DNA of 48,974 nucleotides from an uncultured Bacteroidota bacterium (GTDB lineage Bacteria; Bacteroidota; Bacteroidia; Flavobacteriales; Flavobacteriaceae): positions 1 to 48,974 of the forward strand of contig CAIOTL010000213.1 in the NCBI GenBank assembly GCA_903861155.1. Direction: 5' to 3'. Under the pieces are notes generated by a model, which saw only the letters and a program-made list of their open reading frames with translations, made no database searches and was not told the DNA's origin. Position 1 is the stretch's first letter; the number at the start of each line of letters is the position of its first letter. Of this stretch, positions 1 through 48,974 are shown one piece after another. The translations under genes were made by a program, and so were the position numbers.

Positions 1-147
1 ATTGTATTGAAAACAATATATATATTTTTTATTCGTTGTATTTTTTTGACAATGCTATTCTGATTCTTTTTTAAAAGTAAATTCTCCAATCGAATTATTA
101 ATTTTATTTGAATACTTTAAGTACTTTTGAATAAACCTAATACGAAA

Positions 148-1143
148 ATGACCAAAAACATAAAATTCGCAGTAATTGGTGGGGGAAGTTGGGCAACGGC
201 TATAGCCAAAATGCTTTGTGTAAACCTAGAAGAAATTGCTTGGTATATGCGAAATATGGATTCCATCGAACACATAAAAGTCCACCATCACAATCCAAAT
301 TACTTGAGTTCTGTTGAATTTGACACTAAAAAATTAAAACTCACCAGTGATATCAATGAAGCTGTAGCTTATGCTGATTATATCATTTTTGCTATTCCTT
401 CGGCATTTTTGAGCGGCGAACTTACAAAGTTAACTGTCAGCCTTAAAGACAAAGTTATTTTCTCAGCCATCAAAGGAATTGTTCCCGAAACAAGTTTGAT
501 AGTTGGTGAACATTTTAATAAAACATATGGAATTCCTTTCGAAAATATAGGCGTAATCACTGGACCTTGCCACGCCGAAGAAGTCGCATTAGAACGTTTG
601 TCTTATTTGACAATTGCTTGTGGAGATGCAGAAAAAGCTAAAATTGTTGCCCAATATTTATCAAGTAACTACATCAAAACTAAAATCTCTGACGATATCA
701 TCGGCACCGAATATGCAGCAATGCTCAAAAACATTTATGCTATTGCGGCAGGAATTGCACACGGTTTGGGTTACGGCGATAATTTTCAATCGGTTTTGAT
801 GAGTAACGGTATTCGAGAGATGAAGAAATTCATCAGAAAAGTCCATAAAATGAAACGCAATATCAATGATTCCGCTTATCTGGGCGATTTATTGGTAACG
901 GGTTATTCCGTTTTTTCTAGAAACAGAATGTTCGGAAATATGATTGGAAAAGGCTATACCGTAAAATCAGCAATGATGGAAATGAGCATGGTTGCCGAAG
1001 GTTATTATGCTGCCAAAAGCGCTTACAATCTCAATCTGGGTTATGGTGCTAAAACGCCAATAATTGATGCTGTTTATAGCATTTTATACGAAGGGAAATC
1101 AGCTAAGAAGGTTTTTGAAAAATTAACGGAAAAGTTGGATTAG
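148..1143 (+). CDS. gpsA: NAD(P)H-dependent glycerol-3-phosphate dehydrogenase
   Basis: N-terminal Rossmann motif FAVIGGGSWATAIAKML, plus GPCHAEEV and the GLGYGDNFQSVLMSNGI region. The track starts at a TTG (127); ATG 148 (MTKNIKFAVIGGG) is the better start. Confidence 0.93.
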   Translation: MTKNIKFAVIGGGSWATAIAKMLCVNLEEIAWYMRNMDSIEHIKVHHHNPNYLSSVEFDTKKLKLTSDINEAVAYADYIIFAIPSAFLSGELTKLTVSLKDKVIFSAIKGIVPETSLIVGEHFNKTYGIPFENIGVITGPCHAEEVALERLSYLTIACGDAEKAKIVAQYLSSNYIKTKISDDIIGTEYAAMLKNIYAIAAGIAHGLGYGDNFQSVLMSNGIREMKKFIRKVHKMKRNINDSAYLGDLLVTGYSVFSRNRMFGNMIGKGYTVKSAMMEMSMVAEGYYAAKSAYNLNLGYGAKTPIIDAVYSILYEGKSAKKVFEKLTEKLD

Positions 1144-1149
1144 AAACTT

Positions 1150-1557
1150 TTACCTCACAATCACCCCATCCACAAATAAAATGGGAACTTCCTCAACATA
1201 ATCCGGAGTTATGGAATTGGCTCTGAAAATAAATTTTCTATCGTATAATTTGTCGCCCATAAAAAAAGTCAGCATAAACTCATTGTTGAGTGCCAAAACA
1301 CTTTTTTCAATCATCTCGATTTTTACTACCGAAACAGCAGGAACTTCGACGTAGGCGTGTCGCAAAAGGGATGTTTTTTTCATTTCGCCACTGATGGTTC
1401 CAAAAGCTTTGGAAACAATCATTACGCCATCGAGTTTAAAATCGCTGTCATTTACTAAATAAGCATACCAAACTTTTTCCATAAAATCGTCACTCCATTC
1501 CTGAACTGCAGCGATAAAAACGTTTTCTATGGTGGGGATGATGATGTCTTTTTTCAT
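1150..1557 (-). CDS. conserved hypothetical protein (Flavobacteria-type)
   Basis: Intact 135-aa ORF convergent with gpsA, codon usage typical of the window, no recognisable motif. Confidence 0.75.
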   Translation of the reverse strand: MKKDIIIPTIENVFIAAVQEWSDDFMEKVWYAYLVNDSDFKLDGVMIVSKAFGTISGEMKKTSLLRHAYVEVPAVSVVKIEMIEKSVLALNNEFMLTFFMGDKLYDRKFIFRANSITPDYVEEVPILFVDGVIVR

Positions 1558-1593
1558 TTTTAAAGAAACTCTTTGACAAAGTTGAATTTAATT

Positions 1594-2613
1594 TTAGATA
1601 CTGGCTTTAAATTGCTCCAAGAAACGAACGTCATTTTCGTAAAACATTCGAATATCGCCAATTTGATACAACAACATGGCGATTCTTTCGATTCCCATTC
1701 CAAAGGCAAAACCGGTATATTCATCTGGATTGATATTGCAATTTTTTAAGACGTTTGGATCAACCATTCCGCAACCACCAATTTCTAACCAACCCGTTCC
1801 TTTGGTAATTCTATAATCGGTTTCGGTTTTTAAACCCCAATAAATATCAATTTCAGCACTAGGTTCCGTAAACGGAAAATACGACGGTCGAAGACGAATT
1901 TTTGATTTTCCGAACATTTCTTTGGTGAAATATAAAAGCGTTTGCTTCAAATCTGCAAAGGAAACATCTTTGTCAATATACAATCCTTCAACTTGGTGAA
2001 AAATACAGTGGGAACGCGACGAAACGGCTTCGTTACGAAAAACTCTTCCTGGCGAAATCGTTCTGATGGGTGGGACATTATTTTCCATATAACGCACTTG
2101 TACCGATGAGGTATGCGTGCGCAACAAAATATCGGGATTGGTTTGGATAAAAAAAGTGTCTTGCATATCACGAGCAGGATGGTATTCTGGCAAGTTTAAT
2201 GCGGTAAAATTGTGCCAATCATCCTCGATTTCCGGACCTTCAGAAACATTGAATCCTACGTTCGAAAATATATCTATAATTTGGTTTTTTACCAATGAAA
2301 TAGGGTGACGGCTACCAATGATTACAGGTTCAGCCGAACGAGTTAGATCGCCATAAAATCCTTTGATCTCTTCTTTACTTTCTAAAGCTTCTTGAATCGA
2401 TTTAACTTTATCTTCAGCTGAAGATTTCAGCAAATTGATAACTTGTCCAAATTCCTTTTTTTGTTCGTTTGGCACGTTTTTGAATTCGGCAAAAAAGTCC
2501 TTTAAAAGTCCTTTGCTTCCTAGAAATTTGATTCGGAATGCTTCGAGTTCTTCCTTATTTTGTGTTGAAAAAGCCTGCGCTTCGTCGATATATTCTTTTA
2601 TCTTGTCTATCAT
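1594..2613 (-). CDS. pheS: phenylalanine--tRNA ligase subunit alpha
   Basis: Class II aaRS motifs: HPISLVKNQIIDIF, GPEIEDDWHNFTALNLPEYHPARDMQDTFF, RTHTSSVQVR, GFAFGMGIERIAML. Confidence 0.97.
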   Translation of the reverse strand: MIDKIKEYIDEAQAFSTQNKEELEAFRIKFLGSKGLLKDFFAEFKNVPNEQKKEFGQVINLLKSSAEDKVKSIQEALESKEEIKGFYGDLTRSAEPVIIGSRHPISLVKNQIIDIFSNVGFNVSEGPEIEDDWHNFTALNLPEYHPARDMQDTFFIQTNPDILLRTHTSSVQVRYMENNVPPIRTISPGRVFRNEAVSSRSHCIFHQVEGLYIDKDVSFADLKQTLLYFTKEMFGKSKIRLRPSYFPFTEPSAEIDIYWGLKTETDYRITKGTGWLEIGGCGMVDPNVLKNCNINPDEYTGFAFGMGIERIAMLLYQIGDIRMFYENDVRFLEQFKASI

Positions 2614-2650
2614 TTTCATCCAATAATTGAGAGTGCAAATTTAGCTTTTT

Positions 2651-2740
2651 TTAGTGATTAGTGAAAAGTAATTAGTGATAAGTCCAAAAAAAATGGCAGT
2701 TGAGATAATCACTAATTACTTTAAACTATTTACTAATTAA
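2651..2740. repeat. imperfect intergenic palindrome built from degenerate ATTAGTGA units
   Basis: Left arm ttagtgattagtgaaaagtaattagtgataag and right arm ataatcactaattactttaaactatttactaatta. Perfect 15-bp core AAAGTAATTAGTGAT (2665-2679) pairs with ATCACTAATTACTTT (2708-2722). Confidence 0.8.
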
Positions 2741-3089
2741 TAAGTTCCTTTTCTAGAAAATAATTCACAATTGCTTCTTTCATCAAAACTGATTGTTCGC
2801 CTGCTTTTAATGCCGGTAATTCCTCTTTTACTTTGTAGTGTGGCCAACCTTCCTCGTCGAAAAATTCAAATTCATAGAAGCCATAAGGCTCCAACAATCG
2901 ACATATAGCGATGTGCATCAAGTTGAGTTTTTCGTCTTTTTCATATTTTTTATGTACTTTTCCCAGTTCTTGAACGCCAATTAAATAAATTATGGCGTCT
3001 AAATCTAAGTTTTCGCCTTGCGAAAATTGATCGGAAAGTAGGATTACGAGCTGTTCCCAGCGTTCTTTAAGTTTTATATCTCTTGACAT
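2733..3089 (-). CDS. conserved hypothetical protein
   Basis: Intact 118-aa ORF with soluble-protein composition; resembles a small flavobacterial conserved protein. Confidence 0.75.
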   Translation of the reverse strand: MSRDIKLKERWEQLVILLSDQFSQGENLDLDAIIYLIGVQELGKVHKKYEKDEKLNLMHIAICRLLEPYGFYEFEFFDEEGWPHYKVKEELPALKAGEQSVLMKEAIVNYFLEKELIN

Positions 3090-3177
3090 TATTGATTTAG
3101 GATTTTGAGAATTACGATTTGTGTGGTGGAAACAAATCTAAAATTAAAATTTTTTTGACAAAGATAAGAAGTTGCAT

Positions 3178-3207
3178 TTGGTTATTCTATAAATTCGCCT
3201 ATCTTGG
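3178..3207 (+). promoter_or_regulatory. putative Bacteroidota promoter (TTG-N19-TATCTTgG)
   Basis: TTG at 3178-3180, then 19 nt, then TATCTTGG, upstream of the cvpA-like ATG at 3225. One mismatch to TANNTTTG. Confidence 0.4.
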
Positions 3208-3224
3208 TTCTTTATTCTTTTTAT

Positions 3225-3728
3225 ATGAGTTTTTTAGATATTATTTTGGGCGCATTACTTGTTTTTGGTTTGTTTCAAGGAATGCGAAATGGGCTTTTTG
3301 TGGAATTGGCGTCCTTAATTTCGTTGATTTTAGGTATTTATTTGGCCATAAAATTCTCTTCATTTATCAAAGGTTTCCTTTCTCGTTTTGTACATTGGAA
3401 TCCCAAAACAATCCAAATTATTGGCTTTATCCTAACCTTTATTGCCGTTGTTGTCGCAATTTCATTATTGGCAAAGTTTCTCACCAGGGTGGCTAATTTT
3501 GCTCATTTAGGCTGCATAAACAATATTGGCGGCGGGTTTTTACATATTTTAAAAACTATTTTGGTAATAAGCATCCTTATGAATCTTTTCGAAAAAATAA
3601 ATTCCGAAAATACTTTTGCCAAAAAAGAGACATTGGACAAATCACTATTTTATCGTCCTATCCAAAAAACGTCGGGATTCATTTATCCTTCGATTGAAAA
3701 ATGGTATGATGAATTGAAGAAAAAGTAA
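3225..3728 (+). CDS. CvpA family membrane protein
   Basis: MSFLDIILGALLVFGLFQGMRNGLFVELASLISLILGIYLAIKFS is CvpA-like, with multiple TM segments. ATG 3225 preferred over the track start 3204. Confidence 0.85.
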   Translation: MSFLDIILGALLVFGLFQGMRNGLFVELASLISLILGIYLAIKFSSFIKGFLSRFVHWNPKTIQIIGFILTFIAVVVAISLLAKFLTRVANFAHLGCINNIGGGFLHILKTILVISILMNLFEKINSENTFAKKETLDKSLFYRPIQKTSGFIYPSIEKWYDELKKK

Positions 3729-3754
3729 TCCATTTCCAGTTTGCTTATTGTAAA

Positions 3755-4498
3755 CTATTTTACTTCCTTAATCGCATTTTTGTCAATCCAGCCTTCGGTT
3801 CCATCGTTCAATTGAATTTTTTTCCAATTACTCAAGGTTTCTTGTACAAAAACAATGGTTCCTTCGTGGAGCATAAAAACAGTAGAACTCAACATTTGAG
3901 GTTCGCTTTTCACCGAAACAACCTCTGCAAAAACAACGGCAGGTCTTTCGTTTTCAAAGTCGTTTTTCTCGGAAATTGCAGCCGAAACGCTAATCAATAA
4001 CAGAAATAGCAAAGCAAACATTCCGAAGAAAAATATACGTTTAGACAAGGTAACTTGCGAAAAGTAATATCCCATAAAAAACAGGAGAAAAAAAGTGGAA
4101 AATCCAACCGAGATCCAGGCCCAAGTATTGTAATGAAAGGTCGAAGTGAAATCGTGAATCATTTTTGAAAAGCCCACTTTTGGCACTTCTTTTACTTCGT
4201 CTATGGTTAGTTTTTGGGAAAATTTGAGATTGTTTTGTATTTCACGGTCATCCGGATGGAGCACCAAAGCCTTTTCATAATTATAAATTGCAGGAGCGAC
4301 CTTGTTCAATTTATAATAGCAATTCCCAATATTGAAATACAATTCCGCTGATTCCTTTTTTGTTGCCAAAACACTTTCATAGGCCTTTACCGCTTGTTCG
4401 TATTTCCCTTTTTGGTACAAGGAATTCCCTGTTTCGAAGCTACTTTGAGCAAATAAGACTTGGGTCATTAGTAGCAATATAAATAGTATCTTTTTCAT
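3755..4498 (-). CDS. batE: TPR plus SH3-like domain membrane protein, BatE
   Basis: Signal peptide, TPR repeats (ELYFNIGNCYYKLNKVAPAIYNYEKALVLHP), TM segment, C-terminal SH3-like EGWIDKNAIKEV. Position in the Bat operon. Start at MKKILFILL (4498). Confidence 0.85.
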   Translation of the reverse strand: MKKILFILLLMTQVLFAQSSFETGNSLYQKGKYEQAVKAYESVLATKKESAELYFNIGNCYYKLNKVAPAIYNYEKALVLHPDDREIQNNLKFSQKLTIDEVKEVPKVGFSKMIHDFTSTFHYNTWAWISVGFSTFFLLFFMGYYFSQVTLSKRIFFFGMFALLFLLLISVSAAISEKNDFENERPAVVFAEVVSVKSEPQMLSSTVFMLHEGTIVFVQETLSNWKKIQLNDGTEGWIDKNAIKEVK

Positions 4499-4537
4499 TT
4501 TATCATTTGTAAGTTTTGGATTTTCCATTCGCAAATC

Positions 4538-6298
4538 CTATATCTGTATTTGTTTTTCCAAATCTGAAATTATCACTACCGCTTTTTCAAAATCATTTTG
4601 AATAGTGGAACTTGATGTTAATGCATATCGCGCCAGCTCGCAGTTTTCAGTGAGCGCTATGAAATCAATTACCGTTTCGGGACTTGCATTTCTAGACAAC
4701 AAGAGTTCTTGAATGTTACTTTTGCTCATGTCCGAAGTTTCGATATGCAGTTTGGCCTTCAAGAAATTGTGCATCGCTTTTTCCAACGCCACATAAAATG
4801 GTTCCTTGTTATTGATTTGTTTCTTGGCTTCCGATAAATATTTTTTAGCCAATCTGTTGTTCATTTTTATTCTGTTGCTAATGACATCGCCATTTATGGC
4901 TTCTTTTTTCTTTTTAAACAAGATAATCAACGGAAGAATTAAAAACGGCAAAAACAATAAGCCATAAAAGGTTTTTGAATCAAGAAAATCTTCCTTGTTC
5001 ATAGAAACTAGATTGCTTTTTAACTTGATATATTTGAATTGTTCAGTTCGAGAAATTACGTTTTTAGAAATTTCTGGTGTTGTTGTCGATGGTTGGTTAT
5101 TGGCCATTGGGTCATCGAGAACATTGACCATAATTTTTGGTGAGCTGATGGTTTTGTATTTTCCTGAACCCAAATCAAAATAAGAGAATTGTATTGATTT
5201 TATTGGGTAATTTCCTTTAGATTGTGGAATTATGGTATAACTGTCAGAGATTTTTCCATACATTCCCGTCAAAACCGTATTCACTTGTTCACTATGAACT
5301 GGGTCATACATTTCCAATGAATTTGGAACCACCGGTTTTGGCAAAGTAAATAATTTCATATTCCCGTTTCCGGTAACGCTGACAATCAAATTAAGACTTT
5401 CTCCACTTTTTAAACTGGTTTTCGAAGGCGTTACCCTGAAATCGAATTTTCCCACGGCACCCGAAAATCCTTCCGGTTTTCCAGCCTCTGGAAGCGGCCT
5501 TACAGCGATTGTTTTTGCCCCGGCAGAAACTCTTTTATTCCCATTGACAACTACCACTCTCCCAAACATATCTCTACGATTTGTGGGCAATTGTACATCG
5601 ATGTCTAATGATAATGGCTCAATAACCAGTTTTCCTGATTTTTGAGGATATAAAACCGTTTTTCTGAGCACCACAAAACGGTATTTTTCTCCTTTAAACA
5701 TTCCTTCTTCACCAACGAGTTGTTTGATGTCAATGTTTTGACTCCAAAAATCATTGTATTTGGGTTTGTCGAGTTCTCGCCAATTCGTGATTCCGATATT
5801 GTAGCTGAAGTATAGTTTATATACGACCGTAATCGGTTCGTTGATGTACGGATTCGTTTTAGAAATATCGGCAACAAGATAAATATTGTTATCGGCAGAA
5901 ACCTGCGCATCGTTCGGATCTTTAGGCTGTTCTACTGCCGCGGTAACATTGATTTTTATTGGAGACGTCTTATAAATTTGCCCATTGTATTCTATGGAAG
6001 CTTGCTTTATAATTAAATTTCCTTTTTGTTGGGGCAAAAGATAATAGGAATAGGTTTTTTCGAAAGAACTTTTCCCATTAACCCATGATTGACTTACTTG
6101 CTGACTTGGCCCTGCAATAATTTTAAATCCTTCAAAAGAGGGCTGGTTAAAATTGTCTCCGTCAATGTTCATTGTAAAATCGATGCGAAGTCTCTCGTTT
6201 AGTCCAAGCGTGTTTTTGCTCACCTTGGCTTCAAATTGTACTTGAGCCAAAAGGGAGTTGCACACCATTAAAACAATCGCTACTATAAATTTTTTCAT
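4538..6298 (-). CDS. batD: BatD family oxygen-tolerance-type protein
   Basis: Signal peptide, FEAKVSKNTLGLNERLRIDFTMN (BatD N-terminus), FRVTPSKTSLKSGESLNLIVSVTGNGN, TM near the C-terminus. Position in the Bat operon. Confidence 0.9.
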   Translation of the reverse strand: MKKFIVAIVLMVCNSLLAQVQFEAKVSKNTLGLNERLRIDFTMNIDGDNFNQPSFEGFKIIAGPSQQVSQSWVNGKSSFEKTYSYYLLPQQKGNLIIKQASIEYNGQIYKTSPIKINVTAAVEQPKDPNDAQVSADNNIYLVADISKTNPYINEPITVVYKLYFSYNIGITNWRELDKPKYNDFWSQNIDIKQLVGEEGMFKGEKYRFVVLRKTVLYPQKSGKLVIEPLSLDIDVQLPTNRRDMFGRVVVVNGNKRVSAGAKTIAVRPLPEAGKPEGFSGAVGKFDFRVTPSKTSLKSGESLNLIVSVTGNGNMKLFTLPKPVVPNSLEMYDPVHSEQVNTVLTGMYGKISDSYTIIPQSKGNYPIKSIQFSYFDLGSGKYKTISSPKIMVNVLDDPMANNQPSTTTPEISKNVISRTEQFKYIKLKSNLVSMNKEDFLDSKTFYGLLFLPFLILPLIILFKKKKEAINGDVISNRIKMNNRLAKKYLSEAKKQINNKEPFYVALEKAMHNFLKAKLHIETSDMSKSNIQELLLSRNASPETVIDFIALTENCELARYALTSSSTIQNDFEKAVVIISDLEKQIQI

Positions 6299-6315
6299 TT
6301 TTTTATCCTATTGAA

Positions 6316-7074
6316 TTACCAATCTTTATCCGTCTGAACTGGTTTTCCTTTCACTTTTTGTGCGTTAACTTTGTCTTGAATCTTTTTTTCTTCGTTGTTT
6401 ACCGCATCCAAAAGATTTTCTAGTCGCTGTTTCGAAATCCCCCCAGGTTTGGGTTTTGGCTGACCTTGATCTCCGGGTTTATCATCGTTTTTACCCTCCT
6501 TCGGTTTTTCCTTATCTTTTCCTTTATCGTCTTTTTTATCTTTGTCTCCGTTTTTCTTGTCGTCCTTTTTATCCTTGTTTTTGTCGTCCTTTTTCTTGTC
6601 GTCTTTCTTGTCCTTGTTTTTATCTTTTTTCTTGTCGTCTTTCGGAGGATTTTCTTTTAGTTTTTTCTTAGCCAATGCATAATTGTACCTTGTTTGCTCG
6701 TCAGAAGGCTTGCTTCTCAACGCGTTTTTATAGGCTTCAACAGCTTCGGAATAATTCTTCTCCTTCATAAAAACATTTCCCAAATTGTGAAATGCCTGAT
6801 GTTTTTGAGTTTTTGTTTTAGCGTTTTTAATAGCTTTTGCATATTCAAATTTAGCTTCCGAATTTTGGTTTTGCTTGTAAATCGCATTTCCCAAATTATA
6901 GGAAGCTTCCGCTTTTTTAGGGGATTTTGAATGCGAAATTCTATAATCAGCTTCTGCGTCAACAAACTTTTTTTCAGCATATTCATCGTTTGCTTTGGGC
7001 AAATTTTTGTCTTTTTCTTGCGCCGAAACAGCGAAAGAAAATGCCAGTAAAGTATATAGTATATAATTTTTCAT
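6316..7074 (-). CDS. batC: TPR protein BatC with Lys/Asp-rich low-complexity linker
   Basis: Signal peptide, TPR motifs (AFHNLGNVFMKEKNYSEAVEAYKNALRSKPSD), then a ~65-aa K/D/N-rich tract. 1-nt overlap with batB. Confidence 0.88.
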   Translation of the reverse strand: MKNYILYTLLAFSFAVSAQEKDKNLPKANDEYAEKKFVDAEADYRISHSKSPKKAEASYNLGNAIYKQNQNSEAKFEYAKAIKNAKTKTQKHQAFHNLGNVFMKEKNYSEAVEAYKNALRSKPSDEQTRYNYALAKKKLKENPPKDDKKKDKNKDKKDDKKKDDKNKDKKDDKKNGDKDKKDDKGKDKEKPKEGKNDDKPGDQGQPKPKPGGISKQRLENLLDAVNNEEKKIQDKVNAQKVKGKPVQTDKDW

Positions 7075-8108
7075 TATTCTTTTTCGTTAAATAAATTCAA
7101 CTTTCTCACCCATTTTGTCTTTCTTTCCAAAAAGAAAACATCCAAAAACAACAAGACGAAAGCAAAACCTAAAAACCATTGAAATTGTGATTGAAAATCG
7201 GCCATTTGGGTCGATTCAAACTCCGTTTTTTGAATGTTGTTGAGCGCATTTTTCACGAAATAAAGCACTTCTTTGGTGTTATTTCCGTTTACATATCCGC
7301 CTTTCGTGGCTTTGGCAATGGCTTTTAAACTTTCTGGATTCATCTTGGTGATAACAACTTCATTGTTTTTGTCGCGTTTAAAACTTTGGACAATCCCATT
7401 TACTTTTAGAGGAATTGTGCTTCCTTTTTCGGTTCCAACTCCAATGGTTATGATTTTCATTCCCTGTTTATTGGCTTCGGCAGCAGCTTCTTCTGCACCT
7501 TCCGAATGATCTTCACCATCAGAAATCAGAATCAATAATTTGCTGGTTTTGCTTTTGTCATCAAAATAAGTCGAAGATAATTTTATGGCTTCGACCAGCG
7601 AAGTTCCCTGCGAAGAAACAATATCGGTGTTCATACTTTGCAAAAACATTTTTGCCACACCATAATCGGTTGTAATTGGCAAAACGGGAAAAGCACTTCC
7701 GGCGTAAGCCACGATTCCAATTCTGTCACTTCCCAACTCATTGATAAGCTGCGAAACGATTTGTTTGCTTTTTTCCAATCTACTCGGTGCAACGTCTTCG
7801 GCAAGCATACTTTTGGAAACATCCATCGCAAAAACAATGTCGATTCCTTCTCGTTTTACCTTTTCCATTTTGGTTCCAATTTTTGGATTCACCAATCCAA
7901 AAATTATCCCTACCAATGCCAAAAGCATCACGACCAACTTCAAAACAGGTTTGAAAACAGAACTTTCCGGACTTAGTTTTTTTACCAAATCCAAATCACC
8001 GAATTCGCGTTGTTTTTTTCTTTTCCAATACAAATTCAATAGGAAAAACACCCCCACAATTGGCAATATAAAAAGGAGATATAAATATATTTTTTCGTCT
8101 AATTCCAT
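7074..8108 (-). CDS. batB: vWA domain-containing protein BatB
   Basis: MIDAS motif DVSKSMLAEDVAPSRLEKSK, ITTDYGV, ISDGEDHSEGAEEAA; TM segments at both ends. Confidence 0.9.
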   Translation of the reverse strand: MELDEKIYLYLLFILPIVGVFFLLNLYWKRKKQREFGDLDLVKKLSPESSVFKPVLKLVVMLLALVGIIFGLVNPKIGTKMEKVKREGIDIVFAMDVSKSMLAEDVAPSRLEKSKQIVSQLINELGSDRIGIVAYAGSAFPVLPITTDYGVAKMFLQSMNTDIVSSQGTSLVEAIKLSSTYFDDKSKTSKLLILISDGEDHSEGAEEAAAEANKQGMKIITIGVGTEKGSTIPLKVNGIVQSFKRDKNNEVVITKMNPESLKAIAKATKGGYVNGNNTKEVLYFVKNALNNIQKTEFESTQMADFQSQFQWFLGFAFVLLFLDVFFLERKTKWVRKLNLFNEKE

Positions 8109-8113
8109 TTTGC

Positions 8114-9115
8114 TTATATAAAACTTCTGTAAACCGTGTTTCGCAATCCAATTTCCAACAGGATTAAAAAGCCTGCAAGCCAGACAAATGGCCTATATTT
8201 TTCGTCATAATCATAGAATCGTAATTCTTTGATTTCACTCGTTTCCAGCTTGTTGATGGAAGCATAAATGGCGGCTAATTTGCTATTGCTCGATGCCCTG
8301 AAATATTTTCCCTCCGTTTTTTGGGCAATACTTTTCAATAATTGTTCGTCAATTTCAACTTTCATCATTTGGAATAAAATTTGACCATTTGGCGCCAGCG
8401 CATAAGGCGATTCTGCCATTCCGTTTGTTCCAATTCCTATCGTGTAGACTTTTATTCCGTATTGTTTGGCAATATCCGCAGCCGTTTCGGGTTCGATAAA
8501 ACCCGCGTTATTCACCCCGTCAGTCATAAGAATAATCACTTTACTCTTGGCTTTGCTGTCCTTTAATCGGTTTATGGCTGTCGACAATCCCATTCCTATT
8601 CCTGTTCCGTCCTGCAAAACATTGTCGTATTTGATGCTTTTTATCGCCTCAAGAACAACTGCTCTATCACTGGTAACGGGAGTTTTTGTATACGCTTCGG
8701 AAGTATAAACCACCAGTCCAATCCTGTCATTTGGTCTTTCTTCGATGAAATTGGCGGCTACCTCTTTTAAAGCTTCCATACGATTTGGCTTTAAATCTCT
8801 CGAAAGCATACTTCCCGAAATATCGACTGCCATCACAATATCAATTCCTCTCGTGGTTTTTGTTTTATTGCTTATGTCAACTGTTCTGGGTCTTGCCATC
8901 GCAAAGATTAAGGAGCTTAACGCCAATAAACGAAACACGTTCAACATTGGTTTTAGCTTTGCCAAAAGCGAATTCGAATTCTTGAATCCTTGAATGGAAC
9001 TGATTTTCAATGCCGCCGATTGGTGGTTTCTTTTCAAAAATAACCAGGCAATCGCCATTGGAATCAGCAGAAACAACCAAAAAAACTCTGGGTTCAAAAA
9101 AGTTATTTTTCCCAT
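8114..9115 (-). CDS. batA: vWA domain-containing protein BatA
   Basis: MIDAS motif AVDISGSMLSRDLKPNRMEALK, PVTSDRAVVLEAI, MTDGVNNAGFI; flanking TM segments. Confidence 0.92.
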   Translation of the reverse strand: MGKITFLNPEFFWLFLLIPMAIAWLFLKRNHQSAALKISSIQGFKNSNSLLAKLKPMLNVFRLLALSSLIFAMARPRTVDISNKTKTTRGIDIVMAVDISGSMLSRDLKPNRMEALKEVAANFIEERPNDRIGLVVYTSEAYTKTPVTSDRAVVLEAIKSIKYDNVLQDGTGIGMGLSTAINRLKDSKAKSKVIILMTDGVNNAGFIEPETAADIAKQYGIKVYTIGIGTNGMAESPYALAPNGQILFQMMKVEIDEQLLKSIAQKTEGKYFRASSNSKLAAIYASINKLETSEIKELRFYDYDEKYRPFVWLAGFLILLEIGLRNTVYRSFI

Positions 9116-10746
9116 TATTGTTGTGCTTTTTTAAGTTCGACAGAGCTCAAGATTCGGTCTGAAATTTCATTTGCATATTTGTCGCCTTCTTCGTGAACAA
9201 TCATAATTTGCTGTAATCCGCCTTCTTGACGGAACAACAGCACTTCATAATATAGCTTTGTGCTGCTTTTACTGACACCGTCAATTTTCGAAAATGTTCC
9301 GTATCCCTTGATGCCTTTAATTCCTTCTTTTGTCTCGAAATCTTCCTGTTTTACAATCATATTTTGGACTCCTTGTGATTCTATCGATTTCAAGGTCACG
9401 TCCAATGCTTTTGACAAATCAATTTGTGTTTCTTGTTTGTAATTAAAGGTCGAAACCATAATGTAAAAATTGCCCATCAAACTTCCGTAAGCAAAAGATT
9501 GCATTTCCTTAATTAACGTCATTCCTTCTTTTGGAAGCGATTTTGCCAAGTCAATTCTTTTCAGAACTCTCGGCGTTTCAACTCTCACGCTCGGATTTCC
9601 GTACTCGCTTTTTACCCATTCGCCTTCGAGCAATTCTTTTGACGGATGTCCAATAATATTATCTTTTACATAATCGAAACCTTTGGTAACGATGAAAAAG
9701 GTTGTCGTTGCAAAAAGTAGAAACAGTACCGAAACAACCGTGATAACAATCCTTTTCTTCTTTTGTTTTTGCAATTCTTTTCTCAACTGTTCTTGGCGTT
9801 GCATTTCGTTTAGCAACATTTCTTCATTGTTTTCAACTACTACTGGAATCGATTTATCCAAAGTGACAATCGCTCTTTCCATTTTCTTTCTGTCTTCGGT
9901 AATTTCATAATCCAATGGTTTAGATTTGGCAAACTTCACCAAATCGGCTTGTTTTAAAACCACGAACAAATTTTCGATTGTTTCAGAAGAAAGCTTTAAT
10001 TTCTTTTTGAGCGAAGCCTCTTTCAATCCTTCAATCAATTCATAAGTCGTTCTTTCCATCGCTGGAATTTCTATCGCTTCTTCGATATAATTCCGAACAA
10101 TATTGGTCAATTCACTATAGTATTCCTTGATTTCACCGTGTTGCCAAAGTTCTTTCTTTTCCAAGGTATTGAGCAAACTAGTCGCTTTTTCAATCGGTGT
10201 TTTATAGATTTCCTCATCGGCTTTTTTCTTTTGGTGTTTTTTCACGTACCAATAAACCAATGCCCCAATACCGGCAATCAACAATAAAATTAAGAGATAT
10301 TTCCACCAATCTCCAGGAGAATTATCGGCGGGAGCAATGTCCTTGATGTCGAACATTTTTTGTTTTATAGTGTCGACAACAACATTTTCAACCTCAACTT
10401 TAATCGAATCGGACAAAAATGGTTTGTTATTGATTAAAATCTTGATACTCGGAATGGTATATTTTCCAGAATCAAATTGGGTCAAACCATATTTTTTAAT
10501 CAACTCATAACGGTCGTCTTTCTTAACGGTATCCACCGGATACGATTGAACTACTTCGAGAGCACCAATATTCTTCATCTTGGGAAAAACCACTTTTGAC
10601 TTGCTGTCAACGGTGGTTTTTAGCGTTAGTTTGAAATCGGCACCAATCTTCTTTTTGATAGAATCTACGCTGGTTACCACCTGTTTTTGTTGCGCAAAAA
10701 CGGCGGTTGAAAGCAGAAGTATTACTAAGTAAAATTTAATTTTCAT
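9115..10746 (-). CDS. Bat-operon two-TM membrane protein of unknown function (signal peptide, extracytoplasmic domain, TM, cytoplasmic domain, TM, C-terminal extracytoplasmic domain)
   Basis: Signal peptide MKIKFYLVILLLSTAVFAQ, TM YLLILLLIAGIGALVYWYV, second TM VITVVSVLFLLFATTTFFIV, position between DUF58 and BatA. Confidence 0.85.
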   Translation of the reverse strand: MKIKFYLVILLLSTAVFAQQKQVVTSVDSIKKKIGADFKLTLKTTVDSKSKVVFPKMKNIGALEVVQSYPVDTVKKDDRYELIKKYGLTQFDSGKYTIPSIKILINNKPFLSDSIKVEVENVVVDTIKQKMFDIKDIAPADNSPGDWWKYLLILLLIAGIGALVYWYVKKHQKKKADEEIYKTPIEKATSLLNTLEKKELWQHGEIKEYYSELTNIVRNYIEEAIEIPAMERTTYELIEGLKEASLKKKLKLSSETIENLFVVLKQADLVKFAKSKPLDYEITEDRKKMERAIVTLDKSIPVVVENNEEMLLNEMQRQEQLRKELQKQKKKRIVITVVSVLFLLFATTTFFIVTKGFDYVKDNIIGHPSKELLEGEWVKSEYGNPSVRVETPRVLKRIDLAKSLPKEGMTLIKEMQSFAYGSLMGNFYIMVSTFNYKQETQIDLSKALDVTLKSIESQGVQNMIVKQEDFETKEGIKGIKGYGTFSKIDGVSKSSTKLYYEVLLFRQEGGLQQIMIVHEEGDKYANEISDRILSSVELKKAQQ

Positions 10747-10758
10747 TTTTATTTATTT

Positions 10759-10773
10759 AAACCTTACAGGTTT
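10759..10773. repeat. short palindrome AAACCT-TAC-AGGTTT
   Basis: Perfect 6-bp arms, 3-nt loop, in the gap between the DUF58 gene and the downstream Bat gene. Confidence 0.5.
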
Positions 10774-10794
10774 TAAAAATCTTTGGGGTTTGTC

Positions 10795-11658
10795 TTATCT
10801 CGATTTAAAATAACCCAATAATTTTGTCACATAACTTTCGTCAACTCTCGTGTTTACAACTCCTGCTCCTGATTTGCTGAATGTTTCTTTGAAATATTTC
10901 ACTTTTTCGTGATAGTATTTTTCATAATTGATTCGCACCGATTTTGAACCCGTATCAATCAATTGGACTTCTCCGGTTTCGGCATCGAGCATCGAAACCA
11001 TTCCCAGATTTGGCATTTTCTCTTCGCGAATATCATACACGCGAATACCGGTAATGTCGTGTTTTTTGGAAGCTATTTTCAAAGTATGTTCATAATCTTC
11101 AGAAATAAAATCGGAAATCACGAACACGATGGCTTTCTTTTTTTGGGTACTCGACAAGAATCTCAGGGCTTGTGCAAAATCCGTTTTATAACTTTTTGGC
11201 TCAAATTCTATCAATTCCCGTATAATTCTCAAAACGTGCGAACGTCCTTTTTTAGGTGGAATATATAATTCGATTTGGTCCGAAAATAAAATCAAACCAA
11301 TTTTATCGTTGTTTTGTGTTGCCGAAAACGCCATCGTGGCGGCAATTTCGGTAACGATGTCTTTTTTGAATTGGTTTTTCGAACCGAAACTTTCCGAACC
11401 CGAAATATCAACCATCAACATCATCGTGAGCTCTCGTTCTTCCTCAAAAACTTTCACGTGCGCTTCATTATAACGAGCCGTCACATTCCAGTCAATAGCT
11501 CGAATATCGTCGCCATATTGGTACGGACGCACTTCGCTAAAAGTCATTCCGCGTCCTTTGAATGACGTATGATATTCGCCCGAAAATATGTGATCGCTCA
11601 ATCTTCGGGTTTTGATTTCTATTTTTCGAACTTTTTTTAATAGATCTTTTGTTTCCAT
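10795..11658 (-). CDS. DUF58 domain-containing protein
   Basis: FKGRGMTFSEVRPYQYGDDIRAIDWNVTARYNEAHVKVFEEERELTMMLMVDISGS is canonical DUF58. Start set to METKDLLKK (11658), because the longer track start translates an intergenic repeat. Confidence 0.94.
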   Translation of the reverse strand: METKDLLKKVRKIEIKTRRLSDHIFSGEYHTSFKGRGMTFSEVRPYQYGDDIRAIDWNVTARYNEAHVKVFEEERELTMMLMVDISGSESFGSKNQFKKDIVTEIAATMAFSATQNNDKIGLILFSDQIELYIPPKKGRSHVLRIIRELIEFEPKSYKTDFAQALRFLSSTQKKKAIVFVISDFISEDYEHTLKIASKKHDITGIRVYDIREEKMPNLGMVSMLDAETGEVQLIDTGSKSVRINYEKYYHEKVKYFKETFSKSGAGVVNTRVDESYVTKLLGYFKSR

Positions 11659-11668
11659 TTTTTTCTTG

Positions 11669-11694
11669 CCACAAAGGCACAAAGGCACAAAGTT
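11669..11694. repeat. CACAAAGG short tandem repeat (repeat-family arm)
   Basis: CCACAAAGGCACAAAGGCACAAAG in the moxR/DUF58 gap; same unit as the 40201-40244 palindrome. Confidence 0.7.
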
Positions 11695-11768
11695 TTGTTT
11701 GATTTAATAAGTTATTGAAACGTCCAAAGTGACAACTGATCACTAAAAACTGAATACTCTCAACTTAT

Positions 11769-12773
11769 TTACGGCACTTCAATTTCGTTTACGATTTTGT
11801 TGATGATATCAACCGAGCTAATGTTTTCGGCTTCTGCCTCATAAGTAAGTCCAATTCTGTGACGCAAAACATCGTGAACCACGGCGCGAACATCTTCTGG
11901 AATTACGTAGCCACGACGTTTGATAAAAGCGTAACATTTTGCGGCATTGGCCAAATTGATGCTTCCACGTGGTGAAGCTCCGAAACTGATTAGCGGTTTC
12001 AAATCGGCCAATTTATATTTCTCCGGATAACGGGTGGCGAAAACTATATCAAGAATATATTTTTCGATTTTTTCGTCCATGTAAACTTCGCGAACCGCTT
12101 CTTGTGCACGCAAAATTTGGTCCACCGAAACTACTGGATTTACTTTTTCGTAATTTCCTTTCAGGTTTTGGCGGACTACCATTCGCTCTTCATCCATTTT
12201 TGGATAATCGATAACGGTTTTCAACATAAAACGATCGACTTGCGCTTCCGGCAAAGGATACGTTCCTTCTTGTTCAATTGGATTTTGGGTGGCCAAAACT
12301 AAAAATGGTTTGTCTAATTTGAAAGTCATGTCGCCAATAGTTACTTGTTTTTCCTGCATTGCTTCCAATAATGCCGATTGCACTTTGGCTGGAGCTCGGT
12401 TAATCTCATCGGCGAGAACGAAATTGGCGAAAATTGGTCCTTTTTTTATGGAAAATTCATTGGCTTTAATATTGTAAATCATTGTTCCCACGACATCGGC
12501 AGGCAATAAATCTGGTGTAAACTGAATTCTGCTGAATGAACCGTGAACAGCTTGTGACAAAGTGTTGATGGCCAAAGTCTTTGCCAATCCAGGAACTCCT
12601 TCAAGCAAAATATGTCCTTGACCCAAAAGACCAATTAATAATCGCTCAATCATGTGCTTTTGACCCACAATTACTTTATTCATTTCCATAGTGAGCAAAT
12701 CGATAAAAGCACTTTCTCTTTCTATTTTTTCATTGATTGCCCTAATGTCCATAGTCGCTGTATTTTCTTCCAT
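11769..12773 (-). CDS. MoxR family AAA+ ATPase
   Basis: Walker A-like LLEGVPGLAKTLAI, Walker B FVLADEINRAPAKVQSALLEAMQE, sensor ATQNPIEQEGTYPLPEAQVDRFML. Confidence 0.96.
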   Translation of the reverse strand: MEENTATMDIRAINEKIERESAFIDLLTMEMNKVIVGQKHMIERLLIGLLGQGHILLEGVPGLAKTLAINTLSQAVHGSFSRIQFTPDLLPADVVGTMIYNIKANEFSIKKGPIFANFVLADEINRAPAKVQSALLEAMQEKQVTIGDMTFKLDKPFLVLATQNPIEQEGTYPLPEAQVDRFMLKTVIDYPKMDEERMVVRQNLKGNYEKVNPVVSVDQILRAQEAVREVYMDEKIEKYILDIVFATRYPEKYKLADLKPLISFGASPRGSINLANAAKCYAFIKRRGYVIPEDVRAVVHDVLRHRIGLTYEAEAENISSVDIINKIVNEIEVP

Positions 12774-12986
12774 TTTCCTATTTTAATTACTGTAAATTGA
12801 ATTCGTTATTTTTGACGGTGCAAATTGAATTTTTTTTTAGAAGTTCGATGTTAAAAAATGGTTAAAACTTCTTATAAACACTGAATTTTAAGGATGATTT
12901 GTGATAGTATTTTCATAATTTTAAAGTTTTAAACAAATACACCTCAAAATAGAGGATTTTCTAATTTTATTATAGCTTTTAAACCA

Positions 12987-13859
12987 ATGACAAAAACACC
13001 TTTTTCCAAGATAATTGCCGGCACGATGACATGGGGAATTTGGGGCAAGAATCTTGATCAAACCCAAATGATTGATTTAATCAATACCTGCATCGAAAGT
13101 GGAATTACCACATTTGACCACGCCGATATTTATGGCGGTTATACCACCGAAGCTGCTTTTGGCAATGCTTTTGGCAAAAGCCGGATTGAAAGGCAAAAAA
13201 TCCAACTGATTTCCAAATGCTGTATCCAATTAGTTTCTGGAAACAGAAATACAAAAATAAAGCATTATGATTATTCGAAATCGCACATTATTGGGTCGGC
13301 AGAAAATTCGCTTAAAAATTTAAAAACCGATTATTTGGATCTGCTTTTATTGCACCGACCAAGTCCGCTGATGCAGGTTGACGAAATTGCCGAAGCGGTT
13401 GAAAAACTCAAAAATGAAGGCAAAATTTTAGATTTTGGCGTTTCGAATTTTACGCCGAGCCAAACCGATTTCATCCAGACAAAAACCAAGGTTAATTATA
13501 ACCAAATCGAGTTTTCAGTGACCCATTTTGAAGCGATGCTCAACGGAAGTTTAGACCATATGCAAACTAAAGGAATCGTGCCAATGTGTTGGTCTCCGCT
13601 TGGATCTGTCTTCAAAAAAGAGGAGGATAAATCCATTCGAATTATGAAATTAGCAACTCAACTTTCGTTGAAATACAATATCGAAATTGACCTTTTATTA
13701 CTAGCTTGGATCCTGAAACACCCTTCGGGAATTTTGCCCGTTTGTGGTACTGCCAACAAAACCAGAATTGCTGATTTAATGAAAGCAACGACGATCGAGA
13801 TGGAACTGGAAGATTGGTTTGCTTTTTGGAGTGAAAGTGCTGGGAAAGATGTTCCTTAA
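12987..13859 (+). CDS. aldo/keto reductase
   Basis: GITTFDHADIYGGYTTEAAFG, LDLLLLHRPSPLM, ILDFGVSNFTPSQ. Confidence 0.93.
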   Translation: MTKTPFSKIIAGTMTWGIWGKNLDQTQMIDLINTCIESGITTFDHADIYGGYTTEAAFGNAFGKSRIERQKIQLISKCCIQLVSGNRNTKIKHYDYSKSHIIGSAENSLKNLKTDYLDLLLLHRPSPLMQVDEIAEAVEKLKNEGKILDFGVSNFTPSQTDFIQTKTKVNYNQIEFSVTHFEAMLNGSLDHMQTKGIVPMCWSPLGSVFKKEEDKSIRIMKLATQLSLKYNIEIDLLLLAWILKHPSGILPVCGTANKTRIADLMKATTIEMELEDWFAFWSESAGKDVP

Positions 13860-13909
13860 AAAAGGAAAAATATTTAGATAAAAATGAATTTAATAATAAC
13901 TAATAAATT

Positions 13910-14665
13910 ATGAGTAAAATAGCCCTGGTTACTGGAGCGACAAGCGGTATTGGAAGAGCAACAGCAAGAATATTGGCAAAAAACAATTATAAAATTATTC
14001 TCTGTGGACGGCGAGAAGACCGATTGGAGGCCCTCAAAAAAGAACTTTCAGAATTTACGGAAATCTACACATTGTCGTTTGATGTTCGGGACAGAAAAGC
14101 TGTTTTTGAAAACATAAATTCTTTGCCCGAAGCCTTTTCAAAAATTGATGTTTTAATCAATAATGCTGGAAATGCCCATGGTTTGGATCCAATCCAAAAT
14201 GGAGATTTAGATGATTGGGATGCAATGATTGACATTAATATTAAAGGACTTTTGTATGTATCGAAAGCTATAATTCCAAAAATGATTGCCCAAAAATCAG
14301 GACATATTATTAATATTGGCTCAACAGCTGCTAAGGAAGTTTACCCAAATGGCAATGTATATTGCGCCTCCAAACATGCAGTAGATGCCTTAAATCAAGG
14401 GATACGAATCGATTTAAACCCTTATGGAATTCGAGTTGGAGCCATTCATCCCGGTATGGTTTCGACAGAATTTAGTGAAGTACGCTTTAAAGGAAACACC
14501 GATAAAGCAGCCAACATCTATAAAGGTTTTGAACCATTGAAAGCAGAAGATATTGCTGATATTATTCACTTTGTAGTCTCAAGACCTTACCATGTAAATA
14601 TTGCAGATTTAGTTGTAATGCCAACAGCACAGGCTTCTGCTACAATCATAAATCGGTCTCTTTGA
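13910..14665 (+). CDS. SDR family NAD(P)-dependent oxidoreductase
   Basis: TGATSGIG cofactor motif, LINNAGNAHG, YCASKHAVD active site, HPGMV. Confidence 0.96.
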   Translation: MSKIALVTGATSGIGRATARILAKNNYKIILCGRREDRLEALKKELSEFTEIYTLSFDVRDRKAVFENINSLPEAFSKIDVLINNAGNAHGLDPIQNGDLDDWDAMIDINIKGLLYVSKAIIPKMIAQKSGHIINIGSTAAKEVYPNGNVYCASKHAVDALNQGIRIDLNPYGIRVGAIHPGMVSTEFSEVRFKGNTDKAANIYKGFEPLKAEDIADIIHFVVSRPYHVNIADLVVMPTAQASATIINRSL

Positions 14666-14697
14666 TCCTTGTAAAATTTAATTTATAAATCAATACA

Positions 14698-15837
14698 ATG
14701 ATCAACAAACGTCTTCTCATAAAAAACCTTCTTGCTCACAATGATGAAAGCAGTTTTTATGATAAAAAACGTCAGTTAAATTTGCATACCCGTGAGGGAA
14801 AAGCGAAGTTTTTGAAACATATTTGTGCCTTATCCAATTCGAATCCAACGAATAATTCCTACATTGTCGTTGGTGTTGAGGATCGAGATAATGAGATTGT
14901 GGGCGACGATTTTTTTGATGATAGTCATATTCAGAATTTGGTCAATGCTTATCTCGAAAATCCACCTAAAATTCAATACGAAAATGTGCCTTTTCCCAAT
15001 TTGCCCAAAGACAAAGTCGTGGGTTTGGTAACCATAAAACCCAAAAACAAGACTTCGCATTTCAAAAAAGGAATTCATACCATTCCTACCAGCAGTACTT
15101 TTATAAGACGCGGCAGCAATACCGTTCCTGTTGAAGATGAAATTGAAAAGAACTATCAAAATACAGAAACCGTCATCGGCATTGAAAATAATTCCAGAAA
15201 CAATATCGAATATACACTCGATGGTGTGTTTGATTTTATGAATTTTCGGCACAAAGATATGGCGCCAAAATATAAGGTTTTCAAGGAATTATTTATTATT
15301 TGCTGGGCCGGAGTTCCCAAAAAATCCCGTGACAAAACTTTTCTTTCCCGAGTTGACATTGAACTCATCAATGAACAAATCAAATTGTTTTATTCGGCTC
15401 AAGACGTGGTGACGATAACTTTTGACGAGGATTCTTTTACCATTATCGAATATGTTTCTTTGGGTTTGAATGACAAAACAAGCTTTTATGCTTTGGAAAA
15501 ACAAACCATACATTTTCACGATAACGGCTATTATAAAATTGACCGAGAAATGCTTTTTCAACCGCCTGAATTTAATAGAAAAATGTTGTTTCACATTTAT
15601 AATTCGAATATTTCTTTGCTCAACAAACTCCAAAAAGGGCTTTCTCTAAACGAAAGGGAACAGAAAGATTTAGTGAATTTACCATCGACTTTTATGATTT
15701 GTTACCTCAACGGATTTGAAGATGCCAAACAAAAATTAATTGATGCCAAAACACTTTTAAAACCTTTTACACAAGTATATTTGTCCTTTAAAGAAGCGTT
15801 GCGGATTTTGAGGAAGATGAAGTATGATGTACAGTAA
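14698..15837 (+). CDS. AlbA_2/Schlafen-like ATP-binding domain protein
   Basis: N-terminal region TREGKAKFLKHICALSNSNPTNNSYIVVGVEDRDNEIVGDDF...STFIRRGSNTVPV resembles the AlbA_2 (DNA-binding/divergent AAA_4) domain. Confidence 0.75.
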   Translation: MINKRLLIKNLLAHNDESSFYDKKRQLNLHTREGKAKFLKHICALSNSNPTNNSYIVVGVEDRDNEIVGDDFFDDSHIQNLVNAYLENPPKIQYENVPFPNLPKDKVVGLVTIKPKNKTSHFKKGIHTIPTSSTFIRRGSNTVPVEDEIEKNYQNTETVIGIENNSRNNIEYTLDGVFDFMNFRHKDMAPKYKVFKELFIICWAGVPKKSRDKTFLSRVDIELINEQIKLFYSAQDVVTITFDEDSFTIIEYVSLGLNDKTSFYALEKQTIHFHDNGYYKIDREMLFQPPEFNRKMLFHIYNSNISLLNKLQKGLSLNEREQKDLVNLPSTFMICYLNGFEDAKQKLIDAKTLLKPFTQVYLSFKEALRILRKMKYDVQ

Positions 15838-15848
15838 AAAATATTAAA

Positions 15849-16574
15849 ATGAGAACACTCGTTATAGGCGATATTCACGGAGGTTTGCGTGCGTTGCATC
15901 AAATTATGGAACGAGCCAAAGTAACTCCAAACGACACCTTGATTTTTCTAGGAGATTATGTCGATGGCTGGAGCCAATCACCCCAAGTGATTGATTATTT
16001 GATGGAATTGAAAACCACTCACAATTGCATTTGCATCCTTGGCAATCACGACGAATTATTGCTCGAATGGCTAGATAAAAGTAAGGACAATCTTTTGTGG
16101 TACAAGCATGGAGGCGAATCAACGGTTTTGGCTTATTCAAATACTAATGTAAAAACCATCAAAAAACATATTGGGTTTCTGAAATCTTTAAAAAATTATC
16201 ATCTCGACGGACAGAATCGGTTGTTTATTCATGCCGGTTTTACCAATTTGAACGGAGTTGATTTTGAATATTTTCCAAAACTTTTTTATTGGGACAGAAC
16301 ACTATGGGAAACGGCTTTGGCATTGGACAAAAAAATAAAAACTACCGATTTATCCTATCCAAAAAGACTGACTTTATACAAGGAAATCTACATAGGCCAC
16401 ACGCCGGTTTCACGGATTGACAAAAGCATTCCTTTAAATATGGCTAATGTTTGGAATGTTGACACCGGTGCAGCATTCAATGGTCCGTTAACGATTATGG
16501 ATATTGATACCAAGGCATTTTGGCAAAGTGAACCTTTACCTACTTTATACCCGAATGAAAAAGGTAGGAATTAA
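15849..16574 (+). CDS. metallophosphoesterase (PPP-type serine/threonine phosphatase or ApaH-like)
   Basis: Phosphoesterase motifs GDIHGG, GDYVDGWSQS, LGNHDELLLEW, GHTPV. Confidence 0.92.
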   Translation: MRTLVIGDIHGGLRALHQIMERAKVTPNDTLIFLGDYVDGWSQSPQVIDYLMELKTTHNCICILGNHDELLLEWLDKSKDNLLWYKHGGESTVLAYSNTNVKTIKKHIGFLKSLKNYHLDGQNRLFIHAGFTNLNGVDFEYFPKLFYWDRTLWETALALDKKIKTTDLSYPKRLTLYKEIYIGHTPVSRIDKSIPLNMANVWNVDTGAAFNGPLTIMDIDTKAFWQSEPLPTLYPNEKGRN

Positions 16575-16583
16575 AAATACCCT

Positions 16584-16591
16584 ATATTTGC
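16584..16591 (+). promoter_or_regulatory. putative -7 element TATATTTG
   Basis: TATATTTG 14 nt upstream of the ATG at 16605; no clear -33 TTG identified. Confidence 0.35.
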
Positions 16592-16604
16592 AAAAATTTA
16601 AATA

Positions 16605-17099
16605 ATGAAAAAACTTTTTACAATAGTATTACTAGGAGCATTTTGCATACTAAATGCGCAATCCTTTAAAGGTAATGGAGATATTAAAGGTCAAGTTGGT
16701 CTAAATCTTCAAAATGGAGGAACAGGTATTTTCGTCTCTTCTGATTTTGGAATTGGACAAAATATGTCCCTAGGACTTGCCGCTGATTATTTGTTATCCG
16801 TAAATGAAATTGCAGGTTTTAGACCAAGTTTTGGAAACAGAATAGATTTAAAAGCTAGATGGAATGCCAATCTGGGAAATGTTTTGAAATTAGAACCTAA
16901 TATGGATATCTATCCAGGATTAGATTTAGGGTTGAAAAATTTTGGGGCTCATCTTGGTTTTCGTTATTTCTTTACAGATGGTTTTGGATTGTTTGGCGAA
17001 GCTGGTGTTCCAATTGCTAAATACGATGCCAATGCTACTGGTTTTCATAATTTAAACAACCAATTTATTCTTAATCTTGGGGCTTCTTTCAATTTATAG
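16605..17099 (+). CDS. small outer-membrane beta-barrel-like protein (flavobacterial)
   Basis: Signal peptide MKKLFTIVLLGAFCILNAQ, alternating Gly/aromatic strands, C-terminal FILNLGASFNL ending. Confidence 0.8.
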   Translation: MKKLFTIVLLGAFCILNAQSFKGNGDIKGQVGLNLQNGGTGIFVSSDFGIGQNMSLGLAADYLLSVNEIAGFRPSFGNRIDLKARWNANLGNVLKLEPNMDIYPGLDLGLKNFGAHLGFRYFFTDGFGLFGEAGVPIAKYDANATGFHNLNNQFILNLGASFNL

Positions 17100-17131
17100 A
17101 AAGTCACAATCAAAGATGATTTAAAATATTT

Positions 17132-18688
17132 CTATTCAAAATCGAATTTTATTCCTTGTGCCAAGGGCAAACTTGTGGTGTAATTAATCGTGTTTGTTTG
17201 ACGACGCATATAAATTTTCCAAGCATCAGAACCGGATTCTCGTCCGCCACCCGTTTCTTTTTCTCCTCCAAAAGCGCCTCCAATTTCGGCACCTGAAGTT
17301 CCGATGTTTACATTGGCAATGCCACAATCGGAACCCACAACCGACAAGAAAAGTTCGGCTTCACGCAAATTATTCGTCATGATGGCTGAAGAAAGCCCTT
17401 GTACCACTCCGTTTTGGATTTCGATGGCATTTTCAACCGAACCTGAATATTTTAAAAGATATAAAACTGGCGCGAAAGTTTCGTGTTGCACGATTTCAAA
17501 TGAATTTTTGGCTTCGGCAATCGCTGGTTTTACATAACAACCGCTTTCGTATCCTTCGCCAGAAATTACACCACCTTCAACAAGGATTTTTCCTCCTTCT
17601 TGCACCACTTTTGTCAAAGCGCTAGTGTACAATTCTACAGCTTGTTTATCGATTAATGGACCAACGTGATTTTTTTCGTCCAAAGGATTTCCTATTTTCA
17701 ATTGGCCGTATGCCGAAACAAGCGCATCTTTTACTGTTTCATAAATACTTTCGTGAATAATTAAACGACGAGTTGATGTACAACGTTGACCTGCTGTTCC
17801 CACAGCTCCAAAAACAGCTCCAATTACCGTCATTTTTATGTCGGCGTTTGGTGTTACGATGATAGCGTTGTTGCCACCTAATTCTAACAAAGATTTTCCC
17901 AAACGACCAGCTACTGCTTGCGCCACTATTTTCCCCATTCGGATAGAACCTGTTGCTGAAATAAGTGGAATTCGTTTATCGTTGGTCATTAATTGTCCCA
18001 CTCTGTAATCACCATTTATCAAGCAAGAAATTCCTTCTGGCAGTTTATTTTCCTTGATGACTTCGGCAATAATATTTTGGCAGGCAATGCCGCAAAGTGG
18101 AGTTTTTTCGGATGGTTTCCAAATGCAAACATCACCAGAAATCCAAGCCAAAGCAGTATTCCAAGCCCAAACTGCCACCGGAAAATTGAATGCCGAAATA
18201 ATTCCGACAATTCCCAAGGGATGATATTGCTCATACATTCGGTGTCCAGGACGTTCCGAGTGCATGGTTAATCCGTGTAATTGACGCGAAAGTCCAACTG
18301 CAAAATCGCAAATGTCTATCATTTCCTGAACCTCGCCGTAACCTTCTTGCAATGATTTTCCCATTTCATAAGAAACCAATTTGCCTAAAGCTTCTTTATT
18401 TTTTCGTAGTTTATCTCCAAATTGACGCACGATTTCGCCACGTTGTGGTGCTGGCATCAAACGAAATGTTTTGAAAGCTTCGTTCGCTGTTTGCATTACT
18501 TTTTCGTAATCGTCGGCAGAGGTAGTTTTTACTGATGCTATTAATAATCCGTCAACAGGCGAAAAACTTTCGAGGATTTCCCCGTTTGAAAAATGATTTA
18601 TTCCTGTTGAAGTTCCTTCATTTATATCTTTCACACCAAGTTGTGCCAAAGCTTCTTTTATTCCGAATTGATTTGCATTTGTTGTCAA
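17132..18688 (-). CDS. aldehyde dehydrogenase family protein (ALDH7A1 / alpha-aminoadipic semialdehyde dehydrogenase-like)
   Basis: GNNAIIV, AGQRCTSTRRL, FAPVLYLLKY, GIANVNIGTSGAEIGGAFGGEKETGGGRESGSDAWK. Start likely TTG at 18688 (MTTNANQFGI); the track's TTG at 18727 overlaps a candidate -7 element. Confidence 0.9.
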   Translation of the reverse strand: MTTNANQFGIKEALAQLGVKDINEGTSTGINHFSNGEILESFSPVDGLLIASVKTTSADDYEKVMQTANEAFKTFRLMPAPQRGEIVRQFGDKLRKNKEALGKLVSYEMGKSLQEGYGEVQEMIDICDFAVGLSRQLHGLTMHSERPGHRMYEQYHPLGIVGIISAFNFPVAVWAWNTALAWISGDVCIWKPSEKTPLCGIACQNIIAEVIKENKLPEGISCLINGDYRVGQLMTNDKRIPLISATGSIRMGKIVAQAVAGRLGKSLLELGGNNAIIVTPNADIKMTVIGAVFGAVGTAGQRCTSTRRLIIHESIYETVKDALVSAYGQLKIGNPLDEKNHVGPLIDKQAVELYTSALTKVVQEGGKILVEGGVISGEGYESGCYVKPAIAEAKNSFEIVQHETFAPVLYLLKYSGSVENAIEIQNGVVQGLSSAIMTNNLREAELFLSVVGSDCGIANVNIGTSGAEIGGAFGGEKETGGGRESGSDAWKIYMRRQTNTINYTTSLPLAQGIKFDFE

Positions 18689-18723
18689 TGTAACTTTTTT
18701 AGTTATAATTGTTATATTTTTAT

Positions 18724-18731
18724 ACAAATGT
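18724..18731 (-). promoter_or_regulatory. putative -7 element TACATTTG for the ALDH gene
   Basis: Reverse complement reads gtaaTACATTTGtataaaaat; matches TANNTTTG. Confidence 0.4.
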
Positions 18732-18880
18732 ATTACATAAAGACGAATTTCACGAATTATGTGAAAATAAAATATTTAGACAATTAACTTAAAATGAAAT
18801 AGGTAAGAAAATCTATTTTTAACCCCAATTTTAAAATGGAATAATTTATGTATGAAACGAAATTTAATTAATTTAAAAAA

Positions 18881-19246
18881 TCACTCTTTTTTAATCTCAA
18901 TACTTGTAGGATTGAATATTTGTGGAGTTTGTTTTGGGTCTTTATTATATGTATTTATGGTGCCTTTTACATAAATAATTTTATCTTTTAAATCTTCGAC
19001 CTTGATTTTGAGTTTTTCGAGTTGACTGTTTGTAATAATCACATTAAAAATATTATCAGGATAGGCTTTGTCGATGTTAATGTAATTAATGGTTTGTCCT
19101 TCGGAAGCCGTTTTAAACGAAGCCACTTTCCCTTTTACGCAAACTACTTTACCCAAAAAATCCTTCGCCTGAACAGAAGTTATGGTTTCTTGAGAAAAAC
19201 AATTTGTCGAAAATAATAGAAGAAATACTAGCGTTAAATTTTTCAT
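18881..19246 (-). CDS. small secreted OB-fold-like protein
   Basis: Signal peptide MKNLTLVFLLLFSTNCFS; VVCVKGKVASFKTASEGQTINYINIDKAYPDNIFNVII and IIYVKGTI have an OB-fold nucleic-acid-binding pattern. Confidence 0.75.
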   Translation of the reverse strand: MKNLTLVFLLLFSTNCFSQETITSVQAKDFLGKVVCVKGKVASFKTASEGQTINYINIDKAYPDNIFNVIITNSQLEKLKIKVEDLKDKIIYVKGTINTYNKDPKQTPQIFNPTSIEIKKE

Positions 19247-19343
19247 CTTTTTTTATTTTCTGTGACAATTTTTAAATGGATTAAACTCCAAAAAAGTGAA
19301 ATTTGTATCCCTAATTCTTCTTTTTTGTGCTAATTTATAAAAA

Positions 19344-20447
19344 TTATTTCAGTTCTTTTATCAAATAAATATAAACCGGGAAGTGGTCGCTAAAACCTAC
19401 ATCATTTACCGAATGCCTTCGTGGATATCCTTTGTATTTACCAGTGGTTTGAATCATAAATGGTTTGTTGAAAATTCCTGCTTGCCAATACCGAAAAGAG
19501 GAATAATCCTTCTGGATTAATGTTTCTGAAACCATAATTTGGTCAAAAATATCTCCAGAATCCCTATAGAATAATGTTGAATTGCCGTCATTTGCCATTT
19601 GTTCAAAAGGATTGTAAACTCCAAATTGTTTTACTTCCGATTTATTCCGTTTGGCTCCAATTCCCTCTTTCACGCTCTTATTGTAAGTCCCATCATTCAA
19701 ATCTCCCATACAAATTATTTTTGCCTGAGGATTTACTTTATATATGGAATCCATTATTTTTCGGTCTAATCTCCCCGCGGCTTCCCGAAACGAACTGCTA
19801 TTTTTCTCTCCACCAGATCTTGATGGCCAGTGGTTTACCAAGATATTGATTTCTTCGCCATCAAGAAAACCAGTTACTAAAAGAATGTCTCTTGTAAAAA
19901 TCCTTTGGTTGTTTACAACTTCTATTTTATTTCTATTTTCTTCTGTTTCTTTCTCATCATTGTCATTTTCATACACTTTGCTTTTATAAATTATTAATGG
20001 AATATTGACAAAATTCATAGGTCTAAAATATTTTTTTTGATACAATAATGCCACATCAATTCCTCGTTTATCGTGAGAATCAAAATGGATGATTCCGTAA
20101 TCGAGATGAATTAGGTTGGGCTTTTTTATTAAGTCTTCAAGTACGCCAAGGTTCTCAGCTTCGCAACATCCAATAAAAGTGGGCGCGTCTTTTTGTTTTT
20201 CATTGATACCAATTTGCATAATGACTTTCGATAGATTTTCTAGTTTTTGATTGTATTTCTTTGACGTCCACCGCTGCAATCCAGTTGGAGTCCATTCTTC
20301 ATCATAATTGATTCCTTTGATGGTATCAAACAGATTTTCAAAATTATAAAACGCTACAGTATGCACAATATATTTCTTCCCTTGTGCATGAGTCCCATTT
20401 ATTGAAAATAAGACAAACAAGACGGTAATAAAAATTATAATTCTCAT
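19344..20447 (-). CDS. secreted endonuclease/exonuclease/phosphatase (EEP) family protein
   Basis: Signal peptide ending in HAQ; FYNFENLFD, CCEAENLGVLEDL, NILVNHWPSRSGG, ICMGDLNDG, FSDHFPVYI are DNase I-like fold motifs. Confidence 0.92.
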   Translation of the reverse strand: MRIIIFITVLFVLFSINGTHAQGKKYIVHTVAFYNFENLFDTIKGINYDEEWTPTGLQRWTSKKYNQKLENLSKVIMQIGINEKQKDAPTFIGCCEAENLGVLEDLIKKPNLIHLDYGIIHFDSHDKRGIDVALLYQKKYFRPMNFVNIPLIIYKSKVYENDNDEKETEENRNKIEVVNNQRIFTRDILLVTGFLDGEEINILVNHWPSRSGGEKNSSSFREAAGRLDRKIMDSIYKVNPQAKIICMGDLNDGTYNKSVKEGIGAKRNKSEVKQFGVYNPFEQMANDGNSTLFYRDSGDIFDQIMVSETLIQKDYSSFRYWQAGIFNKPFMIQTTGKYKGYPRRHSVNDVGFSDHFPVYIYLIKELK

Positions 20448-20582
20448 AATCTGAAATTAGATTTAATATAAATTTAACAAAAACACAAGAACAAATGTAG
20501 ATAATAATAATTTAAAACGTACATTAACAGGCGTTTAGAAATTTAATTTTCTTATCAACAGAAGTTTATTTATTTATGCCAT

Positions 20583-23357
20583 ATGAAAAAAATTATTATT
20601 ATTCCATTATTTATGATGCAAGTGGTTTTTAGTTTTGGACAATCAAATACCGGAATTTTGGGGAAAATTATTGACTCCAAAACACAGGAGCCTCTACAAA
20701 GCGTAATTGTTTCAATTCAAAACACGAATTTAACTCAATTGACTGATGTCCAAGGAAAATTTTATTTTAAGGAACTAGCAGTAGGCAATCAATTATTGCT
20801 TGTAAAAAGTGATGGTTACAAAGAACAATTGATTAAAATTTATATCCCATCCCAAAAAGTATTGGATATAGGAATTATCGCATTAGAATTAGATTTAACT
20901 CAGGAAAGAATGTCTGGATTGATAAGCATTTCAGAAAATGATTTAAGTGACGACGATAGTGGATCCGAAAGCACTACAAGTTTGCTTCAAGCAAGTAAGG
21001 ACGCTTTTTTACAAGCAGCCGCCTATAATTTTGGAGTCGCGCGGTTTAACATTAGAGGAATTGACAACAAATATTCCAACGTGATGATTAATGGAATTTT
21101 AATGAATCGTGTCGCCGACGGAAGACCACAATATAGCGATTGGGGCGGGTTAAACGATGCTACCCGAAATCAAGAATTCACAAATGGGTCTACTCCTTCT
21201 GATTATACGTTTGGAGGGATTGCAGGCGTTCAAGAAATTAGTACTCAGGCTTCCATGTATAGACCAGGAACTAGAATTTCCTTTCTAAAAACCAATAGCA
21301 ACTACAGTTATAGAGTAATGGCAACTACCGTTTCGGGAATGAATAAAAACGGTTGGGCTTATGTCGTTTCAGGAGGTAGACGTTGGACTCAAGAGGGCTA
21401 CTACGAAGGAACTGATTATGCAGCTAATTCTTTTTTTGCGAGTGTAGAAAAAAAAATTAACGAAGAGCACGACTTAAACTTCACTGCCATTTATCCCCAA
21501 AACAAAAGAGGTAAAAATTCTCCAAATACTGCAGAAGTTTCTGATTTAGTTGGCATTAAATATAATTCCTATTGGGGTTATCAAGAAGGACAAAAAAGAG
21601 ATTCCAGAGTTAAAAAAACGGAAGATCCATTATTGATGTTAACCCATTTTTGGAAAATAAATCCTAAAACTAATTTGAATACAACGGTCTCCTTCCAAAT
21701 TGGCAAAACAGGAAATAGTCGCATAGATTATACAAAGGCCGACAATCCCGACCCTGCCTATTACAGAAAATTACCGAGTTATTATGCTAATTCTTTTTAT
21801 AATGGAATTTATGTAGGCGACAGCCCTGAAAACATTCTCGCTGCTGATTCGACCAAAATTAGCTTTATGGCAAATCGCCAATTGAACTGGAAAAATATGT
21901 ATGCAGTAAATGAGCAAAACTTGGTTAACGGAAGCCGATTTGTTTTATATGAAGACCGAAATGATGAAAATAATGCCACATTCAACAGCAATATATCCAC
22001 TCAAATTTCTGATAATCTTTTAATGACGGGGGGTGCGAATTACTTTTATTCTGAAACAAAGAATTTCAAGAATATGCTTGATCTTTTGGGAGGAAGTTAT
22101 TTCACGGACATTAGCACTTTTGGTTTGACTGAAGATCAACAACAATCCGATTTGAACAATCCTTTCCGAAAATTGAGCGTGGGGGATCATTACGGCTATA
22201 ATTATAAAATGACTGCTACTAGATTAGACGCTTTTACACAGTTCAAATTTGTATATAAAAAAATAGATTTCTATTTGGCTCAATCTTTCTCACGTTCCAG
22301 TTATCAAAGAGATGGTTTCTATAAGAACGGTTATTATCCAAACAGTTCTTTTGGAAAAAGTGCAAAAATGAATTTCGATAATTTTGGTTTTAAAGGCGGA
22401 TTGACATATAAATTAAACGGAAGAAATTATATCGATTGCAACGCAATTTATATGACTAAAGCACCAAACTCAAAAGATGTTTTTCCAAATTCTCGCGTAA
22501 ATAATTCTGTTACGGACGGAATTGCCAACGAAACCATAAAAAGTTTAGATTTGAGTTATATCGTCAAAACCCCGAGATTTAAAGTAAGATTGACTCCCTA
22601 TTTTTCCGAAACATTAAACACCACTGACATCCATTTTTATTATGCCGATGCAGTTAATAACAGCGGGAACGGAGCATTCGTTTCTGAAGTTGTAACAGGA
22701 ATGAACAAGAAAAATAGAGGGATTGAATCTGGTCTTGAATATCAGTTAACTTCTACAATTAAACTTACTGGTGTAGCCGCCTATGGCGAATATACCATTA
22801 CAAATGATCCAAATGTGAGTTTAACCGATGATGCTTCTTCAACCGTTACAGATTATGGTCAAACTAAATTAGCCGGATACAAACAGGCCGGAATGCCTCA
22901 ACAAGCGTATTCGGTTGGAATTGAATACAGGGATCCGAAGTACTGGTGGATTGGAACCAATGCCAATTATTTTGCAGATAATTACCTTGGGGTGTCCTCA
23001 CTCTTGAGAACAGATAATTTCTATACCAATGTCGACAATTTTACTCCAACTCCAATTACAATAAATCAAAGTTTAGCCGTCAGTTATTTAAAACAAGAAA
23101 AATTCAACTCCTTTTTCCTATTCAATTTGGTAGGAGGAAAATCATGGAGAAGAACACGAAAAATATTGGGTTTTTTTGTGACAATAAATAACATTCTCGA
23201 CATTACCTATAAGACGGGTGGTTTTGAGCAGTCTAGAAATGCAACCTACAGACAAGAATTTGAAGATCATCAAAGTAATGGACCAAGTGTTTTTGCTCCT
23301 AAATATTTTTACGGATACGGAAGAACCTATATGGTAAATATGTATTTAACCTTTTAA
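20583..23357 (+). CDS. TonB-dependent receptor with N-terminal carboxypeptidase-like regulatory domain
   Basis: Signal peptide, CarboxypepD_reg-like TGILGKIIDSKTQEPLQSVIVSIQNTNLTQLTDVQGKFYFKEL, plug region FNIRGIDNKYSNVMINGI, beta-barrel ending TYMVNMYLTF. Confidence 0.95.
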   Translation: MKKIIIIPLFMMQVVFSFGQSNTGILGKIIDSKTQEPLQSVIVSIQNTNLTQLTDVQGKFYFKELAVGNQLLLVKSDGYKEQLIKIYIPSQKVLDIGIIALELDLTQERMSGLISISENDLSDDDSGSESTTSLLQASKDAFLQAAAYNFGVARFNIRGIDNKYSNVMINGILMNRVADGRPQYSDWGGLNDATRNQEFTNGSTPSDYTFGGIAGVQEISTQASMYRPGTRISFLKTNSNYSYRVMATTVSGMNKNGWAYVVSGGRRWTQEGYYEGTDYAANSFFASVEKKINEEHDLNFTAIYPQNKRGKNSPNTAEVSDLVGIKYNSYWGYQEGQKRDSRVKKTEDPLLMLTHFWKINPKTNLNTTVSFQIGKTGNSRIDYTKADNPDPAYYRKLPSYYANSFYNGIYVGDSPENILAADSTKISFMANRQLNWKNMYAVNEQNLVNGSRFVLYEDRNDENNATFNSNISTQISDNLLMTGGANYFYSETKNFKNMLDLLGGSYFTDISTFGLTEDQQQSDLNNPFRKLSVGDHYGYNYKMTATRLDAFTQFKFVYKKIDFYLAQSFSRSSYQRDGFYKNGYYPNSSFGKSAKMNFDNFGFKGGLTYKLNGRNYIDCNAIYMTKAPNSKDVFPNSRVNNSVTDGIANETIKSLDLSYIVKTPRFKVRLTPYFSETLNTTDIHFYYADAVNNSGNGAFVSEVVTGMNKKNRGIESGLEYQLTSTIKLTGVAAYGEYTITNDPNVSLTDDASSTVTDYGQTKLAGYKQAGMPQQAYSVGIEYRDPKYWWIGTNANYFADNYLGVSSLLRTDNFYTNVDNFTPTPITINQSLAVSYLKQEKFNSFFLFNLVGGKSWRRTRKILGFFVTINNILDITYKTGGFEQSRNATYRQEFEDHQSNGPSVFAPKYFYGYGRTYMVNMYLTF

Positions 23358-23368
23358 AAAGAAGCAAT

Positions 23369-24754
23369 ATGAAAATAAAAAATATTTTTTTTATTGTTAC
23401 ATCAACAAGTCTGTTCTTGGGTTGCGTGAATGATATTTTTAAACCTCCAATTCAAGACATTTGTACCAGCCCAGGATTGTCAAAAACAAAGGAAGTGGCT
23501 AGTATTTATGCTATTGCCAAAAATTCGGTAGCGACAGCTCCAAGCTTAATTCCAAATACGCCAATTTATGCTGGAGATGACATCATAGAAGCCTACGTAA
23601 TTTCGAGCGACGAAGGCGGAAATTTTTACAAAAACATGTACTTTCAACCTTTGGATGGTTCCAAAGGTTTTAATCTTTCTGTCGATGAAGTAAATGTTTA
23701 TACCAAAAATTTTCAACCCGGAAAAAAAGTGTTTTTAAACCTAAAAGGTTTGGCATATGCAAATCCTACCAGCTTCGCTATGGGTTTGACTTTTGGTGCT
23801 CCACCAACGGAACAATATACCGTTGATAGATTATCAGGATTAACCTATAAAAATCATTTAATTCCTTCCTGCAATGGTATTAACGAAGATGCCATAGTTC
23901 ATCATATTACTTTGGCACAGGCAAACAGCGAAGTCTATTTGAATACCTTAGTGGAAATTGATGATGTGCAATTTACCGATGAATCTTCAAGCGGAAGCTT
24001 TGACACGTTCAGAAATGACGATTATGATTCAAGTATTTATATTACAAATGGAATAAATTCCCTTATTGTGAGAACCAGTAGATTTGCCAATTTTGCTGGC
24101 TATAAAGTTCCAACTGGTAAAGGCAAAATAAGGGGGGTTTTGACAGAATACAATTCGAGCTATCAGATAATAATGAGGACTGAACGAGACGTGAATATGC
24201 CGAATCCGAGGATAGATTACATTTTGCCCATTGGTGGAACCGATATTAAATATCCGGAAACTTTCAAGGAAACTTTCCAAAGTTATGCCATAACAACAAC
24301 CGGGGCGGTCTTCCCGAAATATGTAAATGATGCCTTTTTTGGCTCTAGATATTGGGATGTGAAATCGTTAAGTTCCAACAAATATATCCAAATGACCTCA
24401 TTTGGTTCTGGTGGAACCAACAAAACATATTTGGCGATGCCTGTGGCTTTTACACCAGGAAAAAAACTTTCGTTTAAAACCAAGGATGGCTATTACCTTG
24501 GCCCCGTTTTAAAAGTATATTATTCCACAAATTATATCTCTGGTGGTGACATAAGCAAGGCAACACTTGTGGATATTACTTCCAATTTTATAATTTCAAG
24601 CGGAACCATGTTAGGTTATGCAACTAGCTTTACAAATAGCGGAAATTACGTCATTCCAGCAAATTTAACCGGAAACGGGTTCTTTCTTTTCGAATATAGT
24701 GGAACCTCCGCTGTAACGACAACAATTGAAATAGATGATATCATCTTAAATTGA
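23369..24754 (+). CDS. DUF5689 domain-containing lipoprotein with C-terminal choice-of-anchor-J-like domain
   Basis: Lipobox LFLGC; IIEAYVISSDEGGNFYKNMYFQ...; C-terminal FKETFQSY...YWDVKSLSSNKYIQMTSFGSGG...GYYLGPVLKVYYSTNY jelly-roll pattern. 11 nt downstream of the TonB receptor. Confidence 0.85.
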   Translation: MKIKNIFFIVTSTSLFLGCVNDIFKPPIQDICTSPGLSKTKEVASIYAIAKNSVATAPSLIPNTPIYAGDDIIEAYVISSDEGGNFYKNMYFQPLDGSKGFNLSVDEVNVYTKNFQPGKKVFLNLKGLAYANPTSFAMGLTFGAPPTEQYTVDRLSGLTYKNHLIPSCNGINEDAIVHHITLAQANSEVYLNTLVEIDDVQFTDESSSGSFDTFRNDDYDSSIYITNGINSLIVRTSRFANFAGYKVPTGKGKIRGVLTEYNSSYQIIMRTERDVNMPNPRIDYILPIGGTDIKYPETFKETFQSYAITTTGAVFPKYVNDAFFGSRYWDVKSLSSNKYIQMTSFGSGGTNKTYLAMPVAFTPGKKLSFKTKDGYYLGPVLKVYYSTNYISGGDISKATLVDITSNFIISSGTMLGYATSFTNSGNYVIPANLTGNGFFLFEYSGTSAVTTTIEIDDIILN

Positions 24755-24806
24755 ATACTGTGACTTATATTTGCCGATTCTAAATGATTCTAAATTTCAG
24801 CAAAAT

Positions 24807-25808
24807 ATGATTGCCATTCGATTTTCCGTTATAAGTATCAATGTTTCTTTTTATAAACTCCTATTGCTTATTTTTGTTTTACAATTTTCCAATATTCAAG
24901 CCCAAACCCAGATGAAAATACCGCCCAATTTACACAAAGGAGACATCGTCGCCATTTTAGCAACAGCCCGAAAAAACATAGACAATAATCTCAAACCTGC
25001 CATAGATTTGCTCCATAGTTGGGGCTTAGAAGCCGTCATTGGAAATACCATTGGTTTGGATAATAATCAATTAGCAGGGACCGATATTCAGCGAGCTGAA
25101 GATTTTCAGCATCAAATGGACAATCCAAATATTAAGGCAATATGGTGCGTTAAGGGTGGTTATGGAACAGTAAAAATGATTGATTTACTGGACTTCAACA
25201 AATTCAAACAAAATCCAAAATGGATTGTTGGCTTTAGCGATGTTACTGTAATTCAAAGTTATTTGAACAAAATGAATATTGCTTCAATTCACGGTGCAAT
25301 GCCTATAACCGTTGAAAAAGCAAGTCCGGAAACCATAGAAAGTTTGCGAAAAGCACTTTTTGGCGAAAGCTTGAATTATGAAATTCCGTTTGATGCTGCC
25401 AATCGTCTGGGAAATGCAAAAGGCGAAATCGTAGGCGGAAATCTATCAATTTTATACAGTTTAATGGGTTCGAATGCGCAAATTGATTGCAAAGGAAAAA
25501 TTCTTTTTATCGAAGATATCGATGAGTATTTGTACCATATCGACCGAATGATGATGAGCCTAAAACGCTGCGGTTGCTTTGAAAACCTGAGCGGTATGAT
25601 TGTTGGCGGTATGACAAAAATGAGGGACAACGACATTCCTTGGGGGAAAAATGCCAATCAAATTATAGAAAATATTACCAAGGGATATTCGTTTCCAATC
25701 GTTTATAATTTCCCCTCAGGACATTCTCACGATAACAGAGCTTTAATTTTTGGAAAACAGGTTATCCTTAAAATTAATGATAAAAAGACTGTTTTAAAAT
25801 TCGAATAA
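24807..25808 (+). CDS. LD-carboxypeptidase (peptidase S66) with signal peptide
   Basis: KGDIVAILATARK, AIWCVKGGYGTVKMIDLLDF, IVGFSDVTVI (nucleophile region), GEIVGGNLSIL, FIEDIDEYLYHIDRM. Start set to the ATG at 24807. Confidence 0.93.
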   Translation: MIAIRFSVISINVSFYKLLLLIFVLQFSNIQAQTQMKIPPNLHKGDIVAILATARKNIDNNLKPAIDLLHSWGLEAVIGNTIGLDNNQLAGTDIQRAEDFQHQMDNPNIKAIWCVKGGYGTVKMIDLLDFNKFKQNPKWIVGFSDVTVIQSYLNKMNIASIHGAMPITVEKASPETIESLRKALFGESLNYEIPFDAANRLGNAKGEIVGGNLSILYSLMGSNAQIDCKGKILFIEDIDEYLYHIDRMMMSLKRCGCFENLSGMIVGGMTKMRDNDIPWGKNANQIIENITKGYSFPIVYNFPSGHSHDNRALIFGKQVILKINDKKTVLKFE

Positions 25809-25820
25809 TCAAAATATAAA

Positions 25821-26180
25821 ATGGCCGAACATAACGATTTAGGAAAACTGGGCGAAGAATTAGCTGTTGAATTTCTTCGGAAAAACGGTTATGAAATTCT
25901 GGAAACCAACTGGACTTTCCAGAAAGCCGAGATTGACATTATCGCCAAAAAAGAAAACATACTTGCCATTGTAGAAGTGAAAACGCGTTCTTCTCTAGAA
26001 TTTGGTTTACCACAAGATTTTGTAAAACCCAAGAAAATTCAACTTTTAGTAAAAGCAGTTAACGAATATGTTAATTCGAATGATTTAGAGGTCGAAGTTC
26101 GTTTTGACATTATTGCCATTCACAAAGAAGGCAAATCTTTTGTTATGGATCACCTGATAGATGCCTTCTATTATTTCTAA
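25821..26180 (+). CDS. YraN family protein (UPF0102, nuclease-like fold)
   Basis: LGKLGEELAVEFLRKNGYEILETNWTFQKAEIDIIAKKENILAIVEVKTRSS is characteristic of YraN. Confidence 0.95.
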   Translation: MAEHNDLGKLGEELAVEFLRKNGYEILETNWTFQKAEIDIIAKKENILAIVEVKTRSSLEFGLPQDFVKPKKIQLLVKAVNEYVNSNDLEVEVRFDIIAIHKEGKSFVMDHLIDAFYYF

Positions 26181-26325
26181 CTTTAATTTTTAATTGTTTT
26201 TTTATAACAAATTGTTTTTTTATTTATATTTGCGGAAATTTTTGTTATATTATTATATTTTTATTTCTCTTTTAGAATAAAATTATTGGACAGATTTTTT
26301 GCTTATAAAATAAAGCCCTAAAATT

Positions 26326-26982
26326 ATGAAAACCGTATCTTCAATTGTAGAAAATTACATCAAAACGAAACCTTTTTTACTAAATGCATTGTCTCTTGGA
26401 ATAATAAATTTGACATCCCTTTCAAGAAACATTATGGTTGAATTGGAATCTGATTTTGGAAAAGAAGTCAAACAAGGCGCGGTTGTAATGGCTTTAAAAA
26501 GATTGACCGAAGAATTGGATTTCAGGCTCAATCACAAGATCAACAAAGTTATAAAAAATATTGGCGAAATCACCGTTCGTTCCTCCCTGACCGACTATAC
26601 TTTTGCGGTTTCGGAAACCGTTTTAAACAAACAAGCCGATTTAATAACTGAAATTAATGCTTTTTCAGACATTTTTTATACTTCGTCAAGAGGAGTAAAC
26701 GAAACCAATATTGTGGTAAGTAATAGCGTCAATTACTTGGTTGACAAACATTTTGTCAATGAAAAATTGATACAAAAATTGGACAATCTGGCTTCAATAA
26801 CGGTAAAATTACCGAAAGAAAATATTGTTGTTCCAGGAATTTATTATTTCATTTTTCAGCGTTTGGCTTGGGAAGGAATTATCATTAACGAAGTAATTTC
26901 GACTTCTAACGAATTTACTATTTTGGTAAGTGAAGACGAAGTAGATGTTGCCTTTAAAGTAATTAAGGATTTGAAGAATTAG
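26326..26982 (+). CDS. conserved hypothetical protein, possible C-terminal ACT-like domain
   Basis: Intact 218-aa ORF; C-terminal VVPGIYYFIFQRLAWEGIIINEVISTSNEFTILVSEDEVDVAFKVIKDL resembles an ACT-like region. Confidence 0.8.
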   Translation: MKTVSSIVENYIKTKPFLLNALSLGIINLTSLSRNIMVELESDFGKEVKQGAVVMALKRLTEELDFRLNHKINKVIKNIGEITVRSSLTDYTFAVSETVLNKQADLITEINAFSDIFYTSSRGVNETNIVVSNSVNYLVDKHFVNEKLIQKLDNLASITVKLPKENIVVPGIYYFIFQRLAWEGIIINEVISTSNEFTILVSEDEVDVAFKVIKDLKN

Positions 26983-26985
26983 AAA

Positions 26986-27011
26986 ATTTCAACAATTTCA
27001 ACAATTTCAAT
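26986..27011. repeat. TTTCAACAA short tandem repeat
   Basis: atttcaacaatttcaacaatttcaa, ~3 copies of a 9-nt unit directly after the stop codon at 26982. Confidence 0.7.
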
Positions 27012-27015
27012 AAAT

Positions 27016-27044
27016 AAACGAGGCCAAGTGCTTCGTTTTTTTTT
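27016..27044 (+). terminator. putative Rho-independent terminator
   Basis: AAACGAGGC-caagt-GCTTCGTTT stem (9 bp with one G:T) followed by an uninterrupted T run. Confidence 0.75.
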
Positions 27045-27243
27045 ATCCCAAACTTAAATGATAGAAAAGACGTAGAAATTATAATAAGTACTTCCTAATC
27101 CCTAAATTTACAGTATTAAATATCACCAGTGCGATGTTAGGCTCCTTCTTATGCGAAATAGGTCTAGAAAGCACAAGTGGAATTGATTTTAGATCCATTT
27201 TTTATTTGATTGAGGAAGTGACGAGGCAAATAATATCAAAAAT

Positions 27244-27461
27244 TTAGTCTGCACATTCTTGATAATTTAATATTTGATTTACAACATCAAAATGGATGGT
27301 ATAATCTGTTAGCCCTATTTTACCACTAAAAAGATATCCATTTTTAGATTTGCACCAAACAGCTTTTATTTTATCTCTTTTGATAAATGAATTTTCTTTT
27401 AAAAATTCATTAGTTTTAATATCATCAATGCAGCACAGAAAATAAAAATTCGCTTTTTCAT
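27244..27461 (-). pseudogene. frameshifted small secreted-protein gene remnant (candidate)
   Basis: ATG at 27461 reads MKKRIFIFCAALMILKLMNF* (signal-peptide-like). The adjacent frame is open 27462-27244 and reads ...CIDDIKTNEFLKENSFIKRDKIKAVWCKSKNGYLFSGKIGLTDYTIHFDVVNQILNYQECAD*, with no ATG of its own. Confidence 0.45.
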
Positions 27462-27480
27462 AATAATTTTATAATTCTAT

Positions 27481-30400
27481 TTACTTCCCCAACATTTCCA
27501 TCAATTCCAGCGCTCTCCTTGTAGTTTTCACATTATCAAAAGTCAGCAAAAGGCGTAATCCTGCTGGTGTCTGTTTTTCTTTCATCACACAAATACTGCT
27601 GTTTTTTTGCACAAACTGTAGCATTTGATGAAAGCGTTTCGAGGTATAATAATCCGAGTTTTGATCAGCAACAAAATAGCCAATCATCTTGCCTTTTTTC
27701 ATTACCAATTTTTCTATTCCTACTTTGGTAGCAATCCATTTGATGCGAATGCTGTTCATTAAGGCAAGCGCTCGCGGTGGCATTGGACCAAAACGGTCAA
27801 TCAATTTATTTTGAAAAATAACCAATTCTTCTTCGTTTTTCACATTGCCCAATTCGTTATACAAACTCAAACGTTCCGTGACATTATTGATGTATTCATC
27901 TGAAAACAATAACTCAAAATCAGTGTCGATTTGAAGGTCTTTTACATATTCTTTCTCCACTCCACTATCTTCATTTTCATACAAATCCTTGAATTCGTTT
28001 TCCTTCAATTCATCGATGGCTTCGTTCATGATTTTTTGATAGGTTTCAAAACCAATTTCGTTGATGAAACCGCTTTGTTCACCACCCAATAAATCTCCGG
28101 CACCACGAATTTCTAAATCTTTCATGGCAATATTGAAACCGCTTCCCAATTCGGAAAATTGTTCCAAAGCCTGAATCCTTTTTCGAGCATCATCCGTCAT
28201 CGCCGAATACGGTGGACAAATAAAATAACAGAACGCTTTCTTGTTGCTACGCCCTACTCGACCGCGCATTTGGTGCAAATCGGAAAGACCAAAATTATTG
28301 GCATTATTGATGAAAATCGTATTCGCATTGGGAACGTCCAAACCGCTTTCGATAATGGTGGTTGCCACCAAAACATCGAATTCGCCATTCATAAAAGCCA
28401 ACATTAATTCCTCAAGTTTACTTCCATCCATTTGGCCGTGACCAATTCCCACTCTGGCATCGGGCACCAATCGCTGAATCATTCCAGCCACTTCCTTGAT
28501 GTTTTCAATTCGATTATTGACAAAGAAAGCCTGTCCGTTTCGCTGAATTTCATACGAAATCGCATCTCGAATTAGCTCTTCGCTAAAACCAACAACGTTC
28601 GTTTCTATAGGATAACGATTCGGTGGAGGTGTTGTAATTACAGATAAATCTCGCGCTGCCATCAACGAAAACTGCAAGGTTCTTGGGATTGGCGTTGCAG
28701 TTAATGTTAAAGTATCGACATTAGCAGCGATCGTTTTGAGTTTGTCTTTTACGTTGACACCGAATTTTTGTTCCTCATCCACAATCAACAAACCAAGGTC
28801 TTTGAAAACCACATTTTTGTTGACCAATTGATGCGTTCCAATGACAATATCGAGTTTGCCTTCTGCTAATAATTTTAAGGTTTCTGCTTTTTGTTTGGCG
28901 GTTCTAAAACGATTTAAATAACCCACAGAAACCGGCATTTCCTTCAACCTTTCGCTGAAAGTACGGTAATGTTGGTAGGCCAAAATCGTTGTGGGAACCA
29001 AAACCGCAACTTGTTTTGAGTTGTCAACTGCCTTGAAAGCGGCGCGAATGGCAACTTCGGTTTTTCCGAAACCAACATCTCCACAAACCAAGCGATCCAT
29101 CGGACGGTCGCTTTCCATATCGGCTTTGACTTCTGCCGTCGATTTGGTTTGATCAGGAGTATCTTCGTAGATGAACGAACTTTCTAATTCGTTTTGCAAA
29201 TAACTGTCAGGAGCAAACCTGAATCCTTTTTCCAATTTTCTTTTGGCATACAATTGAATCAAGTTGAACGCAATATGTTTGACGCGCGCCTTCGTTTTTT
29301 GCTTTAAAATTTTCCAGGCATTCGATCCGAGTTTGTAAATTTTGGGGGGAGTTCCTTCTTTTCCGTTATATTTCGAAATCTTGTAAAGTGAGTGAATGCT
29401 CACATAAACAATGTCGTTATCCGCATAAACGAGTTTTATGGCTTCCTGGGTTTTGCCTTCGACCTGAATTTTTTGCAATCCGCCAAATCTACCAATTCCG
29501 TGATCGATATGGGTTACATAATCGCCAACAGACAAAGTGGTCAATTCCTTTAAAGTGATATTTTGCTTCTTCGAAATAGTACTTTTGATGCTGAATTTAT
29601 GATAACGCTCAAAAATTTGATGATCGGTATAACAGGCAATTTGGTTTTCCTCGTCAATAAACCCTTGGTATAATGGCAATACGATTGTGTTGTACTGTTT
29701 TCGAATACTTTCGTGATTGGCTTCATCTAAACTTTCGAAGATGTCGTGAAACCGTTTGGCTTGATTTTCATTGGAACAAAACAAGTAGTTTTTGTACCCG
29801 TTGAAATGGTTGTCGTTCAAATTATCCAACAACAAATCGAATTGTTTGTTGAAAGAAGGCTGTGGTTTAATATGAAAATCGAATGCTTTTTTAATTTTAT
29901 AAATTGGCTTCGAACTCAATTCGACAAGGGAAAAATCAATACTTTCTTTGATGAATTCCGTTTGGTTCAAGAATAATTGTTCTGGTGCAACATGGTTTAC
30001 CGTAGCATTCAAGTTTTCGAAAATTTCACTGGCTTTGCCAAATAATTTGTCAAGTTTTGATAGAAGCAAGTCGGTATTCTGAATAAAAATAATGGTTTTT
30101 TCGTTGATATATTTTAAGAAACTTTCGCGATTTTCCTGAAAGAATTTATTTTCAACATTGGGAATTATCGTGATCTTCTTTTGCTTTTCGATTGAAAGTT
30201 GCGTTTCTATGTCAAAGCTTCGAATGCTGTCGATTTCATTACCAAAAAACTCGATTCGGTACGGATTATCATTCGAAAAAGAGAACACGTCGACAATTCC
30301 ACCACGAACCGAAAATTCTCCGGGTTCGGTAATAAAATCGACTCTTTTGAATTCGTATTCAAATAAAACTTCGTTGATAAAATCAATTGAAATCTTGTCG

Positions 30401-30843
30401 CCAATGGATACTTTCAGTGTGTTTTTGTCTAGTTCTTTTCGCGTTACCACTTTCTCGAAAAGTGCTTCGGGATAGGTGACTATAATTGCAGGTTTTTTTC
30501 GGGAATTAATACGGTTCAAGACTTCGGCACGAAGCAAAACATTCGCATTATCTGTATCTTCAATTTGGTAGGGACGACGGTACGAACCGGGATAAAAAAG
30601 CACATCATTCTCGCCAATCATTTGCTCCAAATCGTTCAAATAATAAGCGGCTTCTTCCTTGTCATTTAGGATAACTAAAAATGGTTTTTCGGCCTTTTTG
30701 AAAAGCGATTGTACAACAAATGAAAGCGAGGAACCTATTAATCCGTTGAGGTGGATTTTTTGTTCGGCTTGCTGTAAAATATCGATAATTTGCTTAACTT
30801 TTGGCGAATTATCGTAAATAGTATTTAAGTTTGTTTTACTCAA
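27481..30843 (-). CDS. mfd: transcription-repair coupling factor
   Basis: CarD-like region LSVGDYVTHIDHGIGRFGGLQKI, VCGDVGFGKTEVAIRAAFKA, IVDEEQKFGV, TLTATPIPRTLQFSL, IIESGLDVPNANTIFINNAN, DLHQMRGRVGRSN; TRCF C-terminal domain. Confidence 0.98.
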   Translation of the reverse strand: MSKTNLNTIYDNSPKVKQIIDILQQAEQKIHLNGLIGSSLSFVVQSLFKKAEKPFLVILNDKEEAAYYLNDLEQMIGENDVLFYPGSYRRPYQIEDTDNANVLLRAEVLNRINSRKKPAIIVTYPEALFEKVVTRKELDKNTLKVSIGDKISIDFINEVLFEYEFKRVDFITEPGEFSVRGGIVDVFSFSNDNPYRIEFFGNEIDSIRSFDIETQLSIEKQKKITIIPNVENKFFQENRESFLKYINEKTIIFIQNTDLLLSKLDKLFGKASEIFENLNATVNHVAPEQLFLNQTEFIKESIDFSLVELSSKPIYKIKKAFDFHIKPQPSFNKQFDLLLDNLNDNHFNGYKNYLFCSNENQAKRFHDIFESLDEANHESIRKQYNTIVLPLYQGFIDEENQIACYTDHQIFERYHKFSIKSTISKKQNITLKELTTLSVGDYVTHIDHGIGRFGGLQKIQVEGKTQEAIKLVYADNDIVYVSIHSLYKISKYNGKEGTPPKIYKLGSNAWKILKQKTKARVKHIAFNLIQLYAKRKLEKGFRFAPDSYLQNELESSFIYEDTPDQTKSTAEVKADMESDRPMDRLVCGDVGFGKTEVAIRAAFKAVDNSKQVAVLVPTTILAYQHYRTFSERLKEMPVSVGYLNRFRTAKQKAETLKLLAEGKLDIVIGTHQLVNKNVVFKDLGLLIVDEEQKFGVNVKDKLKTIAANVDTLTLTATPIPRTLQFSLMAARDLSVITTPPPNRYPIETNVVGFSEELIRDAISYEIQRNGQAFFVNNRIENIKEVAGMIQRLVPDARVGIGHGQMDGSKLEELMLAFMNGEFDVLVATTIIESGLDVPNANTIFINNANNFGLSDLHQMRGRVGRSNKKAFCYFICPPYSAMTDDARKRIQALEQFSELGSGFNIAMKDLEIRGAGDLLGGEQSGFINEIGFETYQKIMNEAIDELKENEFKDLYENEDSGVEKEYVKDLQIDTDFELLFSDEYINNVTERLSLYNELGNVKNEEELVIFQNKLIDRFGPMPPRALALMNSIRIKWIATKVGIEKLVMKKGKMIGYFVADQNSDYYTSKRFHQMLQFVQKNSSICVMKEKQTPAGLRLLLTFDNVKTTRRALELMEMLGK

Positions 30844-31438
30844 CGCGAGGGAGATTTGGATTTGGTTTCACATTGGGAATGGCTCTTGTGGTGTCCAACA
30901 TTTTTATTAAATCTGATTCTCCTGCTTCCATTGGAATTTTGCTTTTTTGAACGATTTTATCCATTTGATTTTGCAAGGAAACCAATTCTTCATTGATTTC
31001 CGTAACCAAAACAATGACTTTATGATCCGGAATATTCTCCAAATGAATAAACAAATCTAACATTCTCACTTTGGTAATAAGAGTCGAAATTCGACTTTTA
31101 ATTTGGGGTTTGTTGAAATCCAAAGGAATATTGTTGTTCAAATCCATCACTTTTTTGGAAAGTTCAGTTGATTTTTTTTGAAAAGCGCCAATAGTTTTCT
31201 TTGGTTTTTGATTTAATTCGGTCAAAAACAAACGCCATTCGCTCCATGTCAAAGTGTTGTTTTGGGAAGTTGAATTGATAGGATTTGTATTAAAAACCCA
31301 GCCCTTATCGATATTCGAAAAAATAATTTCTTTTTTTTTTATGTCTTTTTCGGTTTCAGCTACCCGCTTTTGTTTTTCGTTTTTACAAGAAAACAACGCA
31401 AAAGCTATAATAATGAGAATCGATAATTTGAATTTCAT
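30836..31438 (-). CDS. putative lipoprotein of unknown function
   Basis: Lipobox IAFALFSCKNEK; 8-nt overlap with the mfd start. Confidence 0.8.
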   Translation of the reverse strand: MKFKLSILIIIAFALFSCKNEKQKRVAETEKDIKKKEIIFSNIDKGWVFNTNPINSTSQNNTLTWSEWRLFLTELNQKPKKTIGAFQKKSTELSKKVMDLNNNIPLDFNKPQIKSRISTLITKVRMLDLFIHLENIPDHKVIVLVTEINEELVSLQNQMDKIVQKSKIPMEAGESDLIKMLDTTRAIPNVKPNPNLPRVE

Positions 31439-31660
31439 TTTTGAATAAATTAAGCTACAAAGTTACGAAGTAAATTTACAATTACGAATTTCAACATTAG
31501 AATAACAATCTAAACTATTGAAGCCCATATTTTTGATTATTAACCTCAAAAATTAAGAAATTCGGCGCAATTATTAATGTCCTTTTGCCGAATTTATCTC
31601 ATTTTTCGCGAAATTATCCTATTGGCGAAAACGTTATCTTTACATTTAAAAAGTATTCAA

Positions 31661-32614
31661 ATGAATCCTAAAATACTGATTATAGGTGCTTGCGGGCAAA
31701 TTGGCACAGAATTAACCCATAAACTTCGGCAATTATACGGAACCGAAAATGTCGTCGCCTCCGATATTCGCAAATTGAATAATGACATAGTCAATTCTGG
31801 CACTTTTGAAGTCGTGAATGCGCTCGATTTCAACCAGATTGAACATCTTGTCGAAGTGCATCACATCACCGACATTTATTTGATGGCGGCATTACTATCG
31901 GCAACAGCTGAAAAAAACCCTGCATTTGCTTGGGATTTGAATATGAATTCATTGTTTCACGTTCTAAATTTGGCGAAAGCCAATAAAATAAAAAAAATTT
32001 TCTGGCCATCGAGTATCGCTGTTTTTGGACCAACAACACCCAACGAAAACACTCCACAATTTACGATTACCGAGCCTTCAACTGTTTATGGAATCAGCAA
32101 ACTATCTGGCGAAAGATGGTGCGAATATTACCATACTCATTTTGGTGTTGATGTGCGAAGTGTGCGCTATCCTGGGTTAATTAGTTGGTCAACTCCTCCT
32201 GGTGGCGGAACGACGGATTATGCAGTGGACATTTATCATAAGGCCTTGATTTACAAAAAATACGAATGCTTTTTATCCTCAGAAACCAAAATGCCAATGA
32301 TGTATATGGACGACGCTATTGATGCAACTATTCGAATTATGCAAGCTCCGTCTGAACAAATCAAGATTCGCTCTTCTTATAATTTGGCGGCGATGAGCTT
32401 CACACCAACCCAAATTGCAGCCGAAATCAAGAAAAATATTCCTGATTTTACTGTTTCATTTATTCCTGACTTTCGTCAAAAAATAGCTGACAGTTGGCCA
32501 GCCAGCATTGATGATAGCCGTGCGAGGGAAGATTGGAACTGGCATCATGAGTTCAACTTGGAAAGTATGACCTTGGAAATGTTACAGCATTTGGAAGATT
32601 CCCACAAAAAATAA
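31661..32614 (+). CDS. NAD-dependent epimerase/dehydratase (L-threonine 3-dehydrogenase-like SDR)
   Basis: ILIIGACGQIGTEL, YGISKLSGERWCEYY, SVRYPGLISWSTPPGGGTTDYAVDIYHKAL, MPMMYMDDAI. ATG 31661 preferred. Confidence 0.92.
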   Translation: MNPKILIIGACGQIGTELTHKLRQLYGTENVVASDIRKLNNDIVNSGTFEVVNALDFNQIEHLVEVHHITDIYLMAALLSATAEKNPAFAWDLNMNSLFHVLNLAKANKIKKIFWPSSIAVFGPTTPNENTPQFTITEPSTVYGISKLSGERWCEYYHTHFGVDVRSVRYPGLISWSTPPGGGTTDYAVDIYHKALIYKKYECFLSSETKMPMMYMDDAIDATIRIMQAPSEQIKIRSSYNLAAMSFTPTQIAAEIKKNIPDFTVSFIPDFRQKIADSWPASIDDSRAREDWNWHHEFNLESMTLEMLQHLEDSHKK

Positions 32615-32620
32615 AATCAA

Positions 32621-32653
32621 AAAAAAGTCTAGTTTATAAAGCTAGACTTTTTT
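32621..32653. terminator. bidirectional Rho-independent terminator
   Basis: AAAAAAGTCTAG-tttataaag-CTAGACTTTTTT, 12-bp perfect stem between convergent genes. Confidence 0.9.
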
Positions 32654-32668
32654 GGTTTCCATAAAAAA

Positions 32669-34543
32669 CTATTTCAATTCATAAACATTATTCTCTCTTT
32701 TCACGTCTGCCATTAATCCGCTTGGGTCGATGGTTATATTCTTGATGGTGTTTATTGGCTTAGAAATGCTGAATTCATAAGTTGGATATGCCCAAGCCCA
32801 ATCGCTCAAGATCTTTCTTTTAATCTCAGTATTGGGATTTTCTTTCTCAAAACTCATCATCCGCAACGGAATGTAGAAACTTTCTTTTGTACCATCGGTA
32901 TATTCAACCAAAACATCAATAGGCATTGGCATTCTGCCGATTCTTTCTATCGTAATTGCCGTTTTGTCGATACCATCTTTTACTTCCTTGATTCCATAAT
33001 CAATCGTGTTGGTGGTTTCCGTCCAATCGGTTAAATACCAATCCAAGTTGGCTCCCGAAACTCGTTCGGCACTTCTCTTGATATCATTTGGCGTTGGGTG
33101 CTTGAATTTAAAATCCTGGAAATATCTTTTGAGAGTTTTTATTGTATTTTCCTTCCCAATCAAATACTCTAATTGCGACAAGAAAATACTACCCTTGTAA
33201 TACGAAGAAATAGAATACGACCAGTTTTCGTCATAACGGTCGCCCTGCGTACTTTGCGGTTGTTCCTTTCCTGATTCTACCAAATAATTGTAGGCTAAAT
33301 AAGTTTTTTCGAATGGGTTCCCCTCTTTTTTGATAGCTATTTCATTCAGTGCCAAATATTCGATGTAGGTTGCAAAACCCTCATCCATCCAAGGATGTTT
33401 TGATTCATTGGAAGCCAAAACGTGCTGAAACCACGAATGTGCCAATTCATGCGGTGCCGATTTTAACATTCCTTCCGTAGTCCCATTTCCTAATATCAAT
33501 GTGCACATTGCGTATTCCATTCCGCCATCGCCCCCTTGTATAAATGAATATTGTTTATACGGATAATTACCGACGGTTTTGTTGTAAAAATCCATCACTT
33601 TAACCATTAGAGGTTCTAGCTTTTTCCAATTTTCTATAACTGATGGTGTATTTTTATAAAGGAAATGCAAATCGACATTATTAGGTCCTTTGACTATATC
33701 GTGAAGATAATTTTTGTCGGCAGCCCAAGCAAAATCATGTACCATTGGCGCTATAAAATGCCAAGTCAGCGTTTTGGTTTTCTTTGGATACACCACATTA
33801 ATTCCTGCATCTTGATAGCCGTGACCTATTTCATTTGGGTTTTGCAAATAACCGCTTCCCCCCAAAACATAGGTTGCATCGATGGTGATTTTTAGATCGA
33901 AATTTCCCCAAACACCGTGAAATTCTCTAGCAATATAGGGATCGGCGTGCCAACCTTCGAAATCAAATTCAGCTATTTTTGGATACCATTGCGCCATTGA
34001 CAATTCAACTCCTTCGGCATTATTTCTGCCGGAACGACGAATTTGAACCGGGACTTGCCCGTCAAAATCTAATGTAAATATGGTTTTCGAATTGGGTAAA
34101 ATAGGTTTTGCCAAAGTCACTTCGAGAATGGTTCCAATGGTTTTTGCAACTGCAGTTTCTCCATCTTGCTTGAAATTTGTAATCTTCAAATAGCCAATTT
34201 CATTGGGTTTTAAGGTCTTGATTCGACTTTCTTTTACGACTTTGTCTCCCACTTTTATCTTATTGAACATTCTGGAGTCCGGATCTTTGATGCTTTGGAT
34301 TCTGGCATCCATTTCACTTCCAGGCTGAAAAGCATTATTAAACAAATGATAAAAAACACGTTTTAATGTATCAGGAGAATTATTGGTATATACCAATTCT
34401 TGTTTTCCATGGTATTGATAATTTTTCACGTCCATAACAACATCCATTTTATAGTCGACGTGTTGTTGCCAATAGGCAGCACTTTGAGCCCAAATATTGA
34501 CAAAATTCAAGAAAACAAACGAAAGTAAAAATATCTTTTTCAT
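32669..34543 (-). CDS. M1 family metallopeptidase with signal peptide
   Basis: Zinc-binding HELAHSWFQH plus downstream E (WMDEGFATYIEYL); GGMEYAMCTL. Start at MKKIFLLSF (34543). Confidence 0.93.
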   Translation of the reverse strand: MKKIFLLSFVFLNFVNIWAQSAAYWQQHVDYKMDVVMDVKNYQYHGKQELVYTNNSPDTLKRVFYHLFNNAFQPGSEMDARIQSIKDPDSRMFNKIKVGDKVVKESRIKTLKPNEIGYLKITNFKQDGETAVAKTIGTILEVTLAKPILPNSKTIFTLDFDGQVPVQIRRSGRNNAEGVELSMAQWYPKIAEFDFEGWHADPYIAREFHGVWGNFDLKITIDATYVLGGSGYLQNPNEIGHGYQDAGINVVYPKKTKTLTWHFIAPMVHDFAWAADKNYLHDIVKGPNNVDLHFLYKNTPSVIENWKKLEPLMVKVMDFYNKTVGNYPYKQYSFIQGGDGGMEYAMCTLILGNGTTEGMLKSAPHELAHSWFQHVLASNESKHPWMDEGFATYIEYLALNEIAIKKEGNPFEKTYLAYNYLVESGKEQPQSTQGDRYDENWSYSISSYYKGSIFLSQLEYLIGKENTIKTLKRYFQDFKFKHPTPNDIKRSAERVSGANLDWYLTDWTETTNTIDYGIKEVKDGIDKTAITIERIGRMPMPIDVLVEYTDGTKESFYIPLRMMSFEKENPNTEIKRKILSDWAWAYPTYEFSISKPINTIKNITIDPSGLMADVKRENNVYELK

Positions 34544-34633
34544 AAGAGAGAATATGAAAAAACAGAAATTCAAGATTTCCGTTTTTATTATTTAGGATTT
34601 AAAAAGCGTGTTCCCTTGCGTCGGAAAAACTAT

Positions 34634-35491
34634 TTATAGAATTTCATCACAACGAAAAACTTCTTTTAAACGAATACCTACTTCCGTTTTTTCAACTGTT
34701 ATAATTTGATTATGCGCATCATGTTCTAAAAATAAATAGTAATTCTTCTCAGCAGCTGCATTAAGGAATTTTGCTTTTTCGGGCATTGTCAATAACGGTC
34801 TTGTGTCATAACCCATCACATACGGAATAGGAACGTGGCCGGCAGTCGCCAATAAATCAGCGCAAAAAACAATTGTTTTATCCTGATATTTGATATGTGG
34901 AATCATCATTTTTTCAGTATGGCCGTTTACAAATAAAATCCCGAAATCAAGTTCCGATTGCTCCGCAAAATCACCTTCTGGAAGCTTCAAAAAATTCAAT
35001 TGTCCACTTTCTTGAATTGGCAAAATGTTTTCCGAAAGAAACGATGCTTTTTCACGAGGATTGGGTTGTGTTGCCCATTCCCAGTGGTTTTCATTGGTCC
35101 AATATTTAGTATTTTTAAAAGCCACTTCATATCCTGTTTTGTCTTTATTCCATTGAACACTTCCACCGCAGTGGTCAAAATGGAAATGTGTCAAAAAAAC
35201 GTCAGTAATATCATCGCGATGAAAACCATATTTTGTCAATGATTTATCGATGGAATGCGTTCCCCATAGCGAATAATAGCCAAAAAACTTCTCGGATTGC
35301 TTGTTACCCATTCCGTTATCTATCAAAATCAGGCGATTCCCATCTTCGATTAGCAAACATCTGGCAGCAAGATCAATTAAGTTTTTTTCATCAGCAGGAT
35401 TGGTTTTGTTCCAAATTGTTTTTGGCACGACGCCAAACATTGCTCCGCCATCAAGCTTAAAATTGCCGGTTTCAATAGGATATAGTTTCAT
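34634..35491 (-). CDS. MBL fold metallohydrolase
   Basis: TDVFLTHFHFDHCGGSV motif, LLIDNGMG-like segment, VNGHTEKMMIPHI. Start at MKLYPIETG (35491). Confidence 0.92.
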   Translation of the reverse strand: MKLYPIETGNFKLDGGAMFGVVPKTIWNKTNPADEKNLIDLAARCLLIEDGNRLILIDNGMGNKQSEKFFGYYSLWGTHSIDKSLTKYGFHRDDITDVFLTHFHFDHCGGSVQWNKDKTGYEVAFKNTKYWTNENHWEWATQPNPREKASFLSENILPIQESGQLNFLKLPEGDFAEQSELDFGILFVNGHTEKMMIPHIKYQDKTIVFCADLLATAGHVPIPYVMGYDTRPLLTMPEKAKFLNAAAEKNYYLFLEHDAHNQIITVEKTEVGIRLKEVFRCDEIL

Positions 35492-35600
35492 AAATTGTTT
35501 TGTGTAATCAATAGAAAACAAAGTTAGCGAATACATCTACTTATTTAAGAAGCCAAATCAACTTTTTCTATCCAGTCATAGTTATAAAAATGTTATATGT

Positions 35601-35631
35601 TTGACAAAAAGGTGAAATTGTAATATCTTTG
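35601..35631 (+). promoter_or_regulatory. Bacteroidota-type promoter for the suf operon
   Basis: TTG (35601-35603), then 20 nt, then TATCTTTG (35624-35631), 30 nt upstream of the sufA ATG. Confidence 0.7.
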
Positions 35632-35636
35632 TGCTC

Positions 35637-35658
35637 TATTTAGACAAATTCTATATAA
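35637..35658. promoter_or_regulatory. palindromic operator-like motif TATTTAGACAAATTCTATATAA (sufA copy)
   Basis: Nearly identical to 42279-42300 upstream of sufS: TATTTAGA[C/A]AAATTCTA[T/A]ATAA; lies between the -7 element and the ATG. Confidence 0.65.
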
Positions 35659-35661
35659 GCT

Positions 35662-35991
35662 ATGATTAAAGTTTCTGATACTGCCAAAAAGAAAATCATC
35701 GATTTAATGAAAGACGATGGTTTTGATGCCGCAATTGACTACGTGAGAGTAGGTGTGAAAAGCGGCGGATGCTCTGGATTATCTTACGATTTGAAGTTTG
35801 ACAAAAACAAAGGTGAAGACGATAAAATTTTCGTGGATAACGAAATTACCATCGCCGTAGAGAAAAAATCGTTTCTCTATTTAGCTGGAACAATTCTCGA
35901 ATTCTCGGGAGGATTGAACGGAAAAGGGTTCGTTTTCAACAACCCGAATGCAAGCAGAACTTGTGGTTGCGGAGAATCATTCTCACTTTAG
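35662..35991 (+). CDS. sufA: A-type iron-sulfur cluster assembly protein (SufA/IscA/HesB)
   Basis: VRVGVKSGGCSGLSYDL and GFVFNNPNASRTCGCGESFSL (conserved Cys, CGCG). Confidence 0.93.
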   Translation: MIKVSDTAKKKIIDLMKDDGFDAAIDYVRVGVKSGGCSGLSYDLKFDKNKGEDDKIFVDNEITIAVEKKSFLYLAGTILEFSGGLNGKGFVFNNPNASRTCGCGESFSL

Positions 35992-36063
35992 TCTAATGTC
36001 AAAAGTTATCAAGTCGAAAGGCTCGTAATGACTTTAAAACTTTAGACTTTAAAACTTTAAGAC
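35991..36063. repeat. degenerate CTTTAAAA-type repeat in the sufA-sufB junction
   Basis: gtctaatgtcaaaagttatcaagtcgaaaggctcgtaatgactttaaaactttagactttaaaactttaagac; ends 6 nt before the sufB ATG. Confidence 0.6.
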
Positions 36064-36069
36064 AAAATT

Positions 36070-37518
36070 ATGTCAAAATACACGGAAGACCATTTACGAG
36101 TTGAACTCGAAAGCAAAGAATACGAGTACGGATTTTATACGGATATCGAATCGGATACTTTTCCTATAGGTTTGAACGAAGACATTGTTCGCGCCATTTC
36201 CCACAGAAAAGAAGAACCACAATGGATGACCGATTGGCGCATCGAGGCTTTTCGTGCTTGGGAATTGATGACCGAGCCGATATGGGCCAATGTGCATTAT
36301 CCCAAACCTGATTTTCAAGCCATTTCTTATTATTCTGCTCCAAAAGCTATTGATCCTAATAAATCATTAGACGATGTGGATCCTGAACTTTTAGAAATGT
36401 ATAAAAAGTTAGGAATATCTGTTGATGAGCAAAAAATGATGAATAATGTTGCTATGGATATTGTAGTTGATTCCGTTTCAGTAGCAACCACATTCAAGAA
36501 GACCCTGAACGAAAAAGGAATTATTTTCTGCTCTATTTCAGAAGCCATTCGAGAACATCCTGAATTGGTTCGTAAACATCTAGGCACCGTTGTTCCTCAA
36601 AAAGATAATTTTTATGCTGCATTAAATTCCGCTGTTTTCTCTGACGGAAGTTTCTGTTATATTCCAAAAGGCGTTCGTTGCCCAATGGAACTTTCGACTT
36701 ATTTCCGTATCAATCAAGCCGGAACCGGACAGTTTGAAAGAACATTACTCATTGCAGATGAAGGTAGTTACGTATCCTATCTTGAAGGTTGTACGGCACC
36801 GAGTCGTGACGAAAACCAATTGCACGCTGCGGTTGTGGAACTCATTGCAATGGATGACGCCGAAATTAAATATTCGACCGTTCAAAACTGGTATCCTGGA
36901 AACAAGGAAGGAAAAGGTGGCGTTTTCAATTTTGTGACCAAAAGAGGTTTGTGCAAGAAAAACGCAAAAATTTCTTGGACACAAGTCGAAACCGGTTCCG
37001 CTGTAACTTGGAAATATCCTTCTTGTATCTTGAAAGGCGACAATTCGGTTGGCGAATTTTATTCAATTGCCGTAACCAATAATTTCCAACAAGCTGATAC
37101 AGGAACCAAAATGATTCACCTTGGAAAAAACACAAAATCAACAATTATATCCAAAGGAATTTCTGCAGGAAAATCACATAATAGTTATAGAGGATTGGTA
37201 AAAGTTGGTCCAAATGCAGATAATGCAAGGAACTTTTCACAATGTGATTCGCTTTTAATGGGAAATAATTGTAGCGCCAATACATTTCCATACATCGAAA
37301 GCAAAAATTCGTCTGCCAAAATAGAACATGAAGCCACGACGAGTAAAATTGGCGAAGACCAAGTTTTCTATTGCAACCAACGTGGAATTCCAACCGAGAA
37401 AGCAATTGCCTTAATCGTAAACGGTTTCAGCAAAGATGTTTTAAACAAATTGCCAATGGAATTTGCTGTGGAAGCACAGAAATTATTGGAGATTAGTTTA
37501 GAAGGTTCGGTAGGATAA
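36070..37518 (+). CDS. sufB: Fe-S cluster assembly protein SufB
   Basis: [75 protein letters not shown]. Confidence 0.98.
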
Positions 37519-37524
37519 AAACTG

Positions 37525-37595
37525 GTTTAAAGTTTAAGGCTTAAAGTTGCGTAACCGGTATCAATTAGTAACTTTTAACAAAGAAAACTTTAAAC
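37525..37595. repeat. GTTTAAAG/CTTTAAAC palindromic repeat (sufB-downstream copy)
   Basis: Left arm gtttaaagtttaaggcttaaagtt (37525-37548), right arm aacttttaacaaagaaaactttaaac (37570-37595); ends 8 nt before the ATG at 37604. Confidence 0.75.
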
Positions 37596-37603
37596 TAAAT
37601 AAT

Positions 37604-37979
37604 ATGGCAACAATTACTCGATTTGAAGATTTAGAAATTTGGACTAGCCAAGGAAATTCATATCATAAGTATTGAAACCGAATTAAAAAATGATTTTAGA
37701 TTTAGAGATCAAATAAAAACATCATCTGGATCAGTAATGGACAACATTGCAGAAGGATTTGAAAGAAATGGAAATTTAGAATTTAGACAATTTTTGTCAA
37801 TTGCTAAAGGTTCGACTGGAGAATCCCGATCACAATTATACAGAGTTTTGGATTTCAATTATATCAATGACGAAATGTTCAATATTTTAAGAATAGATCA
37901 CGAGAATTTAAGCGGAAAAATAAACAATTTTATATCATATTTAAACAAGAAAGATTTTAAAGGCACTAAGTTTCAGTAA
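37604..37979 (+). pseudogene. frameshifted four-helix-bundle (S23/23S rRNA-IVP-like) protein gene
   Basis: Frame 1 from 37604: [23 protein letters not shown]. Frame shift near 37643-37645 restores [75 protein letters not shown]..., the characteristic family sequence. Total length 376 nt = 3n+1. Confidence 0.88.
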
Positions 37980-37986
37980 ACACGAG

Positions 37987-38010
37987 AACTTTAAACTTTA
38001 AACTTTAAAC
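37987..38010. repeat. CTTTAAA tandem half-arm upstream of sufC
   Basis: AACTTTAAACTTTAAACTTTAAAC, ends 12 nt before the sufC ATG at 38023. Confidence 0.8.
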
Positions 38011-38022
38011 AAAAGAAACAAA

Positions 38023-38775
38023 ATGTTAAGCATAAAAAATTTACACGCCTCCATTGGAGACAAAGAAATATTAAAAGGAATCAACCTTGAAGTGAAAGCG
38101 GGAGAAATCCATGCGATCATGGGACCAAACGGTGCCGGAAAAAGTACTCTTTCGGCGATTATTGCCGGAAACGAAAATTATGAAGTCACTGAAGGAGAAA
38201 TCTTTTTAGACGGCGAAGATATTTCGGAATTGGCGCCAGAAGAAAGAGCACACAAAGGTGTTTTCCTTTCGTTTCAATATCCTGTTGAAATCCCAGGAGT
38301 TTCGGTGACCAATTTCATTAGAACGGCAATCAACGAAACTCGCAAAGCCAACAAATTAGAAGAAATGCCAGCTAACGAAATGCTGAAAATTATTCGTGCC
38401 AAATCAGAATTATTGGAAATTGACCGTAAATTTTTGTCTCGTTCGTTAAACGAAGGTTTTTCGGGTGGAGAGAAAAAACGGAATGAGATTTTCCAAATGG
38501 CAATGCTCGAACCAAAACTCGCCATTCTTGACGAAACCGATTCTGGATTAGATATTGACGCACTTCGAATTGTTGCCAATGGTGTAAACAAATTGAAAAG
38601 CGACAAAAACGCTATCATCGTTATCACGCATTACCAAAGACTTTTAGATTACATCGTTCCCGATTTTGTTCACGTTTTGTACAACGGAAAAATCGTGAAA
38701 TCAGGAGGAAAAGAATTGGCTTACGAGCTCGAAGAAAAAGGATACGATTGGATTAAACAAGAACAAGAAGCATAA
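38023..38775 (+). CDS. sufC: Fe-S cluster assembly ATPase SufC
   Basis: Walker [11 protein letters not shown], signature [33 protein letters not shown]. Confidence 0.98.
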
Positions 38776-38780
38776 AATTT

Positions 38781-38844
38781 GTTTAAAGTCTAAAGTTTAA
38801 AGTTAGCACGATAACTTTGAACTTTTAAACCTTAAACTTTAAAC
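38781..38844. repeat. GTTTAAAG/CTTTAAAC palindromic repeat in the sufC-sufD junction
   Basis: GTTTAAAGTCTAAAGTTTAAAGTTA-gcacga-TAACTTTGAACTTTTAAACCTTAAACTTTAAAC; ends 10 nt before the sufD ATG. Confidence 0.88.
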
Positions 38845-38854
38845 AATAAAGAAT

Positions 38855-40171
38855 ATGGAATTAAAAGAAAAATTACTATCGTCTTTTATGGCTTTTGAAG
38901 AGCAAGTTGATGTTCATTCTGAACTTCATGATGTGAGAACTTCGGCTATAAAAAACTTTGAAAATAAGGGCTTCCCGACCAAAAAAGAGGAATCTTGGAA
39001 ATATACATCGCTAAATGCCATCTTGAAAAATGACTTTACCGTATTTCCAAAAGGCGAAAACTCCATCGAGTTTAAGGACGTAAAAAAATATTTCATCCAC
39101 GAAATAGACACCTACAAAGTGGTGTTTATCGACGGGGTTTTTAGTTCGCACTTGTCCTCAACAACTCACGAAGGACTCGATATTTGCCTGATGTCATCGG
39201 CATTGCACAAGCCAAAATACAAAATGGTTATCGATAACTATTTTAATAAAATTGCCAATAAAGACGAAAGTTTAACTTCGCTAAATACGGCTTTCGCCAA
39301 TGAAGGTGCGTATGTAAATATTCCGAAAAGTACGGTGGTTCGAAAACCAATCGAGATTATGTATTTCTCGACCGGAAACGAAGCGGCACTTTTGGTTCAG
39401 CCAAGGAATTTAATAATTGTTGGCGAAAATTCACATGTTCAAATCATCGAGAGAAACCAAAGTTTAAACGATAATCCGGTTTTGACAAATTCAGTTACGG
39501 AGATTTTTGCACAGAAACGTGCCATCGTTGATTATTATAAAATCCAAAATGACAACCTCGAGGCCAATCTAATAGACAATACCTATGTTTCTCAAAAACA
39601 AGAAACCAATGTATCGGTAAACACTTTTTGCTTTGGTGGAAACCTGACCAGAAACAACCTGAATTTTTATCATTTTGGCGAAAGAATTGTCAGCAACCTC
39701 AACGGAATTACGATTATTGGCGAAAAACAACACGTAGATCATTATACTTTGGTACAACATTCTACGCCAAATTGCGAAAGCCACCAAGATTATAAAGGAA
39801 TTTATTCAGACCGTTCGACAGGTGTTTTCAATGGAAAGATTTTCGTCGAAAAAGAAGCTCAAAAAACGAACGCTTTCCAAAAAAGTAACAACATTTTGCT
39901 TGGCGATAAATCTACGATAAATGCAAAACCACAATTAGAGATTTTTGCCGATGACGTAAAATGTTCTCACGGTTGTACCGTTGGACAATTGGACGAGACC
40001 GCCATGTTCTATATGCAACAACGCGGAATTCCTAAGAAAGAAGCCAAAGCTTTATTGATGTACGCTTTCTCAAATGCGCTTATCGAAAGCATCAAAATCC
40101 CGGAATTGAAACAACGAATCACCAAGATTATCGCTATGAAATTGGGAGTGAAAATTGGATTTGATTTGTAG
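38855..40171 (+). CDS. sufD: Fe-S cluster assembly protein SufD
   Basis: KEESWKYTSLNAIL, HQDYKGIYSDRSTGVFNGKIFVEKEAQKTNAFQKSNNILL, DDVKCSHGCTVGQLDETAMFYMQQRGI. Confidence 0.97.
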   Translation: MELKEKLLSSFMAFEEQVDVHSELHDVRTSAIKNFENKGFPTKKEESWKYTSLNAILKNDFTVFPKGENSIEFKDVKKYFIHEIDTYKVVFIDGVFSSHLSSTTHEGLDICLMSSALHKPKYKMVIDNYFNKIANKDESLTSLNTAFANEGAYVNIPKSTVVRKPIEIMYFSTGNEAALLVQPRNLIIVGENSHVQIIERNQSLNDNPVLTNSVTEIFAQKRAIVDYYKIQNDNLEANLIDNTYVSQKQETNVSVNTFCFGGNLTRNNLNFYHFGERIVSNLNGITIIGEKQHVDHYTLVQHSTPNCESHQDYKGIYSDRSTGVFNGKIFVEKEAQKTNAFQKSNNILLGDKSTINAKPQLEIFADDVKCSHGCTVGQLDETAMFYMQQRGIPKKEAKALLMYAFSNALIESIKIPELKQRITKIIAMKLGVKIGFDL

Positions 40172-40173
40172 TT

Positions 40174-40272
40174 TTTAACCACAAAGTTCACTAAGGTTTG
40201 CACAAAGGGCACAAAGTTTTTAATTGAACTTTGTGCCCTTTGTGATTTTACATTGCGCGATTTGCGGTTAAA
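40174..40272. repeat. CACAAAGG-type palindrome at the sufD 3' end, possible terminator
   Basis: Perfect 18-bp arms CACAAAGGGCACAAAGTT (40201-40218) and AACTTTGTGCCCTTTGTG (40227-40244), 8-nt loop, bounded by TTTAACC (40174-40180) and GGTTAAA (40266-40272). Confidence 0.9.
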
Positions 40273-40273
40273 T

Positions 40274-40741
40274 TTATTGATTTTGAGGCGTTTTTCTCAA
40301 TCTATCAAAATTCACTCCATTAGATAAAACAAAGTGAATTTTCTTTTCATCATTGCTTTTGGCCAAAATAAAGTTTTCATATTTTATAACTTTTAAATCT
40401 TTCTTTTTTATATCCACAATATTCAAAAACCAACTTGGCTTACTTTCAATATTGTTTTTTATTATTTTTTCAAATTCAGAAATACTAATTTTTACTTCAT
40501 CTTTAAAAATAGAATCATAATAAATTTCATTTGTGTATTCAAATACGCCAAAATCATGAAATGGATCTAATGATGAAGAACTTTTCAAATTAAAAGCATC
40601 GTTTGAAATTAAGGATGGAAACCAGCCCTTACCTCGTTGGTTTTGTTTTGAAAAATCTTTATAATTATCATAATTTTGTTTGTAATTTTTTGAACACGAA
40701 GTAAGATAGATTATCAAAAAAAGAAGTGAATATTTTTTCAT
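40274..40741 (-). CDS. small putative lipoprotein
   Basis: Lipobox LIIYLTSCSKNY; intact 155-aa ORF. Confidence 0.75.
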   Translation of the reverse strand: MKKYSLLFLIIYLTSCSKNYKQNYDNYKDFSKQNQRGKGWFPSLISNDAFNLKSSSSLDPFHDFGVFEYTNEIYYDSIFKDEVKISISEFEKIIKNNIESKPSWFLNIVDIKKKDLKVIKYENFILAKSNDEKKIHFVLSNGVNFDRLRKTPQNQ

Positions 40742-40749
40742 AAAGATTA

Positions 40750-42096
40750 TTATTTATCTTTCACACTACCCACAATCCCACTCAACAAACCATTAAAATC
40801 AAATCCGGGATCTTCTTTCAAACCCATTCGAACAATTACTAAATCGTGACTTGGAAAAATGGCAACCATTTGGCCTTGATAACCGCTGCAATAAAACATA
40901 TTTCTTGGAACATTAGGAAATTTTCCACCGGCATTGAGCCAAAAATGAGCACCATATTTTCCGTTGGAACCATTAGTTGGAGTCGAAACATATTTTGCCC
41001 AACTTTCATTAAATAATTGCTCACCATTCCAATTGCCTTTGTGCAAATACAATAAACCAAGTTTTGACCAATCACGTGCTGTTGCCCATCCATAAGAAGA
41101 ACCCACATAATTTCCCGCCATATCCGTTTCAATAAGCATTGAGTTCATTCCGATTTTATCAATTAAATCCGAATACCAAAAATCAAGATATTCCTGATGC
41201 GTTTTGAATTGTTGTCGTAAAATTCCTGACAGCAAATTTGTAGTTCCTGAAGAGTAATACCAAGTGGCATTCGTCATGCCAACTAAAGGTTTGTTGATTT
41301 GCGATTTTGACATATCAGCATCATAGAAAAGCATTTTTGTCACGTCCGAAATCTTGCTGTAATCTTCCTTCCATTCCAAACCTGAGTTCATATGCAGCAA
41401 ATCGGAAATAGTAATGGTTGCGCGTGAATCAGTTGCCCATTCAACAATTGGAGCCGATTTTGAAATATCGATTTTCCCTTGCTTCTGCAAGATTCCAAAA
41501 ATCGTGGCAGTAACACTTTTGGTCATAGACCAACCCAATATTTTAGAATTTTTATTGAAACCCGTATCGTATTTTTCGGCAATAATTTTGTCTTTATAAA
41601 TGACCAAAACTGCTCGTGTTCTTTTCTTTTTTTCACCTATTATATCGAAAGCATTGGCAACAGCCGCATTCAATTTTACATAATCAACATTGGCAAAAAC
41701 CGTATCCTTCGGTTCATTGTTACCATACGGAAAAGGCAAATTAGTTGAAATTATTGTTCTTTTAGGAACTTCATACGGTTTCGAAACATCAAAGTCATCA
41801 TTGATTAATGTTGCTCCTAAACCTTCGCGGTAAATCGCTTTTCGTTGTTTTAATCCAAAAACGTTGGCCGTTACGAATTTTCCGTTTTCGTCAATTTTGT
41901 TACTCGCTAATTTAATTGGAGAAAAGTCATTATCACCATTTTCAATCATTTCTTGGGAACGATTGTCTATAAAATGTCCTGAAGCCACACTTTTGGCTGA
42001 AAAGCCTGAAAGTAAATCCAATGGATAATTGATGTATACAAAGTAAATTAAAAGACCAAATAGAGCAAGAGCAAGGAATTTGAATATTTTTTTCAT
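40750..42096 (-). CDS. serine hydrolase, beta-lactamase family (class C-like)
   Basis: SxxK motif WSMTKSVTATIFG, YSSGTTNLLS (YxS/N), LLHMNSGLEW, CSGYQGQ. Confidence 0.92.
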   Translation of the reverse strand: MKKIFKFLALALFGLLIYFVYINYPLDLLSGFSAKSVASGHFIDNRSQEMIENGDNDFSPIKLASNKIDENGKFVTANVFGLKQRKAIYREGLGATLINDDFDVSKPYEVPKRTIISTNLPFPYGNNEPKDTVFANVDYVKLNAAVANAFDIIGEKKKRTRAVLVIYKDKIIAEKYDTGFNKNSKILGWSMTKSVTATIFGILQKQGKIDISKSAPIVEWATDSRATITISDLLHMNSGLEWKEDYSKISDVTKMLFYDADMSKSQINKPLVGMTNATWYYSSGTTNLLSGILRQQFKTHQEYLDFWYSDLIDKIGMNSMLIETDMAGNYVGSSYGWATARDWSKLGLLYLHKGNWNGEQLFNESWAKYVSTPTNGSNGKYGAHFWLNAGGKFPNVPRNMFYCSGYQGQMVAIFPSHDLVIVRMGLKEDPGFDFNGLLSGIVGSVKDK

Positions 42097-42244
42097 AAGT
42101 AGGTAATTACAAGAGAATGCAAGTTAATAAAATTTGCTATATAAGAGATTTAAGGAAATTTAATAGTAAGAAAAATTTCATTGAGTTTAGTGAACATAAA
42201 TGCCTTATACGATATGTGAAAAGTTAGGATATATTAACAAATGT

Positions 42245-42278
42245 TTGCTGAAAAGATGGTTCAAATTTATTACTTTTG
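42245..42278 (+). promoter_or_regulatory. putative promoter for sufS
   Basis: TTG (42245-42247), then 23 nt, then TACTTTTG (42271-42278). Confidence 0.5.
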
Positions 42279-42300
42279 TATTTAGAAAAATTCTAAATAA
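42279..42300. promoter_or_regulatory. palindromic operator-like motif TATTTAGAAAAATTCTAAATAA (sufS copy)
   Basis: 7-3-7 inverted repeat TTTAGAA-aaa-TTCTAAA immediately 3' of the -7 element; 20/22 identical to 35637-35658. Confidence 0.7.
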
Positions 42301-42304
42301 CAAA

Positions 42305-43519
42305 ATGTTAGACATTCAAAAAATTAGAGCCGATTTCCCCATACTTTCTCGAAATATAAACGGAAAACCATTAGTTTATTTTGACAACGGAGCCACTTCG
42401 CAAAAACCACAAATTGTGATTGATGCGATTGCTCAATATTATCAGGAAATAAATGCTAATATTCATCGAGGCGTTCATACTTTGAGCCAATTGGCAACCG
42501 ATGCGTATGAAGTATCTCGTGGCAAAATTCAAAGCCACATTAATGCAAAATTCGCTCACGAAGTGATTTTTACTTCGGGAACAACGCACGGAATTAATGC
42601 TGTTGCCAATGGTTTTGCTTCGCTGCTACAATCCGGTGATGAAGTTCTAGTTTCAGCAATGGAACATCACAGCAATATTGTGCCTTGGCAAATGCTATGC
42701 GAAAAAACCGGAGCCACTTTACGAGTGATTCCAATGAATGAAAAAGGCGAATTAATCATGTCCGACTACGATAAATTGCTTTCGGATAAAACTAAAATCG
42801 TAACTGTAAATCATATTTCGAATGCTTTGGGAACGATCAATCCTATTAAATATATGATTGACAAAGCGCATGCATTTGGCGCAGCGATTTTGATTGACGG
42901 AGCGCAAGCCGTTCCTCATCTAAAACCGGATGTTCAAAAATTAGATTGTGATTTTTATGTTTTTTCAGGTCACAAAATGTGTGGTCCTACGGGAACAGGA
43001 ATTTTATATGGAAAAGAAGCTTGGCTTAACAAATTACCTCCCTATCAAGGCGGTGGCGAAATGATAAAAGAAGTCACTTTCGAGAAAACAACGTATGCAG
43101 ATTTACCACATAAATTCGAAGCTGGAACCCCAAATATAGCTGGCGGAATTGTGTTAGGAACAGCCGTAGATTACATGAATTCCATTGGTTTTGACGACAT
43201 TCAAAAACAGGAATTAGAGTTAGCCGAATACGGAACAAAACGATTATTAGAAATTGAAGGTTTACGAATTTTTGGCACAGCCGCAGCAAAAACATCGGTG
43301 ATTTCGTTTAATATCGAAGGAATTCATCCTTATGATATTGGCACGATTATAGACAAACTAGGAATAGCCGTTAGAACCGGTCATCATTGCGCCCAACCGG
43401 TTATGGAGTTTTTCAATATTCCGGGAACGATTAGAGCTTCATTTGCTTTTTATAATACCAAAGAAGAAATTGACGTTATGGTTGAAGCGGTGAAAAAAGC
43501 GCAACTCATGTTATCCTAA
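42305..43519 (+). CDS. sufS: cysteine desulfurase SufS
   Basis: YFDNGATSQKPQ, NIHRGVHTLSQLAT, SAMEHHSNIVPWQ, FSGHKMCGPTGTGILYGKE (PLP Lys), RTGHHCAQPVM (catalytic Cys). ATG 42305 rather than the track start 42200. Confidence 0.98.
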   Translation: MLDIQKIRADFPILSRNINGKPLVYFDNGATSQKPQIVIDAIAQYYQEINANIHRGVHTLSQLATDAYEVSRGKIQSHINAKFAHEVIFTSGTTHGINAVANGFASLLQSGDEVLVSAMEHHSNIVPWQMLCEKTGATLRVIPMNEKGELIMSDYDKLLSDKTKIVTVNHISNALGTINPIKYMIDKAHAFGAAILIDGAQAVPHLKPDVQKLDCDFYVFSGHKMCGPTGTGILYGKEAWLNKLPPYQGGGEMIKEVTFEKTTYADLPHKFEAGTPNIAGGIVLGTAVDYMNSIGFDDIQKQELELAEYGTKRLLEIEGLRIFGTAAAKTSVISFNIEGIHPYDIGTIIDKLGIAVRTGHHCAQPVMEFFNIPGTIRASFAFYNTKEEIDVMVEAVKKAQLMLS

Positions 43520-43530
43520 AACAACGCCTT

Positions 43531-43962
43531 ATGAAACTATTTACCATGATTTTTTTAAGTGTATTTCTTGGAAAAAGTTGTTCCAGTCAAACCAAAAATG
43601 ATCTGAAAACGGCAATTGTAGAATATACGGCAAACACTAGAGGTTTTTATCAAAAGATAAGTATCCAAAAACAAATGGTTACGGTGGCGAATGATAGAAG
43701 AGGTGGCGAAAAACCAGTTGCAAGAACAATTTCTGATGCTGATTGGAAGGAATTAGTTGGTTATTTTGAAAGTGTAAAATTAGATAGTTTGGCTACATTG
43801 AAAGCACCATCAGAAAAACGTTTTCATGACGGTGCTGCAATTGCAAATTTAAAAATTAATTATCAGGGCAAAACTTATGAAACCACAGCTTTCGATCATG
43901 GTTTTCCGCCCGAAGGAATCAAAAAATTAGTTGATAAAATAAATTCATTTGCTAAAAAATAA
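43531..43962 (+). CDS. putative lipoprotein of unknown function embedded in the suf operon
   Basis: Lipobox-like FLGKSCSSQ; 143-aa intact ORF 11 nt after sufS and 2 nt before sufE. Confidence 0.8.
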   Translation: MKLFTMIFLSVFLGKSCSSQTKNDLKTAIVEYTANTRGFYQKISIQKQMVTVANDRRGGEKPVARTISDADWKELVGYFESVKLDSLATLKAPSEKRFHDGAAIANLKINYQGKTYETTAFDHGFPPEGIKKLVDKINSFAKK

Positions 43963-43964
43963 CA

Positions 43965-44384
43965 ATGAAGATTAAAGAAATACAAGAAGAAATAATAGAT
44001 GAGTTTTCGATGTTTGACGATTGGATGCAACGTTATGAATACATTATTGATTTGGGTAAAAACTTGCCCTTAATCCAAGAAGAATTCAAAACCGATGACA
44101 ATCTCATCAAAGGATGTCAGTCGAAAGTCTGGTTACATGGTGAACAAAACGGAGACAAAATTGTTTTCACCGCAGATAGCGACGCGATTTTGACCAAAGG
44201 AATTATAGCGATATTGATTCGGGTTTTTTCGAACCAAACCGCTATAGATATCTTAAATGCCGGCATGGATTTTATTGACGAAATTGGTTTAAAAGAACAT
44301 TTATCTCCAACACGCGCCAACGGATTGGTGTCGATGATAAAAAATATAAAAATGTACGCATTGGCTTTCGATGCAAAAAAATAA
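43965..44384 (+). CDS. sufE: SufE family sulfur acceptor protein
   Basis: IIDLGKNLPLIQEEFKTDDNLIKGCQSKVWL with the conserved GCQS cysteine. Confidence 0.96.
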   Translation: MKIKEIQEEIIDEFSMFDDWMQRYEYIIDLGKNLPLIQEEFKTDDNLIKGCQSKVWLHGEQNGDKIVFTADSDAILTKGIIAILIRVFSNQTAIDILNAGMDFIDEIGLKEHLSPTRANGLVSMIKNIKMYALAFDAKK

Positions 44385-44390
44385 AAAAAT

Positions 44391-44714
44391 ATGGAACAAG
44401 TAATAGACACCAACTTATTAGGAATACAAATCGTAGAAAAACTAAAGACCATTTATGATCCTGAAATTCCTGTAGATATTTATGAGCTAGGATTAATTTA
44501 TGACGTAATGGTAAGTACCGATTATGAAGTAAAAATTCTGATGACCCTTACTTCACCTAACTGTCCCGTTGCGGAAAGTTTACCTCGGGAAGTGGAAGAA
44601 AAAGTAAAATCTATTGAGCATATTAAAGCTGCCGAGGTAGAAATCACTTTCGATCCTCCTTGGAGCAAAGATTTAATGAGCGAAGAAGCAAAATTAGAAT
44701 TGGGAATGCTTTAA
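44391..44714 (+). CDS. DUF59/MIP18-type Fe-S assembly protein (SufT-like)
   Basis: IYDPEIPVDIYELGLIYDVMV, TLTSPNCPVAESLPREVEEKV, VEITFDPPWSKDLMSEEAKLELGML. Confidence 0.95.
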   Translation: MEQVIDTNLLGIQIVEKLKTIYDPEIPVDIYELGLIYDVMVSTDYEVKILMTLTSPNCPVAESLPREVEEKVKSIEHIKAAEVEITFDPPWSKDLMSEEAKLELGML

Positions 44715-44719
44715 AATAT

Positions 44720-44778
44720 GTTCAAAGTTTGAAGTTTAAGGTTGAGAAACTTTAAACTTCAACCCTTTTAAACTTTTC
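44720..44778. repeat. GTTTAAAG/CTTTAAAC-type palindromic repeat upstream of the DUF2480 gene
   Basis: GTTCAAAGTTTGAAGTTTAAGGTT-gaga-AACTTTAAACTTCAACCCTTTTAAACTTT; ends a few nt before the ATG at 44782. Confidence 0.85.
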
Positions 44779-44781
44779 GAA

Positions 44782-45294
44782 ATGGAAGAAATTGTTAATA
44801 AAGTTGCTAATAGCGCTTTGGAAGTTTTCGATCTTGAAGATTATTATCCAAAGGGAATTCGTGCGCAAATTGATATTTCGCAGTGGCTTCTTGAGGGGTT
44901 TTTGTTGAAGGAAAAAGATTTTAGAGAACATCTCAAAAATCAAGATTGGTCCCAATACCAAGACCAATATGTAGCTGTCAATTGCAGCACTGATGCAATC
45001 GTTCCGGCTTGGGCTTCGATTTTAGTTGCGATACAATTAGCTCCTTTTGCTAAGAAAATAGTAAACGGAAATAGTGAAGATTTAGATTCGGCATTGTATG
45101 AAGAATTGCTTTCTAAAATAGATTATTCAGTATATGAAAACAAGGCTATTATCTTAAAAGGCTGTTCGAAAAAACCAGTCCCTATGCGAGCTTATATCCT
45201 GGCAACACAGTATCTACAACCCTTTGCACGAAGCATTATGTATGGAGAAGCTTGTTCTGCCGTACCTCTTTTTAAAGCTAAGAAAAAAGAATAA
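44782..45294 (+). CDS. DUF2480 family protein
   Basis: MEEIVNKVANSALEVFDLEDYYPKGIRAQIDISQWL...GCSKKPVPMRAYILATQYLQPFARSIMYGEACSAVPL matches the flavobacterial DUF2480 pattern. Confidence 0.85.
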   Translation: MEEIVNKVANSALEVFDLEDYYPKGIRAQIDISQWLLEGFLLKEKDFREHLKNQDWSQYQDQYVAVNCSTDAIVPAWASILVAIQLAPFAKKIVNGNSEDLDSALYEELLSKIDYSVYENKAIILKGCSKKPVPMRAYILATQYLQPFARSIMYGEACSAVPLFKAKKKE

Positions 45295-45337
45295 TTTTTA
45301 GAGTTTTTCCTATCTTTACTTTTCCAAAACAGTAAAA

Positions 45338-46186
45338 ATGAAAAAAACAGTATTTTATCTCGCTTTTATCCTAGTCATCTTTTCTGCAAATGCACAAGAA
45401 CCCATAAAAGACACTATAAAGCTTTGGAAAAAAGGAGGAAATTTTCTCCTTCTTTTTAACCAATCCGCTTTTAATGCTCAATGGTTGGCTGGTGGAACCT
45501 CGAGCGTTGCCGGGAATTTAGGACTAAATTATGATTTTAATTTTAAAAAAGGGGATGTGCTTTGGGACACAAAAATCATTGCTGCTTATGGTTTAACCAA
45601 AATAAAAGAGGCTGCAAGAGTTGCGAAAACAGATGACCGATTAGAATTTAATTCCCTTTGGGGAAAGAAAGCTTCCGGCCAATGGTATTACTCCGTTTTT
45701 TTCAATCTCAAAACACAAATGGATGCCGGTTTCGATAAAAATGCATTTGAGGTTTCCCACTTTTTATCGCCAGCCTATTTCCAATTCGGACCTGGTATGC
45801 TATGGAAAAAAGACGAAAATATGAGCATCAATATTGCACCAACTACTGCCCGTTTGATTCTGGTCGACAGCAGGTACACCGCTTTTGGGCAATCATTTGG
45901 CGTTTTGCAAGGTAATACATCACGATTTGAGTTTGGAACCAGTATTTCGGCTTATTATAAATTAAATGTAATGGCAAATATAATAATGGAAAACCGACTG
46001 AATTTATATTCCAATTATTTAGACAACCCACAAAATATTGACATCGATTACCAGCTAAATGTGGTGATGAAAATCAATAGATATATGTCAGCAAATATCG
46101 CCTTACAAACTATTTATGACGACAATGCCATAAAAGCAGTTCAAGTAAGGGAAGTTTTTGGCTTGGGCGTAAATTATGGATTGTAG
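45338..46186 (+). CDS. DUF3078 domain-containing outer-membrane protein
   Basis: Signal peptide; LWKKGGNFLLLFNQSAFNAQWLAGGTSSVAGNLGLNYDFNFKKGDVLWDTKI. Confidence 0.88.
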   Translation: MKKTVFYLAFILVIFSANAQEPIKDTIKLWKKGGNFLLLFNQSAFNAQWLAGGTSSVAGNLGLNYDFNFKKGDVLWDTKIIAAYGLTKIKEAARVAKTDDRLEFNSLWGKKASGQWYYSVFFNLKTQMDAGFDKNAFEVSHFLSPAYFQFGPGMLWKKDENMSINIAPTTARLILVDSRYTAFGQSFGVLQGNTSRFEFGTSISAYYKLNVMANIIMENRLNLYSNYLDNPQNIDIDYQLNVVMKINRYMSANIALQTIYDDNAIKAVQVREVFGLGVNYGL

Positions 46187-46202
46187 AATCACAAACTGTG
46201 AC

Positions 46203-46240
46203 AAAAAATTCCTTTTGAGACGAATCAAAAAGAATTTTTT
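46203..46240. terminator. bidirectional Rho-independent-type terminator
   Basis: AAAAAATTCCTTTTGA-gacgaa-TCAAAAAGAATTTTTT, 16-bp stem with one mismatch between convergent genes. Confidence 0.88.
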
Positions 46241-47465
46241 ATTCCTCTTTTTCAACTGCATCTTTATAATCCGGATACAAAAACTTATTGTACGGAAAAC
46301 GCGTGATGTGAATTTGCCTCACGGCTTCATATAAACGCTCTCTGAATTCCTCGAAGTTTTCTTTGTTTGTTGCCGAAATAAACAAGGCATTTTGTTCACC
46401 CACACGGTGCATCCAAGTTGTTTTCCATTCTTCGAGTGTAAAATGTCTTGGCGTTTTTTCGGTAATTAAATCGTCCTCGTCAATGGTCAAATGTTTGTAG
46501 GCATCAATCTTGTTAAAAACCATAATAACTGGTTTGTTATTTGCTTTTATGTCCAATAAAGTCTGGTTTACTGAGGCGATATGATCTTCGAATTCGGGAT
46601 GCGAAATATCGACAACGTGCAATAACACGTCGGCTTCACGAACCTCATCAAGTGTGCTTTTGAAGGAATCGACCAATTGTGTTGGTAGTTTTCGAATAAA
46701 ACCAACGGTATCAGATAAGAGAAAAGGAAGATTTTTGATGACCACTTTCCGAACCGTGGTGTCCAAAGTAGCAAAAAGTTTATTTTCGACAAAAACATCA
46801 CTTTTCCCAATAGCATTCATTAAGGTCGATTTTCCCACATTGGTATAACCTACCAAAGCCACTCGAACCATAGCGCCACGATTGCCTCTTTGAGTTCCCA
46901 TTTGTTTGTCGATGGCTTTTATTTTTTCCTTTAAAAGTGCAATTCTATCACGAACAATTCGTCTATCGGTTTCAATCTCAGTTTCCCCTGGACCACGCAT
47001 CCCGATTCCTCCTTTTTGGCGTTCGAGGTGTGTCCACATTCCGGAAAGTCTGGGTAATAAATATTGGCATTGCGCCAGTTCTACTTGCGTTCTGGCATAC
47101 GAAGTTTCGGCTCTTTGGGCAAAAATATCTAAAATAAGGTGTGTTCTATCGAGGATTTTACAATCGATGATTTTGGAAATGTTTTTCTGTTGTGAAGGTG
47201 TCAATTCATCATCAAATATCAAAGTCGATATGTCATTCTCTTTTACAAAAAGATTGATTTCTTCAATTTTTCCAGTCCCAACAAAAGTCTTGGGATTGGG
47301 ACGTTCCATTTTTTGCGAAAAGCGCTTCACCACTTCGCCGCCAGCGGTAAAGGTCAAAAACTCCAATTCGTCAAGATATTCGTTGAGTTTCTCCTCGCTT
47401 TGATTTTGAGTAACGATACCAACGATGGCGGTTTTTTCGAAATTTATTGTTTCTTTTTCTAACAT
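46239..47465 (-). CDS. hflX: GTPase HflX
   Basis: KTFVGTGKIEEI, FDDELTPSQQKNISKI, ILDRTHLILDIFAQRA, GGIGMRGPGETEIETDRR, VALVGYTNVGKSTLMNAI, DTVGFIRKLPTQLVDSFKSTLDE. Confidence 0.97.
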   Translation of the reverse strand: MLEKETINFEKTAIVGIVTQNQSEEKLNEYLDELEFLTFTAGGEVVKRFSQKMERPNPKTFVGTGKIEEINLFVKENDISTLIFDDELTPSQQKNISKIIDCKILDRTHLILDIFAQRAETSYARTQVELAQCQYLLPRLSGMWTHLERQKGGIGMRGPGETEIETDRRIVRDRIALLKEKIKAIDKQMGTQRGNRGAMVRVALVGYTNVGKSTLMNAIGKSDVFVENKLFATLDTTVRKVVIKNLPFLLSDTVGFIRKLPTQLVDSFKSTLDEVREADVLLHVVDISHPEFEDHIASVNQTLLDIKANNKPVIMVFNKIDAYKHLTIDEDDLITEKTPRHFTLEEWKTTWMHRVGEQNALFISATNKENFEEFRERLYEAVRQIHITRFPYNKFLYPDYKDAVEKEE

Positions 47466-47541
47466 AACTTTTTATAAGCTACAAATTTAATGATTTGCCG
47501 GGGACTTATGGGAATAAGGATTTATAAAAGTTTATTAGGTA

Positions 47542-47571
47542 TTGAAATACAAAAATTTGTGGGTATGTTTG
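47542..47571 (+). promoter_or_regulatory. Bacteroidota-type promoter for the MBOAT gene
   Basis: TTG (47542-47544), then 19 nt, then TATGTTTG (47564-47571). Confidence 0.65.
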
Positions 47572-47620
47572 TAAGTAAACTTGCCAAGGTTGCAGAACCA
47601 AACAAAACAGAAATCTAAAA

Positions 47621-48974
47621 ATGCTTTTTAACTCCATAAATTTCGCGCTTTTTTTACCAATATTTTTTATACTGTATTGGTTTGCAACAAACAAAAGTCT
47701 AAAATATCAAAATATATTACTTTTAATTTCAAGCTATTTCTTTTATGCATGCTGGGATTGGCGATTTTTATTTTTATTAGTTTTCTCTACGTTACTAGAT
47801 TATTATACTGGTATTAAAATGGAAGAGTCTAAAAATCAGAATGCAAAAAAGTTTTGGTTTTGGCTCAGTATATCTGTTAATCTTGGATTTCTTGGGGTTT
47901 TTAAATACTATAATTTTTTTGCCGATGCTTTTACCAAAACAATTTCAACTTTGGGTTTACAAGTAAATCCTTGGACATTGAAAGTGATACTTCCAGTGGG
48001 CATTTCGTTCTACACTTTTCACGGTTTATCTTATGTGATAGACATTTATAAAGACAGGATTAAAGCAGAAAAGAATTTCATCGATTATTCGGTTTTTGTT
48101 AGTTTTTTCCCATTGTTAGTGGCAGGGCCAATTGAACGCGCCACCCATCTTCTCCCGCAAATTAAGAAAAAAAGAGAATTTAATTATGCAAATGCAGTTG
48201 ATGGTTTAAGACAAATATTATGGGGATTATTTAAAAAAATTGTCATAGCAGATAATTGCGCGCAATTTGCAAATACTATTTTCGACCATTCTGCCGATTA
48301 TTCAGGAAGCACACTTGTATTGGGTGCAATCTTTTTTGCTTTTCAGATTTATGGCGATTTCTCTGGATATTCTGATATTGCAATAGGTACGGCACGATTA
48401 TTTGGAATAGATTTATTACGAAACTTCGCTTTCCCTTATTTTTCAAGAGACATTGCCGAATTTTGGAGACGATGGCATATTTCTCTGTCATCGTGGTTTA
48501 GAGATTATTTGTATATTCCTTTAGGAGGCAGCAAAGGCGGGACTTGGATGAAAGTCAGGAATACATTTATAATCTTCTTGGTAAGTGGTTTTTGGCACGG
48601 AGCAAACTGGACATTTATAATTTGGGGATTTCTGAATGCTCTTCATATTATGCCCTCAATTATATTTAAAACTAACAGAAACAATCTTAATATTGTGGCT
48701 AAAGGAAAAGTTTTGCCTTCATTGAAACAGTTGATTTCAATGGGAATTACTTTTAGTTTGACCGTATTTGCTTGGATTTTCTTTAGATCGAAAAGCGTAA
48801 CCGATGCTTTTAGTTATGTTTTTGGGATTTTTTCTCAATCGCTATTTACAAAACCCACAGTGTTTCCCAAAAGGCTATTTTTATTGTTATTTGTTTTTAT
48901 TTTTTTAGAATGGTTTGGTCGAGAAGAAGCCTTTGCAATTGCAAAACTTGGTTTTAAATTTCCTAGAATAATTC
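47621..48974 (+). CDS. MBOAT family O-acyltransferase (AlgI-like), truncated at the window end
   Basis: Manual translation: MLFNSINFALFLPIFFILYWFATNKSLKYQNILLLISSYFFYACWDWRFLFLLVFSTLLDYYTGIKM..., GDFSGYSDIAIGTARLFGIDL, RRWHISLSSWFRDYLYIPLGGSKGG, LVSGFWHGANWTFIIWG (catalytic His). No stop before the window end, so absent from the ORF track. Confidence 0.95.
   Translation, partial: MLFNSINFALFLPIFFILYWFATNKSLKYQNILLLISSYFFYACWDWRFLFLLVFSTLLDYYTGIKMEESKNQNAKKFWFWLSISVNLGFLGVFKYYNFFADAFTKTISTLGLQVNPWTLKVILPVGISFYTFHGLSYVIDIYKDRIKAEKNFIDYSVFVSFFPLLVAGPIERATHLLPQIKKKREFNYANAVDGLRQILWGLFKKIVIADNCAQFANTIFDHSADYSGSTLVLGAIFFAFQIYGDFSGYSDIAIGTARLFGIDLLRNFAFPYFSRDIAEFWRRWHISLSSWFRDYLYIPLGGSKGGTWMKVRNTFIIFLVSGFWHGANWTFIIWGFLNALHIMPSIIFKTNRNNLNIVAKGKVLPSLKQLISMGITFSLTVFAWIFFRSKSVTDAFSYVFGIFSQSLFTKPTVFPKRLFLLLFVFIFLEWFGREEAFAIAKLGFKFPRII

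Follow-up and report, generated by a model that had tools for sequence, protein, structure and literature searches.

Two suf transcription units in the window

The window, i.e., the whole 48,974-nt stretch of DNA that was analysed, is one contig of Flavobacterium genome G000 (2.87 Mb, 95.7% complete). SUF is presumably the sole Fe-S system of this host, as we assume from general knowledge of Bacteroidota. The suf genes of the window lie on the plus strand in two units, each with its own promoter. The sufA-sufB-sufC-sufD unit extends from 35662 to 40171 and contains sufA, encoding a 109-aa A-type Fe-S carrier (35662..35991, TIGR00049), sufB (36070..37518, NF008773/TIGR01980), sufC (38023..38775, TIGR01978) and sufD (38855..40171, TIGR01981). 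The second unit starts at 42305 and encodes the cysteine desulfurase SufS (42305..43519, TIGR01979), SufE (43965..44384, best match NF006792 (SufE), below the cut-off) and a SUF-associated assembly protein (44391..44714, TIGR02945 over the cut-off).

Other genes accompany the sufABCD unit. Divergent from sufA, on the minus strand at 34634-35536, is a gene for a metallo-beta-lactamase-fold lactonase whose best match, below the cut-off, is the YtnP quorum-quenching family; in Muricauda olearia, the AHL lactonase gene momL sits within the suf cluster (PMC5484670). The interval between sufB and sufC contains a gene for a four-helix protein of the 23S rRNA-intervening-sequence type (37600-37979, PF05635), the N-terminal part of which appears frameshifted. 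A four-helix-bundle gene is also listed in Riemerella, between the sufA and sufB locus tags.

A palindrome shared by the sufA and sufS promoters

Both units are preceded by a -7 element of the TAnnTTTG consensus (PMC9723704), TATCTTTG at 35624..35631 (+) for sufA and TACTTTTG at 42271..42278 (+) for sufS. A candidate -33 element, TTTGAC, was picked out by eye at 35600..35605 (+) in the sufA promoter. Downstream of each -7 element lies a candidate operator, written here without a strand: TATTTAGACAAATTCTATATA at 35637..35657, before the sufA ATG at 35662, and TATTTAGAAAAATTCTAAATA at 42279..42299, before the sufS ATG at 42305. The first-pass annotation of this DNA had proposed a palindrome 3' of the -7 element at both suf promoters, with 20/22 identity between the two copies, and we found both sequences at these loci with exactly that identity. 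It had described the element as an imperfect 7-3-7 inverted repeat. The repeat is real, but the description understates the sufS copy, which is a perfect 9-3-9 palindrome; at sufA, 16/18 arm positions and 7/9 arm pairs match, and the half-sites TTTAGA and TCTATA are spaced by 5 bp. The two copies had further been placed in the same position, which is correct as a similarity but not as an identity, the gap between the -7 element and the palindrome being 5 bp at sufA and 0 bp at sufS. Similar degenerate stretches, TTTAAAGTTTAAAG and AACTTTAAACTTTAAAC, occur in several of the gaps of the sufABCD unit (36000-36070, 37519-37600, 37980-38022 and 38776-38855).

Because the TAnnTTTG box of Flavobacterium occupies positions -12 to -5 (PMC9723704), transcription is predicted to start near 35636 for sufA and near 42283 for sufS. 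Relative to the starts predicted by this rule, the sufS palindrome covers approximately -4 to +17, with the predicted start inside it, and the sufA site approximately +2 to +22. With starts placed in this way, both sites overlap the promoter, as is required of an element that blocks RNA polymerase.

A second conserved element, CTATCCAGTCATAGTTATAAAAATGTTAT, is located upstream of the sufA promoter at 35568..35596 (no strand assigned) and is kept in the sufA upstream regions L021-L098 and L244-L246. Its consensus is CTATnnnnnnATwrGTTATAAAAATGTTAT, in which GTTAT forms a direct repeat at an 11-bp period. This element may be an activator site that adds an input at sufA. Possibly it is bound by an OxyR-type regulator, which would fit the induction by H2O2 considered below.

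Conservation of the palindrome in place

Scans of the window and of the genome with the motif, the latter among the checks suggested in the first-pass annotation, gave counts comparable to those of shuffles or of a reversed control. When up to two mismatches were allowed, the loose motif matched 14 times in the window against 10.6 expected, and 20 of 100 shuffles reached 14; a 16-position motif with up to three mismatches was found at 121 places genome-wide, compared with 131 for the reversed control. The two-mismatch sites in G000 were mostly without a clear iron gene downstream. Since these loose-motif counts show no excess, support was sought in conservation in place. For the strict form TTTAGAANNNTTCTAAA, the 2.87-Mb genome has a single match, the sufS site, and no match to the reversed control; in each Flavobacterium genome, sufS is almost the only place with the perfect palindrome. 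This near-uniqueness could mark the site that Fur binds most tightly in the genome or that of a dedicated regulator.

Comparison of the suf upstream regions of relatives, where a lack of conservation would have refuted the first-pass annotation by its own criterion, showed that the motif is conserved. Among 109 Flavobacterium relatives, the sufS upstream region carries all 18/18 arm positions in 63 and at least 16 in 84. When 89 unique sufS upstream regions were aligned on the -7 element, the arms contained 1.24 bits per position, compared with 0.40 in the 52 bases upstream and 0.43 in the spacer, which varies (TTT, AAA, CTT, ATT) while the arms are kept. Several species have a longer sufS leader, in some of which the ATG is ~90 bp away, and the palindrome stays at the -7 element, indicating that it is part of the promoter rather than of the ribosome-binding region. 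In L040, L052, L072, L115, L116 and L129, sufS comes immediately after sufD, and there is neither a sufS promoter nor a palindrome.

The sufA copy is also conserved in the genus, yet it is mostly asymmetric: most congeners have ATTTAGACAAAATCAAWATA, in which the left half is kept and the right half is degraded, and the palindromic form is restricted to this species and its near neighbours L021 and L036. When sufA upstream regions were compared, the site was not seen in one group of larger genomes, those similar to F. saccharophilum, F. denitrificans and F. hibernum. Species related to F. johnsoniae appear to have lost it. We thus rejected the notion of one and the same sufA palindrome in the whole genus, as the site is mostly asymmetric and was not seen in that larger-genome group. 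Outside the genus, sufA palindromes recur in the same place, including TATTTAGAACGAATCTATATT (L367), AATTTTGACTAATTCTAAATA (L259), TATTTAGATTAATTATAAATA (L365), TAATTAGAACGATTCTAAATA (L275), TAAATAGAACCATTCTAAATA (L356) and others. Of 34 non-genus sufA upstream regions, 25 scored above 95% of their own dinucleotide shuffles (P < 0.05 each); the mean best score was 14.1 versus 10.9 for the shuffles, and the summed Z over the 34 regions was 19.7, a value computed as if related sequences were independent. Family f5 has the site in front of sufS (L249, L253-L255). On this pattern of conservation, the palindrome is a putative suf operator of the whole order, with lineages that carry it at sufA, at sufS or at both.

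The same comparisons bear on whether the element is instead a promoter or 5'-leader feature, such as an initially transcribed sequence, a leader hairpin or a translation-start context. In almost every genome it does sit downstream of the -7 element and before the start codon, and the Flavobacterium sufA version is conserved though asymmetric, both of which would suit a leader. However, the predicted leaders fold poorly (sufS, -3.5 kcal/mol, z -1.4, with a fold other than the palindrome hairpin; sufA, -2.1, z +1.0), lending no support to a leader RNA structure, which was set aside. The predicted start inside the sufS palindrome, the long-leader genomes that hold the palindrome at the -7 element ~90 bp from the ATG, the similar dyad on the upstream side of the sufS -7 element in L266 and L268, and the exchange of the spacer (TTT, AAA, CTT) between constant arms all count against it as well, making a leader feature highly improbable.

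Candidate regulators of the palindrome

We profiled the FUR, Rrf2 and DtxR families in 44 genomes across the order, which were chosen together with the suf loci and are partly drafts. FUR is present in 44/44 of these genomes and in 61/61 genomes of the genus. Rrf2 is absent or below the Pfam cut-off in 16/44, and seven genomes without Rrf2 over the cut-off (G061, G087, G104, G122, G144, G073 and G084) keep the sufA site at 13-17 of 18 arm positions. Three of them, G061, G073 and G144, consist of one or two contigs, are 96-99% complete and carry the site at 14-17/18; the genomes of family f8 without Rrf2 over the cut-off have sufA sites of 12 to 15 of 18. DtxR is found in 42/44 genomes and is missing from G122 and G084, 94-97% complete drafts that have neither a DtxR match nor Rrf2 over the cut-off and that both keep 16/18 at sufA.

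These profiles speak to the possibility of an Rrf2/IscR-type reader, a kind of sensor called plausible in the first-pass annotation, which would sense Fe-S clusters and, at the palindrome, repress suf while clusters are abundant. In Proteobacteria, suf is as a rule under IscR control. G000 encodes three Rrf2 proteins, one of which, near nrdD/nrdG-like genes, has by eye the C-x7-C-x5-C pattern typical of cluster-binding members, and a suf response that remains without fur in Riemerella would also accord with a reader of this type. However, none of the three rrf2 loci of G000 has the palindrome or lies near the suf genes, within the limits set by contig ends at L018, and the genomes that keep sufA sites without Rrf2 over the cut-off, several of which reach 96-99% completeness with just one or two contigs, largely refute the proposal for the order as a whole. 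An Rrf2-type reader is thus very unlikely.

A DtxR/MntR-type iron or manganese repressor with a C-terminal FeoA domain deserves attention as its family is nearly as widespread as FUR (42/44) and as the promoters of dtxR genes have a box built on a matching half-site, TTTAG[AG]...TCTAAA. The half-site TTTAGA/TCTAAA is common to this box and to the suf sites of the same genomes. The spacing separates the two: the box in front of dtxR itself, TTTAG[AG]CAAATCTAAA, has a 4-bp spacing in 17/25 pairs from several families (L336-L355) and lies mostly upstream of the -7 element, whereas the suf half-sites are spaced by 5 bp almost without exception, as in 92 sufS pairs in the genus and 17/21 sufA pairs across the order. 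This mismatch in spacing, together with the 16/18 suf palindromes of G122 and G084, led us to set DtxR aside as a quite improbable reader. Both the spacing and the phylogenetic profile point to FUR as the probable reader of the palindrome, by elimination among the three candidate families.

Match to the Riemerella Fur box

The first-pass annotation did not recognise the palindrome as a described Bacteroidota site. The Fur box of Riemerella anatipestifer, ATTTAGAATTATTCTAAAT, which is supported by EMSA on four promoters (PMC5609570) and, from a second group, again at rhuB (PMC10986502), contradicts this: it matches the sufS core at 17/19 bases and the sufA core at 15/19, with the same 5-bp spacing between half-sites. 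The match, together with the presence of FUR in every genome profiled, supports the suggestion of a Fur-family sensor in that annotation.

G000 has a single FUR protein, encoded between a relA/spoT gene and purA; F. psychrophilum also has one Fur-family protein, the gene of which lies upstream of purA (PMC9331221). The G000 Fur shares 53-55% identity with its counterparts in family f5, probably the Riemerella/Chryseobacterium family, and 60-79% with those in other families. The recognition-helix regions are near-identical (VSRATLYNTIE and VSKATIYNTIE). We looked for autoregulation via the palindrome and saw no such palindrome in front of the fur gene. The Flavobacteriales Fur proteins (L017, L278-L306, L370-L373) lack the CxxC pair that usually forms the structural zinc site (DHIIMTDTGEVIEF). 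In this they differ from the FUR paralogues that accompany them in genomes other than G000, which look Zur-like by their Cys pairs.

Sites at other iron-linked genes

Perfect or near-perfect TTTAGAA-N3-TTCTAAA was found between hemA and an AraC regulator-hemH pair in six Flavobacterium relatives (L164, L166, L168, L169, L170 and L176), which suggests that heme synthesis is under iron control in Flavobacterium. The dps genes of G000 and G045 are preceded by a Fur-box core, and tandem weaker sites precede a PepSY-like operon (Pfam) in G000. Sites with a score of at least 14 occur before 3/8 PepSY_TM genes versus 16/404 control genes (P = 0.004), in a small sample. The first-pass annotation had read the shared palindrome as pointing to a dedicated repressor of Fe-S biogenesis. 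A shared operator over the start sites, probably bound by a repressor, is consistent with our data, but the sites at hemA/AraC-hemH and dps argue against its being dedicated to that pathway.

Boxes occur at dps, hemA/hemH and PepSY genes, but in small samples, and hardly any box other than that at sufS has the perfect form. Such a concentration of the perfect form at sufS counts against a broad Fur regulon, unless the other sites are degenerate. A regulator dedicated to suf, other than Fur, Rrf2 and DtxR, would explain both the rarity of the perfect form away from sufS and the Fur-independent iron response of suf in Riemerella; we regard such a regulator as unlikely.

Predicted control of suf by iron

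Taken together, we propose, with a probability of roughly 0.78, that the palindrome is a Fur operator through which suf would be repressed when iron is sufficient; binding, repression and signal are inferred here. With enough iron in the cell, the one FUR-family protein of G000 would carry Fe(II) and, as a dimer, bind TTTAGAA-N3-TTCTAAA across the transcription start. Bound Fur would shut out RNA polymerase, strongly at the sufS unit and more weakly at sufABCD. A drop in iron, or peroxide that strips or oxidises the Fur-bound iron, would make Fur leave and both suf units would be derepressed.

Published expression data agree with this mechanism in part. In the flavobacterium M. olearia, sufA and sufD are up about twofold on iron chelation (PMC5484670), and in F. 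psychrophilum, H2O2 induces Fe-S assembly genes (PMC9723704), both as expected of the proposed Fur switch. In R. anatipestifer YM, sufA, sufB, sufD, dps and ferritin are up under iron restriction in the wild type and the fur mutant alike, and no derepression upon fur loss is tabulated for any of these genes (PMC5609570 Table 3). As the suf response to iron persists in the fur mutant, the case for Fur control is weaker in that species. However, hmuR, an accepted Fur target, is also still iron-responsive in the mutant (PMC5609570 Table 4), and the Riemerella data therefore do not separate the possibilities cleanly. They leave room for a second iron input to suf.

Discussion

How Fe-S assembly is regulated is well known for Proteobacteria, Firmicutes, cyanobacteria and Actinobacteria. 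For Bacteroidota, we found no paper in the open-access literature that defines a suf regulator or operator. The operator conserved across Flavobacteriales offers a testable answer for suf, namely Fur rather than an IscR-type sensor. It also bears on the reading of regulons: those of Fur and DtxR are easily confused in AT-rich genomes because their half-sites are alike, and the spacing, 5 bp in the Fur box and 4 bp in the DtxR box, provides a rule that separates the look-alikes. Two published attempts to delete fur in Flavobacterium, in two species, both failed (one in PMC9331221), and a sequence-based handle on Fur targets is therefore useful.

Among known systems, the R. anatipestifer Fur box is like the suf sites in its half-sites and 5-bp spacing, and it comes from the same order and is read by an orthologous Fur. 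It differs in location, having been described at heme and siderophore receptor genes, and in its central triplet, which is TTA instead of the AAA, TTT or CTT of the suf sites. The Bacillus subtilis PerR box, TTATAATNATTATAA, governs a regulon that includes dps/mrgA and hem genes. It resembles the suf sites in its 15-mer inverted-repeat architecture and in the target classes dps, hemA and hemH, but it has G/C at one pair of arm positions, unlike the suf sites; for the single Fur of G000, direct sensing of peroxide is not known.

Fur repression of the Escherichia coli sufABCDSE operon is established knowledge, reportedly from work by Outten et al. in 2004 (cited in PMC5609570). That operon resembles the locus described here in having a Fur operator at the suf promoter, with derepression expected on iron starvation. 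Its box sequence differs from the suf sites here, however, and E. coli has one suf operon, which takes input from IscR, OxyR and IHF, next to a separate ISC system, whereas two units with a site each are found in the window. Fur control of suf is thus known from E. coli and the box from Riemerella, while an operator conserved at suf across Flavobacteriales was not found described in the open-access literature; the palindrome is most likely an ordinary Fur switch at a previously unreported place.
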